From Planctomycetota bacterium (GTDB lineage Bacteria; Planctomycetota; Phycisphaerae; WQYP01), in NCBI GenBank assembly GCA_021819825.1, contig JAKAEZ010000010.1, positions 1 through 64,000 of the forward strand: a DNA stretch of 64,000 bases, written 5' to 3'. The notes below the pieces were generated by a model that did not search any database, was not told the origin of the DNA, and was given only the letters and a program-made list of their open reading frames with translations. Both the position numbers and the translations under genes were made by a program. This document shows positions 1 through 64,000 of the stretch, piece after piece (within the stretch, counting starts at the first letter, position 1; each line of letters begins with the position of its first letter).

Positions 1-51
1 CCGATCGGTTAATCCCGGCGCGCCGGGACTCTACCATTGAGCTACCGCGGA
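1..51 (-). pseudogene. tRNA-Asn-like pseudogene, copy 1 (cut by window edge)
   Basis: Only the 5' half of the tRNA-like body is inside the window: acceptor 5' strand TCCGCGG, D arm, and the anticodon region with the 16-bp palindrome TCCCGGCGCGCCGGGA (13-28). What is visible is identical to copies 2 and 3. Confidence 0.55.
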
Positions 52-76
52 AAAAAGGCTTCCGCCAAATTTATAC

Positions 77-154
77 TATCGGAGCCGGACTCGAGCCGAC
101 AATCCGATCGGTTAATCCCGGCGCGCCGGGACTCTACCATTGAGCTACCGCGGA
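77..154 (-). pseudogene. tRNA-Asn-like pseudogene, copy 2
   Basis: Read on the minus strand, the body begins TCCGCGG-TA-GCTC-AATGGTA-GAGT, as expected for a tRNA acceptor and D arm, and carries TTAACCGATC, which matches the 3' half of an Asn anticodon arm (normally CTGTTAACCGAT). The 5' half of that arm is replaced by the palindrome TCCCGGCGCGCCGGGA (116-131), making the arm about 6 nt too long. The T arm GTCGG-CTCGAGT-CCGGC folds. The 3' acceptor strand TCCGATA does not pair with TCCGCGG. A working tRNA is therefore unlikely; assignment to Asn is my inference from motif similarity. Confidence 0.6.
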
Positions 155-179
155 AAAAAGGCTTCCGCCAAATTTATAC

Positions 180-256
180 TATCGGAGCCGGACTCGAGCC
201 GACAACCGATCGGTTAATCCCGGCGCGCCGGGACTCTACCATTGAGCTACCGCGGA
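180..256 (-). pseudogene. tRNA-Asn-like pseudogene, copy 3
   Basis: Same structure as copy 2 with one base fewer in the variable loop. The palindrome TCCCGGCGCGCCGGGA is at 218-233. The acceptor strands again fail to pair. It lies 22 bp from tRNA-Phe on the same strand. Confidence 0.6.
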
Positions 257-278
257 AAAAAGCTTCCGCCAGATTTTA

Positions 279-351
279 TGGGCAGAGCCGGAATCGAACC
301 GGCGACACAAGGATTTTCAGTCCTTTGCTCTACCAGCTGAGCTATCTGCCC
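279..351 (-). tRNA. tRNA-Phe (GAA)
   Basis: A 73-nt cloverleaf on the minus strand: acceptor GGGCAGA pairs with TCTGCCC, discriminator A, D arm GCTCAGCTGGTAGAGC, anticodon arm AAGGA-CTGAAAA-TCCTT with anticodon GAA (316-318), and T arm GCCGG-TTCGATT-CCGGC. All stems close. CCA is not encoded. Confidence 0.95.
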
Positions 352-474
352 GCCGAGCCAAGCAATTTACGATACCATACCCGAAACTGCAAGTCTGCGC
401 CACATTTTTGCAACCCGGGAACCCCGCAGTTGTCGGCTTGCCCCAATTATCCTATTATTATTCTTCCACCATCC

Positions 475-548
475 GGCCGGATGCCCGAGTGGACTAAGGG
501 AGCGGATTGCAAATCCGCGATTCGTGGGTTCGAATCCCACTCCGGCCT
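475..548 (+). tRNA. tRNA-Cys (GCA)
   Basis: A 74-nt cloverleaf: acceptor GGCCGGA pairs with TCCGGCC, anticodon arm GCGGA-TTGCAAA-TCCGC gives anticodon GCA, and T arm GTGGG-TTCGAAT-CCCAC is perfect. The discriminator is T (U73), the identity base of bacterial tRNA-Cys. It lies 66 bp upstream of polA. Confidence 0.95.
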
Positions 549-602
549 TTGTCTGAATCGCTTTGACCTGCTCATTATATCCCCACAATGCGCGTTATGG
601 GC

Positions 603-608
603 TAAAAT
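603..608 (+). promoter_or_regulatory. Possible -10 box just upstream of polA
   Basis: TAAAAT ends 6 bp before the polA ATG, and no Shine-Dalgarno sequence is visible. If this is the -10 box, the transcript would be leaderless or nearly so. No -35 box is well placed (TTGACC at 564 is too far), so this is weak. Confidence 0.25.
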
Positions 609-614
609 ACACGT

Positions 615-3503
615 ATGACGACGTCACAGACACTTTACGTTATTGATGGCCATGCGCAAATTTATCGGGCGTATTATGCCCTTCCGCCCTTGAATGCGCC
701 GTCTGGCGAACCTACCAATGCTACTTTTGGCTTTGTTTCCGCTTTGTTGAAATTGTTGCAGGCGAAAAAGCCCTCCCGATTGGTTCTGGCAATGGATGCA
801 GGTTCCAGTGGGCGCGAACTTCTGGACAGTCAATACAAAGCCCATCGCAAACCCATGCCCGATGACATGCGCCCGCAGATTCAGCGGATTATGGATATCG
901 CGCAGATTATGGCACTTCCAACATTGCGCATTGCCGGGTTTGAAGCGGATGATGTGATCGCCACGCTGGTGCGGCGAATCAGCGCACAAGTTGATCCACC
1001 GGATATTTTTATCTGTTCGCGGGATAAAGATCTTGACCAGCTTGTAGGAGATAAGGTTCGGCTTTACGACATTCAAACCGGTGAAACGATTGATGCCGCC
1101 GCGCTGGTAAAAAGCAAAGGGTATTCGCCGCAGCAGGCCGGCGATGTGCTGGCATTAACCGGTGATACGGCAGATAACATTCAGGGTATTCCGGGCGTTG
1201 GCCCGAAAACGGCGGCCAAATGGATTTCCCAATATGGGAATTTGGATAATCTAATTGCCCATGCGGGCGAAATTACCGGAAAAATTGGCCAGGCCTTACG
1301 CGACAATTTGCCAGTGCTGGCGCAATCAAGGCAATTGGTGCAATTGCGCTATGACGTTCCGCTGGAATTGCCCGGCGTGGATTTTGATCCTGCCTCGCTG
1401 GCGAAACTGGAACCGGTATTCCATGAGTTGCAGTTCCAGCGACTCCTGCCAGTATTACGGCAAACACAACAAATGTTGGGAATTCCTCCGCCGCCCATTT
1501 CGGTGGCCACGAGCTCTACCGCTGCCGCGGGCGTTACTGTGGCCAATAAACCCTCTAGCTCTGCTGCGCCCGGAGGTCTTTTTGATACGTCGGAGGTGGC
1601 TTCGACCGCAGTGCTTACGGAAGTTCGCAACCCCGATCCCACGTTGGTTTTATCCACACCGGTGGCCGTACCCGTGGAACTCGGCCGTGTGCAGGGTGAT
1701 TATCGCTTGGTCAATAGCCTGGCAGCATTAGACGCGATGATTCAGGAACTCCACGCGTTATTGGAGGGCATTGGCAATGGCCATCGCTGGCTGGCGGTTG
1801 ATACCGAAACCGATTCCCTTTCCGCGCTGGAATCTCGCCTGTGTGGAATATCGTTGGCCGCACGTGAGGCGTTGGCCTGGTATATTCCGGTGATGGGGCC
1901 GGGATGCGAGCTTTCTCTTGCCGATATTTCCGCCCGCTTGGCACCCTTGCTGGCTGATGAAAATATCCGAAAAATCGGGCAGAATTTGAAATATGACATG
2001 CACGTTCTGCATCGGCACAACATGCCGCTTGGGGGAATTTATTTTGACACGATGGTGGCCGGTTATCTGGTGGATGCCGCAAGGCAGAGCCTGTCCATGG
2101 ATTCTCTGGCGGCGGATTATCTTAAACTTCAGCCAATTCCCATTACCGACGTAATCGGCTCGGGCCGTAAGCAGGTGAGTTTTGCGGATGTGCCGCTGGA
2201 TCGGGCCACGCAGTATGCCGCCGAAGACGCGGATGTCACGTACCGTCTGGCGGTCGTTTTGTTTCCGTTGATCCAGGCAATGGGCATGGACAAACTGATG
2301 TTTGAACTGGAAATGCCTTTGGTGGAAATTCTGGCGGAAATGGAACGCACGGGCATTAAAGTCAACAGCCGGCACCTGGAAGAACTGGGCCTTCGCCTGG
2401 GGAAGAAAATTGATTCTCTGCGCCGGCAAATAATGCAAGCGGCGGAGACAGATTTTAATCCTGATTCCCCCAAACAACTCGCACAGGTGCTTTTTGAAAA
2501 GCTTCAGTTGCCCCGCGGCAAAAAGACCCAAACCGGCTACAGCACGGATGTGGCGGTTCTGGAATCCCTGGCGGATCAACACCCGGTGCCGGCGCTGGTG
2601 CTGGAATATCGACAACTTGGAAAATTGAAAAATACCTATGTCGATTCATTAATTCAAGAAGCTGCCCGAACCGGGCGGGTGCACGCCCAGTTTAATCAGA
2701 CGGTTGCGGAAACCGGGCGACTTTCCAGCAGCAATCCGAATTTGCAGAACATTCCTATCCGAACCGATGAAGGCCGCGAAATTCGCAGGGCGTTCATTGC
2801 CGACGGTCCGGACAAAGTGCTTCTGGCCGCTGATTATTCACAGATTGAATTACGCATCATGGCCCACTATTGCCGCGAGCCGGCCCTGACAGACGCCTTT
2901 GCCCGCAATCAGGATATTCACCAGTTTGTCGCCACGGAGATTTATCACGTTCCCGCTGATCAGGTCACCAGCGATATGCGCCGCGTAGCGAAGACCGTTA
3001 ATTTCGGCATTATCTACGGTCAAACCTCATTTGGCCTCAAGCAAGTGCTGAAAATTTCGCAAAGCCAGGCCGAAGCGTTTATCACGGCCTACAAAAAGCG
3101 ATTCCCGGGCATTGCCGTATTTTCTCATGATTGCATTGCACAAGCGCAGCAGCATGGCTTTGTCACCACGATATTGGGGCGTCGGCGCCCCATCCCGGAA
3201 ATAAATTCAGAGCGGCAAGCCACTCGCAATTTTGGGCAGCGCGCCGCCGTCAATAGTGTTATTCAAGGCTCGGCTGCCGATTTAATTAAGCAGGCGATGG
3301 TACGAATTGCCAAACGCGTGGATGGGGATCCACGCATCAAAATGCTTTTACAGGTGCACGATGAACTGGTATTTGAATGTTCCCGTGCGGCCGTGGAGGA
3401 ATTTGCCGCGTTGGTTCGCCAGGAAATGGAACAAGCCATTATCTTGACGGTCCCTCTAAAAGTAGACGTTCACTGGGCGGATAATTGGCTGGACGCGAAA
3501 TAA
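615..3503 (+). CDS. polA: DNA polymerase I
   Basis: This is a full-length 962-aa family A polymerase used in Okazaki fragment processing and gap repair. The N-terminal 5'-3' exonuclease (about 1-290) carries FEADDVIAT, SRDKDLDQL and the helix-hairpin-helix GIPGVGPKTA. A low-complexity linker rich in S/A/T/P follows (about 295-350). The 3'-5' exonuclease is intact (DTETD, GQNLKYDMH, YAAEDADVTYRL), so proofreading should be active, unlike many PolA proteins. The polymerase domain has TGRLSSSNPNLQNIPIR, motif A ADYSQIELR, motif B KTVNFGIIYG and motif C QVHDELVFE. The ATG at 615 gives the canonical start; no ribosome binding site is seen. Confidence 0.97.
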   Translation: MTTSQTLYVIDGHAQIYRAYYALPPLNAPSGEPTNATFGFVSALLKLLQAKKPSRLVLAMDAGSSGRELLDSQYKAHRKPMPDDMRPQIQRIMDIAQIMALPTLRIAGFEADDVIATLVRRISAQVDPPDIFICSRDKDLDQLVGDKVRLYDIQTGETIDAAALVKSKGYSPQQAGDVLALTGDTADNIQGIPGVGPKTAAKWISQYGNLDNLIAHAGEITGKIGQALRDNLPVLAQSRQLVQLRYDVPLELPGVDFDPASLAKLEPVFHELQFQRLLPVLRQTQQMLGIPPPPISVATSSTAAAGVTVANKPSSSAAPGGLFDTSEVASTAVLTEVRNPDPTLVLSTPVAVPVELGRVQGDYRLVNSLAALDAMIQELHALLEGIGNGHRWLAVDTETDSLSALESRLCGISLAAREALAWYIPVMGPGCELSLADISARLAPLLADENIRKIGQNLKYDMHVLHRHNMPLGGIYFDTMVAGYLVDAARQSLSMDSLAADYLKLQPIPITDVIGSGRKQVSFADVPLDRATQYAAEDADVTYRLAVVLFPLIQAMGMDKLMFELEMPLVEILAEMERTGIKVNSRHLEELGLRLGKKIDSLRRQIMQAAETDFNPDSPKQLAQVLFEKLQLPRGKKTQTGYSTDVAVLESLADQHPVPALVLEYRQLGKLKNTYVDSLIQEAARTGRVHAQFNQTVAETGRLSSSNPNLQNIPIRTDEGREIRRAFIADGPDKVLLAADYSQIELRIMAHYCREPALTDAFARNQDIHQFVATEIYHVPADQVTSDMRRVAKTVNFGIIYGQTSFGLKQVLKISQSQAEAFITAYKKRFPGIAVFSHDCIAQAQQHGFVTTILGRRRPIPEINSERQATRNFGQRAAVNSVIQGSAADLIKQAMVRIAKRVDGDPRIKMLLQVHDELVFECSRAAVEEFAALVRQEMEQAIILTVPLKVDVHWADNWLDAK

Positions 3504-3644
3504 TTCAATAATTCTCGACCTGCCATTGAACTTATGGCCGTTTTTCCCGATGATACCGTCAATCGGTGGTTCTATTGGCCACGTAGAACTCCTGACCAAT
3601 GTCGTTTTGACCGGTTTTGTGTCATTGGAGGAAAATGTTCATCA

Positions 3645-4775
3645 ATGGCGACCGTTGAACTTAAGCAGGTTTCCAAAATCTATCCGGGCGGCGTGCGCGC
3701 GGTCAACAGTATTAACCTCACGATTAAGGATCGGGAGTTTGTGGTGCTGGTAGGGCCGTCGGGTTGTGGGAAAACAACCACGCTACGCATGGTGGCGGGC
3801 TTGGAAGAGATTTCCGAGGGGACGCTGAGTATTGATGGTCGCGTGGTGAATAATGTTGCCCCGAAAGATCGCGATATTGCCATGGTTTTTCAGAACTATG
3901 CGCTATATCCGCACATGAGCGTTTATAAAAATATGGCATTTTCCCTGCAACTGCGGCGGCGTGAACTGGGGTTGACCAAACAGCTCATCGACCAGCGCGT
4001 GCGTGAAGCCGCCGCCATTCTCGGTCTGACCGATTACCTGCAGCGCAAGCCCAAAGCCCTTTCCGGCGGGCAGCGGCAGCGCGTGGCGGTGGGGCGGGCG
4101 ATTGTCCGTGATCCAAAGGCGTTTCTCTTTGATGAGCCGCTTTCAAATCTTGATGCCAAACTGCGTGTGGAAACACGCTCGGAAATAAAAAAGCTCCACT
4201 TGCGGCTGCAAACCACAACCATTTATGTAACGCACGATCAGGAAGAAGCCATGACGCTGGGTGATCGTATTGTGGTCATGAAAGATGGTTTGATTCAACA
4301 GTGCGCTCCGCCGCTGGAGGTGTATGAACATCCAGTGAACCGGTTTGTTGCCTCATTTGTCGGCACGCCGCCGATGAACTTTTTTTCCGGCACACTGCAA
4401 AGTGGTCGGGAGTTTGTATTCGGCGATCAGCGTTTAACCCTGCCGGAAAAATTGACGGCAAATCTCGGTCAAAGTGCCGCTGGTCCCCTGATTCTCGGCG
4501 TGCGGCCGGAGTCGATGTCACCGTGTAATGAGGGACGCTTTGCCGGAGAGAATAATTGCATCCGCGGAACCGTCAGCGTCATTGAACCACTGGGCGATAA
4601 AGTGGATGTTTACTTTACCATGGCCAATCAGCCGCAAATGGTGTGTCGGACCGATGCCCATCATCTGCCGGGAATCCGTCCGCAATCCCCCGGAAGCTTT
4701 TTTGTGGCCATGGATAAATGCCATCTTTTCGAGGCCGACGCAATCGGCCGTAATGTGTCGCTGGCCGGTCGTTAA
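3645..4775 (+). CDS. ABC transporter ATP-binding protein, MalK/UgpC type
   Basis: This is the cytoplasmic ATPase of a CUT1-type (sugar or glycerol-3-phosphate) importer. Visible are Walker A GPSGCGKTT, Q-loop VFQNYALYPHM, signature LSGGQRQRVA, Walker B FLFDEPLSNLDA and H-loop VTHDQEE, then a C-terminal TOBE/MalK regulatory region (GVRPESM). The reading frame is open from 3534, but MATVELKQVSKIYPGG is the family's usual N-terminus and GGAGG at 3627-3631 precedes it, so I start at 3645. No permease or binding protein is nearby; orphan MalK-like ATPases often serve several importers, which is an inference here. Confidence 0.92.
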   Translation: MATVELKQVSKIYPGGVRAVNSINLTIKDREFVVLVGPSGCGKTTTLRMVAGLEEISEGTLSIDGRVVNNVAPKDRDIAMVFQNYALYPHMSVYKNMAFSLQLRRRELGLTKQLIDQRVREAAAILGLTDYLQRKPKALSGGQRQRVAVGRAIVRDPKAFLFDEPLSNLDAKLRVETRSEIKKLHLRLQTTTIYVTHDQEEAMTLGDRIVVMKDGLIQQCAPPLEVYEHPVNRFVASFVGTPPMNFFSGTLQSGREFVFGDQRLTLPEKLTANLGQSAAGPLILGVRPESMSPCNEGRFAGENNCIRGTVSVIEPLGDKVDVYFTMANQPQMVCRTDAHHLPGIRPQSPGSFFVAMDKCHLFEADAIGRNVSLAGR

Positions 4776-4858
4776 GGGCCATGCGGTGTACCATCACTGT
4801 AAGGTCCACATCCTGCGTGCAACGCAGCATGCCCCAGCGCACCGCTTAAAGACTGTCG

Positions 4859-4881
4859 AACGCTGTTGTGGCGTTTTTTTT
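4859..4881 (+). terminator. Weak rho-independent terminator after the ABC ATPase gene
   Basis: AACGC pairs with GCGTT across a 7-nt loop and runs directly into a tract of T. The stem is only 5 bp, so efficiency is uncertain. Confidence 0.45.
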
Positions 4882-4963
4882 GTTGCGGGGTGGTTTTCGC
4901 TGGGCCGTGGTGGCTTGTGGCGGTGGCGTAACATGGCATAATGGCGAAGGTGGTAACCGCGAT

Positions 4964-4996
4964 GGGGCGCGACCAACGGTCGCGGCTTTATGGGGG
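4964..4996 (+). repeat. Left end repeat of the RAYT1 element
   Basis: GGGGCGCGACC (4964-4974) is followed by a short palindromic stretch (GCGACC...GGTCGC) and GGCTTTATGGGG. The 11-bp core reappears in inverted orientation at 5570-5580, and GGCTTTATGGG reappears inverted at 5538-5548. A related copy with GGCGCGACC...GGTCGCAGC occurs at 44525-44543. Confidence 0.7.
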
Positions 4997-4997
4997 G

Positions 4998-5522
4998 ATG
5001 ATGAAAACGATTGGGTATCACATTGTAAAAAGTGCCTACGGCCTATGGTTGCCGGGTGATGATCGTGGATCGTGGTCCACGGCGTGGGATGCGGAAATCG
5101 GATTGACCGAGCCGCACAGATTGCAGCCCGGTGATCCGGTGCGGTTACGCATGGCGGCGGAACGAATGAGACAACCGCCGGTGCGCTGGTCGGCATCCAT
5201 GCTGGCGTGCATTGAAACGGCCTTGGCCCAGTGCATGGCGGAATCGGATTGGAGCATTGCTGCGGCCTCGTTGGAATCAACGCATATCCATCTGGTTTTG
5301 ACGCAAACGGCACACGATATCGACAACACCAGCAAATGGATCGCGGATCAGTGCACCAAACGTATCCGGAGGGAATGCGGTTATGCCGGTCCGGTATGGG
5401 CCAAGGGAAATTGGCGTGGATTTATTTATGATGGCAAGGTTTGGGAAAGTGCCATTGGCTACGTGGAACGCCACAACGTCCGCCGGGGCGTCGGCCCGCG
5501 GCCCTACATATTTTTTAAATAA
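4998..5522 (+). CDS. REP-associated tyrosine transposase (RAYT1, Y1/IS200-like fold)
   Basis: The 174-aa product carries the HUH signature THIHLVLT and the downstream tyrosine region AIGYVERHNVRRG, typical of single-strand Y1 transposases linked to REP sequences. I start at the ATG at 4998, after a run of six G, because the upstream in-frame extension from 4941 only translates the end repeat. The gene is bracketed by 11-bp inverted repeats (4964-4974 and 5570-5580). RAYT proteins are thought to process REP palindromes in single-stranded DNA; the matching palindromes are next to it. Confidence 0.75.
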   Translation: MMKTIGYHIVKSAYGLWLPGDDRGSWSTAWDAEIGLTEPHRLQPGDPVRLRMAAERMRQPPVRWSASMLACIETALAQCMAESDWSIAAASLESTHIHLVLTQTAHDIDNTSKWIADQCTKRIRRECGYAGPVWAKGNWRGFIYDGKVWESAIGYVERHNVRRGVGPRPYIFFK

Positions 5523-5537
5523 CCCCAATCACATATT

Positions 5538-5600
5538 TTCCCATAAAGCCGTCCCGGCGCGCCGGGATGGGTCGCGCCCCCGGGAAAAATCCCGGAGCAG
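5538..5600 (+). repeat. Right end repeat of the RAYT1 element with GC-rich palindrome
   Basis: This holds an inverted copy of GGCTTTATGGG (5538-5548), the 16-bp palindrome TCCCGGCGCGCCGGGA (5552-5567) and GGTCGCGCCCC (5570-5580, reverse complement of 4964-4974), then a smaller hairpin CCGGGAAAAATCCCGG. The 16-bp palindrome is identical to the one inside each tRNA-Asn-like unit at the window start. Confidence 0.7.
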
Positions 5601-5657
5601 TGAAACGAGGACATAACGAATTTATAAAATTGGCGACGGCATTCATGGGCGCTGCGC

Positions 5658-5680
5658 TCAATGAACAATGGTCATTGGGG
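5658..5680. repeat. Diverged CAATGA...TCATTG palindrome
   Basis: CTCAATGAACAATGGTCATTGGGG is an imperfect relative of the hairpin at 5766-5790; another relative is at 44789-44806. Nothing coding is convincing between RAYT1 and mqnC. Confidence 0.4.
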
Positions 5681-5765
5681 CGGTGCCAGCGCGGCGGCTG
5701 TCGCCGCGGAGCAGGGGAATTTGGAACAGGTGAGCAGGCGAGCAAATAATGGATTGCGGTGTTGT

Positions 5766-5790
5766 GCTCAATGATCAATGATCATTGAGC
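5766..5790. terminator. Perfect hairpin at the 3' end of mqnC
   Basis: GCTCAATGATC (5766-5776) pairs perfectly with GATCATTGAGC (5780-5790) across AAT. The right arm overlaps the mqnC stop codon. There is no T tract on the minus strand, so it may be a transcript-end stabiliser or a REP-like unit rather than a true intrinsic terminator. Confidence 0.45.
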
Positions 5791-7131
5791 AATTGTGCTG
5801 CGGGTGCGGGCGGCGCTGATGGTTAGTTCGATGGCCTTGTATTGGGCGAGGGCTTCGGCCGTGATCTGATGCTGTCGCTTGGCAAATTCACCGGCTTTGC
5901 GCGGCTGTAAGTCCGGTGATTGCGGGCCGTCATGGCGCTTGAGTACTTGATAAAATTGGTTGCGCTGGGCGGGAATCCAGCCGCTGTCACGGATCAGGCG
6001 GCAGATCATTTCCTCGGAGAGGCGGAAGGAGGTGCCCGCGCTGCTGACAACATTTTCTTCCATCATGACGCTGCCCATATCGTTGGCCCCAAAGAACAGG
6101 GCCAATTGGCCGATCTTGGGGCCCATTGTCACCCAACTGCTTTGCAGGTTCTGTACGTTATCCAGATACAGGCGGGCCAGCGCCAGCATGCGCAGATACT
6201 CATTGGCATCGGCCAATCTAACTGTGCGGCCGTTGTCGAATTCAAACGGTATGCCGGAATCAGGATTCCACTTGCGCTTTTTATCCAGAGGCGTATTATC
6301 GGGTTGATAGGTCCAATGGATAAATGCGGTGTAATGGGCGGGGGCGTTGGCCAAGGCCCAATCCTGCCGTTGGCGCACGCGTCGCATGTGATCGATACGA
6401 TCTTCAATGGTTTCAATGTGACCAATAAGCATGGTGGCGCTGGTGTGCATGCCGAGTTTATGAGCTTCGGTCATGACATCCAGCCACTGATCGCCGGAGC
6501 ATTTGCCCGGACCAATTCTACTGCGCACGCGATCAGAAAATATTTCACCACCGCCACCGGGAACCGTGGCCAGACCCGCGGCCTTAAAGCGCGCGAGAAC
6601 CTCGGATACGGGCAGATTAAAAAACCGGGAGAATTCCACAAACTCCGGGGGGCTGAAGGCATGGATATGCACACCGGGGAATTTTTCCCGTATGCCGCCA
6701 AGAAGCTCTTCATAATAGGTAATAGGCAAGGCGGGGTTCATGCCACCTTGCATGAGAATCTGCGTGCCGCCGATGCTGACAAGTTCGCGGATCTTTTCAT
6801 AAATCTGTTCATAAGAAAGGGTGTAGGCGTCGTGGGCGTTTGGGTCGTTACGCTTAAACGCGCAGAATGTGCAGCGGGCGGTGCAGATATTGGTGTAATT
6901 AATGTTCCGGTCAATGACGTACGTGCGGTAGTCTTCCGGGTGTAGCCGCTGACTTGCGGCAAAGGCCCAGCGGCCCAGATCAATCAGAGGGGCATGGTGA
7001 TACAGTTCATCAAGCTGCTGCTCGGTCATGCGGGCCTTGCCGTCAATGACGGCGTGGATATCAAATCCGGGCCGATAGCCCTTAGGTTGATGGAGGGGGG
7101 GTATAAGCAGGTCATTATTAAATTCAATCAT
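5782..7131 (-). CDS. mqnC: Cyclic dehypoxanthinyl futalosine synthase (radical SAM)
   Basis: MqnC cyclises dehypoxanthine futalosine to its cyclic form in the futalosine route to menaquinone. The radical SAM cluster motif CTARCTFC follows RNINYTNI. Further MqnC hallmarks are GTQILMQGGMNP, PGGGGEIFSDRVR, TMLIGHIET and GANDMGSVMMEENVVSSAG. This pattern fits MqnC better than the aminofutalosine synthase MqnE. I choose the ATG at 7131; a TTG at 7152 would add seven residues but lacks a ribosome binding site. No other mqn gene is in the window. The last 40 residues are a charged tail. Confidence 0.9.
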   Translation of the reverse strand: MIEFNNDLLIPPLHQPKGYRPGFDIHAVIDGKARMTEQQLDELYHHAPLIDLGRWAFAASQRLHPEDYRTYVIDRNINYTNICTARCTFCAFKRNDPNAHDAYTLSYEQIYEKIRELVSIGGTQILMQGGMNPALPITYYEELLGGIREKFPGVHIHAFSPPEFVEFSRFFNLPVSEVLARFKAAGLATVPGGGGEIFSDRVRSRIGPGKCSGDQWLDVMTEAHKLGMHTSATMLIGHIETIEDRIDHMRRVRQRQDWALANAPAHYTAFIHWTYQPDNTPLDKKRKWNPDSGIPFEFDNGRTVRLADANEYLRMLALARLYLDNVQNLQSSWVTMGPKIGQLALFFGANDMGSVMMEENVVSSAGTSFRLSEEMICRLIRDSGWIPAQRNQFYQVLKRHDGPQSPDLQPRKAGEFAKRQHQITAEALAQYKAIELTISAARTRSTIAQ

Positions 7132-7430
7132 GGGAGAAGCTTTCCAATCCAAGCGGCAGAATGACTAAAAAATCCGGGTATACCAAACCTTCCCGCCAAT
7201 CTTGCCGCAATAGATGATAGTGTTTTTGACCCTCATTGGGCAAGTGACGCGGGCGGGAACGCGGGCGTGGGGGGCCATGGGCCGGGCCGAACGAAACCGC
7301 CACTCGATACAATTGGAATGTCCGCGGATATACTATGGTGAAAGCCGCTCCCGCGGGGCCAGTATGGCGATTGCCATGGCCATGGCCGGGCGGCGTGGTA
7401 ATGAAATTACGTGGTAACAGGATTTAAGTA

Positions 7431-10400
7431 ATGACTGATAATAAACCATCGATGAATTCCGGTGCTCCGGGCGGAAGTAATTCCAACGGGGGAGCAAATA
7501 ACGTATCCAGCGGAGGGTCTAACACGCCGGCGCGTAAGCGGCGACGGTGGCCTATCGTGGTGGGAATTGTGCTGCTATTGCTGGTATTGCTCGTACTGGC
7601 AATTCCCAGCATGATGTGCACCGGGCCGGGGGTGCGCTTTGTGGAATCGCAAATTAACTCGCGCATCAGCGGCAGCGTGGCAATCGGGCGCATGTCTTTA
7701 GGATGGTTTACGCCCGCCAAGTTGAACCGTGTGACGCTCAAAGACCCCAATGGGGATGTGGTAGTCGGCGATGTCAATATTGTGACGCACCGCAGCATTC
7801 TGAATTTATTAACGAATTGGCATAATGTGGGAAATATTGCCATTGATATTAAGACGCTCACGCTTAGCCGCGACAGTAACCATCAGCTAAATATCATGCA
7901 GGCACTGGCCAATCCGCATCCGGCGGCGGCATCACCCGCCTCCACGCAGGCCGCAGTGCCGCAAACAACCCAAAGCGGCGGCACTGCAACCGCGCTTCCG
8001 CAAATTAATGCCACGCTGACATTGAACCTGGCTCAGGCGTCTTTTACGTCGCCGGGGTTAGAGCCTTTTCATGCGGACCATACGAACCTGATCGTAGCAG
8101 TGAATACCTTAGACAATAAACCGATCAAGGTGCAGTTGGATACCGCCGCCGGCCTGGTCAATCAGGCCCGCAGCAAAATTCATGTCGCGGCGGAAATCAA
8201 TGCCATTGCCAACGGGCAAATCATGCCTGTCGCAAACATGACCGGGACGGTCACCGCGGGAATACAAAAGCTGAATCTTGCGGCGCTGGCACCGGTATTA
8301 AGTATGGCTGGAGTCAAGATTTCTCCCAGTGGGGACTTGACCCTGGCTTTGGCGGCCAAGATTCCCGCGCCGGGGACCGGTTCGGTCGTGGGTCATATTC
8401 TGGTGAAAAATGCGGCACTCTCTGGAGCGATGTTGAAGGGAGATTCCCCCCAGTTAGGAACGGTGCAGGTTCCGATTAATGCGTCGTGGCAGGCCGATGA
8501 TTATCAGATCAGCGCCCTGGGCATTGAGACCGCGCTGGGCGGGGCGGCAGTGACGGGGCATGGATCCATTGCCACGGTGCTGGCGGTGCTGCGTCATAAA
8601 AACGTTTCCGATAAGCTCGCCGTGTTTAACATTACAGCGTCTGCTCCGCTGGCGCAGACGCTTACAGCTTTACCACACGTGATTGCTTTGCCCAGCGGTC
8701 TGCATTTTGTCGGTGGACAAACCACGGTGACGGCGGCGATCAGTTTGGGGCATTCCGGCCCGGCGATTGCCCAGCGTCTTTCCGGAACGCTGCCGCCGGT
8801 GAATAGTGGGGTTCAATTTGCCATTCGTCCATTGCATTGGACGCAGGCCAACGGCGCGCCGAACGGCTCGGCCGCGGTCAACGGCACGGTAGCTTTTAAT
8901 ACCTTGGGCAAGCCCGTTAAGGCTGATATTCACCTGCATATCGTTCAGGCTCAAGCCAAGCCCGCGGACTTTTCCCTGGTGGCGAATTTAACAGCCATAA
9001 AAAATGGAGAAATTCTGCCTTTGAATCAACTGACCGGTAAACTTAAACTGCTGGTATCTAATCTTGATCTGACCGCCATCTCCCAGATTTTGCCACGCAC
9101 CAGTCGATCCATCGTATTTCATGGCGTGGTGAACGGGAAAATTTCTGTCAATGCGCCCGAAGCGGGCAGCGGAGAAATTTCCGGACCGCTGGCAATTACC
9201 AACTGCGCGCTGGGCGGCACTCTGTTGAAGGGAGATCAACCGCAAGTGGGCACCGTGACATTGCCTTTGAATATTTCTTGGAAGGGAAAACGATTTCATA
9301 TTGGTTCCGTGGGGCTGAAATCGAATAATCTTCGAATGCTGGTGTCGGGTGATGCCACATTGGCGGAACTTAAGGCCATCCAGAATAATCAGGCCGACTG
9401 GGGCGCATCAGACCTGCACGTAAGCAGCGACTGCAATCTGGGCTGGTTCACATCAAGCTTTCGGCACACGCTGGGCTTGGGCAAACTGGCGTTGCGGCTA
9501 AGGCACGGCATGATGAATTTACGGGCTGATTTAATCAACAAGGGAACGCAATCAACCGGTCGAGAAACCCTGTCGCTGACCGATTTGCGCGGCACCTGGA
9601 AAAAAGCGCCGTTTATTATTAATCCGGTGCTGGTCGGGGCAAACTTTCAACGCTCGGGCACGCGGTGGAATCTGCTTAAAGGTATGTTGGATCAGGCCGC
9701 CACTGTAAATGGGAAGCCGGAAAGCACGCCGCAATTAAATCTGCTCGTGACCGGACAAAACCACGGAGCCTACGCCTTAAGCCTGCAGGCGGTGCTGGCC
9801 AATTTGGTGCAGGAGGCGGCTCCTTTCGTGGCGTTAAATGGCTGCAGCGTGGCCGGCACGCTGGATATTAATGCCACCGCCGCCGATATATTAGCGCAGA
9901 AAATCCCCTACCACCTGAACGTGGCGGTTAATGGATTGTCGGTAGGATTGGGTCAGGGGCGGCCGGTGATTACTGAGCCGGCTGTGAACATCCATTCCGA
10001 TGGAACCCTGCTTTCGCCGCACGGTGCCATCACCGGTGTCAACAGCACCCTTGCAATTCAAAGTGCGGAAATTAATATTCCCAGCGGCAACTTGGAAGCA
10101 CAAAAACTCGCCGCCGGATGGACTGTTCCGCAGGCGCAAATCAATATTTCCAGCATCAATCTGCCCGCGGTGATGAAAATGGCTGCCATGTTTTCACCGT
10201 CGCTGGCCCATGATGATATTGGTGGAGCGGTCACCCATTCGGTCATTGCCGCGGCGTATAAACCCGGTTCTGTGACGATATCCAAGTTGCACCTGGAAAT
10301 GGATAAAATCAGCTTCCGCAATACCGCGCCCAAGGCTTCTGCCGCCCAATTTGTGGAACCAAAACTAACTGTTGATATGGCGTGTCAGGCACTGATGGGC

Positions 10401-11879
10401 AAAGCGACAAAAGTAAAAATTTCGTCTCTGGCGATTAACACTTCCGATGGAGCCGTTGATTTAAGCGTTCCAAAGCCCATGACGCTGCAAACCGGCGGGT
10501 CCATGACGGCGACGATACCCGCCTTCGCCATCGACGCCAATTTAGGAAGATTTGTGCCTTTGCTTGAGGCCCTGGGAAAACTGCAAGCGGGCTCAAAACT
10601 TCAGGGTGCCTTGGCATTGAAAGGGGCGGTCGGCGCTTCTGGATCAGGTACTCCCCCGAGTTCTTCGATCAGCTTCACGATCGGCGGCGGGGTAAAAAAC
10701 TACCAACTGACGATTCCCGGAAGTTCCGCGAAACTGCCTCCGGATAATCTGGTGTTGGCGGTTTCCGGTTTGCTGAATCCGGCGGCGACAACATTCACAT
10801 GTCTTAATACGTGTACAGTCGGAGAACATGCCGTGACCGGCTCCGGCGGCAATACCATTGAACTCAACAAAGGCAGCGTGATTGCCTGGTCCGATAAATC
10901 GCCGGAAAATGTCAGCGGCGCGATCAGCTATAATCTGGCGCGCATACAGGCGTTGCTGGGACCGATGCTGCCCGCCGGGCTGGTCATGTCGGGCAAGCAT
11001 ACCATGAAATTACATATCACAGGTCAGCTCACTGCGGACAAGGGTTTACGCGAACTTCGCAAGCTGGAAATCGCCCAGACGTCTTTAGGATTTGATAAAA
11101 TCGCCATTGATGGCCTGACGCTCGGGCCTGGCAAAATTCCGTTCGTCCAAGCCGGCGGTATTCTGCGCTTAATCCCCAGCGCGATACCCGCCAATAATGG
11201 TACGCTCAATACCGGCGGTCACATTGATTTTAACCTTGCTTCTCCGGAATATATCCTCACAAGTCCCTTGTCGCTGGTGAATCAGGTGCAAATCAACGAG
11301 GACATGGGCGGAAGTCTGCTGAATTTCCTGCCCTTGGCATGGGGTGCCGGAAAGAATTCCGCCGGCGTGCAGCTTACCGGAACGGTCAATGTGCAGTTGC
11401 AGAAGGCGGCGCTGCCGTTGGCCTACGCACAGCTTAAGAAAACAGGGACACTCACGGGAACCATCAGCGCAACGCATATAACCACTGATTCCCCGTTGTT
11501 TTCCCTGATCGGCCGCAGTATGGGCCCGCTGATAAGCAACGGCGGATCGGGCCTGGCAATGAAAGACAGCGGCATTCGCCCGACAACGTTTGATCTCAAA
11601 AAGGGGAAAATTTATTACCAGAACCTCCAGATACTTCTTGTCAGCTTTGGAATGGACTTTTCCGGTTGGGTGGGCCTGGATCAGACCGTGCATCAGGATG
11701 TGAATGTGACTGGGGCCGGCATTACCCTGCCGATCCCGTTAAGTATTGACGGCACCACCAGCAAGCCGCAATTGCATTTAAGCGCTAAACCGCTGAAGAA
11801 TATCGGCCATGATTTGGGCAATACCCTTAAAAACGCGCCCAATATCATCAATAATTTCCGCGGCCTGTTTGGACACTAA
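7431..11879 (+). CDS. Giant AsmA-like envelope protein
   Basis: The 1482-aa protein has a short low-complexity cytoplasmic head (S/G/N-rich, then ARKRRRWP), one membrane segment (about 42-62, rich in V/L) and a very long beta-rich periplasmic part. The start region (FVESQINSRISGSVAIGRMSLGWF) and the end (GWVGLDQTVHQDVNVTGAGITLPIPLSIDGTTSKPQ, split here by family resemblance) resemble AsmA/TamB-like proteins thought to bridge the two membranes for lipid transport. Two segments resemble each other (NAALSGAMLKGDSPQLGTV and NCALGGTLLKGDQPQVGTV, about 330 and 595), pointing to internal duplication. AGGA sits 12 bp before the ATG. Confidence 0.75.
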   Translation: MTDNKPSMNSGAPGGSNSNGGANNVSSGGSNTPARKRRRWPIVVGIVLLLLVLLVLAIPSMMCTGPGVRFVESQINSRISGSVAIGRMSLGWFTPAKLNRVTLKDPNGDVVVGDVNIVTHRSILNLLTNWHNVGNIAIDIKTLTLSRDSNHQLNIMQALANPHPAAASPASTQAAVPQTTQSGGTATALPQINATLTLNLAQASFTSPGLEPFHADHTNLIVAVNTLDNKPIKVQLDTAAGLVNQARSKIHVAAEINAIANGQIMPVANMTGTVTAGIQKLNLAALAPVLSMAGVKISPSGDLTLALAAKIPAPGTGSVVGHILVKNAALSGAMLKGDSPQLGTVQVPINASWQADDYQISALGIETALGGAAVTGHGSIATVLAVLRHKNVSDKLAVFNITASAPLAQTLTALPHVIALPSGLHFVGGQTTVTAAISLGHSGPAIAQRLSGTLPPVNSGVQFAIRPLHWTQANGAPNGSAAVNGTVAFNTLGKPVKADIHLHIVQAQAKPADFSLVANLTAIKNGEILPLNQLTGKLKLLVSNLDLTAISQILPRTSRSIVFHGVVNGKISVNAPEAGSGEISGPLAITNCALGGTLLKGDQPQVGTVTLPLNISWKGKRFHIGSVGLKSNNLRMLVSGDATLAELKAIQNNQADWGASDLHVSSDCNLGWFTSSFRHTLGLGKLALRLRHGMMNLRADLINKGTQSTGRETLSLTDLRGTWKKAPFIINPVLVGANFQRSGTRWNLLKGMLDQAATVNGKPESTPQLNLLVTGQNHGAYALSLQAVLANLVQEAAPFVALNGCSVAGTLDINATAADILAQKIPYHLNVAVNGLSVGLGQGRPVITEPAVNIHSDGTLLSPHGAITGVNSTLAIQSAEINIPSGNLEAQKLAAGWTVPQAQINISSINLPAVMKMAAMFSPSLAHDDIGGAVTHSVIAAAYKPGSVTISKLHLEMDKISFRNTAPKASAAQFVEPKLTVDMACQALMGKATKVKISSLAINTSDGAVDLSVPKPMTLQTGGSMTATIPAFAIDANLGRFVPLLEALGKLQAGSKLQGALALKGAVGASGSGTPPSSSISFTIGGGVKNYQLTIPGSSAKLPPDNLVLAVSGLLNPAATTFTCLNTCTVGEHAVTGSGGNTIELNKGSVIAWSDKSPENVSGAISYNLARIQALLGPMLPAGLVMSGKHTMKLHITGQLTADKGLRELRKLEIAQTSLGFDKIAIDGLTLGPGKIPFVQAGGILRLIPSAIPANNGTLNTGGHIDFNLASPEYILTSPLSLVNQVQINEDMGGSLLNFLPLAWGAGKNSAGVQLTGTVNVQLQKAALPLAYAQLKKTGTLTGTISATHITTDSPLFSLIGRSMGPLISNGGSGLAMKDSGIRPTTFDLKKGKIYYQNLQILLVSFGMDFSGWVGLDQTVHQDVNVTGAGITLPIPLSIDGTTSKPQLHLSAKPLKNIGHDLGNTLKNAPNIINNFRGLFGH

Positions 11880-11891
11880 ACAGGGCCGCGG
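11858..11891. terminator. Strong hairpin between convergent genes
   Basis: CCGCGGCCTGTTT pairs with AAACAGG-G-CCGCGG around a 7-nt loop, with one bulged G. It spans the stop codon of the AsmA-like gene and lies just before the end of the convergent BatA-like gene. There is no T tract on either strand. Confidence 0.55.
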
Positions 11892-11908
11892 CGTTGGCGG
11901 CGGATCTT

Positions 11909-13165
11909 TCAGGGTATGTTGGCAGTGTTGGTGTGCAAACTCCTGGCACCCAACGCCATAGACAATACGCCGGAAAGCAGACACACGCACGCAAGCACGG
12001 CAAGTTCAATATTAAGGCCCATTGCCCGCACACTAGTTTTTGGCCCTTGTGCAAGGACCTTGGGGTGTGAGGCGGTGGGCCGCCACCAGTTTCCTGATCC
12101 GCCGGGGCTGGGCGATTTTTGCAACTGAGCCAGAACATTGGCGAAAAAGATAACAAAAGATGCATGATCCGGCCATGTGGTCCATGCTGAATCCACGGGG
12201 TCCGCCAGCCACAGCCACGTTTGTTCGCGCGGCGCATCGCGTCTTTCCGCCAGCCAGGTGTGGCCTTGAATGGCCATGAGACTGCGCCAACGCGAATTGA
12301 GCTGCGCAGTAAAAAATTTCCGCACGGTAGCGCGGGAAGGATCTACCGCTTGCATCAACCCATGATGCCTTAGCGCAGTCAGTGGGCCGGCGTGGTTCAG
12401 GGTTATCACCGCACCTGGTTTGAGTCCTGGGCCGGGTGTATCGCCCAATAGAACAATGGTGCTGGGTGATATCCCCTGCAGAATTTTCGGATTAAAACGC
12501 CGTTGGTGGACGATCCAGATGCTGGGATCATCCGCATGGCCATGCAGGGTCACTTCCTGCATGGCCGCGAAGAGCCGAAGAAAAGCGGATAGTGGCGTGC
12601 CGATAAAATGCCCGGAAATGGGCCTGGTGCCGGATTCCCGTTGCAGGGTTTTTTGTGCGATGATTCGATGGTCTTGCTTAAGCGTGATGGCAATATTGGG
12701 CGTTGCCGACACGGGAGATATATCGATTCCAGCTTTCAGCGTTGCAGCGGATACACTCCGTCGCAAGATTTGCTGGTGGGTCGTAAGGATGACTTGGTAA
12801 CTGGAGTTGCGGGGGATATCAGGGGATTGGATAAATACATCCAGGCTTCGGTTGTTCTGGGGAAGACTGCGGCCAATGGCGTGCAGCGTTATGCTCGGCG
12901 CGGCTGCATTTTTTCGCGCGGTTGTTTGCAGGCGTGGTGAACACAATGCCAGGGCGGCAAGTACCCCCGCTATGAGAATGAATATCCAAGGCCAATCCGG
13001 CCTTGCTTTCCAGCGGCCCGCAGCTTCGCGCGTTTCCACCGGCCAGAATTCCAAAATGGTGAAAGGGTATTGATTAATTCCGCCGCGCGGCAGCAGAAAC
13101 CAGCCGCCCACGGCGACCAGCACGGGAAGAACCAACAGGCCGGGATGAAGAAAAAACAGGGTCAT
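11909..13165 (-). CDS. BatA-like (aerotolerance N-terminal domain) membrane protein
   Basis: The N-terminus MTLFFLHPGLLVLPVLVAVGG followed by a second membrane segment (WIFILIAGVLAALALC) resembles the BatA / aerotolerance-regulator N-terminal domain found in planctomycete proteins. The middle has no von Willebrand A MIDAS motif that I can see. A last membrane segment (IELAVLACVCLLSGVLSMAL) ends the protein. The frame is open to 13183, but GGAAG stands 5 nt before the ATG at 13165, so that start is preferred. The function is unknown; the family resemblance is moderate. Confidence 0.6.
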   Translation of the reverse strand: MTLFFLHPGLLVLPVLVAVGGWFLLPRGGINQYPFTILEFWPVETREAAGRWKARPDWPWIFILIAGVLAALALCSPRLQTTARKNAAAPSITLHAIGRSLPQNNRSLDVFIQSPDIPRNSSYQVILTTHQQILRRSVSAATLKAGIDISPVSATPNIAITLKQDHRIIAQKTLQRESGTRPISGHFIGTPLSAFLRLFAAMQEVTLHGHADDPSIWIVHQRRFNPKILQGISPSTIVLLGDTPGPGLKPGAVITLNHAGPLTALRHHGLMQAVDPSRATVRKFFTAQLNSRWRSLMAIQGHTWLAERRDAPREQTWLWLADPVDSAWTTWPDHASFVIFFANVLAQLQKSPSPGGSGNWWRPTASHPKVLAQGPKTSVRAMGLNIELAVLACVCLLSGVLSMALGARSLHTNTANIP

Positions 13166-13328
13166 TGAATCTTCCATTACCATTGATTAGTCCATGATAC
13201 GTATTTTATTAAATGTGGGAATTGAAAAAATAATCATTCCAGTGATTGTAGTTACCGCTCCGGGTCGATACATTACGCTATACGCGGCGCACAAGGATTG
13301 TCAGGCTCGCGAATTTTCGGGGTGATGT

Positions 13329-14186
13329 ATGGCGACAAATAGAAAAAAAGATGCCGCCACGCTTTATGAAGTGTTAGGCAGGACGACCCAGAAAACACCT
13401 AAAAAGGAAACACCGGCGGCAACACCCAAGCCGCCGACGGTCGAATCCACGCCCTCGATGAATAATCGTACACCGTTACGCACGCCCGCCACCGGATCGA
13501 TCCGTCCGCCGCCGACTAGAGCGTCGCTTTTTCCAGCCGCTACCGGGGCGAAAACCGAAACCCCGGTTCCACCATCCGCGTCGCCCGCTTCCCTGGAGCC
13601 GGTTCTGCTGGACCAGATCCTCGCGCGATTTCGCCCTTGGATACTGGTGGCCGTTGCGGGAGTTGTGGCCCTCATTTTGGCGGTGATCATCATTGTTTCC
13701 ACCAGTCATCATCGAGCTCGCCAGCCGCTTCAGCCCATTGCCATTTCTCCCGGCACACCTACGCCGGGACTTGTGCAGCCGCAATTACTGCCCTTTAATG
13801 ACAACGGTTCGACCCCGACGGCCCATTCGGCAACTCCCTCAAAACCGTCGCCGCCGCCGGTACACGTTGGCCGCGTGGTTCCGGCATCCCAGGTTGTTCG
13901 CTCTCCCAATCGATGGTATCTGGTTATTTTGACCACGTTACCCCGGTATGCGCAAAATGCGGCTGAATTTATTGCAAAACACGGGGTAAGTGTAACGATT
14001 GAAAATGGTCCGCAAAATTTCAAATGCGTGATTTCTGTTCAGGGCTTTAAGCATCGGGCGGGGGCGGCGGCCATCGCGCTGCGGCGCAAGATCGTATATA
14101 TCGGCACCCTGCTTCCTGATGCCCGCCGGGCCGGCCGCAGCGATTTTAACACAGCCTACTATGCGCATGTCCAACGTAGTCAGTAA
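13329..14186 (+). CDS. Single-pass membrane protein with SPOR-like C-terminal domain
   Basis: The 285-aa product has a proline/threonine-rich cytoplasmic part (1-95), one membrane segment (WILVAVAGVVALILAVIIIV, about 101-120), a second P/T/S-rich linker and a folded C-terminal domain of about 80 residues. That domain (WYLVILTTLPRYAQNAAEFIAKHG ... FKCVISVQGFKHRAGAAAIA, shown in parts) has the size and alternation of a SPOR-like peptidoglycan-binding fold, which is an inference. It precedes the glycosyltransferase operon by about 80 bp. Confidence 0.55.
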   Translation: MATNRKKDAATLYEVLGRTTQKTPKKETPAATPKPPTVESTPSMNNRTPLRTPATGSIRPPPTRASLFPAATGAKTETPVPPSASPASLEPVLLDQILARFRPWILVAVAGVVALILAVIIIVSTSHHRARQPLQPIAISPGTPTPGLVQPQLLPFNDNGSTPTAHSATPSKPSPPPVHVGRVVPASQVVRSPNRWYLVILTTLPRYAQNAAEFIAKHGVSVTIENGPQNFKCVISVQGFKHRAGAAAIALRRKIVYIGTLLPDARRAGRSDFNTAYYAHVQRSQ

Positions 14187-14264
14187 GGTTTATAATCTGG
14201 CAGGCCCGCTAAATCGGCCATGCGTGAAGTGAAGGACCGGTCGGCAGTCCGGGCAGGAGTTGAT

Positions 14265-15350
14265 ATGGAAATGGTTTCAGCACATTTAGCCCCCTCGCCG
14301 ACGGAGTGGCAGCATGTCACGCCGGAGCCGTATTATTCCATGGTTGTTCCCATGTATAACGAAGAGGCTTCCATCAGCGAGTTGTACGCCGCCCTGACGC
14401 GCAATCTGGCGGCTCTGGAAAAGCCTTATGAAATTATTTTCATCGATGACGGCAGTTCCGACGCAACCTATGAAAGACTATGTGCCCTGGGACAGGGAGA
14501 TGAGCATATCCTGGTCATTCAGTTGCGGCGCAATTTTGGGCAAACTCCCGCCCTGGCAGCCGGATTTGATCATGCCCGGGGAGAAATCATTATCGCCATG
14601 GACGGTGATTTACAGCATGACCCCGATGAACTTCCAAAATTCATCGCCAAAATTAATGAAGGCTTTGATGTCGTTTCCGGTTGGCGGCAACGCCGGGCGG
14701 ATGGCCTGTTTCTAAGGCGTATACCCAGCAAAACCGCCAATTGGCTGATTCGGAAAATATCCGGTGTGGAGATTCATGACTTCGGTACCACGTTCAAGGC
14801 GTACCGCCGCGATCTTATTGAGCATTTGAACCTTTATGGGGATTCGCATCGCTTTATCCCAGCTCTGGCGGCCATGGCCGGGGCCACCATCGCCGAAGTG
14901 CCCATCAAAAATATTAATGCCCCATATCGCCCTTCCAATTATGGAATCGGTCGGACATTTCGTGTGATGCTGGACCTGCTGACCATTAAATTCCTTAACA
15001 GCTATCTCACTCGGCCGCTGCATCTATTTGGGAAAATCGGATTGATCTCTCTGGCGGGATCGTTTTTGATCGGCCTGTTTTTAATTTATGAAAAAATTCG
15101 CGGTTACAGCATTCTTACGTCGCACGGGCCTCTGCTGATTCTTGGTGCCATGCTGTTTATGATGGCGCTGATGTTCTTTTCCACCGGGCTGCTGGCGGAG
15201 TTAATTTCGCGTGTATATTTTGAAGCCCAACGCAAGCCGGTGTATACCGTCCGGGAAATTCGCCATGGGCGGCAAGTTTGGCGCGGGCGGCCTGGCAAGC
15301 CGCTGCTGCAACTGAGACATTCGCATTCTGACACTACTGGGCCATCATGA
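14265..15350 (+). CDS. Family 2 glycosyltransferase, polyprenyl-phosphate sugar transferase type
   Basis: The protein has a GT-A fold: SMVVPMYNEEASI, IIFIDDGSSD, and MDGDLQHDPDELP with the metal-binding DGD. Two membrane segments near the C-terminus (about residues 265-330) make it a DPM1/ArnC-like enzyme that loads a sugar onto undecaprenyl phosphate. The frame opens at 14220, but the ATG at 14265 has GGAG 5 nt upstream. It overlaps the next gene by 4 bp (ATGA), so the two are probably translationally coupled: this enzyme would make the lipid-linked sugar and the next would transfer it. Confidence 0.88.
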   Translation: MEMVSAHLAPSPTEWQHVTPEPYYSMVVPMYNEEASISELYAALTRNLAALEKPYEIIFIDDGSSDATYERLCALGQGDEHILVIQLRRNFGQTPALAAGFDHARGEIIIAMDGDLQHDPDELPKFIAKINEGFDVVSGWRQRRADGLFLRRIPSKTANWLIRKISGVEIHDFGTTFKAYRRDLIEHLNLYGDSHRFIPALAAMAGATIAEVPIKNINAPYRPSNYGIGRTFRVMLDLLTIKFLNSYLTRPLHLFGKIGLISLAGSFLIGLFLIYEKIRGYSILTSHGPLLILGAMLFMMALMFFSTGLLAELISRVYFEAQRKPVYTVREIRHGRQVWRGRPGKPLLQLRHSHSDTTGPS

Positions 15351-17182
15351 GCGAAACACAACGTAGTTCAACATTTTGCTCCGGCAGCGCCAGCGGCAAT
15401 CATGCGCCACCGGCCGCCGCGGATTGCAATATTCCACACTGGGGCGCTTTAGCCATCATCACCGCGTTTGCCCTGCCGTTGTTCCTGGAATTATTGGGCC
15501 ATGGCCAAGCCACCGCCATGATGGAGTTGTTTAATCTTGTGCCCATCCGCGAAGCGTACCGTGATGGCCATTGGCTAATTCCCACACTGGGCGGGATGCC
15601 CCGGCTGGAAAAGCCGCCACTGCCGGTATGGATACCTGCCGGTCTGGCCATGCTGTTTCATACCGACAATCTCTGGGTGGTTCGCCTGCCATCCGTTGTG
15701 CTGGGCTTGTTTACCTGCTGGGCCACCTATGGCATAGGATGTGTTACCTCGCGTGATCGGCGTTTGGGGCTGTTTGCGGCCATTGCTCTGGCGTCCATGG
15801 TGGTGTTCATCCGGCAGGCCCGGATGGCGTCTTATGATATCTACGGGACAGCCTTCACCACGCTGGGATTTCTGGGTTTGCTGGTGGCGGCTGAATATCC
15901 CAGGCGCTGGTGGGTGTGGTCCGGGCTGGGCGGTGTGGCGTTGGGGCTGGCTGTATTAAGCAAGGGGCCGGTGCCGCCGATGTATGTGTTGGTGCCCTTC
16001 GGCTTCTGGCTGCTGTGGGAGCATCGCAAAAACAGTCGCTGCTGGCTGGGCATTCTCCTGGCGCTGGTTGTCTCCATTGCGGTTTTTTCCCCGTGGCTTA
16101 TTGCCGTGGCAATACGGTATCATGCGGAATATGGCGGAAGTGCCTGGCATATCTGGACCCGCCAGTTTCGTCGCTATGTCAGCGTGTTGCCGGATACGCG
16201 CTGGTATTATTTGGCGATGATCGCCTGGGTATTTCCCTGGACACCTCCCTTGATCGCCGGCTTGGCATTACCGTTTTTGCCCACACACTCTGATCCGCCG
16301 CCGACGCCGCAAGAACGCCGCAGTCGGTGGATGTTCTGGATTGTGCTGGTACTGGGCCTGATTTTACTGACCATTCCAGCGCAAAAAAAACAGCGGTATG
16401 CCCTGCAGAATTTTCCGTTTGCGGCTCTGCTGATTGCCGCGGTCTGGCAGGAATTTATTCGTTTGAAAAAAGACCTGGAGTTGGAACCACCGGCAAAAAT
16501 TCTTTTGGCGGCACAAAGCATTATGTTCATCGGCGCGGGCGTGCTGGTTTTAATTCTCATACCCGTTGTCATGCTGGCCCATCACCCGTCCCTGAATTTT
16601 ACCGGACATTGGACTGCCATGCAGGCGGCATCCCTGCTTAAGCCGGGATTGGCGGCTTTAAGCCCGGTTGGCTGGGGCGCGGTGGCGTTGCTGGTCATAG
16701 CGATGGGAGTGGTGCTGTGGCGTTGGGAATTTAGCCGGCAATTTGATCGCGCGTTTTGGATGTATGCGCTGGTGGGCTGGCTGTTTATGTTGGCGATGAA
16801 CTGGGCTTATATGGATGGCAAGGGGTATCAGGTAAGTCGCTATCGCGCGGAAACCCGGCAAATGATGAAAGTGGTTCATGGGCATCGGATATACACACTT
16901 ATGGGTGATCGGATGTGGCTGGGGGTGCTATATTATGCTGATGAAATTCTGCCTATGAAAACCCCCGCCCAACTTACCGCCATTGCCGAACACAACCCGC
17001 ATCGGCTCTATATCCTCACGCGCGATGAAGGCGTCTTTGCGGGGCAGGTTAACGCTATCGCCCGGCAGACCCATCGTACAATCCGAATTATTGATCGCAT
17101 CAATGATGGTCATTTTATCCAGACACTCTTTGTGTTGCGGGCAATCCCCGCGAAAGCCGGCTCCGCAAGGCGCGGTAAATGA
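15347..17182 (+). CDS. ArnT/PMT-like (GT39/GT83) membrane glycosyltransferase
   Basis: This is a 611-aa polytopic protein with about 11-12 hydrophobic segments. The first periplasmic loop carries YRDGHWLIPTLGGMPRLEKPPLPVW, split as (YRDGHWLIPTLGG)(MPRLEKPPLPVW), the ArnT/PMT signature. Such enzymes take a sugar from undecaprenyl phosphate and attach it to lipid A, a glycan or a protein on the outer face of the inner membrane. The start ATG overlaps the GT2 stop by 4 bp and its own stop overlaps an ATG of the next frame by 4 bp, so a GT2-GT39-GH5 operon is likely. Confidence 0.88.
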   Translation: MSETQRSSTFCSGSASGNHAPPAAADCNIPHWGALAIITAFALPLFLELLGHGQATAMMELFNLVPIREAYRDGHWLIPTLGGMPRLEKPPLPVWIPAGLAMLFHTDNLWVVRLPSVVLGLFTCWATYGIGCVTSRDRRLGLFAAIALASMVVFIRQARMASYDIYGTAFTTLGFLGLLVAAEYPRRWWVWSGLGGVALGLAVLSKGPVPPMYVLVPFGFWLLWEHRKNSRCWLGILLALVVSIAVFSPWLIAVAIRYHAEYGGSAWHIWTRQFRRYVSVLPDTRWYYLAMIAWVFPWTPPLIAGLALPFLPTHSDPPPTPQERRSRWMFWIVLVLGLILLTIPAQKKQRYALQNFPFAALLIAAVWQEFIRLKKDLELEPPAKILLAAQSIMFIGAGVLVLILIPVVMLAHHPSLNFTGHWTAMQAASLLKPGLAALSPVGWGAVALLVIAMGVVLWRWEFSRQFDRAFWMYALVGWLFMLAMNWAYMDGKGYQVSRYRAETRQMMKVVHGHRIYTLMGDRMWLGVLYYADEILPMKTPAQLTAIAEHNPHRLYILTRDEGVFAGQVNAIARQTHRTIRIIDRINDGHFIQTLFVLRAIPAKAGSARRGK

Positions 17183-17196
17183 TCAGGAGCCTTAAC

Positions 17197-18366
17197 ATGG
17201 CGTTGCGGCACAAACCTTCTTTTTTTTCAGTTCCATATTGCTTGGAACTTGCCTGTCTTGGTGTGCTATTGGTTTTCATGCCGGGCGTGGCGGCGGCCGC
17301 TACGAAACATACACTGGTTCCTCCGCCTCAGCAGCGCGTTGCCGTGGCTCCTGATCACCGTGGCTTTGAGCTGTTGCCTTCGCGGAAGGCCTATTATCCT
17401 TGGGGCTTTAATTACGGCAATCGGGGCCGGCTTATTGAGGATTTCTGGCTTCACCATTGGCCCACGGTGGCGCGGGATTTCCGCAACATGCGCCGCCTGG
17501 GTGCCAATGTGGTTCGCGTGCATCTGCAGTATGGGAAATTTATGCTCTCTCCGGAAAAACCCAATCCGGTGTCGCTGAAGCTGCTGTCGCGTCTGTTGCG
17601 TCTGGCGGAAAAAAATCACCTTTATCTCGATCTCACGGGACTGGGGTGTTACCGCGTTTCCGACACGCCAAAATGGTACAACGCCATGAACGACCGCCAG
17701 CGATGGAAAGCTCAGGAAAATTTCTGGCGCGCGATCGCGGCAACTTGCGCCCCAAGCCACTGTGTATTTTGCTATGATCTGATCAACGAACCTCTTGTCC
17801 CGGGGTCCCGGCAGAGGCCTGGGCAATGGCAGCCGAAAAGTTCCTTCGGCGGGTACGATTTCCTGCAATTTATCGCACTGAATCCCGGTCATGCCGGTCG
17901 CCCCGCATTGGCTGTCCGCTGGATTAATGCCATGACCCGGGCCATTCGCTCACGTGACAAAAAAACTTTGATTACCGTTGGCCTGTTGCCGTGGATACCC
18001 AAATGGGGATGGATTTCGGGATTTATACCGCGCGTGATCGCGCCGCATGTGAGTTTTATCAGCATTCACATTTACCCTCAGTCCAAGGATCTCACGCAAG
18101 CCATGGATGTGCTGCGCCGCTGCGCGGTCGGTAAACCCGTGGTCATTGAGGAGACGTTTCCGTTATCCTGCACGGCCGCTCAGGAGCGGCACTTTCTTTT
18201 GGCCTCGCGCCGCATCGCCTGTGGTTGGATGGGGCATTATGACGGCCTGACTCTGCAAGATTATCACAAACTGTCCCTTGAGCATCGCCTCACGATCGGC
18301 GAAGCGATTTACCGCTCATTTGAGCGGATGTTTGTACAACTAAAACCCGAATTCGTCCGGCGGTAA
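17197..18366 (+). CDS. Secreted GH5-like glycoside hydrolase
   Basis: A signal peptide (about 1-37, ending GVAAAA) precedes a TIM-barrel hydrolase. FCYDLINEPLV holds the acid/base Glu (about 198) and KPVVIEETFP the nucleophile (about 319), the GH5 spacing for cellulase/mannanase-type enzymes; AHVSFISIHIYP fits the strand before the nucleophile. The ATG at 17179 overlaps the preceding stop, but AGGAG lies 7 nt before the ATG at 17197, so I prefer that. Cotranscription with two membrane glycosyltransferases suggests a role in envelope or exopolysaccharide turnover rather than feeding (inference). Confidence 0.8.
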   Translation: MALRHKPSFFSVPYCLELACLGVLLVFMPGVAAAATKHTLVPPPQQRVAVAPDHRGFELLPSRKAYYPWGFNYGNRGRLIEDFWLHHWPTVARDFRNMRRLGANVVRVHLQYGKFMLSPEKPNPVSLKLLSRLLRLAEKNHLYLDLTGLGCYRVSDTPKWYNAMNDRQRWKAQENFWRAIAATCAPSHCVFCYDLINEPLVPGSRQRPGQWQPKSSFGGYDFLQFIALNPGHAGRPALAVRWINAMTRAIRSRDKKTLITVGLLPWIPKWGWISGFIPRVIAPHVSFISIHIYPQSKDLTQAMDVLRRCAVGKPVVIEETFPLSCTAAQERHFLLASRRIACGWMGHYDGLTLQDYHKLSLEHRLTIGEAIYRSFERMFVQLKPEFVRR

Positions 18367-18427
18367 TATTGGCGGTGGCGAGATAATCAATGATGTCTGG
18401 ACCATCCGTGCGGGCCGGAGAATCAGG

Positions 18428-19015
18428 TCAGGAGCGGGTTCTTAATTCGCGAAGTTTTTTACCCAGGGCAATCCGGGCTGATGGGGGCATTCGGGATAGG
18501 ATCAACACGCCATCGAGGTGGTCATTTTCATGTTGTGCTATGCGCGCGGGGAATCCTTCCAGCGGCATGGAAATCGGATCCCCCTTAAGATCATACCCCG
18601 TTAGCGTGATTGTTTTAGCCCGCATGACTTTCCCGCGAATTCCCGGAAGAGACAGGCATCCCTCCTCCGCTTCTTCGGTTTGAGAATCCAGCTCCAGCAC
18701 AGGATTAATGACGGCAACGGCTTGATCGGCTTTGGCTTTTTCCGCCATCACAAAAAGTCGCAGTGATAAACCAACCTGCGGGGCGGCGAGTCCCACGCCT
18801 TCGTGGGATTCCATCAGTTGCTTCATGCGTTCAACAACCTGCAAGAGCCAGGAATCAATTGTGCCGACATCCTCCGCCCGCCGCGTCAGCACCGGATCGG
18901 GCCAAATCACGATCTCCAAAGTCGCCGGATCAGGCCGGGCCGGGGCAGCAGCCTTAAGCTGGGGCACGGAAGCTTCTTTGCGAGTGTGACGTTTGTTTGC
19001 TTTTTCACGGGCCAT
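18428..19015 (-). CDS. def: Peptide deformylase
   Basis: This 195-aa metalloenzyme removes the formyl group from nascent N-terminal methionine. Motif 1 GVGLAAPQ, motif 2 EEGCLSLPG and motif 3 QHENDHLDG are complete, so Cys and two His can bind the metal and Glu catalyse. It has about 35 extra basic and proline/alanine-rich residues at the N-terminus before EIVIWPDPVLTRRAEDV. It lies convergent to the GH5 gene. GGAA is placed 5 nt before the ATG. Confidence 0.96.
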   Translation of the reverse strand: MAREKANKRHTRKEASVPQLKAAAPARPDPATLEIVIWPDPVLTRRAEDVGTIDSWLLQVVERMKQLMESHEGVGLAAPQVGLSLRLFVMAEKAKADQAVAVINPVLELDSQTEEAEEGCLSLPGIRGKVMRAKTITLTGYDLKGDPISMPLEGFPARIAQHENDHLDGVLILSRMPPSARIALGKKLRELRTRS

Positions 19016-19148
19016 GAGGTTCCTTTTTCCGCAGTCTAACCGATCAACTCGCCCAAGATAGCATTATCCCGAAAAAGTTCCACACGTTGCAACCGCATGC
19101 GTCGGTATCAAACCAAACATAAAGCCGTTACTGAAACGGAATGCCCCT

Positions 19149-20471
19149 TTAGATGGATTGGGTTTCCGGCGTAACGGCCTGGGCTGAAGTTTCAGCCGGC
19201 TGAGGTAGCTTGAGGACGACTTTTTTAATTCGTCGAACGTCGCATTCGGCGACGGTGACGCTGATATCGTCAATCTTGACGGTGGCTCCTTTACCGGGGA
19301 TCGTGCCGAGTTCGTGAATGACCAGGCCGCTGATGGTCTGATAATCCTGATTTTCCGGAAGATGGCAATCTAGCTCCCGGTTCAAGTCGGTGATGTTCGC
19401 GCGGCCGTCAACTTCTACCGTGCGTTCATCAACGCGGTGGATTTGTGAGGCGGGTGACTTTTCATATTCATCAGCGATGTCTCCGACAATTTCTTCAAGG
19501 ATGTCCTCGCTGGTAATCAGGCCGGCTGTCCCTCCGAATTCATCAAGCACAATGGCGATATGGACTCTTTGAGCACGGAATTGCCGCAACAGATCGCGCA
19601 GGGGTTTGGAATGCGGAACAAAAAGCGGCGGCCGCATGAGTTTGCGAATTTCCAGCGTGCCGGCTTCCGCCGCCGAGGTCCCCAGAAACTGCAGCAGATC
19701 TTTGGCGTAAAGAATGCCGACAATATTATCCAGATTGCCGTCATGCACCGGCAGACGTGAAAGCCCGTCGCGTAAAATCTTGTCGCGAATTTTTTCCAGG
19801 GAATCATTCACACTGATGGTGATCATATCCGTGCGGGGCATCATGATCTGCCCGACCTGCAGATCGCGGAAACTGATAATGCCTTCGATCATTTTCCGCT
19901 GGTCGTCATCCACAGCGCCCTCGGCAGTGCCTTCAGAGACGGCGGCAAGAATTTCTTCGGTGGTTTCGGCCGCTTCCTCATCGGCGTGTTGCCGGGGGTC
20001 GATACCCGCAAGTCGGCGAACCAGTTCATCAAATAACCTGAGAAAATCGACTAGCGGAGTCACTAGAATGCCGACGACACGCAGCATCGGCCAACTGGCG
20101 GCGATGAGACTTTCTCCGCCATAGATGGCCCAGGCGTTAGGAATCGCCACGGAAAAAATCAGTAACAGCACACAAGACAGTGCGGCGGCGGAAAAAAACC
20201 GCAAGAGCGACTGATCCGGCAAGGTGGTGCCGCTGAAGGCGTACAACGTCGCGGCGGCCAGAGACACATTACAAGCGATGCGCATAATGGATGCGGTTAA
20301 GGCAAGGTTTTCGCGCTGATCATTGATCTGATCCAACACGGCCTGCCGTCCGCGCTTAATTAATTCTTTTTCCAACGTGACGCGCGACATCGTGCGCAGG
20401 GCATACGCCAGCGTCGACGCCGGTAACGTGCCCGCTAAAGATATCCCGATAATCAGCAAGGGCCAATTCAT
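19149..20471 (-). CDS. CorC/HlyC-family CBS-domain membrane protein
   Basis: This 440-aa protein has an N-terminal DUF21/CNNM-like membrane part (about 1-150), a pair of CBS domains (MMPRTDMITISVNDSLEKI ... HDGNLDNIVGILYAKDLL and KPLRDLLRQFRAQRVHIAIV, in parts) and a C-terminal CorC_HlyC domain with VDGRANITDLNRELDCHLP. Relatives are linked to magnesium/cobalt efflux. Its ATG overlaps the ybeY stop by 4 bp and it is the last gene of pgpH-ybeY-corC, an order known from many bacteria. Confidence 0.88.
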   Translation of the reverse strand: MNWPLLIIGISLAGTLPASTLAYALRTMSRVTLEKELIKRGRQAVLDQINDQRENLALTASIMRIACNVSLAAATLYAFSGTTLPDQSLLRFFSAAALSCVLLLIFSVAIPNAWAIYGGESLIAASWPMLRVVGILVTPLVDFLRLFDELVRRLAGIDPRQHADEEAAETTEEILAAVSEGTAEGAVDDDQRKMIEGIISFRDLQVGQIMMPRTDMITISVNDSLEKIRDKILRDGLSRLPVHDGNLDNIVGILYAKDLLQFLGTSAAEAGTLEIRKLMRPPLFVPHSKPLRDLLRQFRAQRVHIAIVLDEFGGTAGLITSEDILEEIVGDIADEYEKSPASQIHRVDERTVEVDGRANITDLNRELDCHLPENQDYQTISGLVIHELGTIPGKGATVKIDDISVTVAECDVRRIKKVVLKLPQPAETSAQAVTPETQSI

Positions 20472-21043
20472 CGTCGGCTCCCTTTCCCGCGAGTTTTTTT
20501 TCTCTTGGAGGAAGCTTTTGCAGCCGCCTGGGCCTTGTGTGAAGCATGGCTTCTAACCGCCCTGGAGTCGCGGGCAAAATAGACCGGGGGCAGGGCCATC
20601 TGCCGCAGAAGCGCATCTTCTTTGCGGTGCATGCGCCGGGCCTTGGCGTAGGTTGAATCGTCATAGCCGACGCAATGCAACAGGCTATGAATGGCATAAA
20701 GTAAAATTTCCAGCTTCGGCAGCATGTGATGATGCACAACGGCCTGCCGTTGGGCCTCATCTGCGCAAATAATTGTTTCTATATCCAGAGGAGCGTTGGG
20801 AATATGCGTGTCGGTATAGTTAAATGTCAATACATCCGTGATGGTGGCAAGGTTCATCGTCAACTGATGATAATGGATCATGCGTTGGTCATTGACAAGG
20901 TGAATTACCCAATTGCCGCTTGTTACCCCTGCCAATCGGGCAGCCGTTGCGGCACGCGAACTGATCCACCGTCGCATTTTAGATGGCACCGCCAGACTGG
21001 TGCGGCGATCGATGGGAGGCAGTAGTTCTATGTGAATGCTCAT
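20468..21043 (-). CDS. ybeY: Endoribonuclease YbeY, with an altered metal motif
   Basis: YbeY matures the 3' end of 16S rRNA and acts in ribosome quality control. The core is visible: HLVNDQRMIHYHQLTMN, TDVLTFNY and AIHSLLHCVGYDD. The family zinc motif is H-x3-H-x5-H; here H119 and H123 are kept, but the third position is Asp129. Asp can bind zinc, so the enzyme may still work. A basic tail (SSKRKKTRGKGSRR) follows the domain. It starts 9 bp after pgpH and overlaps corC by 4 bp. Confidence 0.88.
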   Translation of the reverse strand: MSIHIELLPPIDRRTSLAVPSKMRRWISSRAATAARLAGVTSGNWVIHLVNDQRMIHYHQLTMNLATITDVLTFNYTDTHIPNAPLDIETIICADEAQRQAVVHHHMLPKLEILLYAIHSLLHCVGYDDSTYAKARRMHRKEDALLRQMALPPVYFARDSRAVRSHASHKAQAAAKASSKRKKTRGKGSRR

Positions 21044-21052
21044 GACGTCTCC

Positions 21053-23362
21053 TTACGCCGGCCTGGAAATGGCGAGCGTCTTGGGATACGGCATACGACC
21101 ATGATAGGCACCAACCAGCGTGCGAACCAGAGACTGTTCAATGATCGTCAACTCCGAAAGTGTGATATCGCACTGGTCAAATTGGCCATCCATGAGCCGT
21201 TTGGTAATCAGTTGATGCACGGCTCCCTCAATTTTAGCCGCTGTGGGTTCCGGCATGGAGCGGATCATTCCTTCCGAGCCGTCGCAGATCATCAATATGG
21301 CCGTCTCTTTGCTGTGCGGCTTGGGGCCGGGATACCGAAATTCCGTATCGTTTACTTGCGAGGCCAAGCCGCCGGTAAGGGCTTCCCGCGTCTGCTTTTC
21401 CCTCGCGGCATGGAAGAAATATTCAACGATGGTTGTGCCGTGATGTTCGGCGATAAAATCCCGCACGGCCAGCGGCAAACGATATTCCCGTGCCAGCTCC
21501 AGGCCATCTTTAACATGGCCGACCACAATTAGCAGGCTCATGGCCGGCGAGAGTTTTTCGTGACGGTTCTGGCCGGCGTTCATGTTCTCCATGAAATATC
21601 CGGGCTTAAGGAGTTTTCCAATGTCGTGGTAGTAGGCTCCCACGCGGCACAACAGGCTGTTGGCCCCCAGTTCCCGTGCCGCGGCTTCAGCCATCGAACC
21701 CAACACCAGCGAATGGCTGAACGTACCAGGGGCTTCCATGGCCAAGCGGCGCAGCAGTGGTTGATTGGTATCAGACAGTTCCAGCAGTGTCATAGCCGTG
21801 GTCAAACCGAAAATTTTCTCCACGAAAGGCAGCAGCCCCAGCATGATAAAGATGGCGGCGAAAACGGCACTGCCCGCGCAGATGGCCTGGTCTATTAAAA
21901 TCCCGGTGCCGGGTTGCCGGGCCGCATAGAGCCAATCCAGGGGCACCGCTTGGGTCAGCGGCGTATGTGAAAAGCCAAATCCCAGGACGGTGGCACCGGC
22001 CACCAATGCCGCCAGCAGGCCCACGCGAATAAGCTGTGTGCGGGTGCGGATTTCGTGGAGGCTAAAAATAAGTATGGCGGACGTGGCAAACGCCGCAATA
22101 AAAAAAGATAAGTCTTGCCCGGCCACCACCGTTACCAACAGAGCATTAAGTGCGGAGATTCCCAGGGCAAAGCGCTGATCATAGGCGATTACGAAAATCA
22201 GAGCTGCCAGTAACATGGGGGCCATTCCCAGCAGGTAAATCCAGCCCGGCAGCCCTGCCACCAACGTAAGTTTGGCCGCCGCAGCACAAGTCAAAAGTAG
22301 AATAGCGGGGGCCGAGGCTCTGCGAAAACCCGGTTCCCGGATGCGAAATCCGATATAAATAGCCCCGATAATGCACAATACGGCGGTGAGCATATACAGG
22401 CCCAGCAGATGTTCCAATAACGCCCACGGATGTCGCTTCGCCAGATGCCTCTGCCAGACGCGATACGCGACGTGCAGGTTCGTGCGAATGGCCGGCGTGA
22501 TAATTTCCCCGGCATGAACCAGCACTTCGCCACGATGAAAGACCTTTTGCGGCATGGTAATGGCCGCTTCATTGGCGGATGCTAATTTGGCCATGGCGGC
22601 GCGATCAAGAATAAACGTGGGCCTGTTCTTGGCCGCCAGGAAAGCTGAAACGGTGTTCCATAAGGATTCGGGAAGACATTGTTCCACCATTGGACGGAAC
22701 CCTTGTCCGCGCGAATCCAATACGCCCAATTCATTGAGCTTTATTCTTGTTTGCTGAACCTTATTCTTGTTTCTGGTGCGCACGATGATATTGACAGCCG
22801 GCGTTCTGGCTATGGCCTCCAGCGTTTTCTGATCGATCACCGGGTGCTGCTTGAGTTTACTAACCAGAAGTTTGATCTGCTTGGAATACTGGGGAAATTC
22901 ATTGTCCTGGATAACGCTGTGCAGATATTTCAGGGCATTGGCGGTCATGTGCGGGAAGCGCGTGCGCAGCGGTTCGGAAAGATTTTTCGGTGATTTTATG
23001 GCGGCTACATCATACGGCAGGCTGTTAAGCTCCGCACCGATGATCTCCAGTAGCTTGTCACGGTCGTTAAGTCGAAGCACCGGATTGGTATGCAGACGGG
23101 CCTGCAGGCGCAGGGCCTGGAATTTGGCCTGATCTGGAATGCTGAATGTCACAGGCGATAAAATGGTTGCCGGAGCTTTGGTTCCCAACCAGACCGGCTT
23201 GGTGTTGGGAATTAATTCCAGCACCAACAGCACCGCAAAGCACAGTGCTGTAAGAATCATGAATGTCCATTGCGGCCCTGAAATATTCTTCCAGAATCGC
23301 TGCCGTGGGGAGGCGTCTTCGGCTACAGCCATACGACGCAAACTCTTTTTTTGTAGCCACAT
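21053..23362 (-). CDS. pgpH: 7TMR-HD family phosphohydrolase (PgpH-like c-di-AMP phosphodiesterase)
   Basis: The 769-aa protein has an N-terminal membrane anchor, a long extracytoplasmic region (about 60-330), seven hydrophobic segments (about 330-510) and a cytoplasmic HD domain. The HD domain is intact: GTFSHSLVLGSMAEAAARE, GAYYHDIGKLLKPGYF, HEKLSP, and IAEHHGTTIVEYFFHAA. In Firmicutes, PgpH cleaves cyclic di-AMP; whether this organism makes c-di-AMP is not shown here. It is first in an operon with ybeY and corC. The start could also be the Met 10 codons downstream (23332). Confidence 0.88.
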   Translation of the reverse strand: MWLQKKSLRRMAVAEDASPRQRFWKNISGPQWTFMILTALCFAVLLVLELIPNTKPVWLGTKAPATILSPVTFSIPDQAKFQALRLQARLHTNPVLRLNDRDKLLEIIGAELNSLPYDVAAIKSPKNLSEPLRTRFPHMTANALKYLHSVIQDNEFPQYSKQIKLLVSKLKQHPVIDQKTLEAIARTPAVNIIVRTRNKNKVQQTRIKLNELGVLDSRGQGFRPMVEQCLPESLWNTVSAFLAAKNRPTFILDRAAMAKLASANEAAITMPQKVFHRGEVLVHAGEIITPAIRTNLHVAYRVWQRHLAKRHPWALLEHLLGLYMLTAVLCIIGAIYIGFRIREPGFRRASAPAILLLTCAAAAKLTLVAGLPGWIYLLGMAPMLLAALIFVIAYDQRFALGISALNALLVTVVAGQDLSFFIAAFATSAILIFSLHEIRTRTQLIRVGLLAALVAGATVLGFGFSHTPLTQAVPLDWLYAARQPGTGILIDQAICAGSAVFAAIFIMLGLLPFVEKIFGLTTAMTLLELSDTNQPLLRRLAMEAPGTFSHSLVLGSMAEAAARELGANSLLCRVGAYYHDIGKLLKPGYFMENMNAGQNRHEKLSPAMSLLIVVGHVKDGLELAREYRLPLAVRDFIAEHHGTTIVEYFFHAAREKQTREALTGGLASQVNDTEFRYPGPKPHSKETAILMICDGSEGMIRSMPEPTAAKIEGAVHQLITKRLMDGQFDQCDITLSELTIIEQSLVRTLVGAYHGRMPYPKTLAISRPA

Positions 23363-23599
23363 ATATCTTTGCGGGCGGCCCCGTGCCGCCGCCTCATAGC
23401 CGATTAATTATAACCCTACCGTTGCGCGGTACCTGTCCCCGGTCTGAAACTACCGCCCACGGTACCCCGCGCGCAATTATTTCATACCCCTATTCTACCC
23501 GCCGCGAGCGAGCAACCAAAGCTCAACCGAGTATTGGCGGCAATTTAAGAAAAATAACGCCCGATAACAATAAGTTATTCGTAAATCAGAAAATATTTT

Positions 23600-24139
23600 T
23601 TACATTGGCCGACGTTTAATGGTTTGGTCATATATCGCCAGCAGCTTTTGCTTGTCAAAAACCATCTCTTCGCGGGTCAGGCCGACAATATCGTACTCAT
23701 ACGTCAATTCAATGGCATCGACGGGGCAGGCTTCCTCGCACATGCCGCAATAAATGCAGCGCAACTCGTCGATATCAAATTTAATGGGATATTTTTCACG
23801 GTCCGGCCAGGAATCCGGTGCGGCATCCCCGACAATATGAATGCAGTGGGCCGGGCAGGCTGTGGCGCACATGTAACAGGCCACGCATTTTACCCGATTT
23901 TGTTCATCGCGGTTCAACCGGTGTACTCCGCGATAGCGCTGGACATCCATGCCCTGCTCCAGGACGGGCTTATCTTCGCGGCGTTCTTCCGGATATTGCA
24001 TGGTGCGGACATTGCCGCCAACGGAACGAAACAAGTGCACCAGCGTGCTTCCCAAACCGGAAAGTACGGCCGGTAAAAAGATATTTTCCGAAGCCTTCAG
24101 CTCCGGAGGTTGCAATTCGATGACATCTTCAAGCTTCAT
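23600..24139 (-). CDS. nuoI: NuoI-like 2x[4Fe-4S] ferredoxin subunit
   Basis: The 179-aa protein carries two 4Fe-4S motifs, CVACYMCATACPAHC and CIYCGMCEEACPVDA, in the arrangement of complex I subunit I, with the flanking YRGVHRLNRDEQNRVKC and FDIDELRCIYC typical of NuoI. I start at the ATG at 24139, 8 nt after GGAG; the frame extends further upstream without support. No other nuo gene is next to it, so it is an orphan: it may complete a Nuo complex encoded elsewhere or serve another redox complex. Confidence 0.85.
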   Translation of the reverse strand: MKLEDVIELQPPELKASENIFLPAVLSGLGSTLVHLFRSVGGNVRTMQYPEERREDKPVLEQGMDVQRYRGVHRLNRDEQNRVKCVACYMCATACPAHCIHIVGDAAPDSWPDREKYPIKFDIDELRCIYCGMCEEACPVDAIELTYEYDIVGLTREEMVFDKQKLLAIYDQTIKRRPM

Positions 24140-24242
24140 ACAGCATTCTCCACATTCCGTGGTGTAAAGACCAATACCAACGCATATAGTACGCATTTAC
24201 TCGAAGTTTGAAAAGTTGGTGTGAAAAGTTGGAACATTGCCG

Positions 24243-27200
24243 TTAGTCGCGGCCTAAGGGCGTTGATGCGGTCTTGCGAACTAAGTCCTGGTCAATTGCC
24301 AGGATGAGTGAATGCATGACTTGGCACCATTCTTCCAGTAATTCCAACGAGGCGTCGTGCTGAATAGGATCTAAAACCTCATGGCGTTTGATATGGGCCT
24401 TATCCATCGCAGTAAACTCCGGCAGATGGCCATAGGCCGCCCGACGCTGCTGTATCCAAAGTCCGGTTGGGCACTTCTCTAATGGCGGTATATCCATGGG
24501 TAATGGATCGGGGACTCCGGCGGCCCGCATTTCACGCAACCTTATGATCCGCTCGGCAGCCGATACATGCCGCGACAACAGCAGCAGGTCCTCGGAGGCA
24601 TAGCGCGGCGGTAAAGACTGCGGCGAGAGGTTTAAGTTTGCAGCCCAAGTCATAAACTGGTCTTCTTCCATAGGCCGCGCTAAGAAATATCCCTGGATAT
24701 TTTCACCTCCCAGTCGCAGCCAGTACGCCAGTTGTTCGCGTGTCTCAACGCCCTCGGCAATAAGTCGGGTGCTGGCAAGTTCCGCAAAATGCAAGGCGGA
24801 AATCGTCACCGAAGCATGCGCGTTTTTTATTAATAGTCCGCGCATAAATTCCTGGCCAAGCTTAAGTTCCTTCACCGGCAGTGATGCCGCATAGAGTAAA
24901 GAGGCATGGCCGGTTCCGAAGTCGTCCAAGCTTGTGGAAATGTGGCGCAGACTGACCTCCTCAAGCCGCTGGATGGCCAAAGGCATATCCGTAAGCGCGG
25001 TGACCTCGGTAATTTCCAACGTAAGGAAGGACGGATCGGGGCAATCGGCTAAAGCTGCATCCAACTCCTTGAGGAAGCTCGGGTGCAGCAGATGCCGCGA
25101 TCCGATATTCACGCTGATTCGCAAATTCAGTCCCTGGGCCATAAGACGCCGCCGCAGCCGCACCGCTTCGGTGATCGCCAGCCCTCCCAGCAGACATATC
25201 AGTGCCGGATCATTTTCAATGACCGGCATAAACGTGGCCGGAGAGAGCCATTTATCGCCTTCCCTCCAGCGTGCCAGCATCTCCAGGCCGTCAAGTTTTC
25301 CCACCCGCATATTGGCCTGCGGCTGGAGGAAAAATTTTATTTTTCCATCCTTTACCGCGGCGGGAAAATTCTGCCGGGCACGAAAGCGCTGTTCAACTTT
25401 TTCGGCGATGGCGCTTTGGAACACTTCAAAGCGCGCACCACTTTCTTTCGCGGAGTATAAAACCGCGTCGGCATGCCGCAGCAGTGTATCCCGGTCCGTG
25501 GGGTCAACGGGATAAATAGTAAATCCCATGCGGACGTTGATGGCAATATTCTGGCCGTGCCAGTGTATCGGTTCATCCAAGGCGCGCAGCAGGCGCTCCG
25601 CCGCTATGCCCAAATCCGCAGCTTCCACGAGACTAAGAATCAGGCCGAATTCATCACCGCCGATTCGCGCTATCACATCGCCCTTCCGCATCGTGGCTGC
25701 CAGGCACTGGGAAATAGCGCGCAGTAAATCATCCCCCGCGGCGTGTCCAAGAGTATCATTAATTTCTTTAAACCCATCGATGTCCAGTATGCCAATGGCC
25801 ATTTGACGATTATACCGGTCCGCTCGCCCGAGAGATTCAGTAACCGCTCGCTCAAAATACGCGCGGTTAGGCAAGTCCGTAAGCGAATCATGAACGCTCA
25901 AATATTCCAGACGTTCGCGCTGGCGGTGGCTGGAAAGGGCCAGAGAAGCGTTGTCGGCTAAGCGGCCAAGGAGTTTTAATATCGGGCGGCTGAAATAGCT
26001 GGCTTGTCTACTTCCGACAAAAATTACCGCCTCGGGTTTTTTATCGCGTTCGCCAATGGGAAACCCCGCCGCGCCCCGCAACTTCAGAGCTTTTAAAAAT
26101 TCCCGCCAAGGCACAAAATCTCCGTGGGACAAGGCATCGGGTACGACAAATTCCCGGCCCGTGCGATACACCCTGCCAGTTACGCCTTTACCCATAGGTC
26201 CCTGAAGGCTGATCGACCATTGAGTTTTTAGCACGCGTTCGGCGTCTTTACCGCAATGGCTGACGACTTCGGCAAGCTCGGTCTGCGGATCAATCAGCCG
26301 TACGTAAGCAAGCGGTGCATCGGTATGCGCTACGATTGTTTCTACCAGCAGGCGAAAAATAGCCCCCGGCGCGGGATTTTTAAGTAGCATTTGGTTCACA
26401 GCGTCCAGCGCGTCTTCGTAGGAATGTAAACGCCGCAATTCTCTCTGGGCGTGGATACGGTCTAAGGCACCACCAATATCCCTGGCCAACTGCTGCAACA
26501 GGTTGGCCGTCCCTTCCGGAAAAGGGATGTCCGCCGTGCGGTACATGCTCAGGAATCCCTGTTGGCCCCGCCGGGTTTTAAACGGGGCGGTAATACTGCC
26601 CACAAGGCCAAAGCGCTGGGCCTGAATTCTCCAGGGATCAAATGTGGGATCTTCGGCAAAATTATCAACCTGCATAACATGATTGGCGCTTAAGGCACGC
26701 CCGCCGGGGCCGCGGCCTTCGGGTACCTCGGCGGAAGCGGATAAGGTGAGGTTGCTGAAATAGGCCTTTGCCGGCCCGGCGGAAGTCCGTATTCGAATGT
26801 GGCCGGTGCGCGGATTGATAAATCCTATGCCCAGTAGGGGGGCCTTCAAATGATGAGCTAAGGTATTTACTATGCTATCCAGGAGTATCCCCGCATCGGT
26901 ATGGTGCGACAGGAGTTGATTGGCGACGCGAATGGCCTCATAAAGAGCTTCGTGCTGTTGCAAGCTTTCCTGATGCGCCTGGCGGTAGCCAATCAGAGCG
27001 CACCCCTCATCAAGTTGCAATTGCTTTCGCACAGCGCTGCCAAGCAAATCCCCGTCGTGTGAAGAAAACTTTTTGAAAACTGGTTCCAGGAATTGACTGG
27101 CCGCTTTGTAGGTATCGCTGATCCATTGCTCTTTTAAAGCCAACTGTTGAGCCAAAGCGCCTAAGGCAATCTGGTTGTCGGCTCGAATGGCGTCATAATC

Positions 27201-27446
27201 CGCCAGGCACAGATCGCTGAAATGTTCGGCGATTTGTGATCTGATGGTTTGAACTTGGGATTCCGCAAGCCCTTTAATGTATTTGGCGCTTTGAGAATTT
27301 TCTGCCCACCCGTGCCATAAATGGTCGGCCAGGCCTTGTGCTTGCTGTGCCAGTTCCGGACCATGGCGGTGGAATACTTCTCGTTCCTGCGGCGAATGCC
27401 GCCGTGCGTCAGCGAGATGTAATACCTCCGCCAGATTCTTGGCCAT
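24243..27446 (-). CDS. GAF-GAF-GGDEF-EAL cyclic di-GMP protein with globin-like head and CZB-like tail
   Basis: Domains in order over 1067 residues: an all-helical head (1-160) resembling a sensor globin; two GAF domains (about 165-325 and 335-500); GGDEF (about 520-680) with an intact IGGDEFG; EAL (about 690-930); and a tail of 130 residues. In EAL the first motif reads EML, but Asn (SVNIGS), Glu (EITEV), DDFGTG, Lys (ELKLG) and EGVE are kept, so activity is possible. The tail has CPTGLWI and HIKRH, like a zinc-binding CZB domain (inference). In the head, the place where a proximal His would be expected has no His. AAGGTG precedes the ATG. Confidence 0.85.
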   Translation of the reverse strand: MAKNLAEVLHLADARRHSPQEREVFHRHGPELAQQAQGLADHLWHGWAENSQSAKYIKGLAESQVQTIRSQIAEHFSDLCLADYDAIRADNQIALGALAQQLALKEQWISDTYKAASQFLEPVFKKFSSHDGDLLGSAVRKQLQLDEGCALIGYRQAHQESLQQHEALYEAIRVANQLLSHHTDAGILLDSIVNTLAHHLKAPLLGIGFINPRTGHIRIRTSAGPAKAYFSNLTLSASAEVPEGRGPGGRALSANHVMQVDNFAEDPTFDPWRIQAQRFGLVGSITAPFKTRRGQQGFLSMYRTADIPFPEGTANLLQQLARDIGGALDRIHAQRELRRLHSYEDALDAVNQMLLKNPAPGAIFRLLVETIVAHTDAPLAYVRLIDPQTELAEVVSHCGKDAERVLKTQWSISLQGPMGKGVTGRVYRTGREFVVPDALSHGDFVPWREFLKALKLRGAAGFPIGERDKKPEAVIFVGSRQASYFSRPILKLLGRLADNASLALSSHRQRERLEYLSVHDSLTDLPNRAYFERAVTESLGRADRYNRQMAIGILDIDGFKEINDTLGHAAGDDLLRAISQCLAATMRKGDVIARIGGDEFGLILSLVEAADLGIAAERLLRALDEPIHWHGQNIAINVRMGFTIYPVDPTDRDTLLRHADAVLYSAKESGARFEVFQSAIAEKVEQRFRARQNFPAAVKDGKIKFFLQPQANMRVGKLDGLEMLARWREGDKWLSPATFMPVIENDPALICLLGGLAITEAVRLRRRLMAQGLNLRISVNIGSRHLLHPSFLKELDAALADCPDPSFLTLEITEVTALTDMPLAIQRLEEVSLRHISTSLDDFGTGHASLLYAASLPVKELKLGQEFMRGLLIKNAHASVTISALHFAELASTRLIAEGVETREQLAYWLRLGGENIQGYFLARPMEEDQFMTWAANLNLSPQSLPPRYASEDLLLLSRHVSAAERIIRLREMRAAGVPDPLPMDIPPLEKCPTGLWIQQRRAAYGHLPEFTAMDKAHIKRHEVLDPIQHDASLELLEEWCQVMHSLILAIDQDLVRKTASTPLGRD

Positions 27447-27741
27447 CTTGGCACCTTTATCTTAAAAGATGCTCCCGCCCTCTGACAACGCAGCTTAAGG
27501 GATGTTACCGGCGACTATTGTAGAACGCAAACGCTCGATTTCCAACATTTCTTCGCCATGGACGGGTTTCCCCGCAATGGACATTAAGGGCCGCCCCATG
27601 TGTCACAGGCCCCGCTGACAAACACACTCCTTCTGTCTCTGCTTAAGTCTCTTGCCGATATGCACAAGTTCTGCTAACGTTTTGATCTTTGGCGGAAGGA
27701 AATAACCGTACCCGGGCGGGTGATGCCGGCAGTAGTAGAGG
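27447..27741. other. Divergent intergenic region between the GGDEF/EAL gene and shc
   Basis: These 295 bp separate two divergently transcribed genes and must hold both promoters. I see no convincing sigma-70 boxes and no coding frame; a minus-strand frame over 27603-27872 lies mostly inside shc and is rejected. Confidence 0.4.
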
Positions 27742-29778
27742 ATGAAGTTGCAAAAGAGTCGACAAACAGTTACGGCTGTGGCGGTTGGCACCCCGGTATT
27801 GCGCGAAATTGCGGCACCTGCTGGGCCTTCCGTGGAGGCCATGGAATCGCTTTCCCAGGCGGACCTGAACACGATGATGGATCAGATGGAGTTAACGTCG
27901 GAGGAGTTGGATACCGCCGTAGACCGTGCCACGGGAGCTTTGCTCTCCAAGCAGCAGCGTGAAGGCTATTGGGTCGGAGAGTTGCAGGGAGATAGTATTC
28001 TGGAATCAGAGTACATTCTTCTAAAATTTATTCTCAGCCAGGAACTTGACCCCGCGCTGCCCAAAATCGCCAATTATCTTCGCAGTATTCAGCAAGCCGA
28101 TGGCGGCTGGAGCCTGTTTCCGGGCGGCAACAGTGATTTAAGTGGTACCGTCAAGGGTTATTTTGCTCTCAAGCTTATGGGGGACGACCCCGAGGCTCCG
28201 CACATGCGTGTGGCTCGTCAGGTCATCAGGCATCTGGGCGGAGCGGAGCAATGCAACAGCTTTTCCAAGTTCTATCTCGCCGCCCTGGGGCAAATCAGTT
28301 ACGATGCCTGCCCCAGCATTCCACCGGAAATTATTCTTCTACCCAAATGGATTTATTTTAACTTATATGCCGTTTCCGCGTGGAGCCGCACGATGATTCT
28401 GCCGCTGGCAATTGTCAGCGCTTATCGTCCAATACGCACATTGCCCAAAGAAATGGGTATTTCCGAACTGTTTAACAATTCGGAGGCCGCTAACAGTACG
28501 GTAGGGCGGCTGAAGGGCTTGCCGCGAAGCTGGCGGGAAATGTTTTTGTTGCTGGATCTATCGCTGAAACGCTATGAAAAAACCGCCATCACGCCGCTAC
28601 GGCCACTGGCGATTCGCGAAGCAGAAAAATGGTTGCTGGAGCACATGGAAGGCTGTGACGGCTTAGGAGCCATTTTCCCGCCCATGGTCTATATTCTCAT
28701 TGTGCTTCGGGTATTGGGTTATGCCGACGACCATCCCGTGGTGCTCAAGGCGCAAAAAGATTTGCGAGACTTGTTTATCGAAGAAGGTGACACCATACGC
28801 ATTCAGCCCTGCTGGTCGCCGGTATGGGACACCGGTATCGCATTGCACGCTTTGGCGGAAACCCATATGCAGCCGGAGGATTCTGTGGCGAAAAAGACCA
28901 CGGACTGGTTGCTGTCCAAGGAATGCCGCACCGGCAGCGATTGGATGAAAAATTGCCCGGATTGTGAACCCAGCGGCTGGTATTTTGAATTTAATAATCC
29001 GCATTATCCTGATGTGGATGATACCGCCATGGTGACCATGGCATTGAAACGGTTGGGCGGCAAAGCCGCCGAGGCGGCGGTCGGCCGCGGGGTCAATTGG
29101 CTTTTGGCGATGCAGAATGATGATGGTGGCTGGGCCGCCTTTGATCGCACCCGGCATCGACCCATTTTAGAACATGTTCCGTTTGCCGATCATAACGCCA
29201 TTCAAGATCCATCCTGCCCGGATATCGCCGGGCGCACGCTGGAGTGCCTGGGGCATTGCGGTATTCCCAATAGCCACCCGGCAGTACGGCAAGCCGTAAA
29301 ATTCCTCAAAGAAACGCAGGAAAAAGAAGGGTGCTGGTTTGGGCGGTGGGGGGTTAATTATATTTATGGTACGTGGCAGGTGCTTACGGGTTTGAATGCT
29401 GTAGGCGAGAAAATGGACCAACGGTTCATCCGCAAAGCGGCCGATTGGTTGCGTTCCTGCCAGAAGCCTGACGGGAGCTGGGGTGAATCGTGCCAGACGT
29501 ATGAAAATCCGGAACTTAAGGGCCGAGGACCCAGCACCGCCTCACAGACCGCGTGGGGGGCCATGGGATTGCTGGCGGCGTCCGGCGCGGATGATCCGGC
29601 GGTGCAAAAAGCCATCCGTTGGCTTACGGATGCCCAGAATCCAGATGGTAACTGGGATGAGCAGTGGTTTACCGGAACTGGGTTTCCGCGGGTTTTTTAT
29701 CTGAAGTATCATTTGTATCGCTTGTATTTTCCGTTAATGGCCCTGGCGCGATTTCGTCGTATTCAGTCGCGTAAGTGA
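27742..29778 (+). CDS. shc: Squalene-hopene cyclase
   Basis: The enzyme cyclises squalene to hopene, the first step to hopanoids, at the membrane. The 678-aa product has the catalytic DxDD motif (DVDD, 424-427), many QW repeats (for example QQADGGWSLFPGG, QNDDGGWAAFD, QKPDGSWGES, QNPDGNWDEQW) and GRWGVNYIYGTWQVL. The first 33 residues are unrelated to the domain; a second ATG at 27841 behind GTGGAGG would remove them and could be the true start. No other hopanoid or squalene synthesis gene is in the window. Confidence 0.95.
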   Translation: MKLQKSRQTVTAVAVGTPVLREIAAPAGPSVEAMESLSQADLNTMMDQMELTSEELDTAVDRATGALLSKQQREGYWVGELQGDSILESEYILLKFILSQELDPALPKIANYLRSIQQADGGWSLFPGGNSDLSGTVKGYFALKLMGDDPEAPHMRVARQVIRHLGGAEQCNSFSKFYLAALGQISYDACPSIPPEIILLPKWIYFNLYAVSAWSRTMILPLAIVSAYRPIRTLPKEMGISELFNNSEAANSTVGRLKGLPRSWREMFLLLDLSLKRYEKTAITPLRPLAIREAEKWLLEHMEGCDGLGAIFPPMVYILIVLRVLGYADDHPVVLKAQKDLRDLFIEEGDTIRIQPCWSPVWDTGIALHALAETHMQPEDSVAKKTTDWLLSKECRTGSDWMKNCPDCEPSGWYFEFNNPHYPDVDDTAMVTMALKRLGGKAAEAAVGRGVNWLLAMQNDDGGWAAFDRTRHRPILEHVPFADHNAIQDPSCPDIAGRTLECLGHCGIPNSHPAVRQAVKFLKETQEKEGCWFGRWGVNYIYGTWQVLTGLNAVGEKMDQRFIRKAADWLRSCQKPDGSWGESCQTYENPELKGRGPSTASQTAWGAMGLLAASGADDPAVQKAIRWLTDAQNPDGNWDEQWFTGTGFPRVFYLKYHLYRLYFPLMALARFRRIQSRK

Positions 29779-29864
29779 ACGGGTAACGCAGTGCGACATA
29801 AACTCGCTTGGCTTTACGTTTCGCATTATTTTGGAAAATCGCATATTCGCGTATACGAATTGTC

Positions 29865-29893
29865 TTGACTGTTCGGGTATTGTGAATTATTGT
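29865..29893 (+). promoter_or_regulatory. Promoter of the PEP-CTERM protease gene
   Basis: TTGACT (29865-29870), a 17-bp spacer and TATTGT (29888-29893) give a good sigma-70-like match. It implies a leader of about 90 nt before the ATG at 29993. Confidence 0.5.
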
Positions 29894-29992
29894 TTGGATT
29901 CCTTGGTGGAATTGCTCCTCATGGGTCAGTTGATATTGGCCCGGCCAGGGGAAACATAAATCCCAGAGCGGATATTTTGGATGGAGACGCAG

Positions 29993-31699
29993 ATGAACCG
30001 AAACATAAAAAAAAGACGGCAATTTTCAGCCACCCCAGCCCGTGGGAAAACGCTAAAAAGTCCGAGCCTTCTTCTGGCTTCCGTGGCCTGTGTCTCCGCA
30101 TCGGCGTTATGGCCGATGGCAGCACATGCCACCGCCACCCTGCCTGATGGAGCGGGCGTGGCTGTAGCGCAGGTAGAGGCGAATCTGTTGCAGGGATCGT
30201 CGGGCAAAACCAATGATCAATTTGAAGTGCAAGCCTCCAATAGCTCAAAGGTCTCTTCGGCACCCTTTACGTATATGGATTTCAACGGCTATCTTTCTTC
30301 CAGCGCGGGATATTCATACAGCATTACCAGCGGGACCACCACCACGCTTTATAGTGATTCAGTTTCCACTCATGCCGATACGGTGGCGAGTTACTTTTAT
30401 GGTTCCAGTGGCTATGGCACTGGCGTATCGGGTGTTGATAACATTGACGCGGGCGCTTTTCAGGGCTATTTCCTGGGCATTACCGGCGCTACCAACACGG
30501 CTCCTGTTGCTTTTAATATCCAACATGTCAGTTACACCAGCCCGGCACAAAATGGATCACAAACGTTAAGCCTGCAAAATGTTAAAGTCATTAATCAGAG
30601 CTTTACGGATCAGACCAGCAGCACCAGTGGCGTAAGCGCCGCCAGTTACACAACTTGGATTAACGGGGTCAATGCCGCTTACGATAATTTCACCAATGCC
30701 CATGGCACCATTTTCGTCTCTGCCGTCGGCGATGGATCAGCCACGTATACCACGACCCCCAGCCAGATCAATCCGCCCGCGACGGCTTACAACTCCATCG
30801 CGGTTGGCGCGTATCCCTATTCGTCAACTGCCACAGGATTGGGGCCTACCAATGATGGCCGATCCAAACCGGACATTGTCGCGTCCGGTGCCTTTACCAG
30901 TTACACCACGCCGATTGTTGCCGGCGCAGCGGCCGCGATGGTGCAGGCCGGCACGGCTGCGGATGGTTATTCCAACGCCGACGGCTTGAGTCAAAGTCAG
31001 TATTCCACGGCCGCAACGGATGAACGGACGATTAAAGCACTGTTGCTTAACGGGGCGACAAAGCCCACCGGCTGGACCAATAATTATACCGTAACCAATG
31101 GCACATATACCTATCTGGCACCGGCAGCCAACGCCACAACGCCGCTGGACCCGCGGTATGGCGCGGGCCTCGTGAATCTTGCCAATTCGTATAGCAATCT
31201 TCTGGCGGGTCGTACCGCGGCATCCACAGTGCCCATTGCGCAAAAAGAAGGGTGGGATTTTTCATCCATCAGCAGCAGGATCAGCAATACGGCAAATTAC
31301 ACGTTTGATTTAAGCAATGCCGGTCAGGCGTATGATCTTACAAGCACGCTGGTATGGAATTCTCAGGTGCAGCAGCTTGTTTCAAGAAGTTCCGTGGTTA
31401 CCTACAACGAAACACTCAACAATCTGGACCTGATGCTCTACAACGCCGCAGGCTCCCTCGTTGCCTCGAGTACCAGCACCCTGGATAACGTCCAGCAGAT
31501 TTATAGCTTGAATCTTCTTCCCGGCACGTATCGCCTGGAAGTTTTAGACAATGGCGGTGCCGCATCTTGGGCGGCCACAACGGATTCCTACGCCTTGGCC
31601 TATAATTTTCAAGCCGTTCCGGAACCCGCGTCGTTGTTGCTACTGGCTTTAGGATTCTTGGCCGTGCCATTGCTGCGGCGAAAAAGCCGCAAAGCGTAA
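29993..31699 (+). CDS. Secreted subtilase-like (S8) protein with PEP-CTERM anchor
   Basis: A basic N-terminus and signal peptide end near MAAHATA. The body resembles a subtilisin: THADTVASYFYG aligns with the His motif and DGRSKPDIVASGAFTSYTTP with the Ser motif (S in TSYTTP). The usual Asp motif is replaced by GAGVAVAQVEANL, so the Asp of the triad is in doubt. The C-terminus is a classic PEP-CTERM tag: VPEPASLLLLALGFLAVPLL, then RRKSRKA, which would be cut by an exosortase; none is in the window. GGAG stands 8 nt before the ATG at 29993; an ATG at 29981 is also in frame. Confidence 0.8.
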   Translation: MNRNIKKRRQFSATPARGKTLKSPSLLLASVACVSASALWPMAAHATATLPDGAGVAVAQVEANLLQGSSGKTNDQFEVQASNSSKVSSAPFTYMDFNGYLSSSAGYSYSITSGTTTTLYSDSVSTHADTVASYFYGSSGYGTGVSGVDNIDAGAFQGYFLGITGATNTAPVAFNIQHVSYTSPAQNGSQTLSLQNVKVINQSFTDQTSSTSGVSAASYTTWINGVNAAYDNFTNAHGTIFVSAVGDGSATYTTTPSQINPPATAYNSIAVGAYPYSSTATGLGPTNDGRSKPDIVASGAFTSYTTPIVAGAAAAMVQAGTAADGYSNADGLSQSQYSTAATDERTIKALLLNGATKPTGWTNNYTVTNGTYTYLAPAANATTPLDPRYGAGLVNLANSYSNLLAGRTAASTVPIAQKEGWDFSSISSRISNTANYTFDLSNAGQAYDLTSTLVWNSQVQQLVSRSSVVTYNETLNNLDLMLYNAAGSLVASSTSTLDNVQQIYSLNLLPGTYRLEVLDNGGAASWAATTDSYALAYNFQAVPEPASLLLLALGFLAVPLLRRKSRKA

Positions 31700-31889
31700 G
31701 CCGGATTAATTTGCTACGCAATTTTTGCGCCGGCTCTAATTACGCTGGAGCTTGGGCGAAACCAGACGCTGTGGATGGCCCCTCCAACGCTGGGGTAACT
31801 GGTTTTCATTTTGCTACCGCATTTGATTATCTGCATAGACCTCCTATGATATCTATGGTTTATGTATAAACTTTAGGCCAGGGGATTGT

Positions 31890-32738
31890 ATGTTGGTTGT
31901 TGAGAAAACAGTGATGGGCCCAGTTGAGCTTACGGTGCGGGATCTTGCGCTAATGGTGGACTTCTATCAGCGCAATATTGGATTAAAACTTCTTCCGTCT
32001 GCCGCCAATACCGCGGTATTGGCGGTGGGCGATCGCCCCTTGCTGATACTCAAGGAAAACCCTCAGGCAAAGCCTGCGGGCCGGACAACGGGTTTATATC
32101 ATTTCGCGATTCTGCTGCCATCACGTGCGGCTTTGGCCATGCACTTGCGCCATCTGATACAAAACGGGGTGTCGCTGGAGGGGGCCGCTGATCATCTGGT
32201 TAGTGAGGCGCTGTATCTGGCGGATCCTGAAGGTAACGGCATAGAGATATATCGAGACCGCCCGGAGCATCAGTGGCCACGGGCGAACGGACAATTGTCC
32301 ATGGCCAGTAATCCTCTGGATTTTACTGGTCTGTTGGCCGAGCTGGGGCCGCACGAAGCAATTACGCCGGAGCTGCCGGCGGGGACAATTTTGGGGCATG
32401 TGCATTTGCGGGTATCTGATTTAGCCGCGGCGGAAATATTTTACCGAGATATTCTGGCCATGGACCTGCAGTTGCGTTTTGGACATTCAGCGGCATTTCT
32501 CTCTTATCATGGTTATCACCATCATATTGGTATTAATACCTGGGAAAGCCTGGGTCGCCCGCCCGCGCCATCCGGAGCGCAAGGATTAAGCCAAGTGGCT
32601 ATTACAGTTCCGGACAAGCAACTATGGAATCGTATTGAGGCCGCTGTAAAGCGTGAAAATATACCGATGGTACGCACCGATTCCACGCTGATATTGAGCG
32701 ATCCATCAGGTAATGCCCTGATACTGACCTCGCCCTGA
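31890..32738 (+). CDS. VOC-fold (glyoxalase/extradiol dioxygenase) protein, CatE-like
   Basis: The 282-aa protein has two vicinal-oxygen-chelate modules. In the first, VELTVRDLALMVDFYQRNIG and LYLADPEGNGIEIYRD are seen; in the second, LGHVHLRVSDLAAAEIFYRD, YHHHIGINTW and LILSDPSGNALIL. The pattern matches catechol 2,3-dioxygenase-like CatE proteins of Firmicutes and planctomycetes; the substrate cannot be told. The second module (from 32349) is repeated at 34644. It faces the isochorismatase-fold gene at 35066, now 2.3 kb away. Confidence 0.85.
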   Translation: MLVVEKTVMGPVELTVRDLALMVDFYQRNIGLKLLPSAANTAVLAVGDRPLLILKENPQAKPAGRTTGLYHFAILLPSRAALAMHLRHLIQNGVSLEGAADHLVSEALYLADPEGNGIEIYRDRPEHQWPRANGQLSMASNPLDFTGLLAELGPHEAITPELPAGTILGHVHLRVSDLAAAEIFYRDILAMDLQLRFGHSAAFLSYHGYHHHIGINTWESLGRPPAPSGAQGLSQVAITVPDKQLWNRIEAAVKRENIPMVRTDSTLILSDPSGNALILTSP

Positions 32739-32853
32739 CAGGACAGGCCGGGGTGCCTGAGGTTTATCAGGCTAATCGCGCAGGCGGTAGGGATTGCTAA
32801 CGACTCGCGAGCGTCCGCGGTAACTTGCGGCGACAGACCCGCCGGCCGGGCGT
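32349..32853. repeat. Direct repeat, left copy (VOC module 2 plus hydrolase 3' end)
   Basis: These 505 bp match 34644-35147 with about 16 differences by eye and one 1-bp gap. The copy contains the second VOC module, the intergenic stretch and an inverted remnant of the last 28 or so codons of the hydrolase gene (32771-32853). Confidence 0.9.
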
Positions 32854-32865
32854 CAGGATAAAGAG

Positions 32866-33042
32866 ATGGCCATTCGCCGCAGGAAATTAAGACGCCTATT
32901 TCAAGGACTACTGGCCCTGCGTAGAAGCCTGCCTAAGCGTGATCAGTTATTGCAACGCATGGGCGTGTTGCGGCACGAAGCCGGACGTGCTGCGGCTCTG
33001 GTATCCATTACTATTCCCCAAGCCCACGAGTCGGTAACGGTG
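32866..33042 (+). pseudogene. Possible transposase remnant (IS1634-like)
   Basis: The frame begins MAIRRRKLRRLFQGLLAL and continues LPKRDQLLQRMGVLRHEAGRA (written here in parts), which resembles the KRD..L...GA...AGRA segment of IS4/IS1634-type transposases. After about 60 codons the frame runs antisense through the SDR gene and loses resemblance. It sits exactly between the left direct repeat and the inserted SDR gene. The assignment is from memory of the family and is weak. Confidence 0.3.
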
Positions 33043-33048
33043 GATCAA

Positions 33049-33801
33049 TCAGATGCCGGAACCGCCCGAGATGTAAATCGTTTCTCCGGTGATGTGCCGC
33101 GCATCATCCGAGGCCAGAAAAATCGTCGGCAGTGCTATATCCTCGGGTCGGGCGACGCGGCCCAGCGGGGTGCCGGCTACGGCACCTTTCTCAAAGTCGG
33201 AACCCGCGATCCCGGCCGAAATCGCGCCGTCGGTGATGACCAGTCCGGGATTGACCGCATTTACACGAATATTTCGCGGCCCCAGTTCTTTCGCCAGTAC
33301 TTTGGTAATCGAGTCCACTGCTCCCTTAGTCCCGGAATATACGGCAGTGGCTGGTGGTGCCAGCGTGCTTACAATGGAACTGACGTTCACGATCGCCCCG
33401 CCGCCGGTAGGGAACAGGGGAATCGCCGCCTTGGTGCATAGCAGCATGCCCAGAACATTTGTGTCGAAAAGCCGACGGTACATATCAACGGTAAATTCCT
33501 CTATCGGTGCGAATGTATATACGCCCGCGTTGTTGACCAGCACGTCTACCCGGCCGAATGTCGCCTTCGTTTTCTCAAAGAGCACCGCAACTTCATCGGC
33601 ATTGGCAACATTGGCACCCACGGCTGTAGCCCGTCCTCCCGCAGATACGATTTCCTTGACCACTTTGTCCGCCCCCTCCCGGCCGGCGGCGTAATTGACC
33701 ACCACCGCTGCACCTTCAGCAGCAAACGCCCTGGCAATCGCCGCCCCGATACCCTTCGAAGCACCCGTAATCACCGCCACCTTATTCGTAAGTTTACCCA
33801 T
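33049..33801 (-). CDS. Short-chain dehydrogenase/reductase, FabG-like
   Basis: The 250-aa NAD(P)-dependent oxidoreductase has TGASKGIG (cofactor loop), VLVNNAGVY, the catalytic Ser (VNVSSIVS) and YSGTKGAV (YxxxK), and ends with ITGETIYISGGSGI, usual for classical SDRs. The start is the ATG at 33801 behind AGGAGA; the open frame reaches 33867 but only through promoter DNA. It lies downstream of an Rrf2-family regulator on the same strand with its own promoter between, so the regulator probably controls it. It is part of the segment between the 505-bp repeats. Confidence 0.93.
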   Translation of the reverse strand: MGKLTNKVAVITGASKGIGAAIARAFAAEGAAVVVNYAAGREGADKVVKEIVSAGGRATAVGANVANADEVAVLFEKTKATFGRVDVLVNNAGVYTFAPIEEFTVDMYRRLFDTNVLGMLLCTKAAIPLFPTGGGAIVNVSSIVSTLAPPATAVYSGTKGAVDSITKVLAKELGPRNIRVNAVNPGLVITDGAISAGIAGSDFEKGAVAGTPLGRVARPEDIALPTIFLASDDARHITGETIYISGGSGI

Positions 33802-33839
33802 GGACTGTCTCCTGTTAATCCAACAACCAAACCGCGATA

Positions 33840-33871
33840 ATAATAGCCATAATTGTGCGTGTGTCAAGCAC
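33840..33871 (-). promoter_or_regulatory. SDR promoter with overlapping palindromic operator
   Basis: On the minus strand TTGACA (33862-33867), a 16-bp spacer and TATTAT (33840-33845) form a near-consensus promoter. On the plus strand GTGCGTG-TGT-CAAGCAC (33855-33871) is an inverted repeat with one mismatch that covers the -35 box. Its place suggests the binding site of the neighbouring Rrf2 regulator (inference). Confidence 0.6.
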
Positions 33872-33920
33872 GTTAATAATCATTTGTTGTGATCGCTTGC
33901 GCGCCACCCATCGGATGGCT

Positions 33921-34400
33921 TTAAGGCCGACGGCGAAAACCCCCGGGACGCGAAGCGCCGCGCCTTGATTCTGTGGCCGCCTGGCGGCAGACATCGGCGG
34001 CAAGTTGGGCAATCGTGGCGTGGGAAAGAGTTTCCAGAATAGCTGCGCCCAGTTCTGCTTCAACACGCCGCAGTGAACCGCGAAGATTAACACTCACGGG
34101 GCAAAGCGGGCAGACGGCGTATTGATGCGATAGTGTGACCAATGGATACCCCAATGCCAGCGAAACATCGCGCAGCGTGATTCTTGTCGCCGGTACCGCC
34201 AGATGCGTTCTACCATGTCTGCCGCGAGTCGTTTTAACCAGTCCGGCTTTAGCCAATGCGGATACTGATTTTCGGATAAAAGTGACGTCCGTGTTGACGC
34301 TGGCGGCCAACCGCGCCGAGTTGGCTCCCTGCTTTCCGCAAAAGGCAAGAGCGACGAGGATGTGCGTTGCAATCGCAAATTGAACACTGCTTACAGGCAT
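33921..34400 (-). CDS. Rrf2-family transcriptional regulator
   Basis: The 159-aa protein has the N-terminal winged helix (VQFAIATHILVALAF, NSARLAASVNTDVTFIRKS, LVKTTRGRHGRTHLA) of Rrf2 proteins. Two cysteines (C97, C100 in CPLC) occupy the region where IscR/NsrR have three Fe-S ligands, so a cluster of that type is doubtful; thiol sensing is an alternative. The tail is arginine-rich. The start is ATG 34400. It precedes the SDR gene by 119 bp and likely represses it through the palindrome at 33855-33871. Confidence 0.82.
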   Translation of the reverse strand: MPVSSVQFAIATHILVALAFCGKQGANSARLAASVNTDVTFIRKSVSALAKAGLVKTTRGRHGRTHLAVPATRITLRDVSLALGYPLVTLSHQYAVCPLCPVSVNLRGSLRRVEAELGAAILETLSHATIAQLAADVCRQAATESRRGASRPGGFRRRP

Positions 34401-34582
34401 CGTGCCGCACAATTCCTTCCGCCGCGACGCACACGCGGCATAACCGTCATATTCCGCGGTCGCTCACGAACTATCGGTGGCAATGAAAGCTCGGCCGCCT
34501 TTAACACCTGACATACTGCACGTTCGCATGCCGGTAGGCCCTGAACCTTAATGGGCACACCTATGATAACCCGCAGCGAAAT

Positions 34583-34604
34583 CAAGTCGCAAGGCTGCGA
34601 CTTG
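34583..34604. repeat. Perfect hairpin near the right edge of the insert
   Basis: CAAGTCGCA pairs perfectly with TGCGACTTG across AGGC. It lies 40 bp before the right direct repeat; GGCGACTTAAGGCGACC follows. No T tract is present. Confidence 0.5.
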
Positions 34605-34643
34605 AGGCGGCGACTTAAGGCGACCTAAAATCGTCACTGGGCT

Positions 34644-35033
34644 CCGCACGAAGCAATTACGCCGGAGCTGCCGGCGGGGACAATTTTGGGGCATGTGCAT
34701 TTGCGGGTATCTGATTTAGCTGCGGCGGAAATATTTTACCGAGATATTCTGGCCATGGACCTGCAGTTGCGTTTTGGACATTCAGCGGCATTTCTCGCTT
34801 ATCATGGTTATCACCATCATATTGGTATTAATACCTGGGAAAGCCTGGGTCGCCCGCCCGCGCCATCTGGAGCGCAAGGATTAAGCCAAGTGGCTATTAC
34901 AGTTCCGGACAAGCAACTATGGAATCGTATTGAGGCCGCTGTAAAGCGTGAAAATATACCGATGGTACGCACCGATTCCACGCTGATATTGCGCGATCCA
35001 TCCGGTAATACCCTGGTACTTATGTCGCCCTGA
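34644..35033 (+). pseudogene. Truncated VOC-fold gene (second module only)
   Basis: The fragment encodes the second module of the VOC protein (LGHVHLRVSDLAAAEIFYRD to GNTLVLMSP) but lacks the first half. The open part begins at 34686 without a ribosome binding site. It arose with the 505-bp repeat; the last codons have drifted from the left copy (ILRDPSGNTLVLMSP instead of ILSDPSGNALILTSP). Confidence 0.85.
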
Positions 35034-35147
35034 CAGGCAGGCCGGGGTGCCTGTGGTTTATCAAGTTAATCGCGCAGGCGGTAGGGATTGCTAACGACTC
35101 GCGAGCGTCCGCGGTAACTTGCGGCGGCGGACCCGGCGGCCGGGCGT
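34644..35147. repeat. Direct repeat, right copy
   Basis: This matches 32349-32853 at about 97 percent. It carries the second VOC module without its first half, then the intact 3' end of the hydrolase gene on the minus strand. Confidence 0.9.
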
Positions 35148-35806
35148 GTACGGTGTGCCACACGAGCCAGAAGGCGTGAGCGTCGCACCGGCTTGCGGCT
35201 GCAGCGCTCAATAACTTCATCGACCGTCAGCCACTGAATATTTTTACTTTCCACCTGCCGCATGGCCATCTCGGCTTCGTACGGGTCACGCTGGCCCATG
35301 CAATCCTTAACAATTGCCACTTCCTTGCGGCGTTGTAAAAGTCCCATAACAGCCATGCGCACGGAAGATTCCAGCGGCCCGCCGATGATCAGCCAAGTAT
35401 TGGTCTCGGTTTCTGATAACAGGCGATCAAGTCGGGGAGAATCAAAGGGATTGGGATCCGGGAGATCGAAAATATATTGTTGCGCGTCATGAAAAGTCTG
35501 CACGGGCAGATCAGTACCGCAGTCAACCGGCATTTCAATACGCTGGGGCAGCAAGGTAAATGAAAGTTTGTTATAGCCGGGGTTTCCCGGCGTACACACG
35601 CAATGGGGTGCCGAGCGGTCCGGCATAATGGTATGGTGCAGGCGGGTGCTGACCACCGCACAGCGAATTGATCTTAGAAAGCTGAATAAGCGTTTGATGT
35701 TGGAGGCAATTGCCTCTGAATCCTGCAGGCGATACAGGCCATTGGGGCTTAGCAGATCGCACTGCGTGTTCAAATCCAAAATTGCGGGGCCATGGGGGCC
35801 ATTCAT
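35066..35806 (-). CDS. Isochorismatase-fold cysteine hydrolase
   Basis: The 246-aa protein starts MNGPHGPAILDLNTQCDLLS, giving the Asp of the family triad, and has the loop GGPLESSVRMAVMGLLQRRK, where the usual catalytic Cys (GxxTxxCV) is replaced: the stretch reads LESSVRM. It may therefore be inactive as a classical isochorismatase. The C-terminal 40 residues are arginine-rich. It originally faced the VOC gene; the distance is now enlarged by the inserted Rrf2-SDR segment. Confidence 0.72.
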   Translation of the reverse strand: MNGPHGPAILDLNTQCDLLSPNGLYRLQDSEAIASNIKRLFSFLRSIRCAVVSTRLHHTIMPDRSAPHCVCTPGNPGYNKLSFTLLPQRIEMPVDCGTDLPVQTFHDAQQYIFDLPDPNPFDSPRLDRLLSETETNTWLIIGGPLESSVRMAVMGLLQRRKEVAIVKDCMGQRDPYEAEMAMRQVESKNIQWLTVDEVIERCSRKPVRRSRLLARVAHRTRPAAGSAAASYRGRSRVVSNPYRLRD

Positions 35807-36359
35807 AAAACCTCCTCGCCCGTTCAGGACGGGCAGCTTGCGGGTCTCTATAGAACTATACGCACGTTAACACACCTCGGTGTAAAAAAATCTAAATCTT
35901 CTTCTCACATCGGCAGACTACACTGCAAAATATGTGCCAAAAGATTAATATTCCGCGATATTATGCAGCATCCTATAAAAGCCCCCGAGGGGACAAACCA
36001 GTGGATCCGATGCAACATATTGTGAACTTGCGATGATAATGTTATGTTTTGGGACGGTAAGAAACGGGTGAAGATGGCATGTCCAAGGTAAAAAGCCGCT
36101 GATTGTCATCCTGAAATCGTGTTATAAGGTGTTGTCTGCCCATCATTTACGCATTGACATAGCGTACGTAAAAGGGGCACAATCCAAGGAGAAAAGCGGA
36201 TTTGTTATTGCGAATTAATTTGCTTTTCTATAGCAGCTTGTGATAAATATTGGACGCAAAGCCCTCGGAAAGCCGACGTTGCACGGTGGGATTGCGCTGC
36301 GGATTGGGAAATAATCCGTAATATGGGCGTAGGGAAAGTCGGGAGTCGGCGAAAGCCCG
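35807..36359 (+). other. Intergenic region upstream of topA
   Basis: No gene is seen in these 553 bp. TTGACA at 36154-36159 with CACAAT 18 bp downstream (36178-36183) may be the topA promoter, leaving a leader of about 170 nt. The hydrolase promoter must lie near 35807-35900 on the other strand. Confidence 0.4.
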
Positions 36360-39047
36360 ATGAGCAAAGTAAGTTTTAAGGATTGGAAACGACGAGTGGC
36401 AAAAGCGATAAAAAAAAGCGGCATGGCGCTGGTGATTGTGGAATCTCCGGCTAAGGCCAAAACGATTAACAAATACCTTGGTTCGGCGTATACGGTCAAG
36501 GCCTCCATGGGGCATGTCCGTGATTTGCCGGAAAAGGGCATCGGCGTGGACATCGAAAAGGAATTTGAACCCACGTACGAAGTGCTATCCAGCCGTAAAA
36601 AACTTGTCAGTGAATTGAAATCCATCGTGCGATCAGTGGATGAAGTATATCTGGCAACAGATTTGGACCGTGAAGGAGAGGCCATTGCGTGGCATTTAAG
36701 CCAGGCGTTAAATCTGGATCAACGTGCCGTCAAGCGCGTGGTGTTCAACGAAATTACCAAAGCCGCCATTCTCAAAGCATTTGAAAATCCGCGGCTGATT
36801 AACCTGGACAAGGTAAATGCCCAACAGGCGCGGCGCATTCTGGACCGGCTTGTGGGCTATAAAGTTTCGCCGCTGCTGTGGAAAAAGGTGGCGCGCGGAT
36901 TGTCCGCCGGGCGGGTGCAAAGTGTTGCGGTAAAACTCATTGTGGATCGTGAGCGGGACATCAATGCCTTTCTTCCGGATGAATATTGGAAACTTCAGGC
37001 CGTTTTCACTACTGAGCTAAAGGGGGCCGATGCTCTGGTCCGCCAGTGGCGGGAATTTTTGTCGGTACCGGATGAAGAAGATGCTGACGACGGTACGGAT
37101 TCAGCCCCGGCCGCCGGGCCGTCCGGCGCGGAAAAACGCCAATGGCTTACCGAAAATCAGGCCTTCAAAGCACAATTGGTGGAATTTGAAGGCAAAAAAT
37201 TTGATCCGAAGAGCGTATCAGATGCCCAGCGCGCTGCGACCGCCGTGGGTTTGCGGCAAGTGGAAATTGCAACCGTTGATAACGACGGCACCAATGGCCC
37301 GCGCGGCATTCCCAATAAGGGTGCTGCCCAAAAACTCACGACAGTTTCCGGCGTGGTTCCGCCGGTGGGGCCTGGCGCACCGGAATTTCGCGTGCGTTCA
37401 TTGGTTACCAAGCCGTCCACATCGCGTCCGCCCGGCCCGTTCAGCACCAGCACGTTGCAACAGGCGGCCAGTAACCAAATGGGTTTTGGTGCCCAGCGCA
37501 CCATGCGCATTGCCCAGCAACTGTATGAAGGCGTGGAACTGCCGGGCCAGGGCGCGGTAGGTTTAATTACCTACATGCGTACGGACTCGCAGAACATCAG
37601 TGCCGATGCCTTAAAAATGGCCCGCGGTTATATTGAAAATGCTTTTGGGCCGCAATATCTGCCCGAAAAGCCCAATTTTTATTCTTCACGGGCCGGCGCT
37701 CAGGAAGCTCATGAGGCCATCCGACCCACGGATGCGAACCTCACGCCGGCCGATGTGCGCATGGCCCTTAATGATGAACAATTCCGCTTATATGATCTGA
37801 TCTGGAAACGGTTTATCGCCTGTCAGATGATGCCCGCCCAGTGGTTGGTCACCGAGGCGATCATTGAATGCCGACCCGCTGGAAACGCTTCCGTTGATGC
37901 CGACCGTCTGCCGTTATTTAAGGCTACCGGTCGATCCCTGAAATTTGACGGCTTTACCCGCGTGGCGGGGGTCTGGTCGCGCAATGACGACCAGGTATTG
38001 CCGGCATTGGCCCAGCAGCAGCGCGTGGCACCGTTGGATCTTACTCCCACGCAGCATTTTACCAGCCCACCGCCGCGGTTTACCGAAGCCAGCTTGGTAA
38101 AGGCCCTGGAAACCGAAGGTATCGGGCGGCCCAGCACCTACGCGTCGATTATTCAAACCATTCAAGATCGGAATTACGTGCTGCTGCGCGATCGGCGGTT
38201 CTTCGCATCTGACTTGGGAATTAAAGTGACCGAAAAGCTCATTGAAGGATTTCCTGATTTAATGGAATTGGGATTTACCCGACGCATCGAAGAGGAACTC
38301 GACGGCGTTGAAGAGGCGCACAAAAATTGGGTGGAAGTCATTCGTGAATTCTATGAGCCGCTGGCCAAGGATTTAGCCACTGCGGAAACCCGCATGACCC
38401 ACGCCCGCGCCGAAGCCACCCCTTCGGAATACAAATGCCAGAAGTGCGGTGCCATGATGGCGTACCGGCTTTCCAAGCGCGGCAAAATGTTCCTTTCCTG
38501 TTCACGTTATCCGGAATGTGATGGGGCCATGAATGTGGATCGCGAAGGCAAACCGGTTCAACTGGAAGTCACCGAATTCAAGTGCCCCAATTGCGGAAAG
38601 CCCATGATCAAGCGCATCGGCCGCTTTGGACCTTTCCTGGGTTGCTCCGGTTATCCTGAGTGCAAAACGTTGCAGCAGGTGGATCGGAAAACCGGTCTGC
38701 CTTTACCGCCCAAACCGCCCCCCAAACCCACGGGTCTCAAGTGCCCCAAGTGCAATAAAAAAGAACTGCTGGTACGATCCGGCAAGCGCGGTGATTTTAT
38801 AAGTTGCTCCGGTTATCCGAAATGCCGCATGACGCTGCCGGCCGACCGCCTGGACGAATTCCTGAAGCTCAATAGCGAAGGCCAATGGCCGCCGGCGGAT
38901 ATTCTTGCCAAGGCCGGTGGAAAAGCCGGTGCGGCACAAAAATCGGCCAATGCCGATGAATCAGCGGAAGGTGCAACGGCAGAAAGCAAACCGGTGAAAA
39001 AGAAAGCCGTGCGGGCCAAACGCCCCAAAGTTGCCGCCGCAGAATAA
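36360..39047 (+). CDS. topA: DNA topoisomerase I
   Basis: Type IA topoisomerase that relaxes negative supercoils. The TOPRIM start VIVESPAKAKTINKYLG, acidic DLDREGEAIAWHL, and the active-site Tyr in GLITYMRTDSQNIS are complete. Three C-terminal zinc modules follow (CQKCGAMM...CSRYPECDG; CPNCGKPM...CSGYPECKT; CPKCNKKE...CSGYPKCRM), then an A/K-rich tail. Residues about 235-370 hold an insert with a low-complexity stretch before the catalytic domain. The frame opens at 36360 with a lysine-rich 21-residue extension; the ATG at 36423 (MALVIVESPAKAK) is the family's usual start. Neither has a clear ribosome binding site. Confidence 0.96.
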   Translation: MSKVSFKDWKRRVAKAIKKSGMALVIVESPAKAKTINKYLGSAYTVKASMGHVRDLPEKGIGVDIEKEFEPTYEVLSSRKKLVSELKSIVRSVDEVYLATDLDREGEAIAWHLSQALNLDQRAVKRVVFNEITKAAILKAFENPRLINLDKVNAQQARRILDRLVGYKVSPLLWKKVARGLSAGRVQSVAVKLIVDRERDINAFLPDEYWKLQAVFTTELKGADALVRQWREFLSVPDEEDADDGTDSAPAAGPSGAEKRQWLTENQAFKAQLVEFEGKKFDPKSVSDAQRAATAVGLRQVEIATVDNDGTNGPRGIPNKGAAQKLTTVSGVVPPVGPGAPEFRVRSLVTKPSTSRPPGPFSTSTLQQAASNQMGFGAQRTMRIAQQLYEGVELPGQGAVGLITYMRTDSQNISADALKMARGYIENAFGPQYLPEKPNFYSSRAGAQEAHEAIRPTDANLTPADVRMALNDEQFRLYDLIWKRFIACQMMPAQWLVTEAIIECRPAGNASVDADRLPLFKATGRSLKFDGFTRVAGVWSRNDDQVLPALAQQQRVAPLDLTPTQHFTSPPPRFTEASLVKALETEGIGRPSTYASIIQTIQDRNYVLLRDRRFFASDLGIKVTEKLIEGFPDLMELGFTRRIEEELDGVEEAHKNWVEVIREFYEPLAKDLATAETRMTHARAEATPSEYKCQKCGAMMAYRLSKRGKMFLSCSRYPECDGAMNVDREGKPVQLEVTEFKCPNCGKPMIKRIGRFGPFLGCSGYPECKTLQQVDRKTGLPLPPKPPPKPTGLKCPKCNKKELLVRSGKRGDFISCSGYPKCRMTLPADRLDEFLKLNSEGQWPPADILAKAGGKAGAAQKSANADESAEGATAESKPVKKKAVRAKRPKVAAAE

Positions 39048-39357
39048 AGGCTTTACCGAAAAACAGCCCACCTATAAGCTGCAGCTTGCCGGCGCGGTGG
39101 CACCATGGTTATGGAAATATTAAATACTTGGTATGGCAATTTGTCCTGGCGGGGGTGCAATTAGCGTAAAACAGACCATCCACGGAATGTTTCGGAACCT
39201 TCCCGAAGGTCCTAAGCGGTGGAGGATCCCGATAGCAATCGGGACGCTCCCAGGGGTGCCGAGAACAATTACCGAGCCTTGGATGACGGCAAAAATAACA
39301 AACTCTGACAAGCCCTGTCATCAACGATATTCTTAGGAGAAGAAAGTTAGGGGCTTT
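39048..39357. other. Hairpin-rich intergenic region after topA
   Basis: No gene is visible. Two perfect small hairpins occur: ACCTTC-CC-GAAGGT (39197-39210) and TCCCGAT-AGCA-ATCGGGA (39227-39244). A leader for the parD fragment (AGGAGAAG at 39336) ends it. Confidence 0.5.
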
Positions 39358-39470
39358 ATGAATGTTTCGCTTACATCTGAATTGGAGCGCCTGGTGCAGG
39401 CCAGAGTGGATAGTGGCCGCTACAACTCAGCGAGCGAAGTTGTGTGCGAGGCGCTGCGTCTGTTATCCTC
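39358..39470 (+). pseudogene. ParD-type antitoxin fragment
   Basis: The first 37 codons read MNVSLTSELERLVQARVDSG then RYNSASEVVCEALRLL, the ribbon-helix-helix part of ParD antitoxins, with a good ribosome binding site upstream. Right after ALRLL the frame turns into a serine run and unrelated residues and stops at 39585. No ParE toxin follows. The gene was evidently cut and joined to a different sequence. Confidence 0.75.
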
Positions 39471-39887
39471 ATCATCGTCATCGCGATTGCTATTCCCCGC
39501 ACACTTAAGCTTGAACACAGCGGCGCGGCCTACATCCAAGTGGCAGTGCCTAAAATCGCGAAGCATTGGAACCCGGGGGAACTGACTGAGCGGGCCAGCC
39601 CTGGCCTTCTCTCTTCACTGGGGCATCATAAACAGGTTGATCGGCTCTTTGTCCTTTTTAGGCGGCTTGGTGCTCTACGTCACCTCGGTAAGCCCAAGGG
39701 TTCGGTCTACACCGGCTATTTTCCCGGAAGCGGCGATGCAACCGTCGGCAACTACACCGTTCAAGCTGAATTCGCGAACGGTGCCGCAACCATTGATATT
39801 CAACTTTACCGGGCCGGAGGTTCTTGGCAAATTAACGGTTTTCACATTAACTCTAATGTGTTTCTGCCAGCGCTTGGAAAGAAATGA
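39465..39887 (+). pseudogene. Decapitated gene for a small membrane or secreted protein
   Basis: In another frame from the parD fragment, VILIIVIAIAIPRTLKLEHSG continues to a globular end (YTVQAEFANGAATIDIQLYRAGGSW, split: YTVQAEFANGAA, TIDIQLYRAGGSW) and stops at 39887. It begins in the middle of what looks like a membrane anchor. I do not recognise the family. The join with parD at about 39470 suggests a deletion or recombination that fused two gene fragments. Confidence 0.5.
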
Positions 39888-40265
39888 CAATAAACATGCA
39901 GGGTAGAGAGGCGAATCGGGGCGTGGGCTGATGAAAACCTTGATGTTTATCCCGTTCTTCGTGTGTCGCCAAGAGCCTCTATCTGTTACGCAACAGTGTA
40001 GACATTTCCTTGAGCATCCAGGTACGCCGGGATGGTGAAATCGCAACCGGCAATCCACCACCGGATTATCATCACGTCGCTCTCGTTGTCGTATCCGTTT
40101 GAGCCGCAGAATCCGCAGTGCTTTCACATTTACCCCAAGCCAATGGAGTTGGATATCATTCCGCGGCTTCCGTCGTATCACTGCCATGGCTCCGGACGAA
40201 ATAAAGGTACCAGGTACCTTTATCACCTCTGGGATCACTGATCACGGATCGATATCGTGACTGTC
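39888..40265. other. Intergenic region with a GGTACC palindrome
   Basis: No gene is convincing here. ATAAAGGTACC (40201-40211) pairs perfectly with GGTACCTTTAT (40213-40223) around one A. Short palindromes of this kind recur in planctomycete genomes, but only one copy is in this window. Confidence 0.55.
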
Positions 40266-40840
40266 TTATCCGTTGGATGCATCGCGATAGGTGTAAGTTG
40301 CGGCTAATCCTTTGAGCGTTTTGTTTTCCGAAATGGCGTCATGCGGAATAAGCAGATAGGTCCAGGGCTTGCCACCGTTTTTGCCTTCATGCTCTGTTGC
40401 GTATTGGCACCATTGGGTTGCCGCCGCCGCCTTGGTCTTTACGTCGACGGAGTTCAGGGGGAATCCCTTGACAATGAACTCACGCAATGTTTGCGTGGCC
40501 CAGATGCGAAACTGCGTGGCTTGGGCACTATTTACGCGGTAGCCAACGGATATGGTGGCGTCGAGGTTGTAAAAATCGATTTCGCGGGCAACTTCGCGTT
40601 TGCCCTCGCGTTGAACTATCCGGAATTTCCGGATAGTTGACGATTCCAGCAATTCGCCTGATTTATAAATATTTTGCAGGTGTTCGTTCACCGTGCGTAC
40701 GTCCACGTCGAAAAGCTCGGAGAGTTGCTTCTGGCTAAGCCAGAAGCTGTCGGCTTGGTACATGACCTCAACTCTTACCGCGCCGTCCGAGGTGCGGTAA
40801 GGATGATCTGGCCGTCACTGGGCTTTTGCGGTTCGGTCAT
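40266..40840 (-). pseudogene. Frameshifted RhuM gene fused to the tail of a restriction helicase
   Basis: From ATG 40840 the frame reads MTEPQKPSDGQIIL and then, one base off, YRTSDGAVRVEVMYQADSFW, the RhuM start; a lost T in CTT(T)ACCGC explains the shift. RhuM features continue (LFDVDVRTVNEHLQNI, IRKFRIVQREGKREV, EIDFYNLDATISVGYRVN, FRIWATQTLREFIVKGF). After KGF the protein changes to TKAAAATQWCQYATEHE and GGKPWTYLLIPHDAISENKT, the C-terminal end of type III/DEAD-box restriction subunits. The part from 40763 could still be translated. RhuM's role is unclear; it often lies in restriction and defence islands. Confidence 0.7.
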
Positions 40841-41772
40841 GGATCGGCCCTCTGGTTCGCGTTGGCGCGCCGGGACGGAGTCGCGGTGGAGGAATTTCGG
40901 GCTGCAGGTGTCTGGGTTGCTTTGGGTGCAGGCGGGACGCCTGCGTTACGGAGCTGTACCGCAGGCGTCCCGCCTGCTTTTGTTGTTGCAGACAAGATGT
41001 CTGCGTTACGGGCTATTGCGTTGGCGGGTGATGCCGACAAGATGTCTGCGTTACGGGCGCTGCTCCATGGCCAGTGCGCGGGATGACCACATAAACCGGC
41101 TGCCACGGGATTCTGTTCAATGTAGGCCTTGGTCGCAATAACTTCCTTTCGGTTGCGCATCACTCGGTCATAGGTTTCCTCCATCCAGAATTGGCCGGTG
41201 CGTTCAAGCAGGCCATTGGCCTGCTTGGCGGTGAACGATTTCCAAGAATGCATAATAGAGGAAAGTGTGACGGCCGCCGCTGGCGTCGTTAAGGCATGTA
41301 CATGATTGGGCATAATGACCCATGCGTGAAGGGTGTAGCGATCCCCATTGAAGTGATTCAGTGCGTCGGCTACGACACGCGCCACGTTCGGCTGGCTTAA
41401 CCAGCACACGCCCATGCCCTGATCCAAGGCGGCTTCGATGCGTTGCCGGCGCTGGTCTGCCAAATCAGGTGCATCGCGAAGTTCCTCTTCCCACTGCGCC
41501 AGAAGTTGCTGCGGGAGACTGTCGCAGAGGCGGAGCACCACATGAATCGGCCGATCTCCCGGATCCCAATGTGGCAGATAGCCCCGCGAATGCCAACCGT
41601 TCTTCTGAAGCGGATTTTTCCGTAACGCAGGCGTCCCGCCTGCTTTTGTTGCAGACAAGATGTCTGCGTTACGGGTTATCACAACCGCTTTGGAGGCAGG
41701 CAGGATGCCTGCGTTACGGGTTGGCCGAACCGCTTTGGGGGCAGACAGGATGTCTGCGTTACGGTTACTCAT
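40837..41772 (-). CDS. REP-associated tyrosine transposase with REP-encoded ends (RAYT2)
   Basis: The Y1 core spans about residues 60-230: HAWVIMPNHVHAL gives the HUH pair and TKAYIEQNPVAAGLC the catalytic Tyr region. On both sides the protein consists of translated REP units: NRNADILSAPKAV, RNAGILPASKAV, RNADILSATKAGGTPAL before the core, and RNADILSASPANA, RNADILSATTKAGGTPAV, RNAGVPPAPKAT after it. The ATG at 41772 has GGAGG 6 nt upstream (41779-41783), so the REP-coded N-terminus is probably translated. The stop overlaps the original rhuM ATG by 4 bp (ATGA at 40837-40840). Confidence 0.78.
   Translation of the reverse strand: MSNRNADILSAPKAVRPTRNAGILPASKAVVITRNADILSATKAGGTPALRKNPLQKNGWHSRGYLPHWDPGDRPIHVVLRLCDSLPQQLLAQWEEELRDAPDLADQRRQRIEAALDQGMGVCWLSQPNVARVVADALNHFNGDRYTLHAWVIMPNHVHALTTPAAAVTLSSIMHSWKSFTAKQANGLLERTGQFWMEETYDRVMRNRKEVIATKAYIEQNPVAAGLCGHPAHWPWSSARNADILSASPANAIARNADILSATTKAGGTPAVQLRNAGVPPAPKATQTPAARNSSTATPSRRANANQRADP
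40864..40875. repeat. Partial copy of the GGCGCGCC palindrome
   Basis: GGCGCGCCGGGA equals 12 of the 16 bp of the palindrome found in the tRNA-like units and beside RAYT1. It falls inside the last codons of RAYT2. Confidence 0.55.
40928..41049. repeat. REP cluster on the 3' side of RAYT2 (four units)
   Basis: Four 17-bp palindromes of the form GCAGrCrrGAyGyCTGC occur at 40928-40944, 40961-40977 (inverted), 40988-41004 and 41033-41049 (first base pair changed), each flanked by GTTACGG on one side. Units 2 and 3 form an inverted doublet of 44 bp, the REPIN arrangement. All are inside the RAYT2 reading frame. Confidence 0.85.
41627..41757. repeat. REP cluster on the 5' side of RAYT2 (four units)
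   Basis: Palindromes at 41627-41643 (inverted), 41651-41667, 41696-41712 and 41741-41757 with the GTTACGG flank. The first two form an inverted doublet of 41 bp. They encode the N-terminal extension of RAYT2. Confidence 0.85.
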
Positions 41773-41868
41773 TGTTTCCCTCCGCCATGTCAAACAGGGA
41801 CGAGCCATTTTCCGCCGCCTGTTTGCGGCGCTGGGCTTTGGTTCTGGGGTGCGGCGTGCCGTGTACCG

Positions 41869-41909
41869 CAGGCGTCCCGCCTGCTTCTGATGCAGGCAGG
41901 ATGCCTGCG
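41869..41909. repeat. REP doublet upstream of RAYT2
   Basis: GCAGGCGTCCCGCCTGC (41869-41885) and GCAGGCAGGATGCCTGC (41893-41909) face each other across 7 bp, as a REPIN. It lies between RAYT2 and the DUF4238 gene, outside the RAYT2 start chosen here. Confidence 0.85.
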
Positions 41910-42016
41910 TTACTTTCCGGCGCTTTTATCGGCAGATTCTGTATCTCCAGGCTGTAATCATCATGGCCCCATTCGCATTTGGCCAATACGGCTTTCGGGA
42001 TTTTTTTAACGGTCAG

Positions 42017-42898
42017 CTATCGGGAAATCTCACGCGGAGGCGCGGAGTTCGCGGAGGTATTTGGCGGCAAGATTTCTCCACGGAACTCCGGATACAGCTT
42101 TCGGAAGGTGGTTAGATTGGTGCGATGGTCAATGGTTGGGAAATCGGGCAATGGGGAGAATAGCCTCGGTGGAAAGCCCGTCGCTTCGGCACGGGAAAAA
42201 GCGGCTTGGATTTGCCAACCGTTAGCCATGGCAACCGCGAGCGTATCCAGCGCAACGTTTTTGGAGGAAGTCGCGCCGCGGATCCCGGATAACATGATGC
42301 AATCAGATGATAATGGAAATACAAAAATCCCCATCGTTGCTGCAAAATTTTCCGGCGTGAAGGGCAAAAATGTAGATCTCGCCGTCAGTATTGCCGGACA
42401 ATCTGATGTCACGAGGGTACCAGCCGACACCGGAAATTTGTATACCCGCCACCAGCGTTCGTACAGAAGTGCCACCAACTTTTCAATGGCAGGGGGCAAG
42501 CCTCGCGGAAGCAACTCCGCCCGGTCACTGGTTTTTGGCCTGAAATCTTGTGCCCGTAGTCGAAACGCGGGAAGCCGGGCAATAGTCAATGCCACAAACA
42601 CGACGAGCCGCGCACGCGATGCCAATGATTCAGGAAGTTTTCCACATTCGACAGTTTTGCCAAGGACCGGCGCAATCATTCCTTCGATATTGGCGAAGTA
42701 TTTCTCGACACTCATCGGGTCGGTGAGGCCATCATCGCGGTTGAAATCTTTTACCACGGGTTCTCTGATTGGGGTTGAGGGGCGAATTATTTGGTTCCGC
42801 ACGCCGATAACGTGGAACGGTCCGCCCTTTTTCCCCGTGGTGGTGAAGTTCTTGAGATAAAATCGTCCAACGATGTGGTGCCTATGTGGTTCGCTCAT
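42017..42898 (-). CDS. DUF4238-domain protein, second gene of the HEPN operon
   Basis: The 293-aa product starts MSEPHRHHIVGRFYLKNFTT, the H-H-I-x-R-F-Y-L-K-N-F signature of DUF4238, and has VSAGTLVTSDCPAIL in the middle, matching the conserved SD(N/C)P part. No membrane segment or signal is seen. The function of DUF4238 is not known to me. The ATG at 42898 lies inside the end of the upstream HEPN gene (17-bp overlap), which argues for coupled translation and a shared role. The frame is open to 42976, but only through the HEPN gene. Confidence 0.75.
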   Translation of the reverse strand: MSEPHRHHIVGRFYLKNFTTTGKKGGPFHVIGVRNQIIRPSTPIREPVVKDFNRDDGLTDPMSVEKYFANIEGMIAPVLGKTVECGKLPESLASRARLVVFVALTIARLPAFRLRAQDFRPKTSDRAELLPRGLPPAIEKLVALLYERWWRVYKFPVSAGTLVTSDCPAILTARSTFLPFTPENFAATMGIFVFPLSSDCIMLSGIRGATSSKNVALDTLAVAMANGWQIQAAFSRAEATGFPPRLFSPLPDFPTIDHRTNLTTFRKLYPEFRGEILPPNTSANSAPPREISR

Positions 42899-44294
42899 TG
42901 CCGATTTCCTTTGGCGGGTATTGCACAGGGCGGTAACCATGGGTTCCGTAATCGGTTTGATGGCCGCTATATCCAATCAGGTGAAAGATGAGCTGGTAAA
43001 AGAGGGTTCTCACCGATCCCATCCGGTCGAGGTGCCCTTGCAGATCCTCGTGAAGGGTGGACCAATCACCGTGGGCCGCCTGATTTCGCAGCTTTTTCCA
43101 AGCCGCAGTGTTGCGTCCCGAGACAACACCCCTTTGAGCCAGCGATTTGAGGCGGTCTCCTGCTCGTGCGTTGGAACGCGCACTTACAGCACCGATCGCG
43201 CGTTGCCTGATGTTGTCATCCCCGCACCAGCTATTGATGTGCTCTATTAGATCATTCACCGAACTGGTGTGCGCAGGGGAGGGTATGGCTACCTCTGGAT
43301 AAAACCTGATCAGAATGGCCTCTACCGCGACCACAAGCGTCAAGGTTTGGGCCTCCAGAGAGGCACCGCCCGATTGGGAAACCGCGAGCACCTGGCCCGA
43401 AAGCGGATGGAATGGTCTCTCTTTTTCCCGCAGGGTGTATTCCAAATACAGGCGAAAAAACTGCCAGAAATTTTCAATTGGAGGCGAAAACTTGATGAGG
43501 TATGGTGGCCACTGCCCGGAGTCGCAGGGATGCTGCCTCGGTGAGTGGAGGAAGAGCTGCGACTTTTCGCCGTTGAAGATGGTCGCCACCGACCAAGGTT
43601 CCGGTGCGCCGAGGGTAAAATGGAGAGCCTCCCAAATGCGCGACGCGAGGTGCGGCGGCGCGACCGCGCTGCTTTTTGCTCGCGCACGGAACCAGCCCGC
43701 GTGGTTGAAGATTTCGAACCCAAATTCGCAGGCCTGGAAGGCCTCCGCGCGGAGGTTGACCACATGCGGACTGTGGGCGTCATCCTCCACCCACTCTTGC
43801 AGCGCGATCTCCTTGCCGCCGGACGGGGTGAGCGGTAACTCGACTGCTCCACCTATGAATAGCTCCACCTGGCATCCAGCGATATCGCCGGTCGGCACCA
43901 AGCCTTGCAGCATGAGCTCGTGACAACAGGCCCGCACAACATACCCATCGCCGAGCACGCACCCATTCGGCGTTGGCCGCCAGATGTTCTCCGCGAGCCA
44001 TTTCTGGCCTCGCAGGTCGGTTGCTTCCAGTTTGAACACCCCTTCGCTGCTCACGAGCGTTCCCGGCAAGTAGCGTCTCCGCCCGTCATTTCCGGGCGCT
44101 TCCCGTAGCGATCCCTTCACGAAGATTGTGGCGGTGAACCCCCCGTCCGGCGATTGATCAACGTAACCTGGGCCGCTGAATGTTACCGGTTTTCCATGGT
44201 ACTGCCCGTTGAGCAATATATTGCTGCAGTCAAGTTTGAACGTTCCCTCACGCAAGGGACGTAGCACCTGGGCATCCAAATCCGAATCCAGCAT
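42882..44294 (-). CDS. HEPN-domain protein with ApeA-like architecture
   Basis: The 470-aa protein has a beta-rich N-terminal part (about 1-290) and an all-helical C-terminal part. The latter ends with AAWKKLRNQAAHGDW, where R403-x4-H408 is the RNase motif of HEPN domains, then a hydrophobic helix (LFYQLIFHLIGY). The layout, a sensor-like beta part followed by a HEPN domain with RN..AHG, resembles the abortive-infection protein ApeA; sequence likeness in the N-terminal part is not clear. AAGGAG stands 9 nt before the ATG. It is cotranscribed with the DUF4238 gene in an island of restriction and toxin-antitoxin debris. Confidence 0.7.
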   Translation of the reverse strand: MLDSDLDAQVLRPLREGTFKLDCSNILLNGQYHGKPVTFSGPGYVDQSPDGGFTATIFVKGSLREAPGNDGRRRYLPGTLVSSEGVFKLEATDLRGQKWLAENIWRPTPNGCVLGDGYVVRACCHELMLQGLVPTGDIAGCQVELFIGGAVELPLTPSGGKEIALQEWVEDDAHSPHVVNLRAEAFQACEFGFEIFNHAGWFRARAKSSAVAPPHLASRIWEALHFTLGAPEPWSVATIFNGEKSQLFLHSPRQHPCDSGQWPPYLIKFSPPIENFWQFFRLYLEYTLREKERPFHPLSGQVLAVSQSGGASLEAQTLTLVVAVEAILIRFYPEVAIPSPAHTSSVNDLIEHINSWCGDDNIRQRAIGAVSARSNARAGDRLKSLAQRGVVSGRNTAAWKKLRNQAAHGDWSTLHEDLQGHLDRMGSVRTLFYQLIFHLIGYSGHQTDYGTHGYRPVQYPPKEIGNERTT

Positions 44295-44450
44295 TGTCAG
44301 ATACTCCTTGGCCGAACCGCAAGCGCAATGCCTCCGCGATTTCCGGCGCTCGGAAGCGCCAACATGTGAGTAGCGCGGCCAAAACGCCGTTTTTATCAGC
44401 CTCTTGTAAATCGGATTGTTATTTCTTATGTTTTTCGATCAATTTTGTCG

Positions 44451-44479
44451 ATTATATCCGATATACTACTAATTATCGG
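44451..44479 (-). promoter_or_regulatory. Possible -10 box and palindrome upstream of the HEPN gene
   Basis: On the minus strand TATAAT (44451-44456) follows the inverted repeat CCGATA-N10-TATCGG (44458-44463 and 44474-44479), which would cover the spacer. No good -35 box is seen. The leader would be about 150 nt. Confidence 0.35.
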
Positions 44480-44494
44480 CATGGGTGGGCCTAA

Positions 44495-45030
44495 ACTTTA
44501 ATTGGCCGTGGAATTCTTGGGAGTGGCGCGACCCGTGGTCGCAGCTTTTTTGGGGTGGGGGATGTGCGGGCGTGTTGGCTGGTGGGATTTACGCGAAAAA
44601 TTTGCTTGGCCGGGGCGTGGCGCTTCGGCGGCGGGTTTTATGAATGCTGGCCTAACCGAAGGCTTATGAAGCACTGCCAGGCTGCCCGGTAAACTTGCGG
44701 CCATGTTCCGCAAGCCGATATTTTTGTAATCGGCTGGACTCGCTGCTAAGTGCGAGGCGTTAAGCGGCGGGTCACAGTGCCACGGTGATTTGATCATTGA
44801 TCATTGGCCAATGCGCGCAGTGTGCGACTCTCTTACGCCTGCGGCGGGAATTACAATTTGCCTCGCAGTTATTGGATTTGGCTTCTGATTATTTTCAGCA
44901 GATTATTTTCAGCAGTAGTCGGTAATTTTCCATTGTGGGACGATGGCGGTAGAATTTCGGCACGTAGGGTTCGCTTCTGATGCGGGCATCAGGCGAACAT
45001 TGGAAGCAGATTGTGCGGAGAATGGCGTTC
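44495..45030. other. Intergenic region with solo RAYT1-type end repeat
   Basis: No gene is convincing. GGCGCGACC-CGT-GGTCGC with GCTTTTTTGGGG (44525-44555) resembles the left end repeat of RAYT1 (4964-4996). TGATCATTGATCATTGG (44791-44807) is a relative of the palindromes at 5658 and 5766. The fcl promoter should lie in the last 150 bp. Confidence 0.55.
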
Positions 45031-45957
45031 ATGCGATATTTAATTACCGGTGGAGCGGGATTTCTGGGGCGGTGTATTACCCGCAAACTCACCGGCAGCG
45101 GGGTTGCGTTAAGCGATATCCATATTCTGCGAAGTAAAGATTGCGACCTGACCCGGCAGCAGGCCACCGAGGACATGGTGGCACGCCTGAAGCCCGATGT
45201 TATTTTGCACCTGGCCGCGCAGGTGGGTGGCATCGGGGCGAACCGGGAAAACCCCGGGCGGTATTTTTATGCCAATATGGCTATGGGGCTGCACCTGATG
45301 GAAGCCGCGCGGATACATGCGGTGAAAAAGTTTGTGCAGGTGGGAACAATCTGCGCCTATCCCAAATTCACACCCGTTCCGTTTAAGGAAAGTGACTTGT
45401 GGAACGGCTACCCTGAAGAAACCAATGCTCCTTATGGCATTGCCAAAAAAGCGTTGCTGACGATGTGCCAATCGTACCGTCAACAGTATGGCCTGAATGC
45501 GATTTATTTGTTGCCGGTGAATTTATACGGCCCGGGCGATAATTTTGATTTGCAATCGTCGCATGTCATTCCAGCGTTAATCCGGAAATTTGTGGAAGCC
45601 CAGCGGGCCGACAGCGCCTTTATCACCGCATGGGGTACGGGGCAGGCGTCGCGTGAATTTTTATACGTGGAAGACTGCGCCGAAGGAATTGTCGCGGCGA
45701 TGGAGCATTACAATGCCCCGGAACCGGTGAATCTGGGGGCGGGTCGTGAAATCACCATTCGCGCGTTGACGGAGTTGATCGGAAAACTCTGTGGATTCAA
45801 AGGCGAAATACGCTGGGATCCTTCCAAGCCCGACGGTCAACCGCGGCGCTGCCTGGATACCACACTGGCTAAAAAACTTTTTGGCTTTTCGGCCCGGACA
45901 TCTTTGGAAGATGGATTGGAGAAGACCATTGCCTGGTACCGGGCCAACGCGGTATAA
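45031..45957 (+). CDS. fcl: GDP-L-fucose synthase
   Basis: The 308-aa extended SDR makes GDP-L-fucose from GDP-4-keto-6-deoxymannose. GGAGFLGR is the nucleotide loop, [39 protein letters not shown] and YGIAKKALL (catalytic Tyr/Lys) are typical of WcaG/Fcl, and [10 protein letters not shown] supports it. The frame opens at 44980; I take the ATG at 45031 because GGAG ends 10 nt before it and [13 protein letters not shown] is the family start. No GDP-mannose dehydratase (gmd) is in the window. A GH3 gene follows after 54 bp. Confidence 0.93.
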
Positions 45958-46011
45958 CCCCGGCTTTGCCGCTTGGTGGTAGCCCGATTCTGTTTTTTAT
46001 GGAGTTGGAAT

Positions 46012-48324
46012 ATGCCTACAGACCCCAAGGGCCTTATCCCGCCGTGCGGTATACCCGCGTTAAAACGCCGCGAATTTGTCCGTTTGCTGGCCATTGCGGG
46101 TGCCATCATCACCTTTGGGCAGGGCGAAAAAAACACGGTATCCGCGGCGGCAAATAGGGCGGATGAAGCAGCGGGCTACGGCGTTTCCGCGGATGCTTTT
46201 AACCGGGCTCGCCACCGCGCCCAAGCGTTGATCGCTAAAATGACGCTTCCGGAACGCGTAGCACAGTTGGGTGTCAATACTCCGGCGATCAAGCGGCTGG
46301 GCGTAAAACCCTACCATTTTTTCCAGCAGGCCCTGCATGGCCTGTGTAAAAAAGGTCCGGTGACGAGTTTTCCCTGTACGCTGGCCTTGGCCAATACCTG
46401 GAACACGGAATTATTTGATCGCATCTACACTGCTGTATCGGATGAATCACGGGCGTGGTACGGTAAGCATGGCGGCGGATTAATCATGCGGTCGCCGCCG
46501 GTGGTGAACATGGCGCGTGATCCGCGATGGGGGCGGATGGAAGAAACGCTGGGAGAAGATCCGTATCTCACGGGTACACTGGCGGTTCATGCCATCAAGG
46601 CGATGCAGGGAAATAATAAAAATTATCTTAAAACCGCCGCCACCGCCAAACATTTCCTCTGCTACAACACCGAAGATGACCGCATGACCGCCGATGCCAG
46701 TGTGGATCCGCGCAGCTTCTGGGAATATCACACCCGGGCATTCCGGGCGTGCGTGGAAGAGGGGCATGTATTTTCCATCATGACCACCTACAACGAACTC
46801 AACGGCCTGCCGACGACGGCGAATCGCGCCACGTTGACTGGTATTTTGCGAGATCGTTGGGGATTCCGCGGTTTTGTCACGTCGGATTATTATGCCGTGA
46901 CGCAAATTGTTAAAGGTCATCATTTTGTTCCCAATATGACCGAGGCGGTGGCCATTGCCCTGGAAGCGGGCTGCGATCATGGCGCGGGGCCGGAATATCA
47001 GAAATATCTGCTCAAAGCTCTGCATCTGGAACTCGTGACGGAAACGGATATTAACCGCGCATTAGCGCGGGTTTTGACCGTGCGGTTTTTACTTGGGGAA
47101 TTTGATCCGCCGGAATCGGTGCCGTATACAACTATTTCGCCATCGGTATTGAATTCTCCAGCACACCAGAAGCTTGCGGTGGAAGCGGCCCGGCAGTCCA
47201 TTGTGCTGCTAAAAAACGAGCATCATTTTTTGCCGTGGGATATCAAAAAGATTAAAAGCCTGGCCGTGATCGGCCCGATGGCGGATGTTTGCCACCTTGG
47301 CGGCTACAGCGGGCAGCCGGAGGTGCGGATTTCGCCGTTAAGAGGAATCGTCGAGGCGTGTGGCGGCGGTGCTGCCGCCGGTGGTCCGCGTAATACGTTC
47401 TGGCTGCATACGCGGAGCGGTCAAACAATACTCCATGCGACAGGCTGCCCGGTGCGGGGGCACGGCAATGCGGCGGATATCTCCGCAGCGGTTAATGTTG
47501 CACGGCGCGCGGATCATGTCATATTGGTTTGTGGCTCTGATCAGGCAGTGGACCGTGAGGGCCATGATCGCAAAGATATTACGCTTCCCGGCGCGCAGCA
47601 TGATTTAATCAAGGCCGTTTTCAAGGCCAATGCCAACACCGTTCTGGTGCTTTCAACCAATACTTCGCAGGCCGTTGTCTGGGAACAGGAAAATCTGCCG
47701 GCGATTATCTGTGCGCAGTTTGCCGGGCAGGCGCAGGGGACGGCCATAGCGGATGTGATCTTCGGCCATTACAACCCCGGCGGAAAATTGGCATCCACCT
47801 GGTACGCATCCCTTAAGCAACTGCCGCCTTTTCACGACTACAGTATTATTCCCAACGGCTCAGATCAACCGTTAAAAGCGCGACAGGATCTGGGCCGCAC
47901 GTATATGTATTTCAAGGACCAACCGCTTTATCCATTCGGCTTTGGCCTAAGTTACACCACGTTTGCGTACAGCCAATTAAAGCTTAATCGTATGGCCCTG
48001 ATTCCCGGATCTAAGATAACTCTGCATGCCACAATCACCAATACCGGCAAAGTGGCGGGAGATGAAATTATCCAATGTTATATTCAAGCGCCACCGTCAC
48101 CGGTCATTCGCCCGATTAAACAACTCGTCGGTTTCACCCGCATTTCGCTGAAGCCCGGAGAAAGCCGCCCGGTGCGGTTCGTGATTCATCATGAAGACCG
48201 AGCCTTGCACTATTGGGATATAAAGCAATGGAAATTTGTCATTCAGCCGGGGACTGTGAAGGTTCTGATCGGCGCGTCCTCATCAGATATCCGCCTGCGC
48301 GGGAAATTTGACCTTCGGAGCTGA
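46012..48324 (+). CDS. Tat-exported GH3 beta-glycosidase
   Basis: The 770-aa protein has a twin-arginine signal (LKRREFVRLLAIAGAII), a GH3 barrel (DPRWGRMEETLGEDP, KHFLCYNTEDDR) with nucleophile Asp in GFVTSDYYAV, the second GH3 alpha/beta domain (RQSIVLLKNE, GSDQAVDREGHDRKDITLPG) and a C-terminal fibronectin III-like domain (YPFGFGLSYTTF to the end). Beta-glucosidases and beta-xylosidases share this layout. The start ATG 46012 has GGAG 7 nt upstream. The next gene begins 24 bp later, so the two may form one transcript. Confidence 0.92.
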   Translation: MPTDPKGLIPPCGIPALKRREFVRLLAIAGAIITFGQGEKNTVSAAANRADEAAGYGVSADAFNRARHRAQALIAKMTLPERVAQLGVNTPAIKRLGVKPYHFFQQALHGLCKKGPVTSFPCTLALANTWNTELFDRIYTAVSDESRAWYGKHGGGLIMRSPPVVNMARDPRWGRMEETLGEDPYLTGTLAVHAIKAMQGNNKNYLKTAATAKHFLCYNTEDDRMTADASVDPRSFWEYHTRAFRACVEEGHVFSIMTTYNELNGLPTTANRATLTGILRDRWGFRGFVTSDYYAVTQIVKGHHFVPNMTEAVAIALEAGCDHGAGPEYQKYLLKALHLELVTETDINRALARVLTVRFLLGEFDPPESVPYTTISPSVLNSPAHQKLAVEAARQSIVLLKNEHHFLPWDIKKIKSLAVIGPMADVCHLGGYSGQPEVRISPLRGIVEACGGGAAAGGPRNTFWLHTRSGQTILHATGCPVRGHGNAADISAAVNVARRADHVILVCGSDQAVDREGHDRKDITLPGAQHDLIKAVFKANANTVLVLSTNTSQAVVWEQENLPAIICAQFAGQAQGTAIADVIFGHYNPGGKLASTWYASLKQLPPFHDYSIIPNGSDQPLKARQDLGRTYMYFKDQPLYPFGFGLSYTTFAYSQLKLNRMALIPGSKITLHATITNTGKVAGDEIIQCYIQAPPSPVIRPIKQLVGFTRISLKPGESRPVRFVIHHEDRALHYWDIKQWKFVIQPGTVKVLIGASSSDIRLRGKFDLRS

Positions 48325-48348
48325 GCACCATGAAGGAGTATGTCGATT

Positions 48349-49575
48349 ATGCGAATGATTTCAACCATCATATTGGTATTGCTTATCGCTGTGGTACCCA
48401 CGGAGGCTGGTGGGATTCTTGCTTACGTCCAGACCCACTACATGCCGGGCACCTTGGTGGCGGGATCAGTGCCTTGGAACTGGCAAGGGGGCCAGGAAAA
48501 AACTGTAACCTTCCTCAATATGAAGGCCGGAGCATCGGTGGTTGACGTAAATTTAATCGCCGCTCGATTTACTGTATTCGCGGATTCCGTCTCTGTGGCG
48601 CACTTGCCTGGCGGAAATAATTTTATTGTTGCCGCCCAGCACTTCTTCTTCAAGCGACCGAAAAACGCAAGGCCTACCACCATTTATGAAGTACATGTGT
48701 CACCAAACGCACCCAAGCTTGGGGTGAAAGTTGTCCGCACGGTACACTTTCCATGGAATTTCGTGGATGACACCAAGGGGCATGTTTGTAAGGGAATTCA
48801 GGTTGGCCCGGATGGGATCGTTTGGGAAATGCGAGATGAGTTCGGGCGAACTCGCAAAGGTTTTATCGATTTGGCTGCCGTTGACTGGCGGACACAGAAG
48901 GTGCTCGGGCGGTGCCGGCTTGCTTTTAAGGAACTTGGAATGGCGGGTATGCCCACGCCGTTAAACCACGCGGTCATTATCTTTGCGTACCCGAATTTCA
49001 AACAAACGCTGAAAAACGGGATCCCATTGAATCATTTGGGAAAGCTAAGCACGATTCTCGTAACTGCCGATGGCAAAAAATATGCGGTCCGCCTGGCCCC
49101 AAAGCTGCCTGACAAACCATTCCGCTGCGCAGTGACGGGGAACCATGTGACGGGAATTACCGCAGATGCCAAGGATTTTGTGTCCTTTGCCATGGGTGCC
49201 CATGGACGGTTGGTAGGGAGGTTTTTCCGCAAGCTTCCGCTGCGGTCGGTATATCCCGGTTATACGCCCACGCCAAAATCTCTGTGGGCACCACGGGTTT
49301 ACACCGTTGGTTACGCAGTCGTCAATCCCGGTGAATCTGCGGCACTTCTGGATTATGGTGATCGCAAGAATCGGCTCGTGATCCTGAATACCGCCAATGG
49401 CCAGATCACCCATGTCACACGTGTCAAACGATCCATCCAATGGCTGCGCGTTTGGAATAAAAAACTCTATCTGGTCAGTTACCGGGGCGAGATTACTCCA
49501 GTGAACCGCGACGGAAAGCTCGGCGATGCTTTCGGTAGCGAGACGTATGTCCAAGGCCTGACCAGCCTGCATTGA
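48349..49575 (+). CDS. Secreted protein of unknown function
   Basis: The 408-aa product begins with a signal peptide (MRMISTIILVLLIAVVPTEA) and is otherwise soluble and beta-rich; the last part (SIQWLRVWNKKLYLVSYRGE) looks like repeats of a propeller. I do not recognise the family. AAGGAG ends 10 nt before the ATG at 48349; an ATG at 48340 is only 1 nt from it. It follows the GH3 gene by 24 bp and meets the next gene tail to tail. Confidence 0.7.
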   Translation: MRMISTIILVLLIAVVPTEAGGILAYVQTHYMPGTLVAGSVPWNWQGGQEKTVTFLNMKAGASVVDVNLIAARFTVFADSVSVAHLPGGNNFIVAAQHFFFKRPKNARPTTIYEVHVSPNAPKLGVKVVRTVHFPWNFVDDTKGHVCKGIQVGPDGIVWEMRDEFGRTRKGFIDLAAVDWRTQKVLGRCRLAFKELGMAGMPTPLNHAVIIFAYPNFKQTLKNGIPLNHLGKLSTILVTADGKKYAVRLAPKLPDKPFRCAVTGNHVTGITADAKDFVSFAMGAHGRLVGRFFRKLPLRSVYPGYTPTPKSLWAPRVYTVGYAVVNPGESAALLDYGDRKNRLVILNTANGQITHVTRVKRSIQWLRVWNKKLYLVSYRGEITPVNRDGKLGDAFGSETYVQGLTSLH

Positions 49576-49609
49576 CGGTCCGGTGCGAGCGGGTCTGTTT
49601 GGAGCAACC

Positions 49610-51442
49610 CTAATTACTGCTGCCGGCGGCACCGGAGGCCGGGGCGGCGGCGGTTTTCGTGCCGGGATATTTCGCCGTCCATGCTGATGAAAAAAAGCCG
49701 AGATAATGGCTGGGAGATTGGGCGGTAAATATTCCCGCCAGTGGAAATGCGCTGATGCTGCGCCGATGCCAGCCAATGGAGTCAAACCAAGTCACCGAGC
49801 CGGAGGGTTCCATGACTGCCGTCAGATCTGTCAGGGGCGGGGCAATGCGGGCCAGCGGAACGGGCAACTGAATGTCGGCCTTGGAGAGCATGGTTGGCAG
49901 TTGCTCGGTAAGCAGCTTATAGCCCGCCGCCAGAAGCTTTGGTGAGTCGGTAAAACTGATGGTCGCGGCCGATGGTGGATTGCCGAGTTTAGCGAGTACC
50001 CGCTTAAATGCGGGATTATCAAGTACCGATGTTTTTGCTTTTTCCTGCCTGATGGCGGTGCGCATGGTGTTAAGATTCAGCGTGATAAAAAAGTTATTAT
50101 TATCGATGGCGTAACAAAGCAATGTGCCCGCCGCACCGACTTCATTAATGGTTACTTCACCCATTTGCACGGAATTCATCGACAGCGTCTTAGCGCTTAG
50201 GCCGCGCTGGCGGGCCATGGCATTTCCCCCCATTACGGCCACGGGCATCAGCACCGCCAGAGCCTGCATAATACGATTGGGATGCCGCAGTCGATTGGCC
50301 AGAACGTATCCGTCAAATGGAGGCAGCCCGCGCGATGGTAATGCGTACATCAGCCAATGCCGCCCCAGCGCATGAATCAAATCCTGCCGCAAATCCACGC
50401 CGGTCATCTGATTGACGGTTTGTAAACCTTGATTGATCGGTTTGCCGTGTCCATCAGCTTTTGCGGCGGCCAGCAAGCCATTGGTCACGGTGGTTAAGTT
50501 CAGATGAAAAACCGCCGCGCCCACGGCATTGGCCGGTACAAGCTTAAGCAAGTTTGTGGCATGTCCGGGGTGTTTGGGCGGATGCTGGTAGACCATCAAA
50601 TTAGCCTCTCGCCATTGGCCGTCGACCAGCCCTGCCGTCATCGCGTAGGTTTTATACACTTGATCCGGTGTTCCGACATTAAGGCTTCTAAGAAAGATCT
50701 TCGCTTGCGGAACACGTTTGGCATATTTGGCCAGCAATAGTTCGTCGCTTTTCGCGGCAGCAAAGTTTGTATAAACGCTCAAAACCGGGTTCGTGATACC
50801 ATGGGGAACAGCATTTTGAAATCTCGCAACGGCCACTAACGGATCGCCTTTGCCCGTTAAGGTCTGCATCATTTCGGAGGTGGGGTTTATAAAATCATAC
50901 ACCCAGGAACCGGAATATCCGATTTTGGCGTCAACATGCGCGGCAGTATTTGGATATTTGTGCCCCTGTTGTATTCCTTGCAGGGCGGTCATGATAGCAT
51001 TCCGATCTTTGACAGCCTTGACGAGAATGCCAATGGAAAGCTTGGATTGCCCGGCAGCCAGAGGTAAAACATAAACCGCACACGGGTGATTGAAGAACAG
51101 CGATGCCATTTTGCCAACGTGCTTTTCCCGGCGCATTGTCGCGGGGCCGCCACTGTCATGGGCGGCCAAAATGGCTGGTATATCCTGCTTGAAAAGGTCG
51201 GAAAAATGGCTGTTTTTCAAAATCTTTGCCAGCCGCGAAGCTTGAAATCCCGGCCAGTTTTCCGGCTTACCGGCCCACCCCATATAAAAAGCGGCATTGC
51301 CCGGTACATACTGTGCCACCGGTGCCGCAACGGTTGCCGCGCCGGCCGCCTGCACCAGGTTGCAAGCCGATACCAGCGTGATCGCTGCCCCTGCCAGAAC
51401 CAACGCCCGAAAATTTCTCACCGCAGAAGTTTGAAGTCTCAT
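49610..51442 (-). CDS. Secreted protein of unknown function, DUF3352-like
   Basis: The 610-aa protein has a signal peptide with a Cys (LAGAAITLVSACNLVQAAGA), then VAQYVPGNAAFYMGWAG, a start seen in DUF3352-type proteins whose role is unknown. Further segments (LLKLVPANAVGAAVFHLNLT, FFITLNLNTMRTAI) fit repeated alpha/beta modules. The end is A/P/S/G-rich. If the Cys is lipidated it would be a lipoprotein, but the box (VSAC) is followed by a second possible cleavage site. Assignment is tentative. Confidence 0.6.
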   Translation of the reverse strand: MRLQTSAVRNFRALVLAGAAITLVSACNLVQAAGAATVAAPVAQYVPGNAAFYMGWAGKPENWPGFQASRLAKILKNSHFSDLFKQDIPAILAAHDSGGPATMRREKHVGKMASLFFNHPCAVYVLPLAAGQSKLSIGILVKAVKDRNAIMTALQGIQQGHKYPNTAAHVDAKIGYSGSWVYDFINPTSEMMQTLTGKGDPLVAVARFQNAVPHGITNPVLSVYTNFAAAKSDELLLAKYAKRVPQAKIFLRSLNVGTPDQVYKTYAMTAGLVDGQWREANLMVYQHPPKHPGHATNLLKLVPANAVGAAVFHLNLTTVTNGLLAAAKADGHGKPINQGLQTVNQMTGVDLRQDLIHALGRHWLMYALPSRGLPPFDGYVLANRLRHPNRIMQALAVLMPVAVMGGNAMARQRGLSAKTLSMNSVQMGEVTINEVGAAGTLLCYAIDNNNFFITLNLNTMRTAIRQEKAKTSVLDNPAFKRVLAKLGNPPSAATISFTDSPKLLAAGYKLLTEQLPTMLSKADIQLPVPLARIAPPLTDLTAVMEPSGSVTWFDSIGWHRRSISAFPLAGIFTAQSPSHYLGFFSSAWTAKYPGTKTAAAPASGAAGSSN

Positions 51443-51797
51443 TAATTAATCACCCTTTTTTTGCGAAAGCTTATTAAAGGAACTGCCCACTATTTGGGTT
51501 AATCCACTTATTCCGCTACGCCATCATACCAGACTAACGCACAGACCACATTTTAGTAGCAGTTCACGGGGTAGTTCCATCGACGCCCATTTTGTAATAA
51601 TTGGCCGGTTCGCAATATGATGCCTATAATTGTTTGGGGAATACAGATTTTTGGTGTGACGGCACGGTGGACGGCCGGGAGTTAAATTGATTCGTCAATA
51701 ACGGGGCGGAGGGTAGTTGAATGGTTTCAAGCGCCGCCGGCGTGGGAAAAATGCTATAGCCGGTAGTGGATCGGATTTTTTTGAAGGAGTTCCTCAT
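51443..51797 (+). other. Intergenic region with promoter of the DUF1328 gene
   Basis: TTGGCC (51601-51606), an 18-bp spacer and TATAAT (51625-51630) make a likely promoter, giving a leader of about 160 nt. The leader contains a second GGAGG (51709-51713) ahead of a TTG from which the frame is open into DUF1328, so a longer product is possible but unlikely. Confidence 0.45.
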
Positions 51798-51962
51798 ATG
51801 CTTTATTGGGCAATCATATTTTTGGTCGTGGCGATTATCGCCGGGTTATTTGGATTTTTGGGTGTTGCGGGGCTGGCAACAGAAATCGCAAAGATTCTTT
51901 TTGTGCTTTTTCTGATTGTTTTTGTAATTTCACTTATTGGTGGTTTTCGCGGCCGGCGATAA
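51798..51962 (+). CDS. DUF1328 small membrane protein (YtjA-like)
   Basis: A 54-residue protein with two membrane helices: [20 protein letters not shown], then [20 protein letters not shown] and FVISLIGGF, ending RGRR. Size and pattern match DUF1328/YtjA exactly. GAAGGAG stands 9-10 nt upstream of the ATG. Members of the family are often stress-linked; the function is unknown. Confidence 0.92.
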
Positions 51963-52020
51963 CGACACACCTTTGTCCGGTGTGACGGGAACTGTCGGAT
52001 TCGCCGAAATGTGAAACGGA

Positions 52021-52341
52021 TTATTCGACCACGACGGCCGTGCCGTAACAGAGCACTTCCGAAGAGCCGCTCTGTCCGCCAAGATCGGCGGCATCATAGC
52101 GCACGCCGACCACCGCATTGGCACCGAGTTCCGCCGCCTGCTGCGCCATAATTTCGAAAGCTTCATTGCGCGCTTCTTCGCACATCATGATATAGCTGCG
52201 ATTACGGCCGCCGACAATGGACTTAAGTCCCCCCATGAACCCCTGGCTGATGGTGGGGGTGCGAACGACGATTCCGCGCACCAGTCCCTTATATTCCAGA
52301 ATACGATGTCCATCGATGGCATTGGTCGTGGTAATAATCAT
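52021..52341 (-). CDS. YbjQ/UPF0145 family protein
   Basis: The 106-aa protein MIITTTNAIDGHRILEYKGL ... GGLKSIVGGRNRSYIMMCEEA ... LGANAVVGVRYDA is a standard YbjQ protein (heavy-metal-binding-like pentamer fold; function unknown). The length is normal and the start is unambiguous. Confidence 0.93.
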   Translation of the reverse strand: MIITTTNAIDGHRILEYKGLVRGIVVRTPTISQGFMGGLKSIVGGRNRSYIMMCEEARNEAFEIMAQQAAELGANAVVGVRYDAADLGGQSGSSEVLCYGTAVVVE

Positions 52342-52516
52342 AAAGTACTGTCATCCTCTACGCATCAAGCGAGATATGGAAGTGTCCTCGATCAAAGCGT
52401 TCGCAAATATTAACGCATGAACCGTTGATTATGCAACAACGGCACCATATCACGCTTGTTATGTCGGTGTGGAATTCGGCTTGCCGTCAAAGCAATTTTG
52501 CAGGTTTGGCAGCGCT

Positions 52517-53434
52517 TTATTCCCGACCTGCCCGCCGGAGTTTCAGGGGGGGCGACAACGTTCGGCTCGATGGGCAGTGAATGCCAAGTGCCGCAAGGGC
52601 GTCATTATGGACAATATTCCGCAGCACCTCCCGTGGGATAATCGGCATGGGCGACCCCATCGCAAACTGATTGATGTTGTAAAGTGTATCAATACAATCC
52701 GTGGCGGTGGAGAATGGAAAATCACTGCCAAAAAGCAGTCGGCTGGTCACCTGCATTTCATAGGCTCGCAATAGCGCATCCCATGCAATCCAGGGCCGTC
52801 GCAACAACCCGGCGATCCCGGCAAATACATTATTGTGTTTGGCCAGCAGCATGAGGGTTTCATCGACCCAGGGATAACCCATGTGGCTTACGACTAATTT
52901 AAGATCAGGGAAGTTGCGGGCAATTTCATCCAGCAGCAGCGGGCGGGCGTATTCCAAGCGGGTGTGAGCCGAATTATACGGTCCGCTGGAAAAGATCACG
53001 GGTAATTTCAGGATCGCCGCGGACTCGTAAATTCGCATGGCTTGCGTGTCGCAGGGGTGAAAATCCTGTGCGGCGGGGGCGATGACCAGCCCCTTAAGCA
53101 ACGTGTTGTGTCCGATTTCCGCGACTTGTGCGGTGGCATCGGGGTCTGTGGGATCAAGCCCGGCAAAGCCAATCATTTGATCCGCATGTTCACTGCAATA
53201 ATCGGTAATAAGGTCGTTGGGGATGTACGCCCCGAGATAGCGGCTTTTAAAGCCCAGCACAAAGCTGCGCTGAACAGGCTCGGCGGCGAGATAATGGGAA
53301 GCGGTATCGGCCTTGGGCAGAAGTCGGACTTGTTCGTGCCCGAATCGCGTAGGTTGGGCAATGCGGTTAATGGCGTCGCGGCCCAGTTGTTCGGGGCTTT
53401 GCCAGATACTGGTGTGACAATCAATAATCATCAA
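52517..53434 (-). CDS. Amidohydrolase_2 family metal-dependent hydrolase
   Basis: The 305-aa TIM-barrel protein begins IIDCHTSIW, where the family usually has DxHxH; here it reads DCHTS, so the second His is absent. Further metal or catalytic positions are visible: VVSHMGYPW (His) and LLFGSDFPF (Asp). The C-terminal 15 residues are basic. It is divergent from a Gfo/Idh/MocA oxidoreductase with 143 bp between, a common pairing in sugar or cyclitol catabolism. ATG codons at 53434 and 53431 are both possible. Confidence 0.8.
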   Translation of the reverse strand: MMIIDCHTSIWQSPEQLGRDAINRIAQPTRFGHEQVRLLPKADTASHYLAAEPVQRSFVLGFKSRYLGAYIPNDLITDYCSEHADQMIGFAGLDPTDPDATAQVAEIGHNTLLKGLVIAPAAQDFHPCDTQAMRIYESAAILKLPVIFSSGPYNSAHTRLEYARPLLLDEIARNFPDLKLVVSHMGYPWVDETLMLLAKHNNVFAGIAGLLRRPWIAWDALLRAYEMQVTSRLLFGSDFPFSTATDCIDTLYNINQFAMGSPMPIIPREVLRNIVHNDALAALGIHCPSSRTLSPPLKLRRAGRE

Positions 53435-53577
53435 CAGTCAAGATACTCGCTGCACCGGGGGCGGGCAAGCAGTCCTGTTTGTGGGTCTGGTTTATCGTCT
53501 AAATCGGAGCCGAATGCTTTACTCAATAGCCCTGAAGGCCTAAAGTACCCACTTGGAAACTTGCGGAGTTGAAAATT

Positions 53578-54744
53578 ATGGCCGTTCATGTGGTGGAAAA
53601 AGTGAATAATCCGGTGCGGGTTGCGCAAATCGGTCTGGGTGGTGGGATTGGGCCTTTACACCTCGATGAAATGGAAAAAAATCCGAATTTTTCCATCGTA
53701 GCGGGGTGTGATTCCCGGTTGGAAAGTGAAGCAGTTGCCAAGCAAGCCGCACGAATTACCGCGCTGGGAGGGAAAATTTCATCGGATTTTCGTGAAGTAC
53801 TTAAAGACCCGCAGGTGGAGGCAGTCTGTATTGCCGCACCCCATTTTTTGCACCGGGAAATGACGGTCGCGGCCTTTGAGGCCGGCAAGCATGTGTTGGT
53901 GGAAAAGCCCATGGCGACGCACCCCGATGATTGCCGCGCCATGCTGGAGGCCCAGAAAAAGTCTGGTAAAGTTGGCGCGGTGCAGATGCAGCATGTGGGA
54001 AGAAAATCGGTTCTGGAACTGCGCCGGCATATTCAATCCGGAGCGATCGGCCCGATCAAGGAGATATTTCTTTCAAGTTTGTGGTGGCGTGAAAATCCCT
54101 ATTTTGAGCGCGTGGCATGGGCTGGAAAGAAGATGTTTGGTAATACCTGGAACCTTGATGGCATTATGTTCAATCAGGCGATTCACTTTATTAATCAGAC
54201 CCTGGTTCTGTGCTCCCAGGGTGATTTGCCGGCTGTGGCGGATACGCGGGATGTGCAAGTGGCTTTGTATAAATTTCATGATACTCCCGCCTTGGAAATG
54301 GAAGATTGTGCGTTTATTTCAGCCACGCTCAATACGCCCGATGCACCACGGCTGTGGGCGATTGCCACAACGTGCAGCCGGGTTGATCGGCATTCCATTG
54401 AATTAATTGGAACTCATGGCCGGGCGTTATGGAATGGTGTGGGCTACTTATTTGTTGACGGGCAGCCGGCGCTGGAATTTACGGATGACAACAAAGAATT
54501 TGGCGGTACCTCGCGTGTGTTTAATAGCTTTGCGCAGGCGGTGCGAACCGGAACGCGGCCGCTGACAGATTTTTCGGCCATTTGCAAAACCACGGATTTT
54601 GTATTCTCATGTTATCAGAGCGCGGGCTGGAAAATCAAAAAGGCCCCCTGGAGCGCTACCGATACGTTGCCGGAAATTTTCCGGCAGGTACATCAGCAGC
54701 GTAAATTGCCGGCGGCGCTGAAATCAGTGCCGTCCTGGGCGTAA
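53578..54744 (+). CDS. Gfo/Idh/MocA-family oxidoreductase
   Basis: The 388-aa NAD(P)-dependent sugar dehydrogenase-like enzyme has a Rossmann start (VRVAQIGLGGGIGPLHLDEM), the conserved VLVEKPMATHPDDCRAML with the catalytic Lys of the EKP motif, and a second alpha/beta domain containing WNLDGIMFNQAIHFIN. GGAG ends 9 nt before the ATG at 53578. The substrate cannot be told. It is followed after 68 bp by the M16 peptidase pair, probably as a separate unit. Confidence 0.9.
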   Translation: MAVHVVEKVNNPVRVAQIGLGGGIGPLHLDEMEKNPNFSIVAGCDSRLESEAVAKQAARITALGGKISSDFREVLKDPQVEAVCIAAPHFLHREMTVAAFEAGKHVLVEKPMATHPDDCRAMLEAQKKSGKVGAVQMQHVGRKSVLELRRHIQSGAIGPIKEIFLSSLWWRENPYFERVAWAGKKMFGNTWNLDGIMFNQAIHFINQTLVLCSQGDLPAVADTRDVQVALYKFHDTPALEMEDCAFISATLNTPDAPRLWAIATTCSRVDRHSIELIGTHGRALWNGVGYLFVDGQPALEFTDDNKEFGGTSRVFNSFAQAVRTGTRPLTDFSAICKTTDFVFSCYQSAGWKIKKAPWSATDTLPEIFRQVHQQRKLPAALKSVPSWA

Positions 54745-54812
54745 AAAATTCGGGTAGCGGCGTGGGCCGGCTGAAAGTTTGGAAATATGCTCGCAGCAAT
54801 CAGGAGTCGCAT

Positions 54813-56084
54813 GTGTCAATAGTAAAAACCACCGGCATAAAAGCCCGGCAGGATGTAACCACCTTATCCAATGGCTTAACATTGCTGGTGGAGTCGATGC
54901 CCGACGTGCGATCCGCCGCGCTGACCATTCTTACGCCCATGGGGGCCGCATCAGATCCGGCCGATGGTTTGGGGAGTGCCAATGTTCTGGCGGATTGGAT
55001 AACGCGCGGGGCCGGCGAAAGAGATAACCGTGCACTAACCGATTACCTTGATTCATTGGGCGTGCAGCGATCCACCAGTGCCGAGACGGTGTTTATGCGA
55101 TTTAACGCGTCGATGCTGGCCGATAAGTTGCCGCAGGTATTGCCGGTGTACGGGGATATATTATTGCGGCCCATGCTGTCGGACGCGGGTTTTGGCCCGG
55201 CGCGAGATTTGGCCATGCAGCAATTAGATGCCATTGAAGATGAACCTGCGCAAAAGCTGAATCTGCTGATTAAATCGCGTCATTTTCCCCAACCGTATGG
55301 CCGGCCGGTGGTGGGAAAAAAAGAACATCTCACGGCGTTAACGCCCGCGGGATTACGCCAGGATTTCGCAAACCGATCAACAGCGCGAGGCTCGATTCTG
55401 GCGGTGGCGGGAGCGGTGGAATTTGCGGCGGTGCGGGATATGGTGGAACAGCATTTCGGATTGTGGCAGTCCAAAGAACCTGTGCAGATGCCGGCACAAG
55501 CCGCAGCGGGCGGGGTGTGGCATGAACAGCAGGCCAGTAATCAGGTGCAGATCGGCCTGGCATTTGATGCGATTCCGGAGTCTGATCCGGACAGCATTGT
55601 GCTGCAAATTGCGATCAATATTTTAAGCGGGGGCATGGGTGCTCGGTTGTTTTCGGAAATTCGAGAAAAGCAGGGCCTGTGCTATTCCGTCAGCGCGGGG
55701 TATATGAGTTTGAAACATTTTGGCGCGGTTCTTGGATACGCCGGTACCGTGCCGGAGCGGGCGCAAAAAACCCTGGATTCGTTTCTGCATGAATTGCAGC
55801 GTTTCAGCGCCGGTGCCCAGCGCGATGAACTTGACCGGGCGCAGGTGGGCATGAAAGCCCGAGTGATTATGAATGGGGAAAGCTCCGCTGCGCGAGCCGG
55901 TGCCATCGCCCATGATTTTTATCATTATGGCCGCCCGCGCACACTGGACGAATTGCGTGCCCGCATTGAAAGTGTTGATCTTAAACGCCTCAATGCGTTT
56001 CTTGATACGCATCGGGCGGGCAAAATGACGGTAGTGACAATTGGGCCGGCCCCCCTGGCGGTTCCCGTGGATATGATTGGTTAA
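54813..56084 (+). CDS. M16-family peptidase-like subunit without zinc motif
   Basis: The 423-aa protein has the M16 fold (LSNGLTLLVESMPDVRSAAL, NILSGGMGARLFSEIREKQG, LCYSVSAGY), but the place of HxxEH reads GSANVLADWITRGAG, so it cannot bind zinc. Such subunits pair with an active partner; the active M16 gene follows after 69 bp. The GTG at 54813 has AGGAG 6 nt upstream and is preferred to the GTG at 54762. Confidence 0.9.
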   Translation: MSIVKTTGIKARQDVTTLSNGLTLLVESMPDVRSAALTILTPMGAASDPADGLGSANVLADWITRGAGERDNRALTDYLDSLGVQRSTSAETVFMRFNASMLADKLPQVLPVYGDILLRPMLSDAGFGPARDLAMQQLDAIEDEPAQKLNLLIKSRHFPQPYGRPVVGKKEHLTALTPAGLRQDFANRSTARGSILAVAGAVEFAAVRDMVEQHFGLWQSKEPVQMPAQAAAGGVWHEQQASNQVQIGLAFDAIPESDPDSIVLQIAINILSGGMGARLFSEIREKQGLCYSVSAGYMSLKHFGAVLGYAGTVPERAQKTLDSFLHELQRFSAGAQRDELDRAQVGMKARVIMNGESSAARAGAIAHDFYHYGRPRTLDELRARIESVDLKRLNAFLDTHRAGKMTVVTIGPAPLAVPVDMIG

Positions 56085-56153
56085 TAGCGCGGCAGGCGGC
56101 GAACGCCTGTGGCGCGGTGCCCGGCGGCAGGATAATTCCCGGAGAGTTTTTAC

Positions 56154-57380
56154 ATGGTTACCTTTAAGCATACACAATTAAAAAACGGCATGGATATCGT
56201 GGCGGAAATAAATCCCGATGCCCAAAGCGTCGCCATTGGATTTATGGTGAAAACCGGTTCACGGGATGAAACCGATGACGTGTCCGGCGTGTCGCATTTT
56301 CTTGAACACATGATGTTCAAAGGAACTTCCCGCCGCTCCAGTGCTGATGTAAATCGGGAATTTGACGCCATGGGGGCGCGTAACAACGCGTTTACCAGCA
56401 ATGAGGTAACGTGCTACTGGGCCCATATTCTTCCGGAGTTCCTGCCCGCCGCCCTTGATCTGCTGGCGGACATGATGCGCCCGGCGTTGCACAGCGATGA
56501 TTTTGACATGGAAAAGAAAGTTATCCTGGAGGAAATCGCCCTTTATCTGGATCGCCCCGGCCATGTTTTGTATGAAGCGATTATGAAAGACCATTTCGGC
56601 CGTCATCCGATGGCGTATTCTATCCTGGGCACAAAGGAATCCATCACCGCGTTAACCCGTGATCAGATGAAAACCTATTTTGACGCCCGATATGGCCCCG
56701 GCAATATGGTGCTGGCCGTGGCCGGTAAAGTGGACTTTGATGAATTACTGCGGCTATCGGAAGAAAAGTGCGGGCAGTGGAAGCATCTGGATGTGCAGAG
56801 GCAATATCCCGCGGCAGAGATAAAAGGCGGCCGGCGGCACATCGCCGATCCTAAGCTTAAGCGGCATTACGTTGCTTTAATGTGCCCCGGCCCATCAGCA
56901 CAGCATGACGGCCGGTATGCGGCGCAAGTACTGGCGGATGCGGTTGGAGATCATGAAGGGTCGCGATTTTATTGGGCGCTTGTTGAGCCTGGTTTGGCGG
57001 ATGAAGCGGATTTTTCATTTTACCCGCACGACAAAGTTGGAAGCTTTTTTGCCTATGCCTCGTGTGATCCGGCGAGATCCGGGCAAGTTGCCGATATCCT
57101 GCAAAGCGAACTAAAAAAAATTATTCTCCACGGTTTGACCGATCAGGAAATTTCCCGCAGCAAAAATAAAATTGCCACCGCCGCGGTTTTACAGGGGGAA
57201 TTGCCGCTGGGCCGCATGCGTAATATCTGTTCGCGCTGGATTTACAACAAGGAATACAAAACCCTTGAAGAAGACCTGCGACTGCTAGAAAGTGTCGACG
57301 CCGACGCCATAAAAAAGGTGATTCAGGAGTACCCCTTTGACCCGATCACCACCACAACGCTGGGGCCGGCGGCGGCCTGA
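56154..57380 (+). CDS. M16-family zinc peptidase (catalytic subunit)
   Basis: The 408-aa protein carries the inverted zinc motif in VSHFLEHMMFKGT (HFLEH) and the downstream Glu in KKVILEEIALYLD, as in mitochondrial processing peptidase beta and bacterial PqqL/YmxG-type enzymes. Together with the preceding inactive homologue it should form a heterodimer with one catalytic and one structural subunit. The ATG has GGAGAG 8-9 nt upstream. Confidence 0.93.
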   Translation: MVTFKHTQLKNGMDIVAEINPDAQSVAIGFMVKTGSRDETDDVSGVSHFLEHMMFKGTSRRSSADVNREFDAMGARNNAFTSNEVTCYWAHILPEFLPAALDLLADMMRPALHSDDFDMEKKVILEEIALYLDRPGHVLYEAIMKDHFGRHPMAYSILGTKESITALTRDQMKTYFDARYGPGNMVLAVAGKVDFDELLRLSEEKCGQWKHLDVQRQYPAAEIKGGRRHIADPKLKRHYVALMCPGPSAQHDGRYAAQVLADAVGDHEGSRFYWALVEPGLADEADFSFYPHDKVGSFFAYASCDPARSGQVADILQSELKKIILHGLTDQEISRSKNKIATAAVLQGELPLGRMRNICSRWIYNKEYKTLEEDLRLLESVDADAIKKVIQEYPFDPITTTTLGPAAA

Positions 57381-57453
57381 CGTTGCGTTGACCCATGGCT
57401 GCGGCACTATCCGCGCCGAACAAACCGTCGGATCATCGCACCCCCCGGTATCG

Positions 57454-57868
57454 CATCCAACTCAACGCTGCCGCATTGAGCTATTGGAATCGCCGCGATC
57501 CTACCCGCAGCGTCCCCGGAGAAGATAACCGTTAGCCCGACGCGGAAGCGTCGTGGTTGGATGCGGAACGCGGTCACGGAAAAAAACCGCACCGTAATGC
57601 GGCAGGCCCCGTATCCATCGGGACGGCCAAACCACGTGGCGTCATCAAATAATTTCCCACATCCAACTCAACGCTGCCGCATTAAGCTATTGGAATCGCC
57701 GCGATCCTACGCGCAACGCCCCCGGAGAAGATAATCATTAGCCCGACGCGGAAGCGTCGTGGTTGGATGCGGAACGCGGCCACGGAAAAAACCCGCACCG
57801 CAATGTGGCAGGCCCCGTATCTATCGCAACGGCCAAACGATGTGGTGTCATCAAATAATTTCCCGTAT
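57454..57868. repeat. 206-bp direct tandem repeat, two copies
   Basis: Copy 1 (57454-57659) and copy 2 (57660-about 57868) start with CATCCAACTCAACGCTGCCG and are about 90 percent alike by eye. Each holds the hairpin GACGC-GGAA-GCGTC followed by GTGGTTGGATGCGGAACGCG, and each ends near CATCAAATAATTTCCC. No conserved frame with a normal start is seen in both; frames on the minus strand reading FRIQPRRFRVG are judged accidental. Confidence 0.85.
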
Positions 57869-58077
57869 CCGTTGGCAAACCTTCGCATACTGCAACTGCT
57901 GCTGGGAAAATGGCTGATGCTTGAAAAATATGTCGCAACATGTTCGGTTTTTATGCGTTGTACCACTACAATCAGGCATCGGGTCAGGCGGGGTGGTGGG
58001 GCCGCGCACAAGGGGCTGATTTGGGTGAGGAAATTTAGGCCGCTGGGCGGCGTGTCGACACAGGGGCGGGAAAATTT
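57869..58077 (+). other. Region upstream of the GH35 gene
   Basis: No gene and no clear promoter is seen; together with the tandem repeat it makes a 697-bp gap between the M16 pair and GH35. The promoter of GH35 must lie here or in the repeat. Confidence 0.35.
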
Positions 58078-61000
58078 GTGGCGTGGCTGATTCGGAGTGT
58101 AACATTGCTGCCAGTGCGATCTAAATTCTTGAACTATGGTAAAATTTCTATTTCTGTCCTGCGATTGTCCACAATTGTGGCCGTCATAATGCTTGCCTGT
58201 CACGCTGCGCCGGTGGCGGCCTTTGGCCCGGAAGATGTGGCGATGTTCCCGCCGACGGCGGCGGCCAAGCCGTATATTGATTTTGACGGAAAAGGCTTTA
58301 TTATCCGAGGCAAACGGGTATTTATCGCGTCCGGAAGTCTGCATTATCAACGGGTGCCGCGGGCGTTATGGGCCAGTCGGCTGCTGAAGATGAAGCGGGC
58401 CGGCTTTAATTGTGTTCAGACGTATATCTTCTGGAGCTATCAGGAACCGCGCAAGGGTGAATTCGACTTTAAGGGGCGTCATAATCTGGCGGCCTTTTTA
58501 AAACTGGTTCACAAAATGGGTTTCTACGCCATTCTCCGCATTGGCCCATACTGCAATGGGGAATGGAGTCAGGGTGGCTGGCCGGTGTGGCTGCGGTTCA
58601 TTCCGGGTATGGCGGTGCGTGAGGATGACAAACCCTTTATCCGTGCGGTCAACAGCTACTACAACAAACTTTTACCAATCGTTGCGGCCAATCAAATCAA
58701 TCGCGGCGGCCCGGTGATTATGGCGCAGTTGGAAAATGAAGATTCGGACGGCTGGGGCAATGTGCTGCCCAATAATTATTACAAATATCTCTATAATAAA
58801 ACCCGGGGCATGGGTATTGATGTGCCTATGTATTTTAGCGGCATGCATCATGGCAACAGTCCCGCAGGTCCCGGTCCATGGAGCACAAAAAGCCGGAGCA
58901 GTCCATGGTTTACCACAGAAATGTGGACCGGGTGGTTTACTTTATATCGGACGCACCCGCCGGCGCTTAGGCAGATCAGTCGGCAAGCGATGTGGCATGT
59001 TATTGCGTATGGGGGCAACGGCTACGACGCCTATATGGCCGTTGGCGGCACCACGCCATCCTACTATGTGGATAATACCATTGGTCCCAGTTACGACTTT
59101 GCCGCACCTATTGGCCAAGCGGGTGATTTGCGGCCGCTCTATTACATCTACAAAACCGCCAATTATTTCGGACGTAGCTTTCAGCGCATTCTGGAAACCA
59201 GCATTAACGTGCGCCATGTGAAATTCAAGGCACCGCCCGGTGTGCGCGTGTTTGAGCGACAAAGCCCCAGCGGTGATATGTTTTTTTATCAGAACTTATC
59301 GTTCCAACCGATGACGGTAAAAATTCCCGACGGCTGTTCCCAGACGATAGCCGGGTTTCATCTGTTTGCGGTCGTGAAGAACTTTGCCATCAACAAAACC
59401 TTCAAATTACGGGCGAGTTGCGCGCGAATCTTCGGCATATTTAAGCAGGGAGCAACCACCACGCTGGTGACATACGGGCCACCGGGATCGCAGATTCTTT
59501 TGCAGTTGGGCGTGCAAGGGAAAATTTTATCACAAGCAAAATCGTTCAAAAAAGAATCTGAATCCGGAGGTTTGACGCTGCAGGTGAAAGTGCCGGCGGC
59601 GGGTCCGGATATTTACCTTATCAAAACCGCGCATCGCACGCTGCGCATATTTGTGGAAAGTCGCCAGGCCATGTATCACACCTGGTTTTTGAACATCGGC
59701 GGCAAGCCGGCGGTGGTTTGTGGACCCGCTTATGTTGGGCGCACCCAAGCCAGTAACGGACACATTGTGCTTCATACGCAAATGCCGCTGGCGGATAACA
59801 TTCGCGATGCGCAGATTTATTTCGGCGATTCGTCGAAGCCGATTTCTGTCAGTTCATGGGCCGGACCGCGGAAGGCGGCGAATTTGGCCGTTCCGGCATT
59901 TGCGCCTTGGCAGATGCGATTGGCGGATGGTCCGGCAAATCCGAAATATGATGATAAATCCTGGATTTCCGCACCCAATCCGGTGCAGATGGGCGTGGGA
60001 GATTATCCCGGTCTGCATCAATGGTATCGCAGTAAAATAACCGTAAAAAAAGCCGGGGCCTATCGCATTTTGTTTTCACATGTCGTGGCCACCGCGGAGG
60101 TATTTGTCAACGGGAAATTGATCCAAGTGGGTGGGCAGCGGGCGGTGAATGTGCGGCTCAAAGCTGGGGTCAATGATCTGGCGGTTTTTGCCAGTTCCAG
60201 CGGGCGACCGAAGTTGTGGAGTTATATTGGCCCCTACACCAAAGTGGGGGCAGTGGGAATTTCCGGCAAGGCGATACTCATGAAGGTGGTAACCAAAAAT
60301 CTGGTGGTGGGAAATTGGGAATACCATTATCTGTCGCTGTCCAAATCGGCGGCGATGGTACACGTGTTATCTGATCAGACGCACGGGAAGTTTCATAAGT
60401 TAAATCACAACGTTATTCCGGAATTTAAGAAGCCGGGCTTTATATGGCTGCGGGCCAAAATTTCCCAGATTAATGCTGATCATCTGGTGCTTTTCTGTCA
60501 ACATCCCATGCCAAACGCCTTCATCTGTTTTGATGCCGGACGAGTGGATCCGCGCGTGGTCGGGACCAATCCGGCACGGGCGATGCTGACATTCTGGTAC
60601 GGTAAACAGCCTAATATTCTCAGCATGTTAATACCGACCAATGCGATGCACTCTCTGGGGCAGGTATCTCTAAGCCTGTCCCGCCTGGCACCGGCCGTAC
60701 GCGGCGGGGGAGTTATTGGGCCTTGGCGGATGCGTGGCGGCATGGGCTTGCCATTTAATAAAACCGGATGGAAGAACTTCACTCAAGCTCCAAATGTGCC
60801 ATGCTTTTATCGAACGGCTTTTACCTGGAATCCCAAGGTAAATCCGCAGGATAAGCTGCATGTCATTATGCGCGTGGCCTGGGGTGATCTAACGGGCGGA
60901 TATATGTGGCTTAATGGCCATAATCTTGGGCATTACCCGGATACCGTCATGACCATGGGGTTGTATATACCAAGCTACTATCTCAGGCGTGGAGCCAACC

Positions 61001-61101
61001 AATTGATTGTGTCCGCTCAGGAAGGCCATTCGCCGGCGAACACGCGACTGGTGGTGGAAAAGACCGCCAGCCGCTGGTATACGACCTTGGCTTCCAAATA
61101 A
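58078..61101 (+). CDS. Secreted GH35 beta-galactosidase
   Basis: The 1007-aa protein has a signal segment (VLRLSTIVAVIMLACHAAPV, then AAF), a GH35 barrel (GKRVFIASGSLHYQRVPRAL, YIFWSYQEPRKGEFDFKGRH in parts, LRIGPYCNGEWSQGGWPVWL), acid/base Glu221 in AQLENE and nucleophile Glu281 in FTTEMWTGWF. Two or three beta-rich domains follow, among them a jelly roll around 610-720 and the last one with GGYMWLNGHNLGHYP. The start is uncertain: GTG 58078 lacks a ribosome binding site; a TTG at 58129 or nearby would give a more normal signal peptide. Confidence 0.9.
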   Translation: MAWLIRSVTLLPVRSKFLNYGKISISVLRLSTIVAVIMLACHAAPVAAFGPEDVAMFPPTAAAKPYIDFDGKGFIIRGKRVFIASGSLHYQRVPRALWASRLLKMKRAGFNCVQTYIFWSYQEPRKGEFDFKGRHNLAAFLKLVHKMGFYAILRIGPYCNGEWSQGGWPVWLRFIPGMAVREDDKPFIRAVNSYYNKLLPIVAANQINRGGPVIMAQLENEDSDGWGNVLPNNYYKYLYNKTRGMGIDVPMYFSGMHHGNSPAGPGPWSTKSRSSPWFTTEMWTGWFTLYRTHPPALRQISRQAMWHVIAYGGNGYDAYMAVGGTTPSYYVDNTIGPSYDFAAPIGQAGDLRPLYYIYKTANYFGRSFQRILETSINVRHVKFKAPPGVRVFERQSPSGDMFFYQNLSFQPMTVKIPDGCSQTIAGFHLFAVVKNFAINKTFKLRASCARIFGIFKQGATTTLVTYGPPGSQILLQLGVQGKILSQAKSFKKESESGGLTLQVKVPAAGPDIYLIKTAHRTLRIFVESRQAMYHTWFLNIGGKPAVVCGPAYVGRTQASNGHIVLHTQMPLADNIRDAQIYFGDSSKPISVSSWAGPRKAANLAVPAFAPWQMRLADGPANPKYDDKSWISAPNPVQMGVGDYPGLHQWYRSKITVKKAGAYRILFSHVVATAEVFVNGKLIQVGGQRAVNVRLKAGVNDLAVFASSSGRPKLWSYIGPYTKVGAVGISGKAILMKVVTKNLVVGNWEYHYLSLSKSAAMVHVLSDQTHGKFHKLNHNVIPEFKKPGFIWLRAKISQINADHLVLFCQHPMPNAFICFDAGRVDPRVVGTNPARAMLTFWYGKQPNILSMLIPTNAMHSLGQVSLSLSRLAPAVRGGGVIGPWRMRGGMGLPFNKTGWKNFTQAPNVPCFYRTAFTWNPKVNPQDKLHVIMRVAWGDLTGGYMWLNGHNLGHYPDTVMTMGLYIPSYYLRRGANQLIVSAQEGHSPANTRLVVEKTASRWYTTLASK

Positions 61102-61142
61102 AGGCCCACGTACGCCCGTGCAAACTTGAGACCGAGTCTCAA

Positions 61143-61178
61143 TTGACATCGCGCTCCTGAATCCCTAACATAATTCAG
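61143..61178 (+). promoter_or_regulatory. suf promoter with inverted repeat over the -10 box
   Basis: TTGACA (61143-61148), a 17-bp spacer and TAACAT (61166-61171) form a strong promoter. CTGAAT (61157-61162) and ATTCAG (61173-61178) are a perfect inverted repeat with 10 bp between, placed over the -10 box. This is the position of a repressor site; an Fe-S responsive regulator is a guess. Confidence 0.6.
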
Positions 61179-61241
61179 AGAATGTTGCTGGACTTTTTCA
61201 GGCAATCCGCTTGGATTTGCCTGTTTTTAGGGGTTTTTGCC

Positions 61242-62684
61242 ATGCCGACAGATGAAGGCACAATAGAAACACTGGCCAATCAGGAATATAAATGGGGTTT
61301 CGTCACCGACATTGAGGCGGACGCCTTACCCAAAGGCCTGAATGAAGATATTGTTCGTGCCATTTCCAAGCGGAAAAATGAGCCTGAGTTCATGACGCAG
61401 TGGCGGCTTAAGGCCTACCGCCATTGGCTGACCATGACCGAACCAAAGTGGCCGAATGTAAAATATCCGAAAATCGATTTTCAGGATGTGATTTATTACT
61501 CGGCTCCGAAGGCCAAAAAGCAACTTAAAAGCTTGGATGAAGTCGATCCGGAATTGCTGCGCACCTACGAAAAGCTGGGCGTGCCGCTGGAAGAGCAGAA
61601 AATATTTGCCGGTGTGGCGGTGGACGCCGTTTTTGATTCGGTATCCGTCGCGACAACCTTCAAAGCCAAGCTGGCGGAAATGGGCGTAATTTTCTGCTCG
61701 TTTTCCGAAGCCGTGCAGGAACATCCGGAGTTGATCAGTAAATATCTGGGTTCGGTGGTGCCGTATTCGGATAACTTTTACGCCACGCTGAATTCCGCGG
61801 TATTTAGTGACGGCTCATTTTGTTACGTACCCAAAGGCGTGCGCTGCCCGATGGAATTGTCCACCTATTTCCGGATCAATGCCAAAAATACCGGGCAGTT
61901 TGAGCGTACATTAATTATCGCCGATGAGGGGGCTTATGTCAGTTATCTCGAAGGTTGCACCGCGCCCATGCGGGATGAAAATCAGTTGCACGCGGCCGTG
62001 GTGGAACTTGTGGCGCTCAAGGGCGCACAAATTAAATATTCTACGGTACAGAACTGGTACCCCGGTGATAAAGAGGGTAAAGGCGGCATCTATAATTTTG
62101 TCACCAAGCGCGGCAAATGTATGGATAGCGCCCGCATTTCCTGGACGCAGGTGGAAACCGGTTCAGCCATCACCTGGAAATACCCCAGCGTGATCCTGCA
62201 GGGAGATAATTCCATCGGCGAGTTTTATTCCGTCGCGCTGACCAACCACATGCAGCAGGCGGATACCGGCACAAAAATGATCCATATTGGCAAAAATACG
62301 CGCAGCACCGTGGTGTCCAAGGGCATCTCGGCGGGGAAGGGACAGAACACCTACCGCGGCCTGATTAAGATTTTGAAAAATGCCACCAACGCCCGCAATT
62401 ACACGCAATGCGATTCGCTGCTTCTGGGGGATAAATGCGGTGCCCATACCTTCCCGTACATCGAAGTTCGCAATACAAGTTCCAAGGCTGAACATGAAGC
62501 CTCCACCTCCAAAATCGGCGAGGATCAGCTTTTTTACTGCAAGCAGCGCGGTATATCTCTGGAAGATGCGGTTAATATGATTATCAACGGCTTCTGCAAG
62601 GAAGTGTTCCGGGAACTGCCGATGGAATTTGCCGTCGAAGCCCAAAAGTTGCTGGGCGTAAGCCTTGAAGGCAGTGTCGGATAG
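61242..62684 (+). CDS. sufB: Fe-S cluster assembly scaffold protein SufB
   Basis: The 480-aa scaffold subunit of the SufBCD complex builds Fe-S clusters. The diagnostic parts are [79 protein letters not shown] and [14 protein letters not shown]. The frame is open from 61182, but [20 protein letters not shown] begins a normal SufB, and AGGGG precedes the ATG at 61242. It is the first gene of sufB-sufC-sufD. Confidence 0.96.
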
Positions 62685-62705
62685 CGCGGGAATATAATTC
62701 CCGCG
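62685..62705 (+). promoter_or_regulatory. Perfect hairpin between sufB and sufC
   Basis: CGCGGGAAT pairs with ATTCCCGCG across ATA, starting at the base after the sufB stop. A second short GC repeat (CCGCGGGAACG) follows. Without a T tract it is more likely a processing or mRNA-stability element, or a partial attenuator, than a terminator, as sufC lacks another promoter. Confidence 0.5.
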
Positions 62706-62763
62706 TTCGACCGCGGGAACGCTGAAACAACCCTGAATTAAATTTGCAAAGGAAACAAGAATT

Positions 62764-63519
62764 ATGGCATTGGTTGAAATTAAGAATTTAGAGGCTGCCG
62801 TGGGCGGCAAGCCGATCCTGAAGGGCATTGATCTGACGATTAACCCCGGTGAAGTTCACGCCATCATGGGGCCTAACGGTTCAGGAAAAAGCACGCTTTC
62901 ATCCGTGCTGGCGGGCCGGGAAACGTATACGGTTACCGGCGGCAGCGTGCTGTTTGACGGGAAAGATTTGCTGGACTTATCCCCGGAAGAACGGGCGTGT
63001 GAAGGCCTGTTTATGGCGTTTCAGTATCCGGTGGAAATTCCCGGCGTCACCACCAGCTATTTTCTCAAGGCGGCGGTAAACGCCATCCGTAAGCATCATG
63101 GTCAGGACGAACTGGATGCCATGGATTTCCTGAAAATGGTCAAAGAGAAAATGGCGTTGCTGGAAATGGATAAGACCTTTTTGAACCGGTCCGTGAATGA
63201 AGGATTTTCCGGCGGCGAGAAAAAGCGCAATGAGATTTTTCAGATGGCGGTATTGAATCCAAAATTCGCCATTTTGGATGAAACCGATTCCGGCCTGGAC
63301 ATTGACGCCTTAAAAATTGTCGCCAATGGGGTTAACGCCCTGCGCAGCCCGGAGCGGGCCATTCTGGTGGTCACGCATTACCAGCGGTTGCTGGACTATA
63401 TTGTGCCGGATTTTGTGCATGTGTTGTGCGACGGCAGAATTGTTAAATCCGGCGGCAAGGAATTGGCGCTGGAATTGGAAAAGCGCGGTTACGCCTGGCT
63501 GGAAACCGCTGCCGCTTGA
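62764..63519 (+). CDS. sufC: Fe-S assembly ATPase SufC
   Basis: The 251-aa ABC-type ATPase of the SufBCD complex has Walker A GPNGSGKSTL, the Suf-specific signature FSGGEKKRNEIFQ, Walker B FAILDETDSGLDID and the H-loop VVTHYQRLLDYI. Length and motifs are standard. AAAGGAAA precedes the ATG. It sits 79 bp after sufB and 31 bp before sufD. Confidence 0.97.
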   Translation: MALVEIKNLEAAVGGKPILKGIDLTINPGEVHAIMGPNGSGKSTLSSVLAGRETYTVTGGSVLFDGKDLLDLSPEERACEGLFMAFQYPVEIPGVTTSYFLKAAVNAIRKHHGQDELDAMDFLKMVKEKMALLEMDKTFLNRSVNEGFSGGEKKRNEIFQMAVLNPKFAILDETDSGLDIDALKIVANGVNALRSPERAILVVTHYQRLLDYIVPDFVHVLCDGRIVKSGGKELALELEKRGYAWLETAAA

Positions 63520-63550
63520 ATATGACGCAATAAAATTCCCCGGAGTAATT

Positions 63551-64000
63551 ATGACCGCAACAACCATCAGCCCGGATAACACCGCAATACTTTCTGCCCT
63601 GGGCCCAACCTATGGATTGCCGTGGCTGCAGCAGCGTCGCTCAGACGCTATGGAGCTGTTTGAACGTATCGGCCTGCCGCCGGTGACGCATGAAGACTGG
63701 CGGCTCACCAACACCGCACAAATTGCCAAGATCAATTTCAGCGTACCGGGCTCCGGCACCCCGCTAACCCCGGAGCAACTCGCCGGCCTGTGTTTGAAAA
63801 AGCTCGGTGCCCAGCAGATGGTGTTCGTAGACGGAAAATTCTCCCCGGAATTGTCCAGCCCCGGCGGAAAAGTTGAAATTCTGACCCTCCGGCAGGGTAT
63901 GGAAAAACATGGCGACCGGGTGCAGCGGTTTTTGGGCCGCGAAATGCCGGGCCAATCCAATGGTTTTTCGGCGATGAATCTCGCGGCATTTGAAGATGGA
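63551..64000 (+). CDS. sufD: Fe-S assembly protein SufD (5' part, cut by window end)
   Basis: From the ATG at 63551, behind GGAG, 150 codons are open to the window edge. The start MTATTISPDNTAILSALGP leads into LPWLQQRRSDAMELFERIGL and PPVTHEDWRLTN, the N-terminal region of SufD proteins (the WLxxxR...F...GLP...EDWR.TN pattern). The rest of the gene lies outside the window. Confidence 0.88.
   Translation, partial: MTATTISPDNTAILSALGPTYGLPWLQQRRSDAMELFERIGLPPVTHEDWRLTNTAQIAKINFSVPGSGTPLTPEQLAGLCLKKLGAQQMVFVDGKFSPELSSPGGKVEILTLRQGMEKHGDRVQRFLGREMPGQSNGFSAMNLAAFEDG

Follow-up and report, generated by a model that had tools for sequence, protein, structure and literature searches.

Two genes that overlap on the minus strand of a Planctomycetota contig raise the question of whether a HEPN protein and a DUF4238 protein form one fixed defence system or stand side by side as separate modules. 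A sequence-only reading of the window (the whole 64,000-nucleotide stretch of DNA analysed here) had proposed the former. The two genes were re-found at the positions it gave, both on the minus strand and with the same overlap:

42882-44294, minus strand: HEPN gene, ApeA-like by profile comparison; ORF of 470 aa with an ATG start.
42017-42898, minus strand: DUF4238 gene (PF14022); 293 aa from the ATG at 42898.
42882-42898, minus strand: HEPN/DUF4238 overlap of 17 bp, with the DUF4238 ribosome-binding site inside the HEPN gene.

A Shine-Dalgarno-like AAGGAG lies 5' of the HEPN start, and AAAGGA lies 5' of the DUF4238 start within the 3' end of the HEPN gene, where the ribosome-binding region reads AAAGGAAATCGGCAATG; an alternative TTG start of the DUF4238 ORF gives a longer version of 319 aa. 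Since each gene has its own Shine-Dalgarno sequence, that of DUF4238 inside the HEPN gene, co-expression is likely, and the two genes are probably transcribed as one unit. The overlap with its internal ribosome-binding site amounts to tight co-expression, and a functional pair would show the same. Both genes have atypical codon usage (0.01 and 0.07 log-odds per codon, versus 0.13-0.27 in host genes), in line with recent acquisition.

The HEPN protein carries the motif R403NQAAH408, i.e., R403-N404-x3-H408. R403, H408, W399, and E325 are invariant in all 15 aligned homologues, which come from Planctomycetota and proteobacterial plasmids, so the motif goes beyond a chance R-x4-H and the RNase motif proposed from the letters alone is genuine. 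The predicted structure (mean pLDDT 62.8, moderate confidence) has strands at residues 20-208 and mostly helices at 264-439, which agrees, at that confidence, with the beta-rich N-terminal part suggested earlier. The predicted layout is as follows:

HEPN protein, residues ~1-210: beta-rich N-terminal part (structure prediction).
HEPN protein, residues ~264-440: helical C-terminal HEPN domain (structure prediction).

No solved-structure relative of this model was found, and the protein itself has no significant match to any Pfam, NCBIfam, PHROG, or PADLOC model. We rejected an identity with LmuA, the sole PADLOC match, as too weak for use (E 0.0063). Among the 15 homologues, two match HEPN_Apea (PF18739, best E 3.3e-5), two HEPN_MAE_28990 (PF18737), and two RiboL-PSP-HEPN (PF18735); the window protein matches none of these models.

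For the ApeA side of an hhalign comparison with the HEPN family, we aligned eight of the phylum's PF18739 proteins. The two profiles match over 207 columns (E 1.4e-5, probability 80%), and their R-N-x3-H motifs are in register. The match is confined to the C-terminal half, at ~13% identity in the profile alignment, and the N-terminal part of the HEPN protein has no Pfam match to the ApeA NTD. The profile comparison and the predicted architecture support an ApeA-like HEPN RNase, as first proposed. In ApeA, the HEPN domain is preceded by a fused domain of ~300 aa that is mostly beta, and in some bacteria the genes are embedded in restriction-modification (R-M) operons (Anantharaman et al. 2013, PMC3710099). 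The window protein resembles ApeA (HEPN_Apea; ApeA-NTD1) in placing a HEPN domain with R-N-x3-H at the C terminus, after an N-terminal part that is predicted to be beta-rich, in being encoded by a single gene, and in its defence and R-M contexts (PMC3710099, PMC7699616). However, it differs from ApeA in its low identity, in having no significant PF18739 match of its own, and in the subfamily's own C-terminal motif, G-Y-x-G-x3-D-Y-S/G. To judge from these alignments, the family is a distinct, previously undescribed ApeA-like subfamily.

The most similar worked example of a HEPN mechanism is Tha from a S. aureus prophage, a non-specific HEPN RNase that responds to a phage tail protein as its trigger and has an Abi-like outcome (PMC11087260). 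Tha is likewise a single protein with a C-terminal HEPN domain and R-N-x3-H, but it has 301 aa and no recognisable N-terminal domain, and we compared it with the window protein at the level of the HEPN motif. The analogy is a functional one only. PrrC and RloC are HEPN RNases near restriction genes, and also near RhuM genes (PMC3710099); unlike the window protein, they are ABC-ATPase fusions, and no ABC-ATPase is present at the window locus.

The HEPN family is rare and horizontally scattered. It was found in 7 other genomes among 392 sampled from the phylum, in 3 more genomes of the class (two belong to the same genus, and these include the 41%-identical homologue; a further match in the class was only partial and was left out of the family count), in 8 records of rhizobial and Pseudomonas plasmids, and in 3 of 348 genomes from the order of Rhodoplanes. 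A single cyanobacterial relative is broken, and phage records and viral contigs yielded no relatives.

The DUF4238 protein is a clear member of PF14022 (E 5.5e-22; 78.9 bits against a gathering cut-off of 27), with the conserved residues H8, E65, E72, R108, D166, and N226 all present. The near-invariant proline at position 11 is replaced by G, and the PADLOC model DUF4238-Pers (E 4.4e-10) aligns mainly over residues 1-113; on the basis of these two features, the protein may be divergent or decaying. Its predicted model (mean pLDDT 73) has no match among solved structures; in BFVD it matches a protein, itself uncharacterised, from Stenotrophomonas phage Smp131 (E 5.1e-7), a phage that we take to be P2-like. 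As neither protein yielded a fold clue from solved structures, we claim no chemistry for DUF4238.

The suggestion that the system was undescribed and the role of DUF4238 unknown had to be revised, because a single DUF4238 protein alone gives strong T7 resistance (Rousset et al. 2022, PMC9122126) and PADLOC already holds DUF4238-Pers. The anti-phage activity was reported for one member of the family, from an E. coli P2 hotspot (PMC9122126). The window's DUF4238 protein resembles DUF4238-Pers (Rousset et al. 2022) in its PF14022 match over the whole domain and in the match of its predicted model to a phage protein. It is divergent from DUF4238-Pers, with a shortened middle region, and its gene overlaps a HEPN gene, whereas DUF4238-Pers is encoded on its own in a P2-like phage hotspot.

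Do the two proteins nevertheless work as a true two-component system, in which DUF4238 senses infection and regulates or restrains the HEPN RNase, be it as sensor and effector or as toxin and antitoxin? The overlap with its internal Shine-Dalgarno sequence would fit this explanation, as would the way the two genes together, and no others, take up their chromosomal slot as a block. The neighbourhood counts speak against it. No DUF4238 gene was found at any of the 18 other HEPN loci inspected, including that of the 41%-identical same-genus homologue, and this HEPN occurred at none of ~40 other DUF4238 loci (24 other genomes of the phylum and ~16 viral contigs). For the HEPN family the rule of three puts the true adjacency rate under ~17%, and for DUF4238 under ~8%; contig ends truncate some of the flanks, but most loci show their immediate neighbours. 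When all fetched loci were scanned with profiles, HEPN and DUF4238 occurred together only in the window's own copies; not even close relatives yielded the pair. On these counts we reject the fixed partnership that the sequence-only reading had suggested from the overlap. The HEPN and DUF4238 families each persist alone, and DUF4238 is therefore ruled out as an obligatory antitoxin of the HEPN family. That a single DUF4238 is already a defence (PMC9122126) likewise weighs against a two-component system. At this one locus co-expression is the argument in its favour, and we consider such a system improbable here. Equally doubtful is its narrower form, in which translational coupling let an ApeA-like HEPN RNase recruit DUF4238 to sense or regulate for it, with this locus as the one case to date.

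The neighbourhoods of the 18 other HEPN loci include several with defence genes within ~4.5 kb, which we give as examples and not as an enrichment statistic. On Rhizobium and Sinorhizobium plasmids the HEPN gene lies near CBASS-type cyclase and NucC-like (DUF6602) genes and an Abi-family gene; at these loci (L047 and L049), the Abi-family gene is followed by the HEPN gene (16 bp apart in Sinorhizobium), with the nucleotidyltransferase and DUF6602 pair nearby. One homologue adjoins a Pycsar-type cyclase, and near another there are a type II restriction enzyme and methyltransferase matches. At locus L013, a TIR-APAZ gene is followed by a second gene, which ends 76 bp upstream of the HEPN gene. 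From the pAgo matches, its 500-aa product is a probable short Argonaute, and the three genes, all on the same strand (L013:4015-8256), possibly represent a HEPN-associated short Argonaute operon.

Where the cassette itself sits was resolved by comparing the slot among 8 genomes of the genus; its borders and the elements beside it are as follows:

42015-44391, strand not applicable: cassette borders, from blastn and junction alignments against relatives G459 and G508; sequence outside is shared, sequence inside is not.
41765-41986, minus strand: Mod remnant, the C-terminal 73 residues of a type III Mod methyltransferase, absent from the earlier reading.
40837-41808, minus strand: RAYT (REP-associated tyrosine transposase); NF047646 E 1.2e-21, just under the cut-off.
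40266-40763, minus strand: RhuM-Res hybrid remnant, the RhuM N-terminal part (1 to ~110) joined to the last 63 Res residues.

The slot measures 2.38 kb, contains just the HEPN and DUF4238 genes, and lies between topA and an NAD-epimerase gene. Homology to the relatives stops at 42014/42015 on the left and resumes on the right at ~44392 in G459 and only at ~44790 in G508. In two further genomes the topA-epimerase gap is ~2.1 kb (G493) and ~1.2 kb (G503). G459, which has 97% DNA identity to the window over the last kilobase of topA, has, beside topA, genes for an intact type III Mod and Res as well as a DUF1016 protein. Its epimerase gene is on another contig, where the neighbouring genes encode a TIR protein and two further proteins, one of 517 aa containing RSAAVH and one of 425 aa containing RNALAH. 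From these motifs, the slot may have been refilled repeatedly with HEPN-like genes. The RNALAH and RSAAVH proteins (L132:357-1634, plus strand; L132:2636-4189, minus strand) have no Pfam matches, and one of them lies in a TIR operon. Beside its epimerase gene, G508 carries a BRO-N (DinD-like) gene, Mod, and RAYT.

The Mod remnant is 96% identical to residues 540-612 of the G508 Mod and 85% identical to residues 556-628 of the G459 Mod. The left edge of the cassette abuts these last 73 Mod codons, so the cassette stands in place of most of Mod. The RhuM piece of the hybrid is well supported (PF13310, E 3.4e-26), and the intact type III Res of G459 matches hybrid residues 103-165 at 97% identity with its own residues 832-894; as the RhuM piece ends in the Res tail, RhuM coding sequence stands in place of most of Res. 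The parD fragment, the RhuM-restriction fusion, and the RAYT gene listed earlier were thus all recovered, the fusion now resolved into a RhuM N-terminal piece and a type III Res tail, and the Mod and Res remnants in a variable slot bear out the defence-island setting. The family match of the parD ORF covers residues 4-38 only, and the RAYT coding ends are repeat-derived, with a 63%-identical relative in the G493 island.

Several observations concern the surrounding sequence. The stretch 39461-40194, which overlaps the end of the parD fragment, is 92% identical in G503, a genome without the cassette, and is not inserted material. The RhuM piece (40266-40763) is 56% identical to a RhuM gene in G270, a genome of the same class (L062:7018-7338), which lies ~1.1 kb from another DUF4238 gene. 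At the left edge of the cassette, a GC-rich repeat-like stretch (42017-42075, minus strand) encodes the DUF4238 C-terminal tail NSAPPREISR; related stretches occur in G459 beside the 425-aa gene (L132:440-472) and in G508 inside Mod (L133:3588-3623), translated as SAASAPPRED. The left-edge stretch is not abundant in the genome, so we do not claim a repeat-driven mechanism.

These remnants bring a different role for the HEPN protein into consideration, that of an accessory to the type III R-M system, an RNase backup for when restriction fails, which would have been orphaned by the decay of Mod and Res. PrrC with its type I R-M system is a comparable arrangement. The closest homologue (L057, the 41%-identical one of the same genus) occupies another chromosomal site than the window copy, directly upstream of a type III Mod that is followed by RAYT and Res; the Mod and Res tails remain beside the window copy, and ApeA genes have been reported embedded in R-M operons (PMC3710099). 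However, most homologues lie beside CBASS, Pycsar, or pAgo-type genes or nothing recognisable, not beside type III R-M genes, and G459 and G508 keep Mod at the slot but have no match to the window HEPN. We therefore regard an R-M accessory as unlikely.

The same surroundings could mean that the cassette is itself a decaying, non-working remnant, as it lies among truncated genes and the DUF4238 tail is coded by repeat-like junction sequence. Yet both frames are full length, and the catalytic-type residues are all kept in both proteins. Close relatives are without the cassette, which therefore looks recently gained, and this argues against decay. We judge a non-working remnant very unlikely.

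The explanation that we consider probable is that two independent single-gene anti-phage modules form one stacked cassette within a defence hotspot. The cassette would have taken the variable topA-epimerase slot beside a type III R-M operon, of which only the Mod and Res tails are left. The beta-rich N-terminal half of the HEPN protein would probably sense some cue of infection, and its C-terminal domain, probably dimeric, would cut host and/or phage RNA via R403/H408. RNA cleavage would then stop the growth of the infected cell, i.e., abortive infection, the role proposed for the HEPN protein at the outset and the one we take as its likeliest function. DUF4238 would be the second module, acting independently against phage.

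Both modules are of known kinds of single-gene defence, the HEPN one representing a new subfamily. The locus thus adds an ApeA-like HEPN subfamily of which the window protein was missed by four family libraries and several members lie among defence genes. It also offers a clear example of defence-slot turnover, in which the same edges enclose different modules in near-identical genomes and the surrounding type III restriction system decays. The cassette provides a protein pair for learning the function of DUF4238 and, should the two proteins prove to be a two-component system after all, it would show two standalone defences merging into one.
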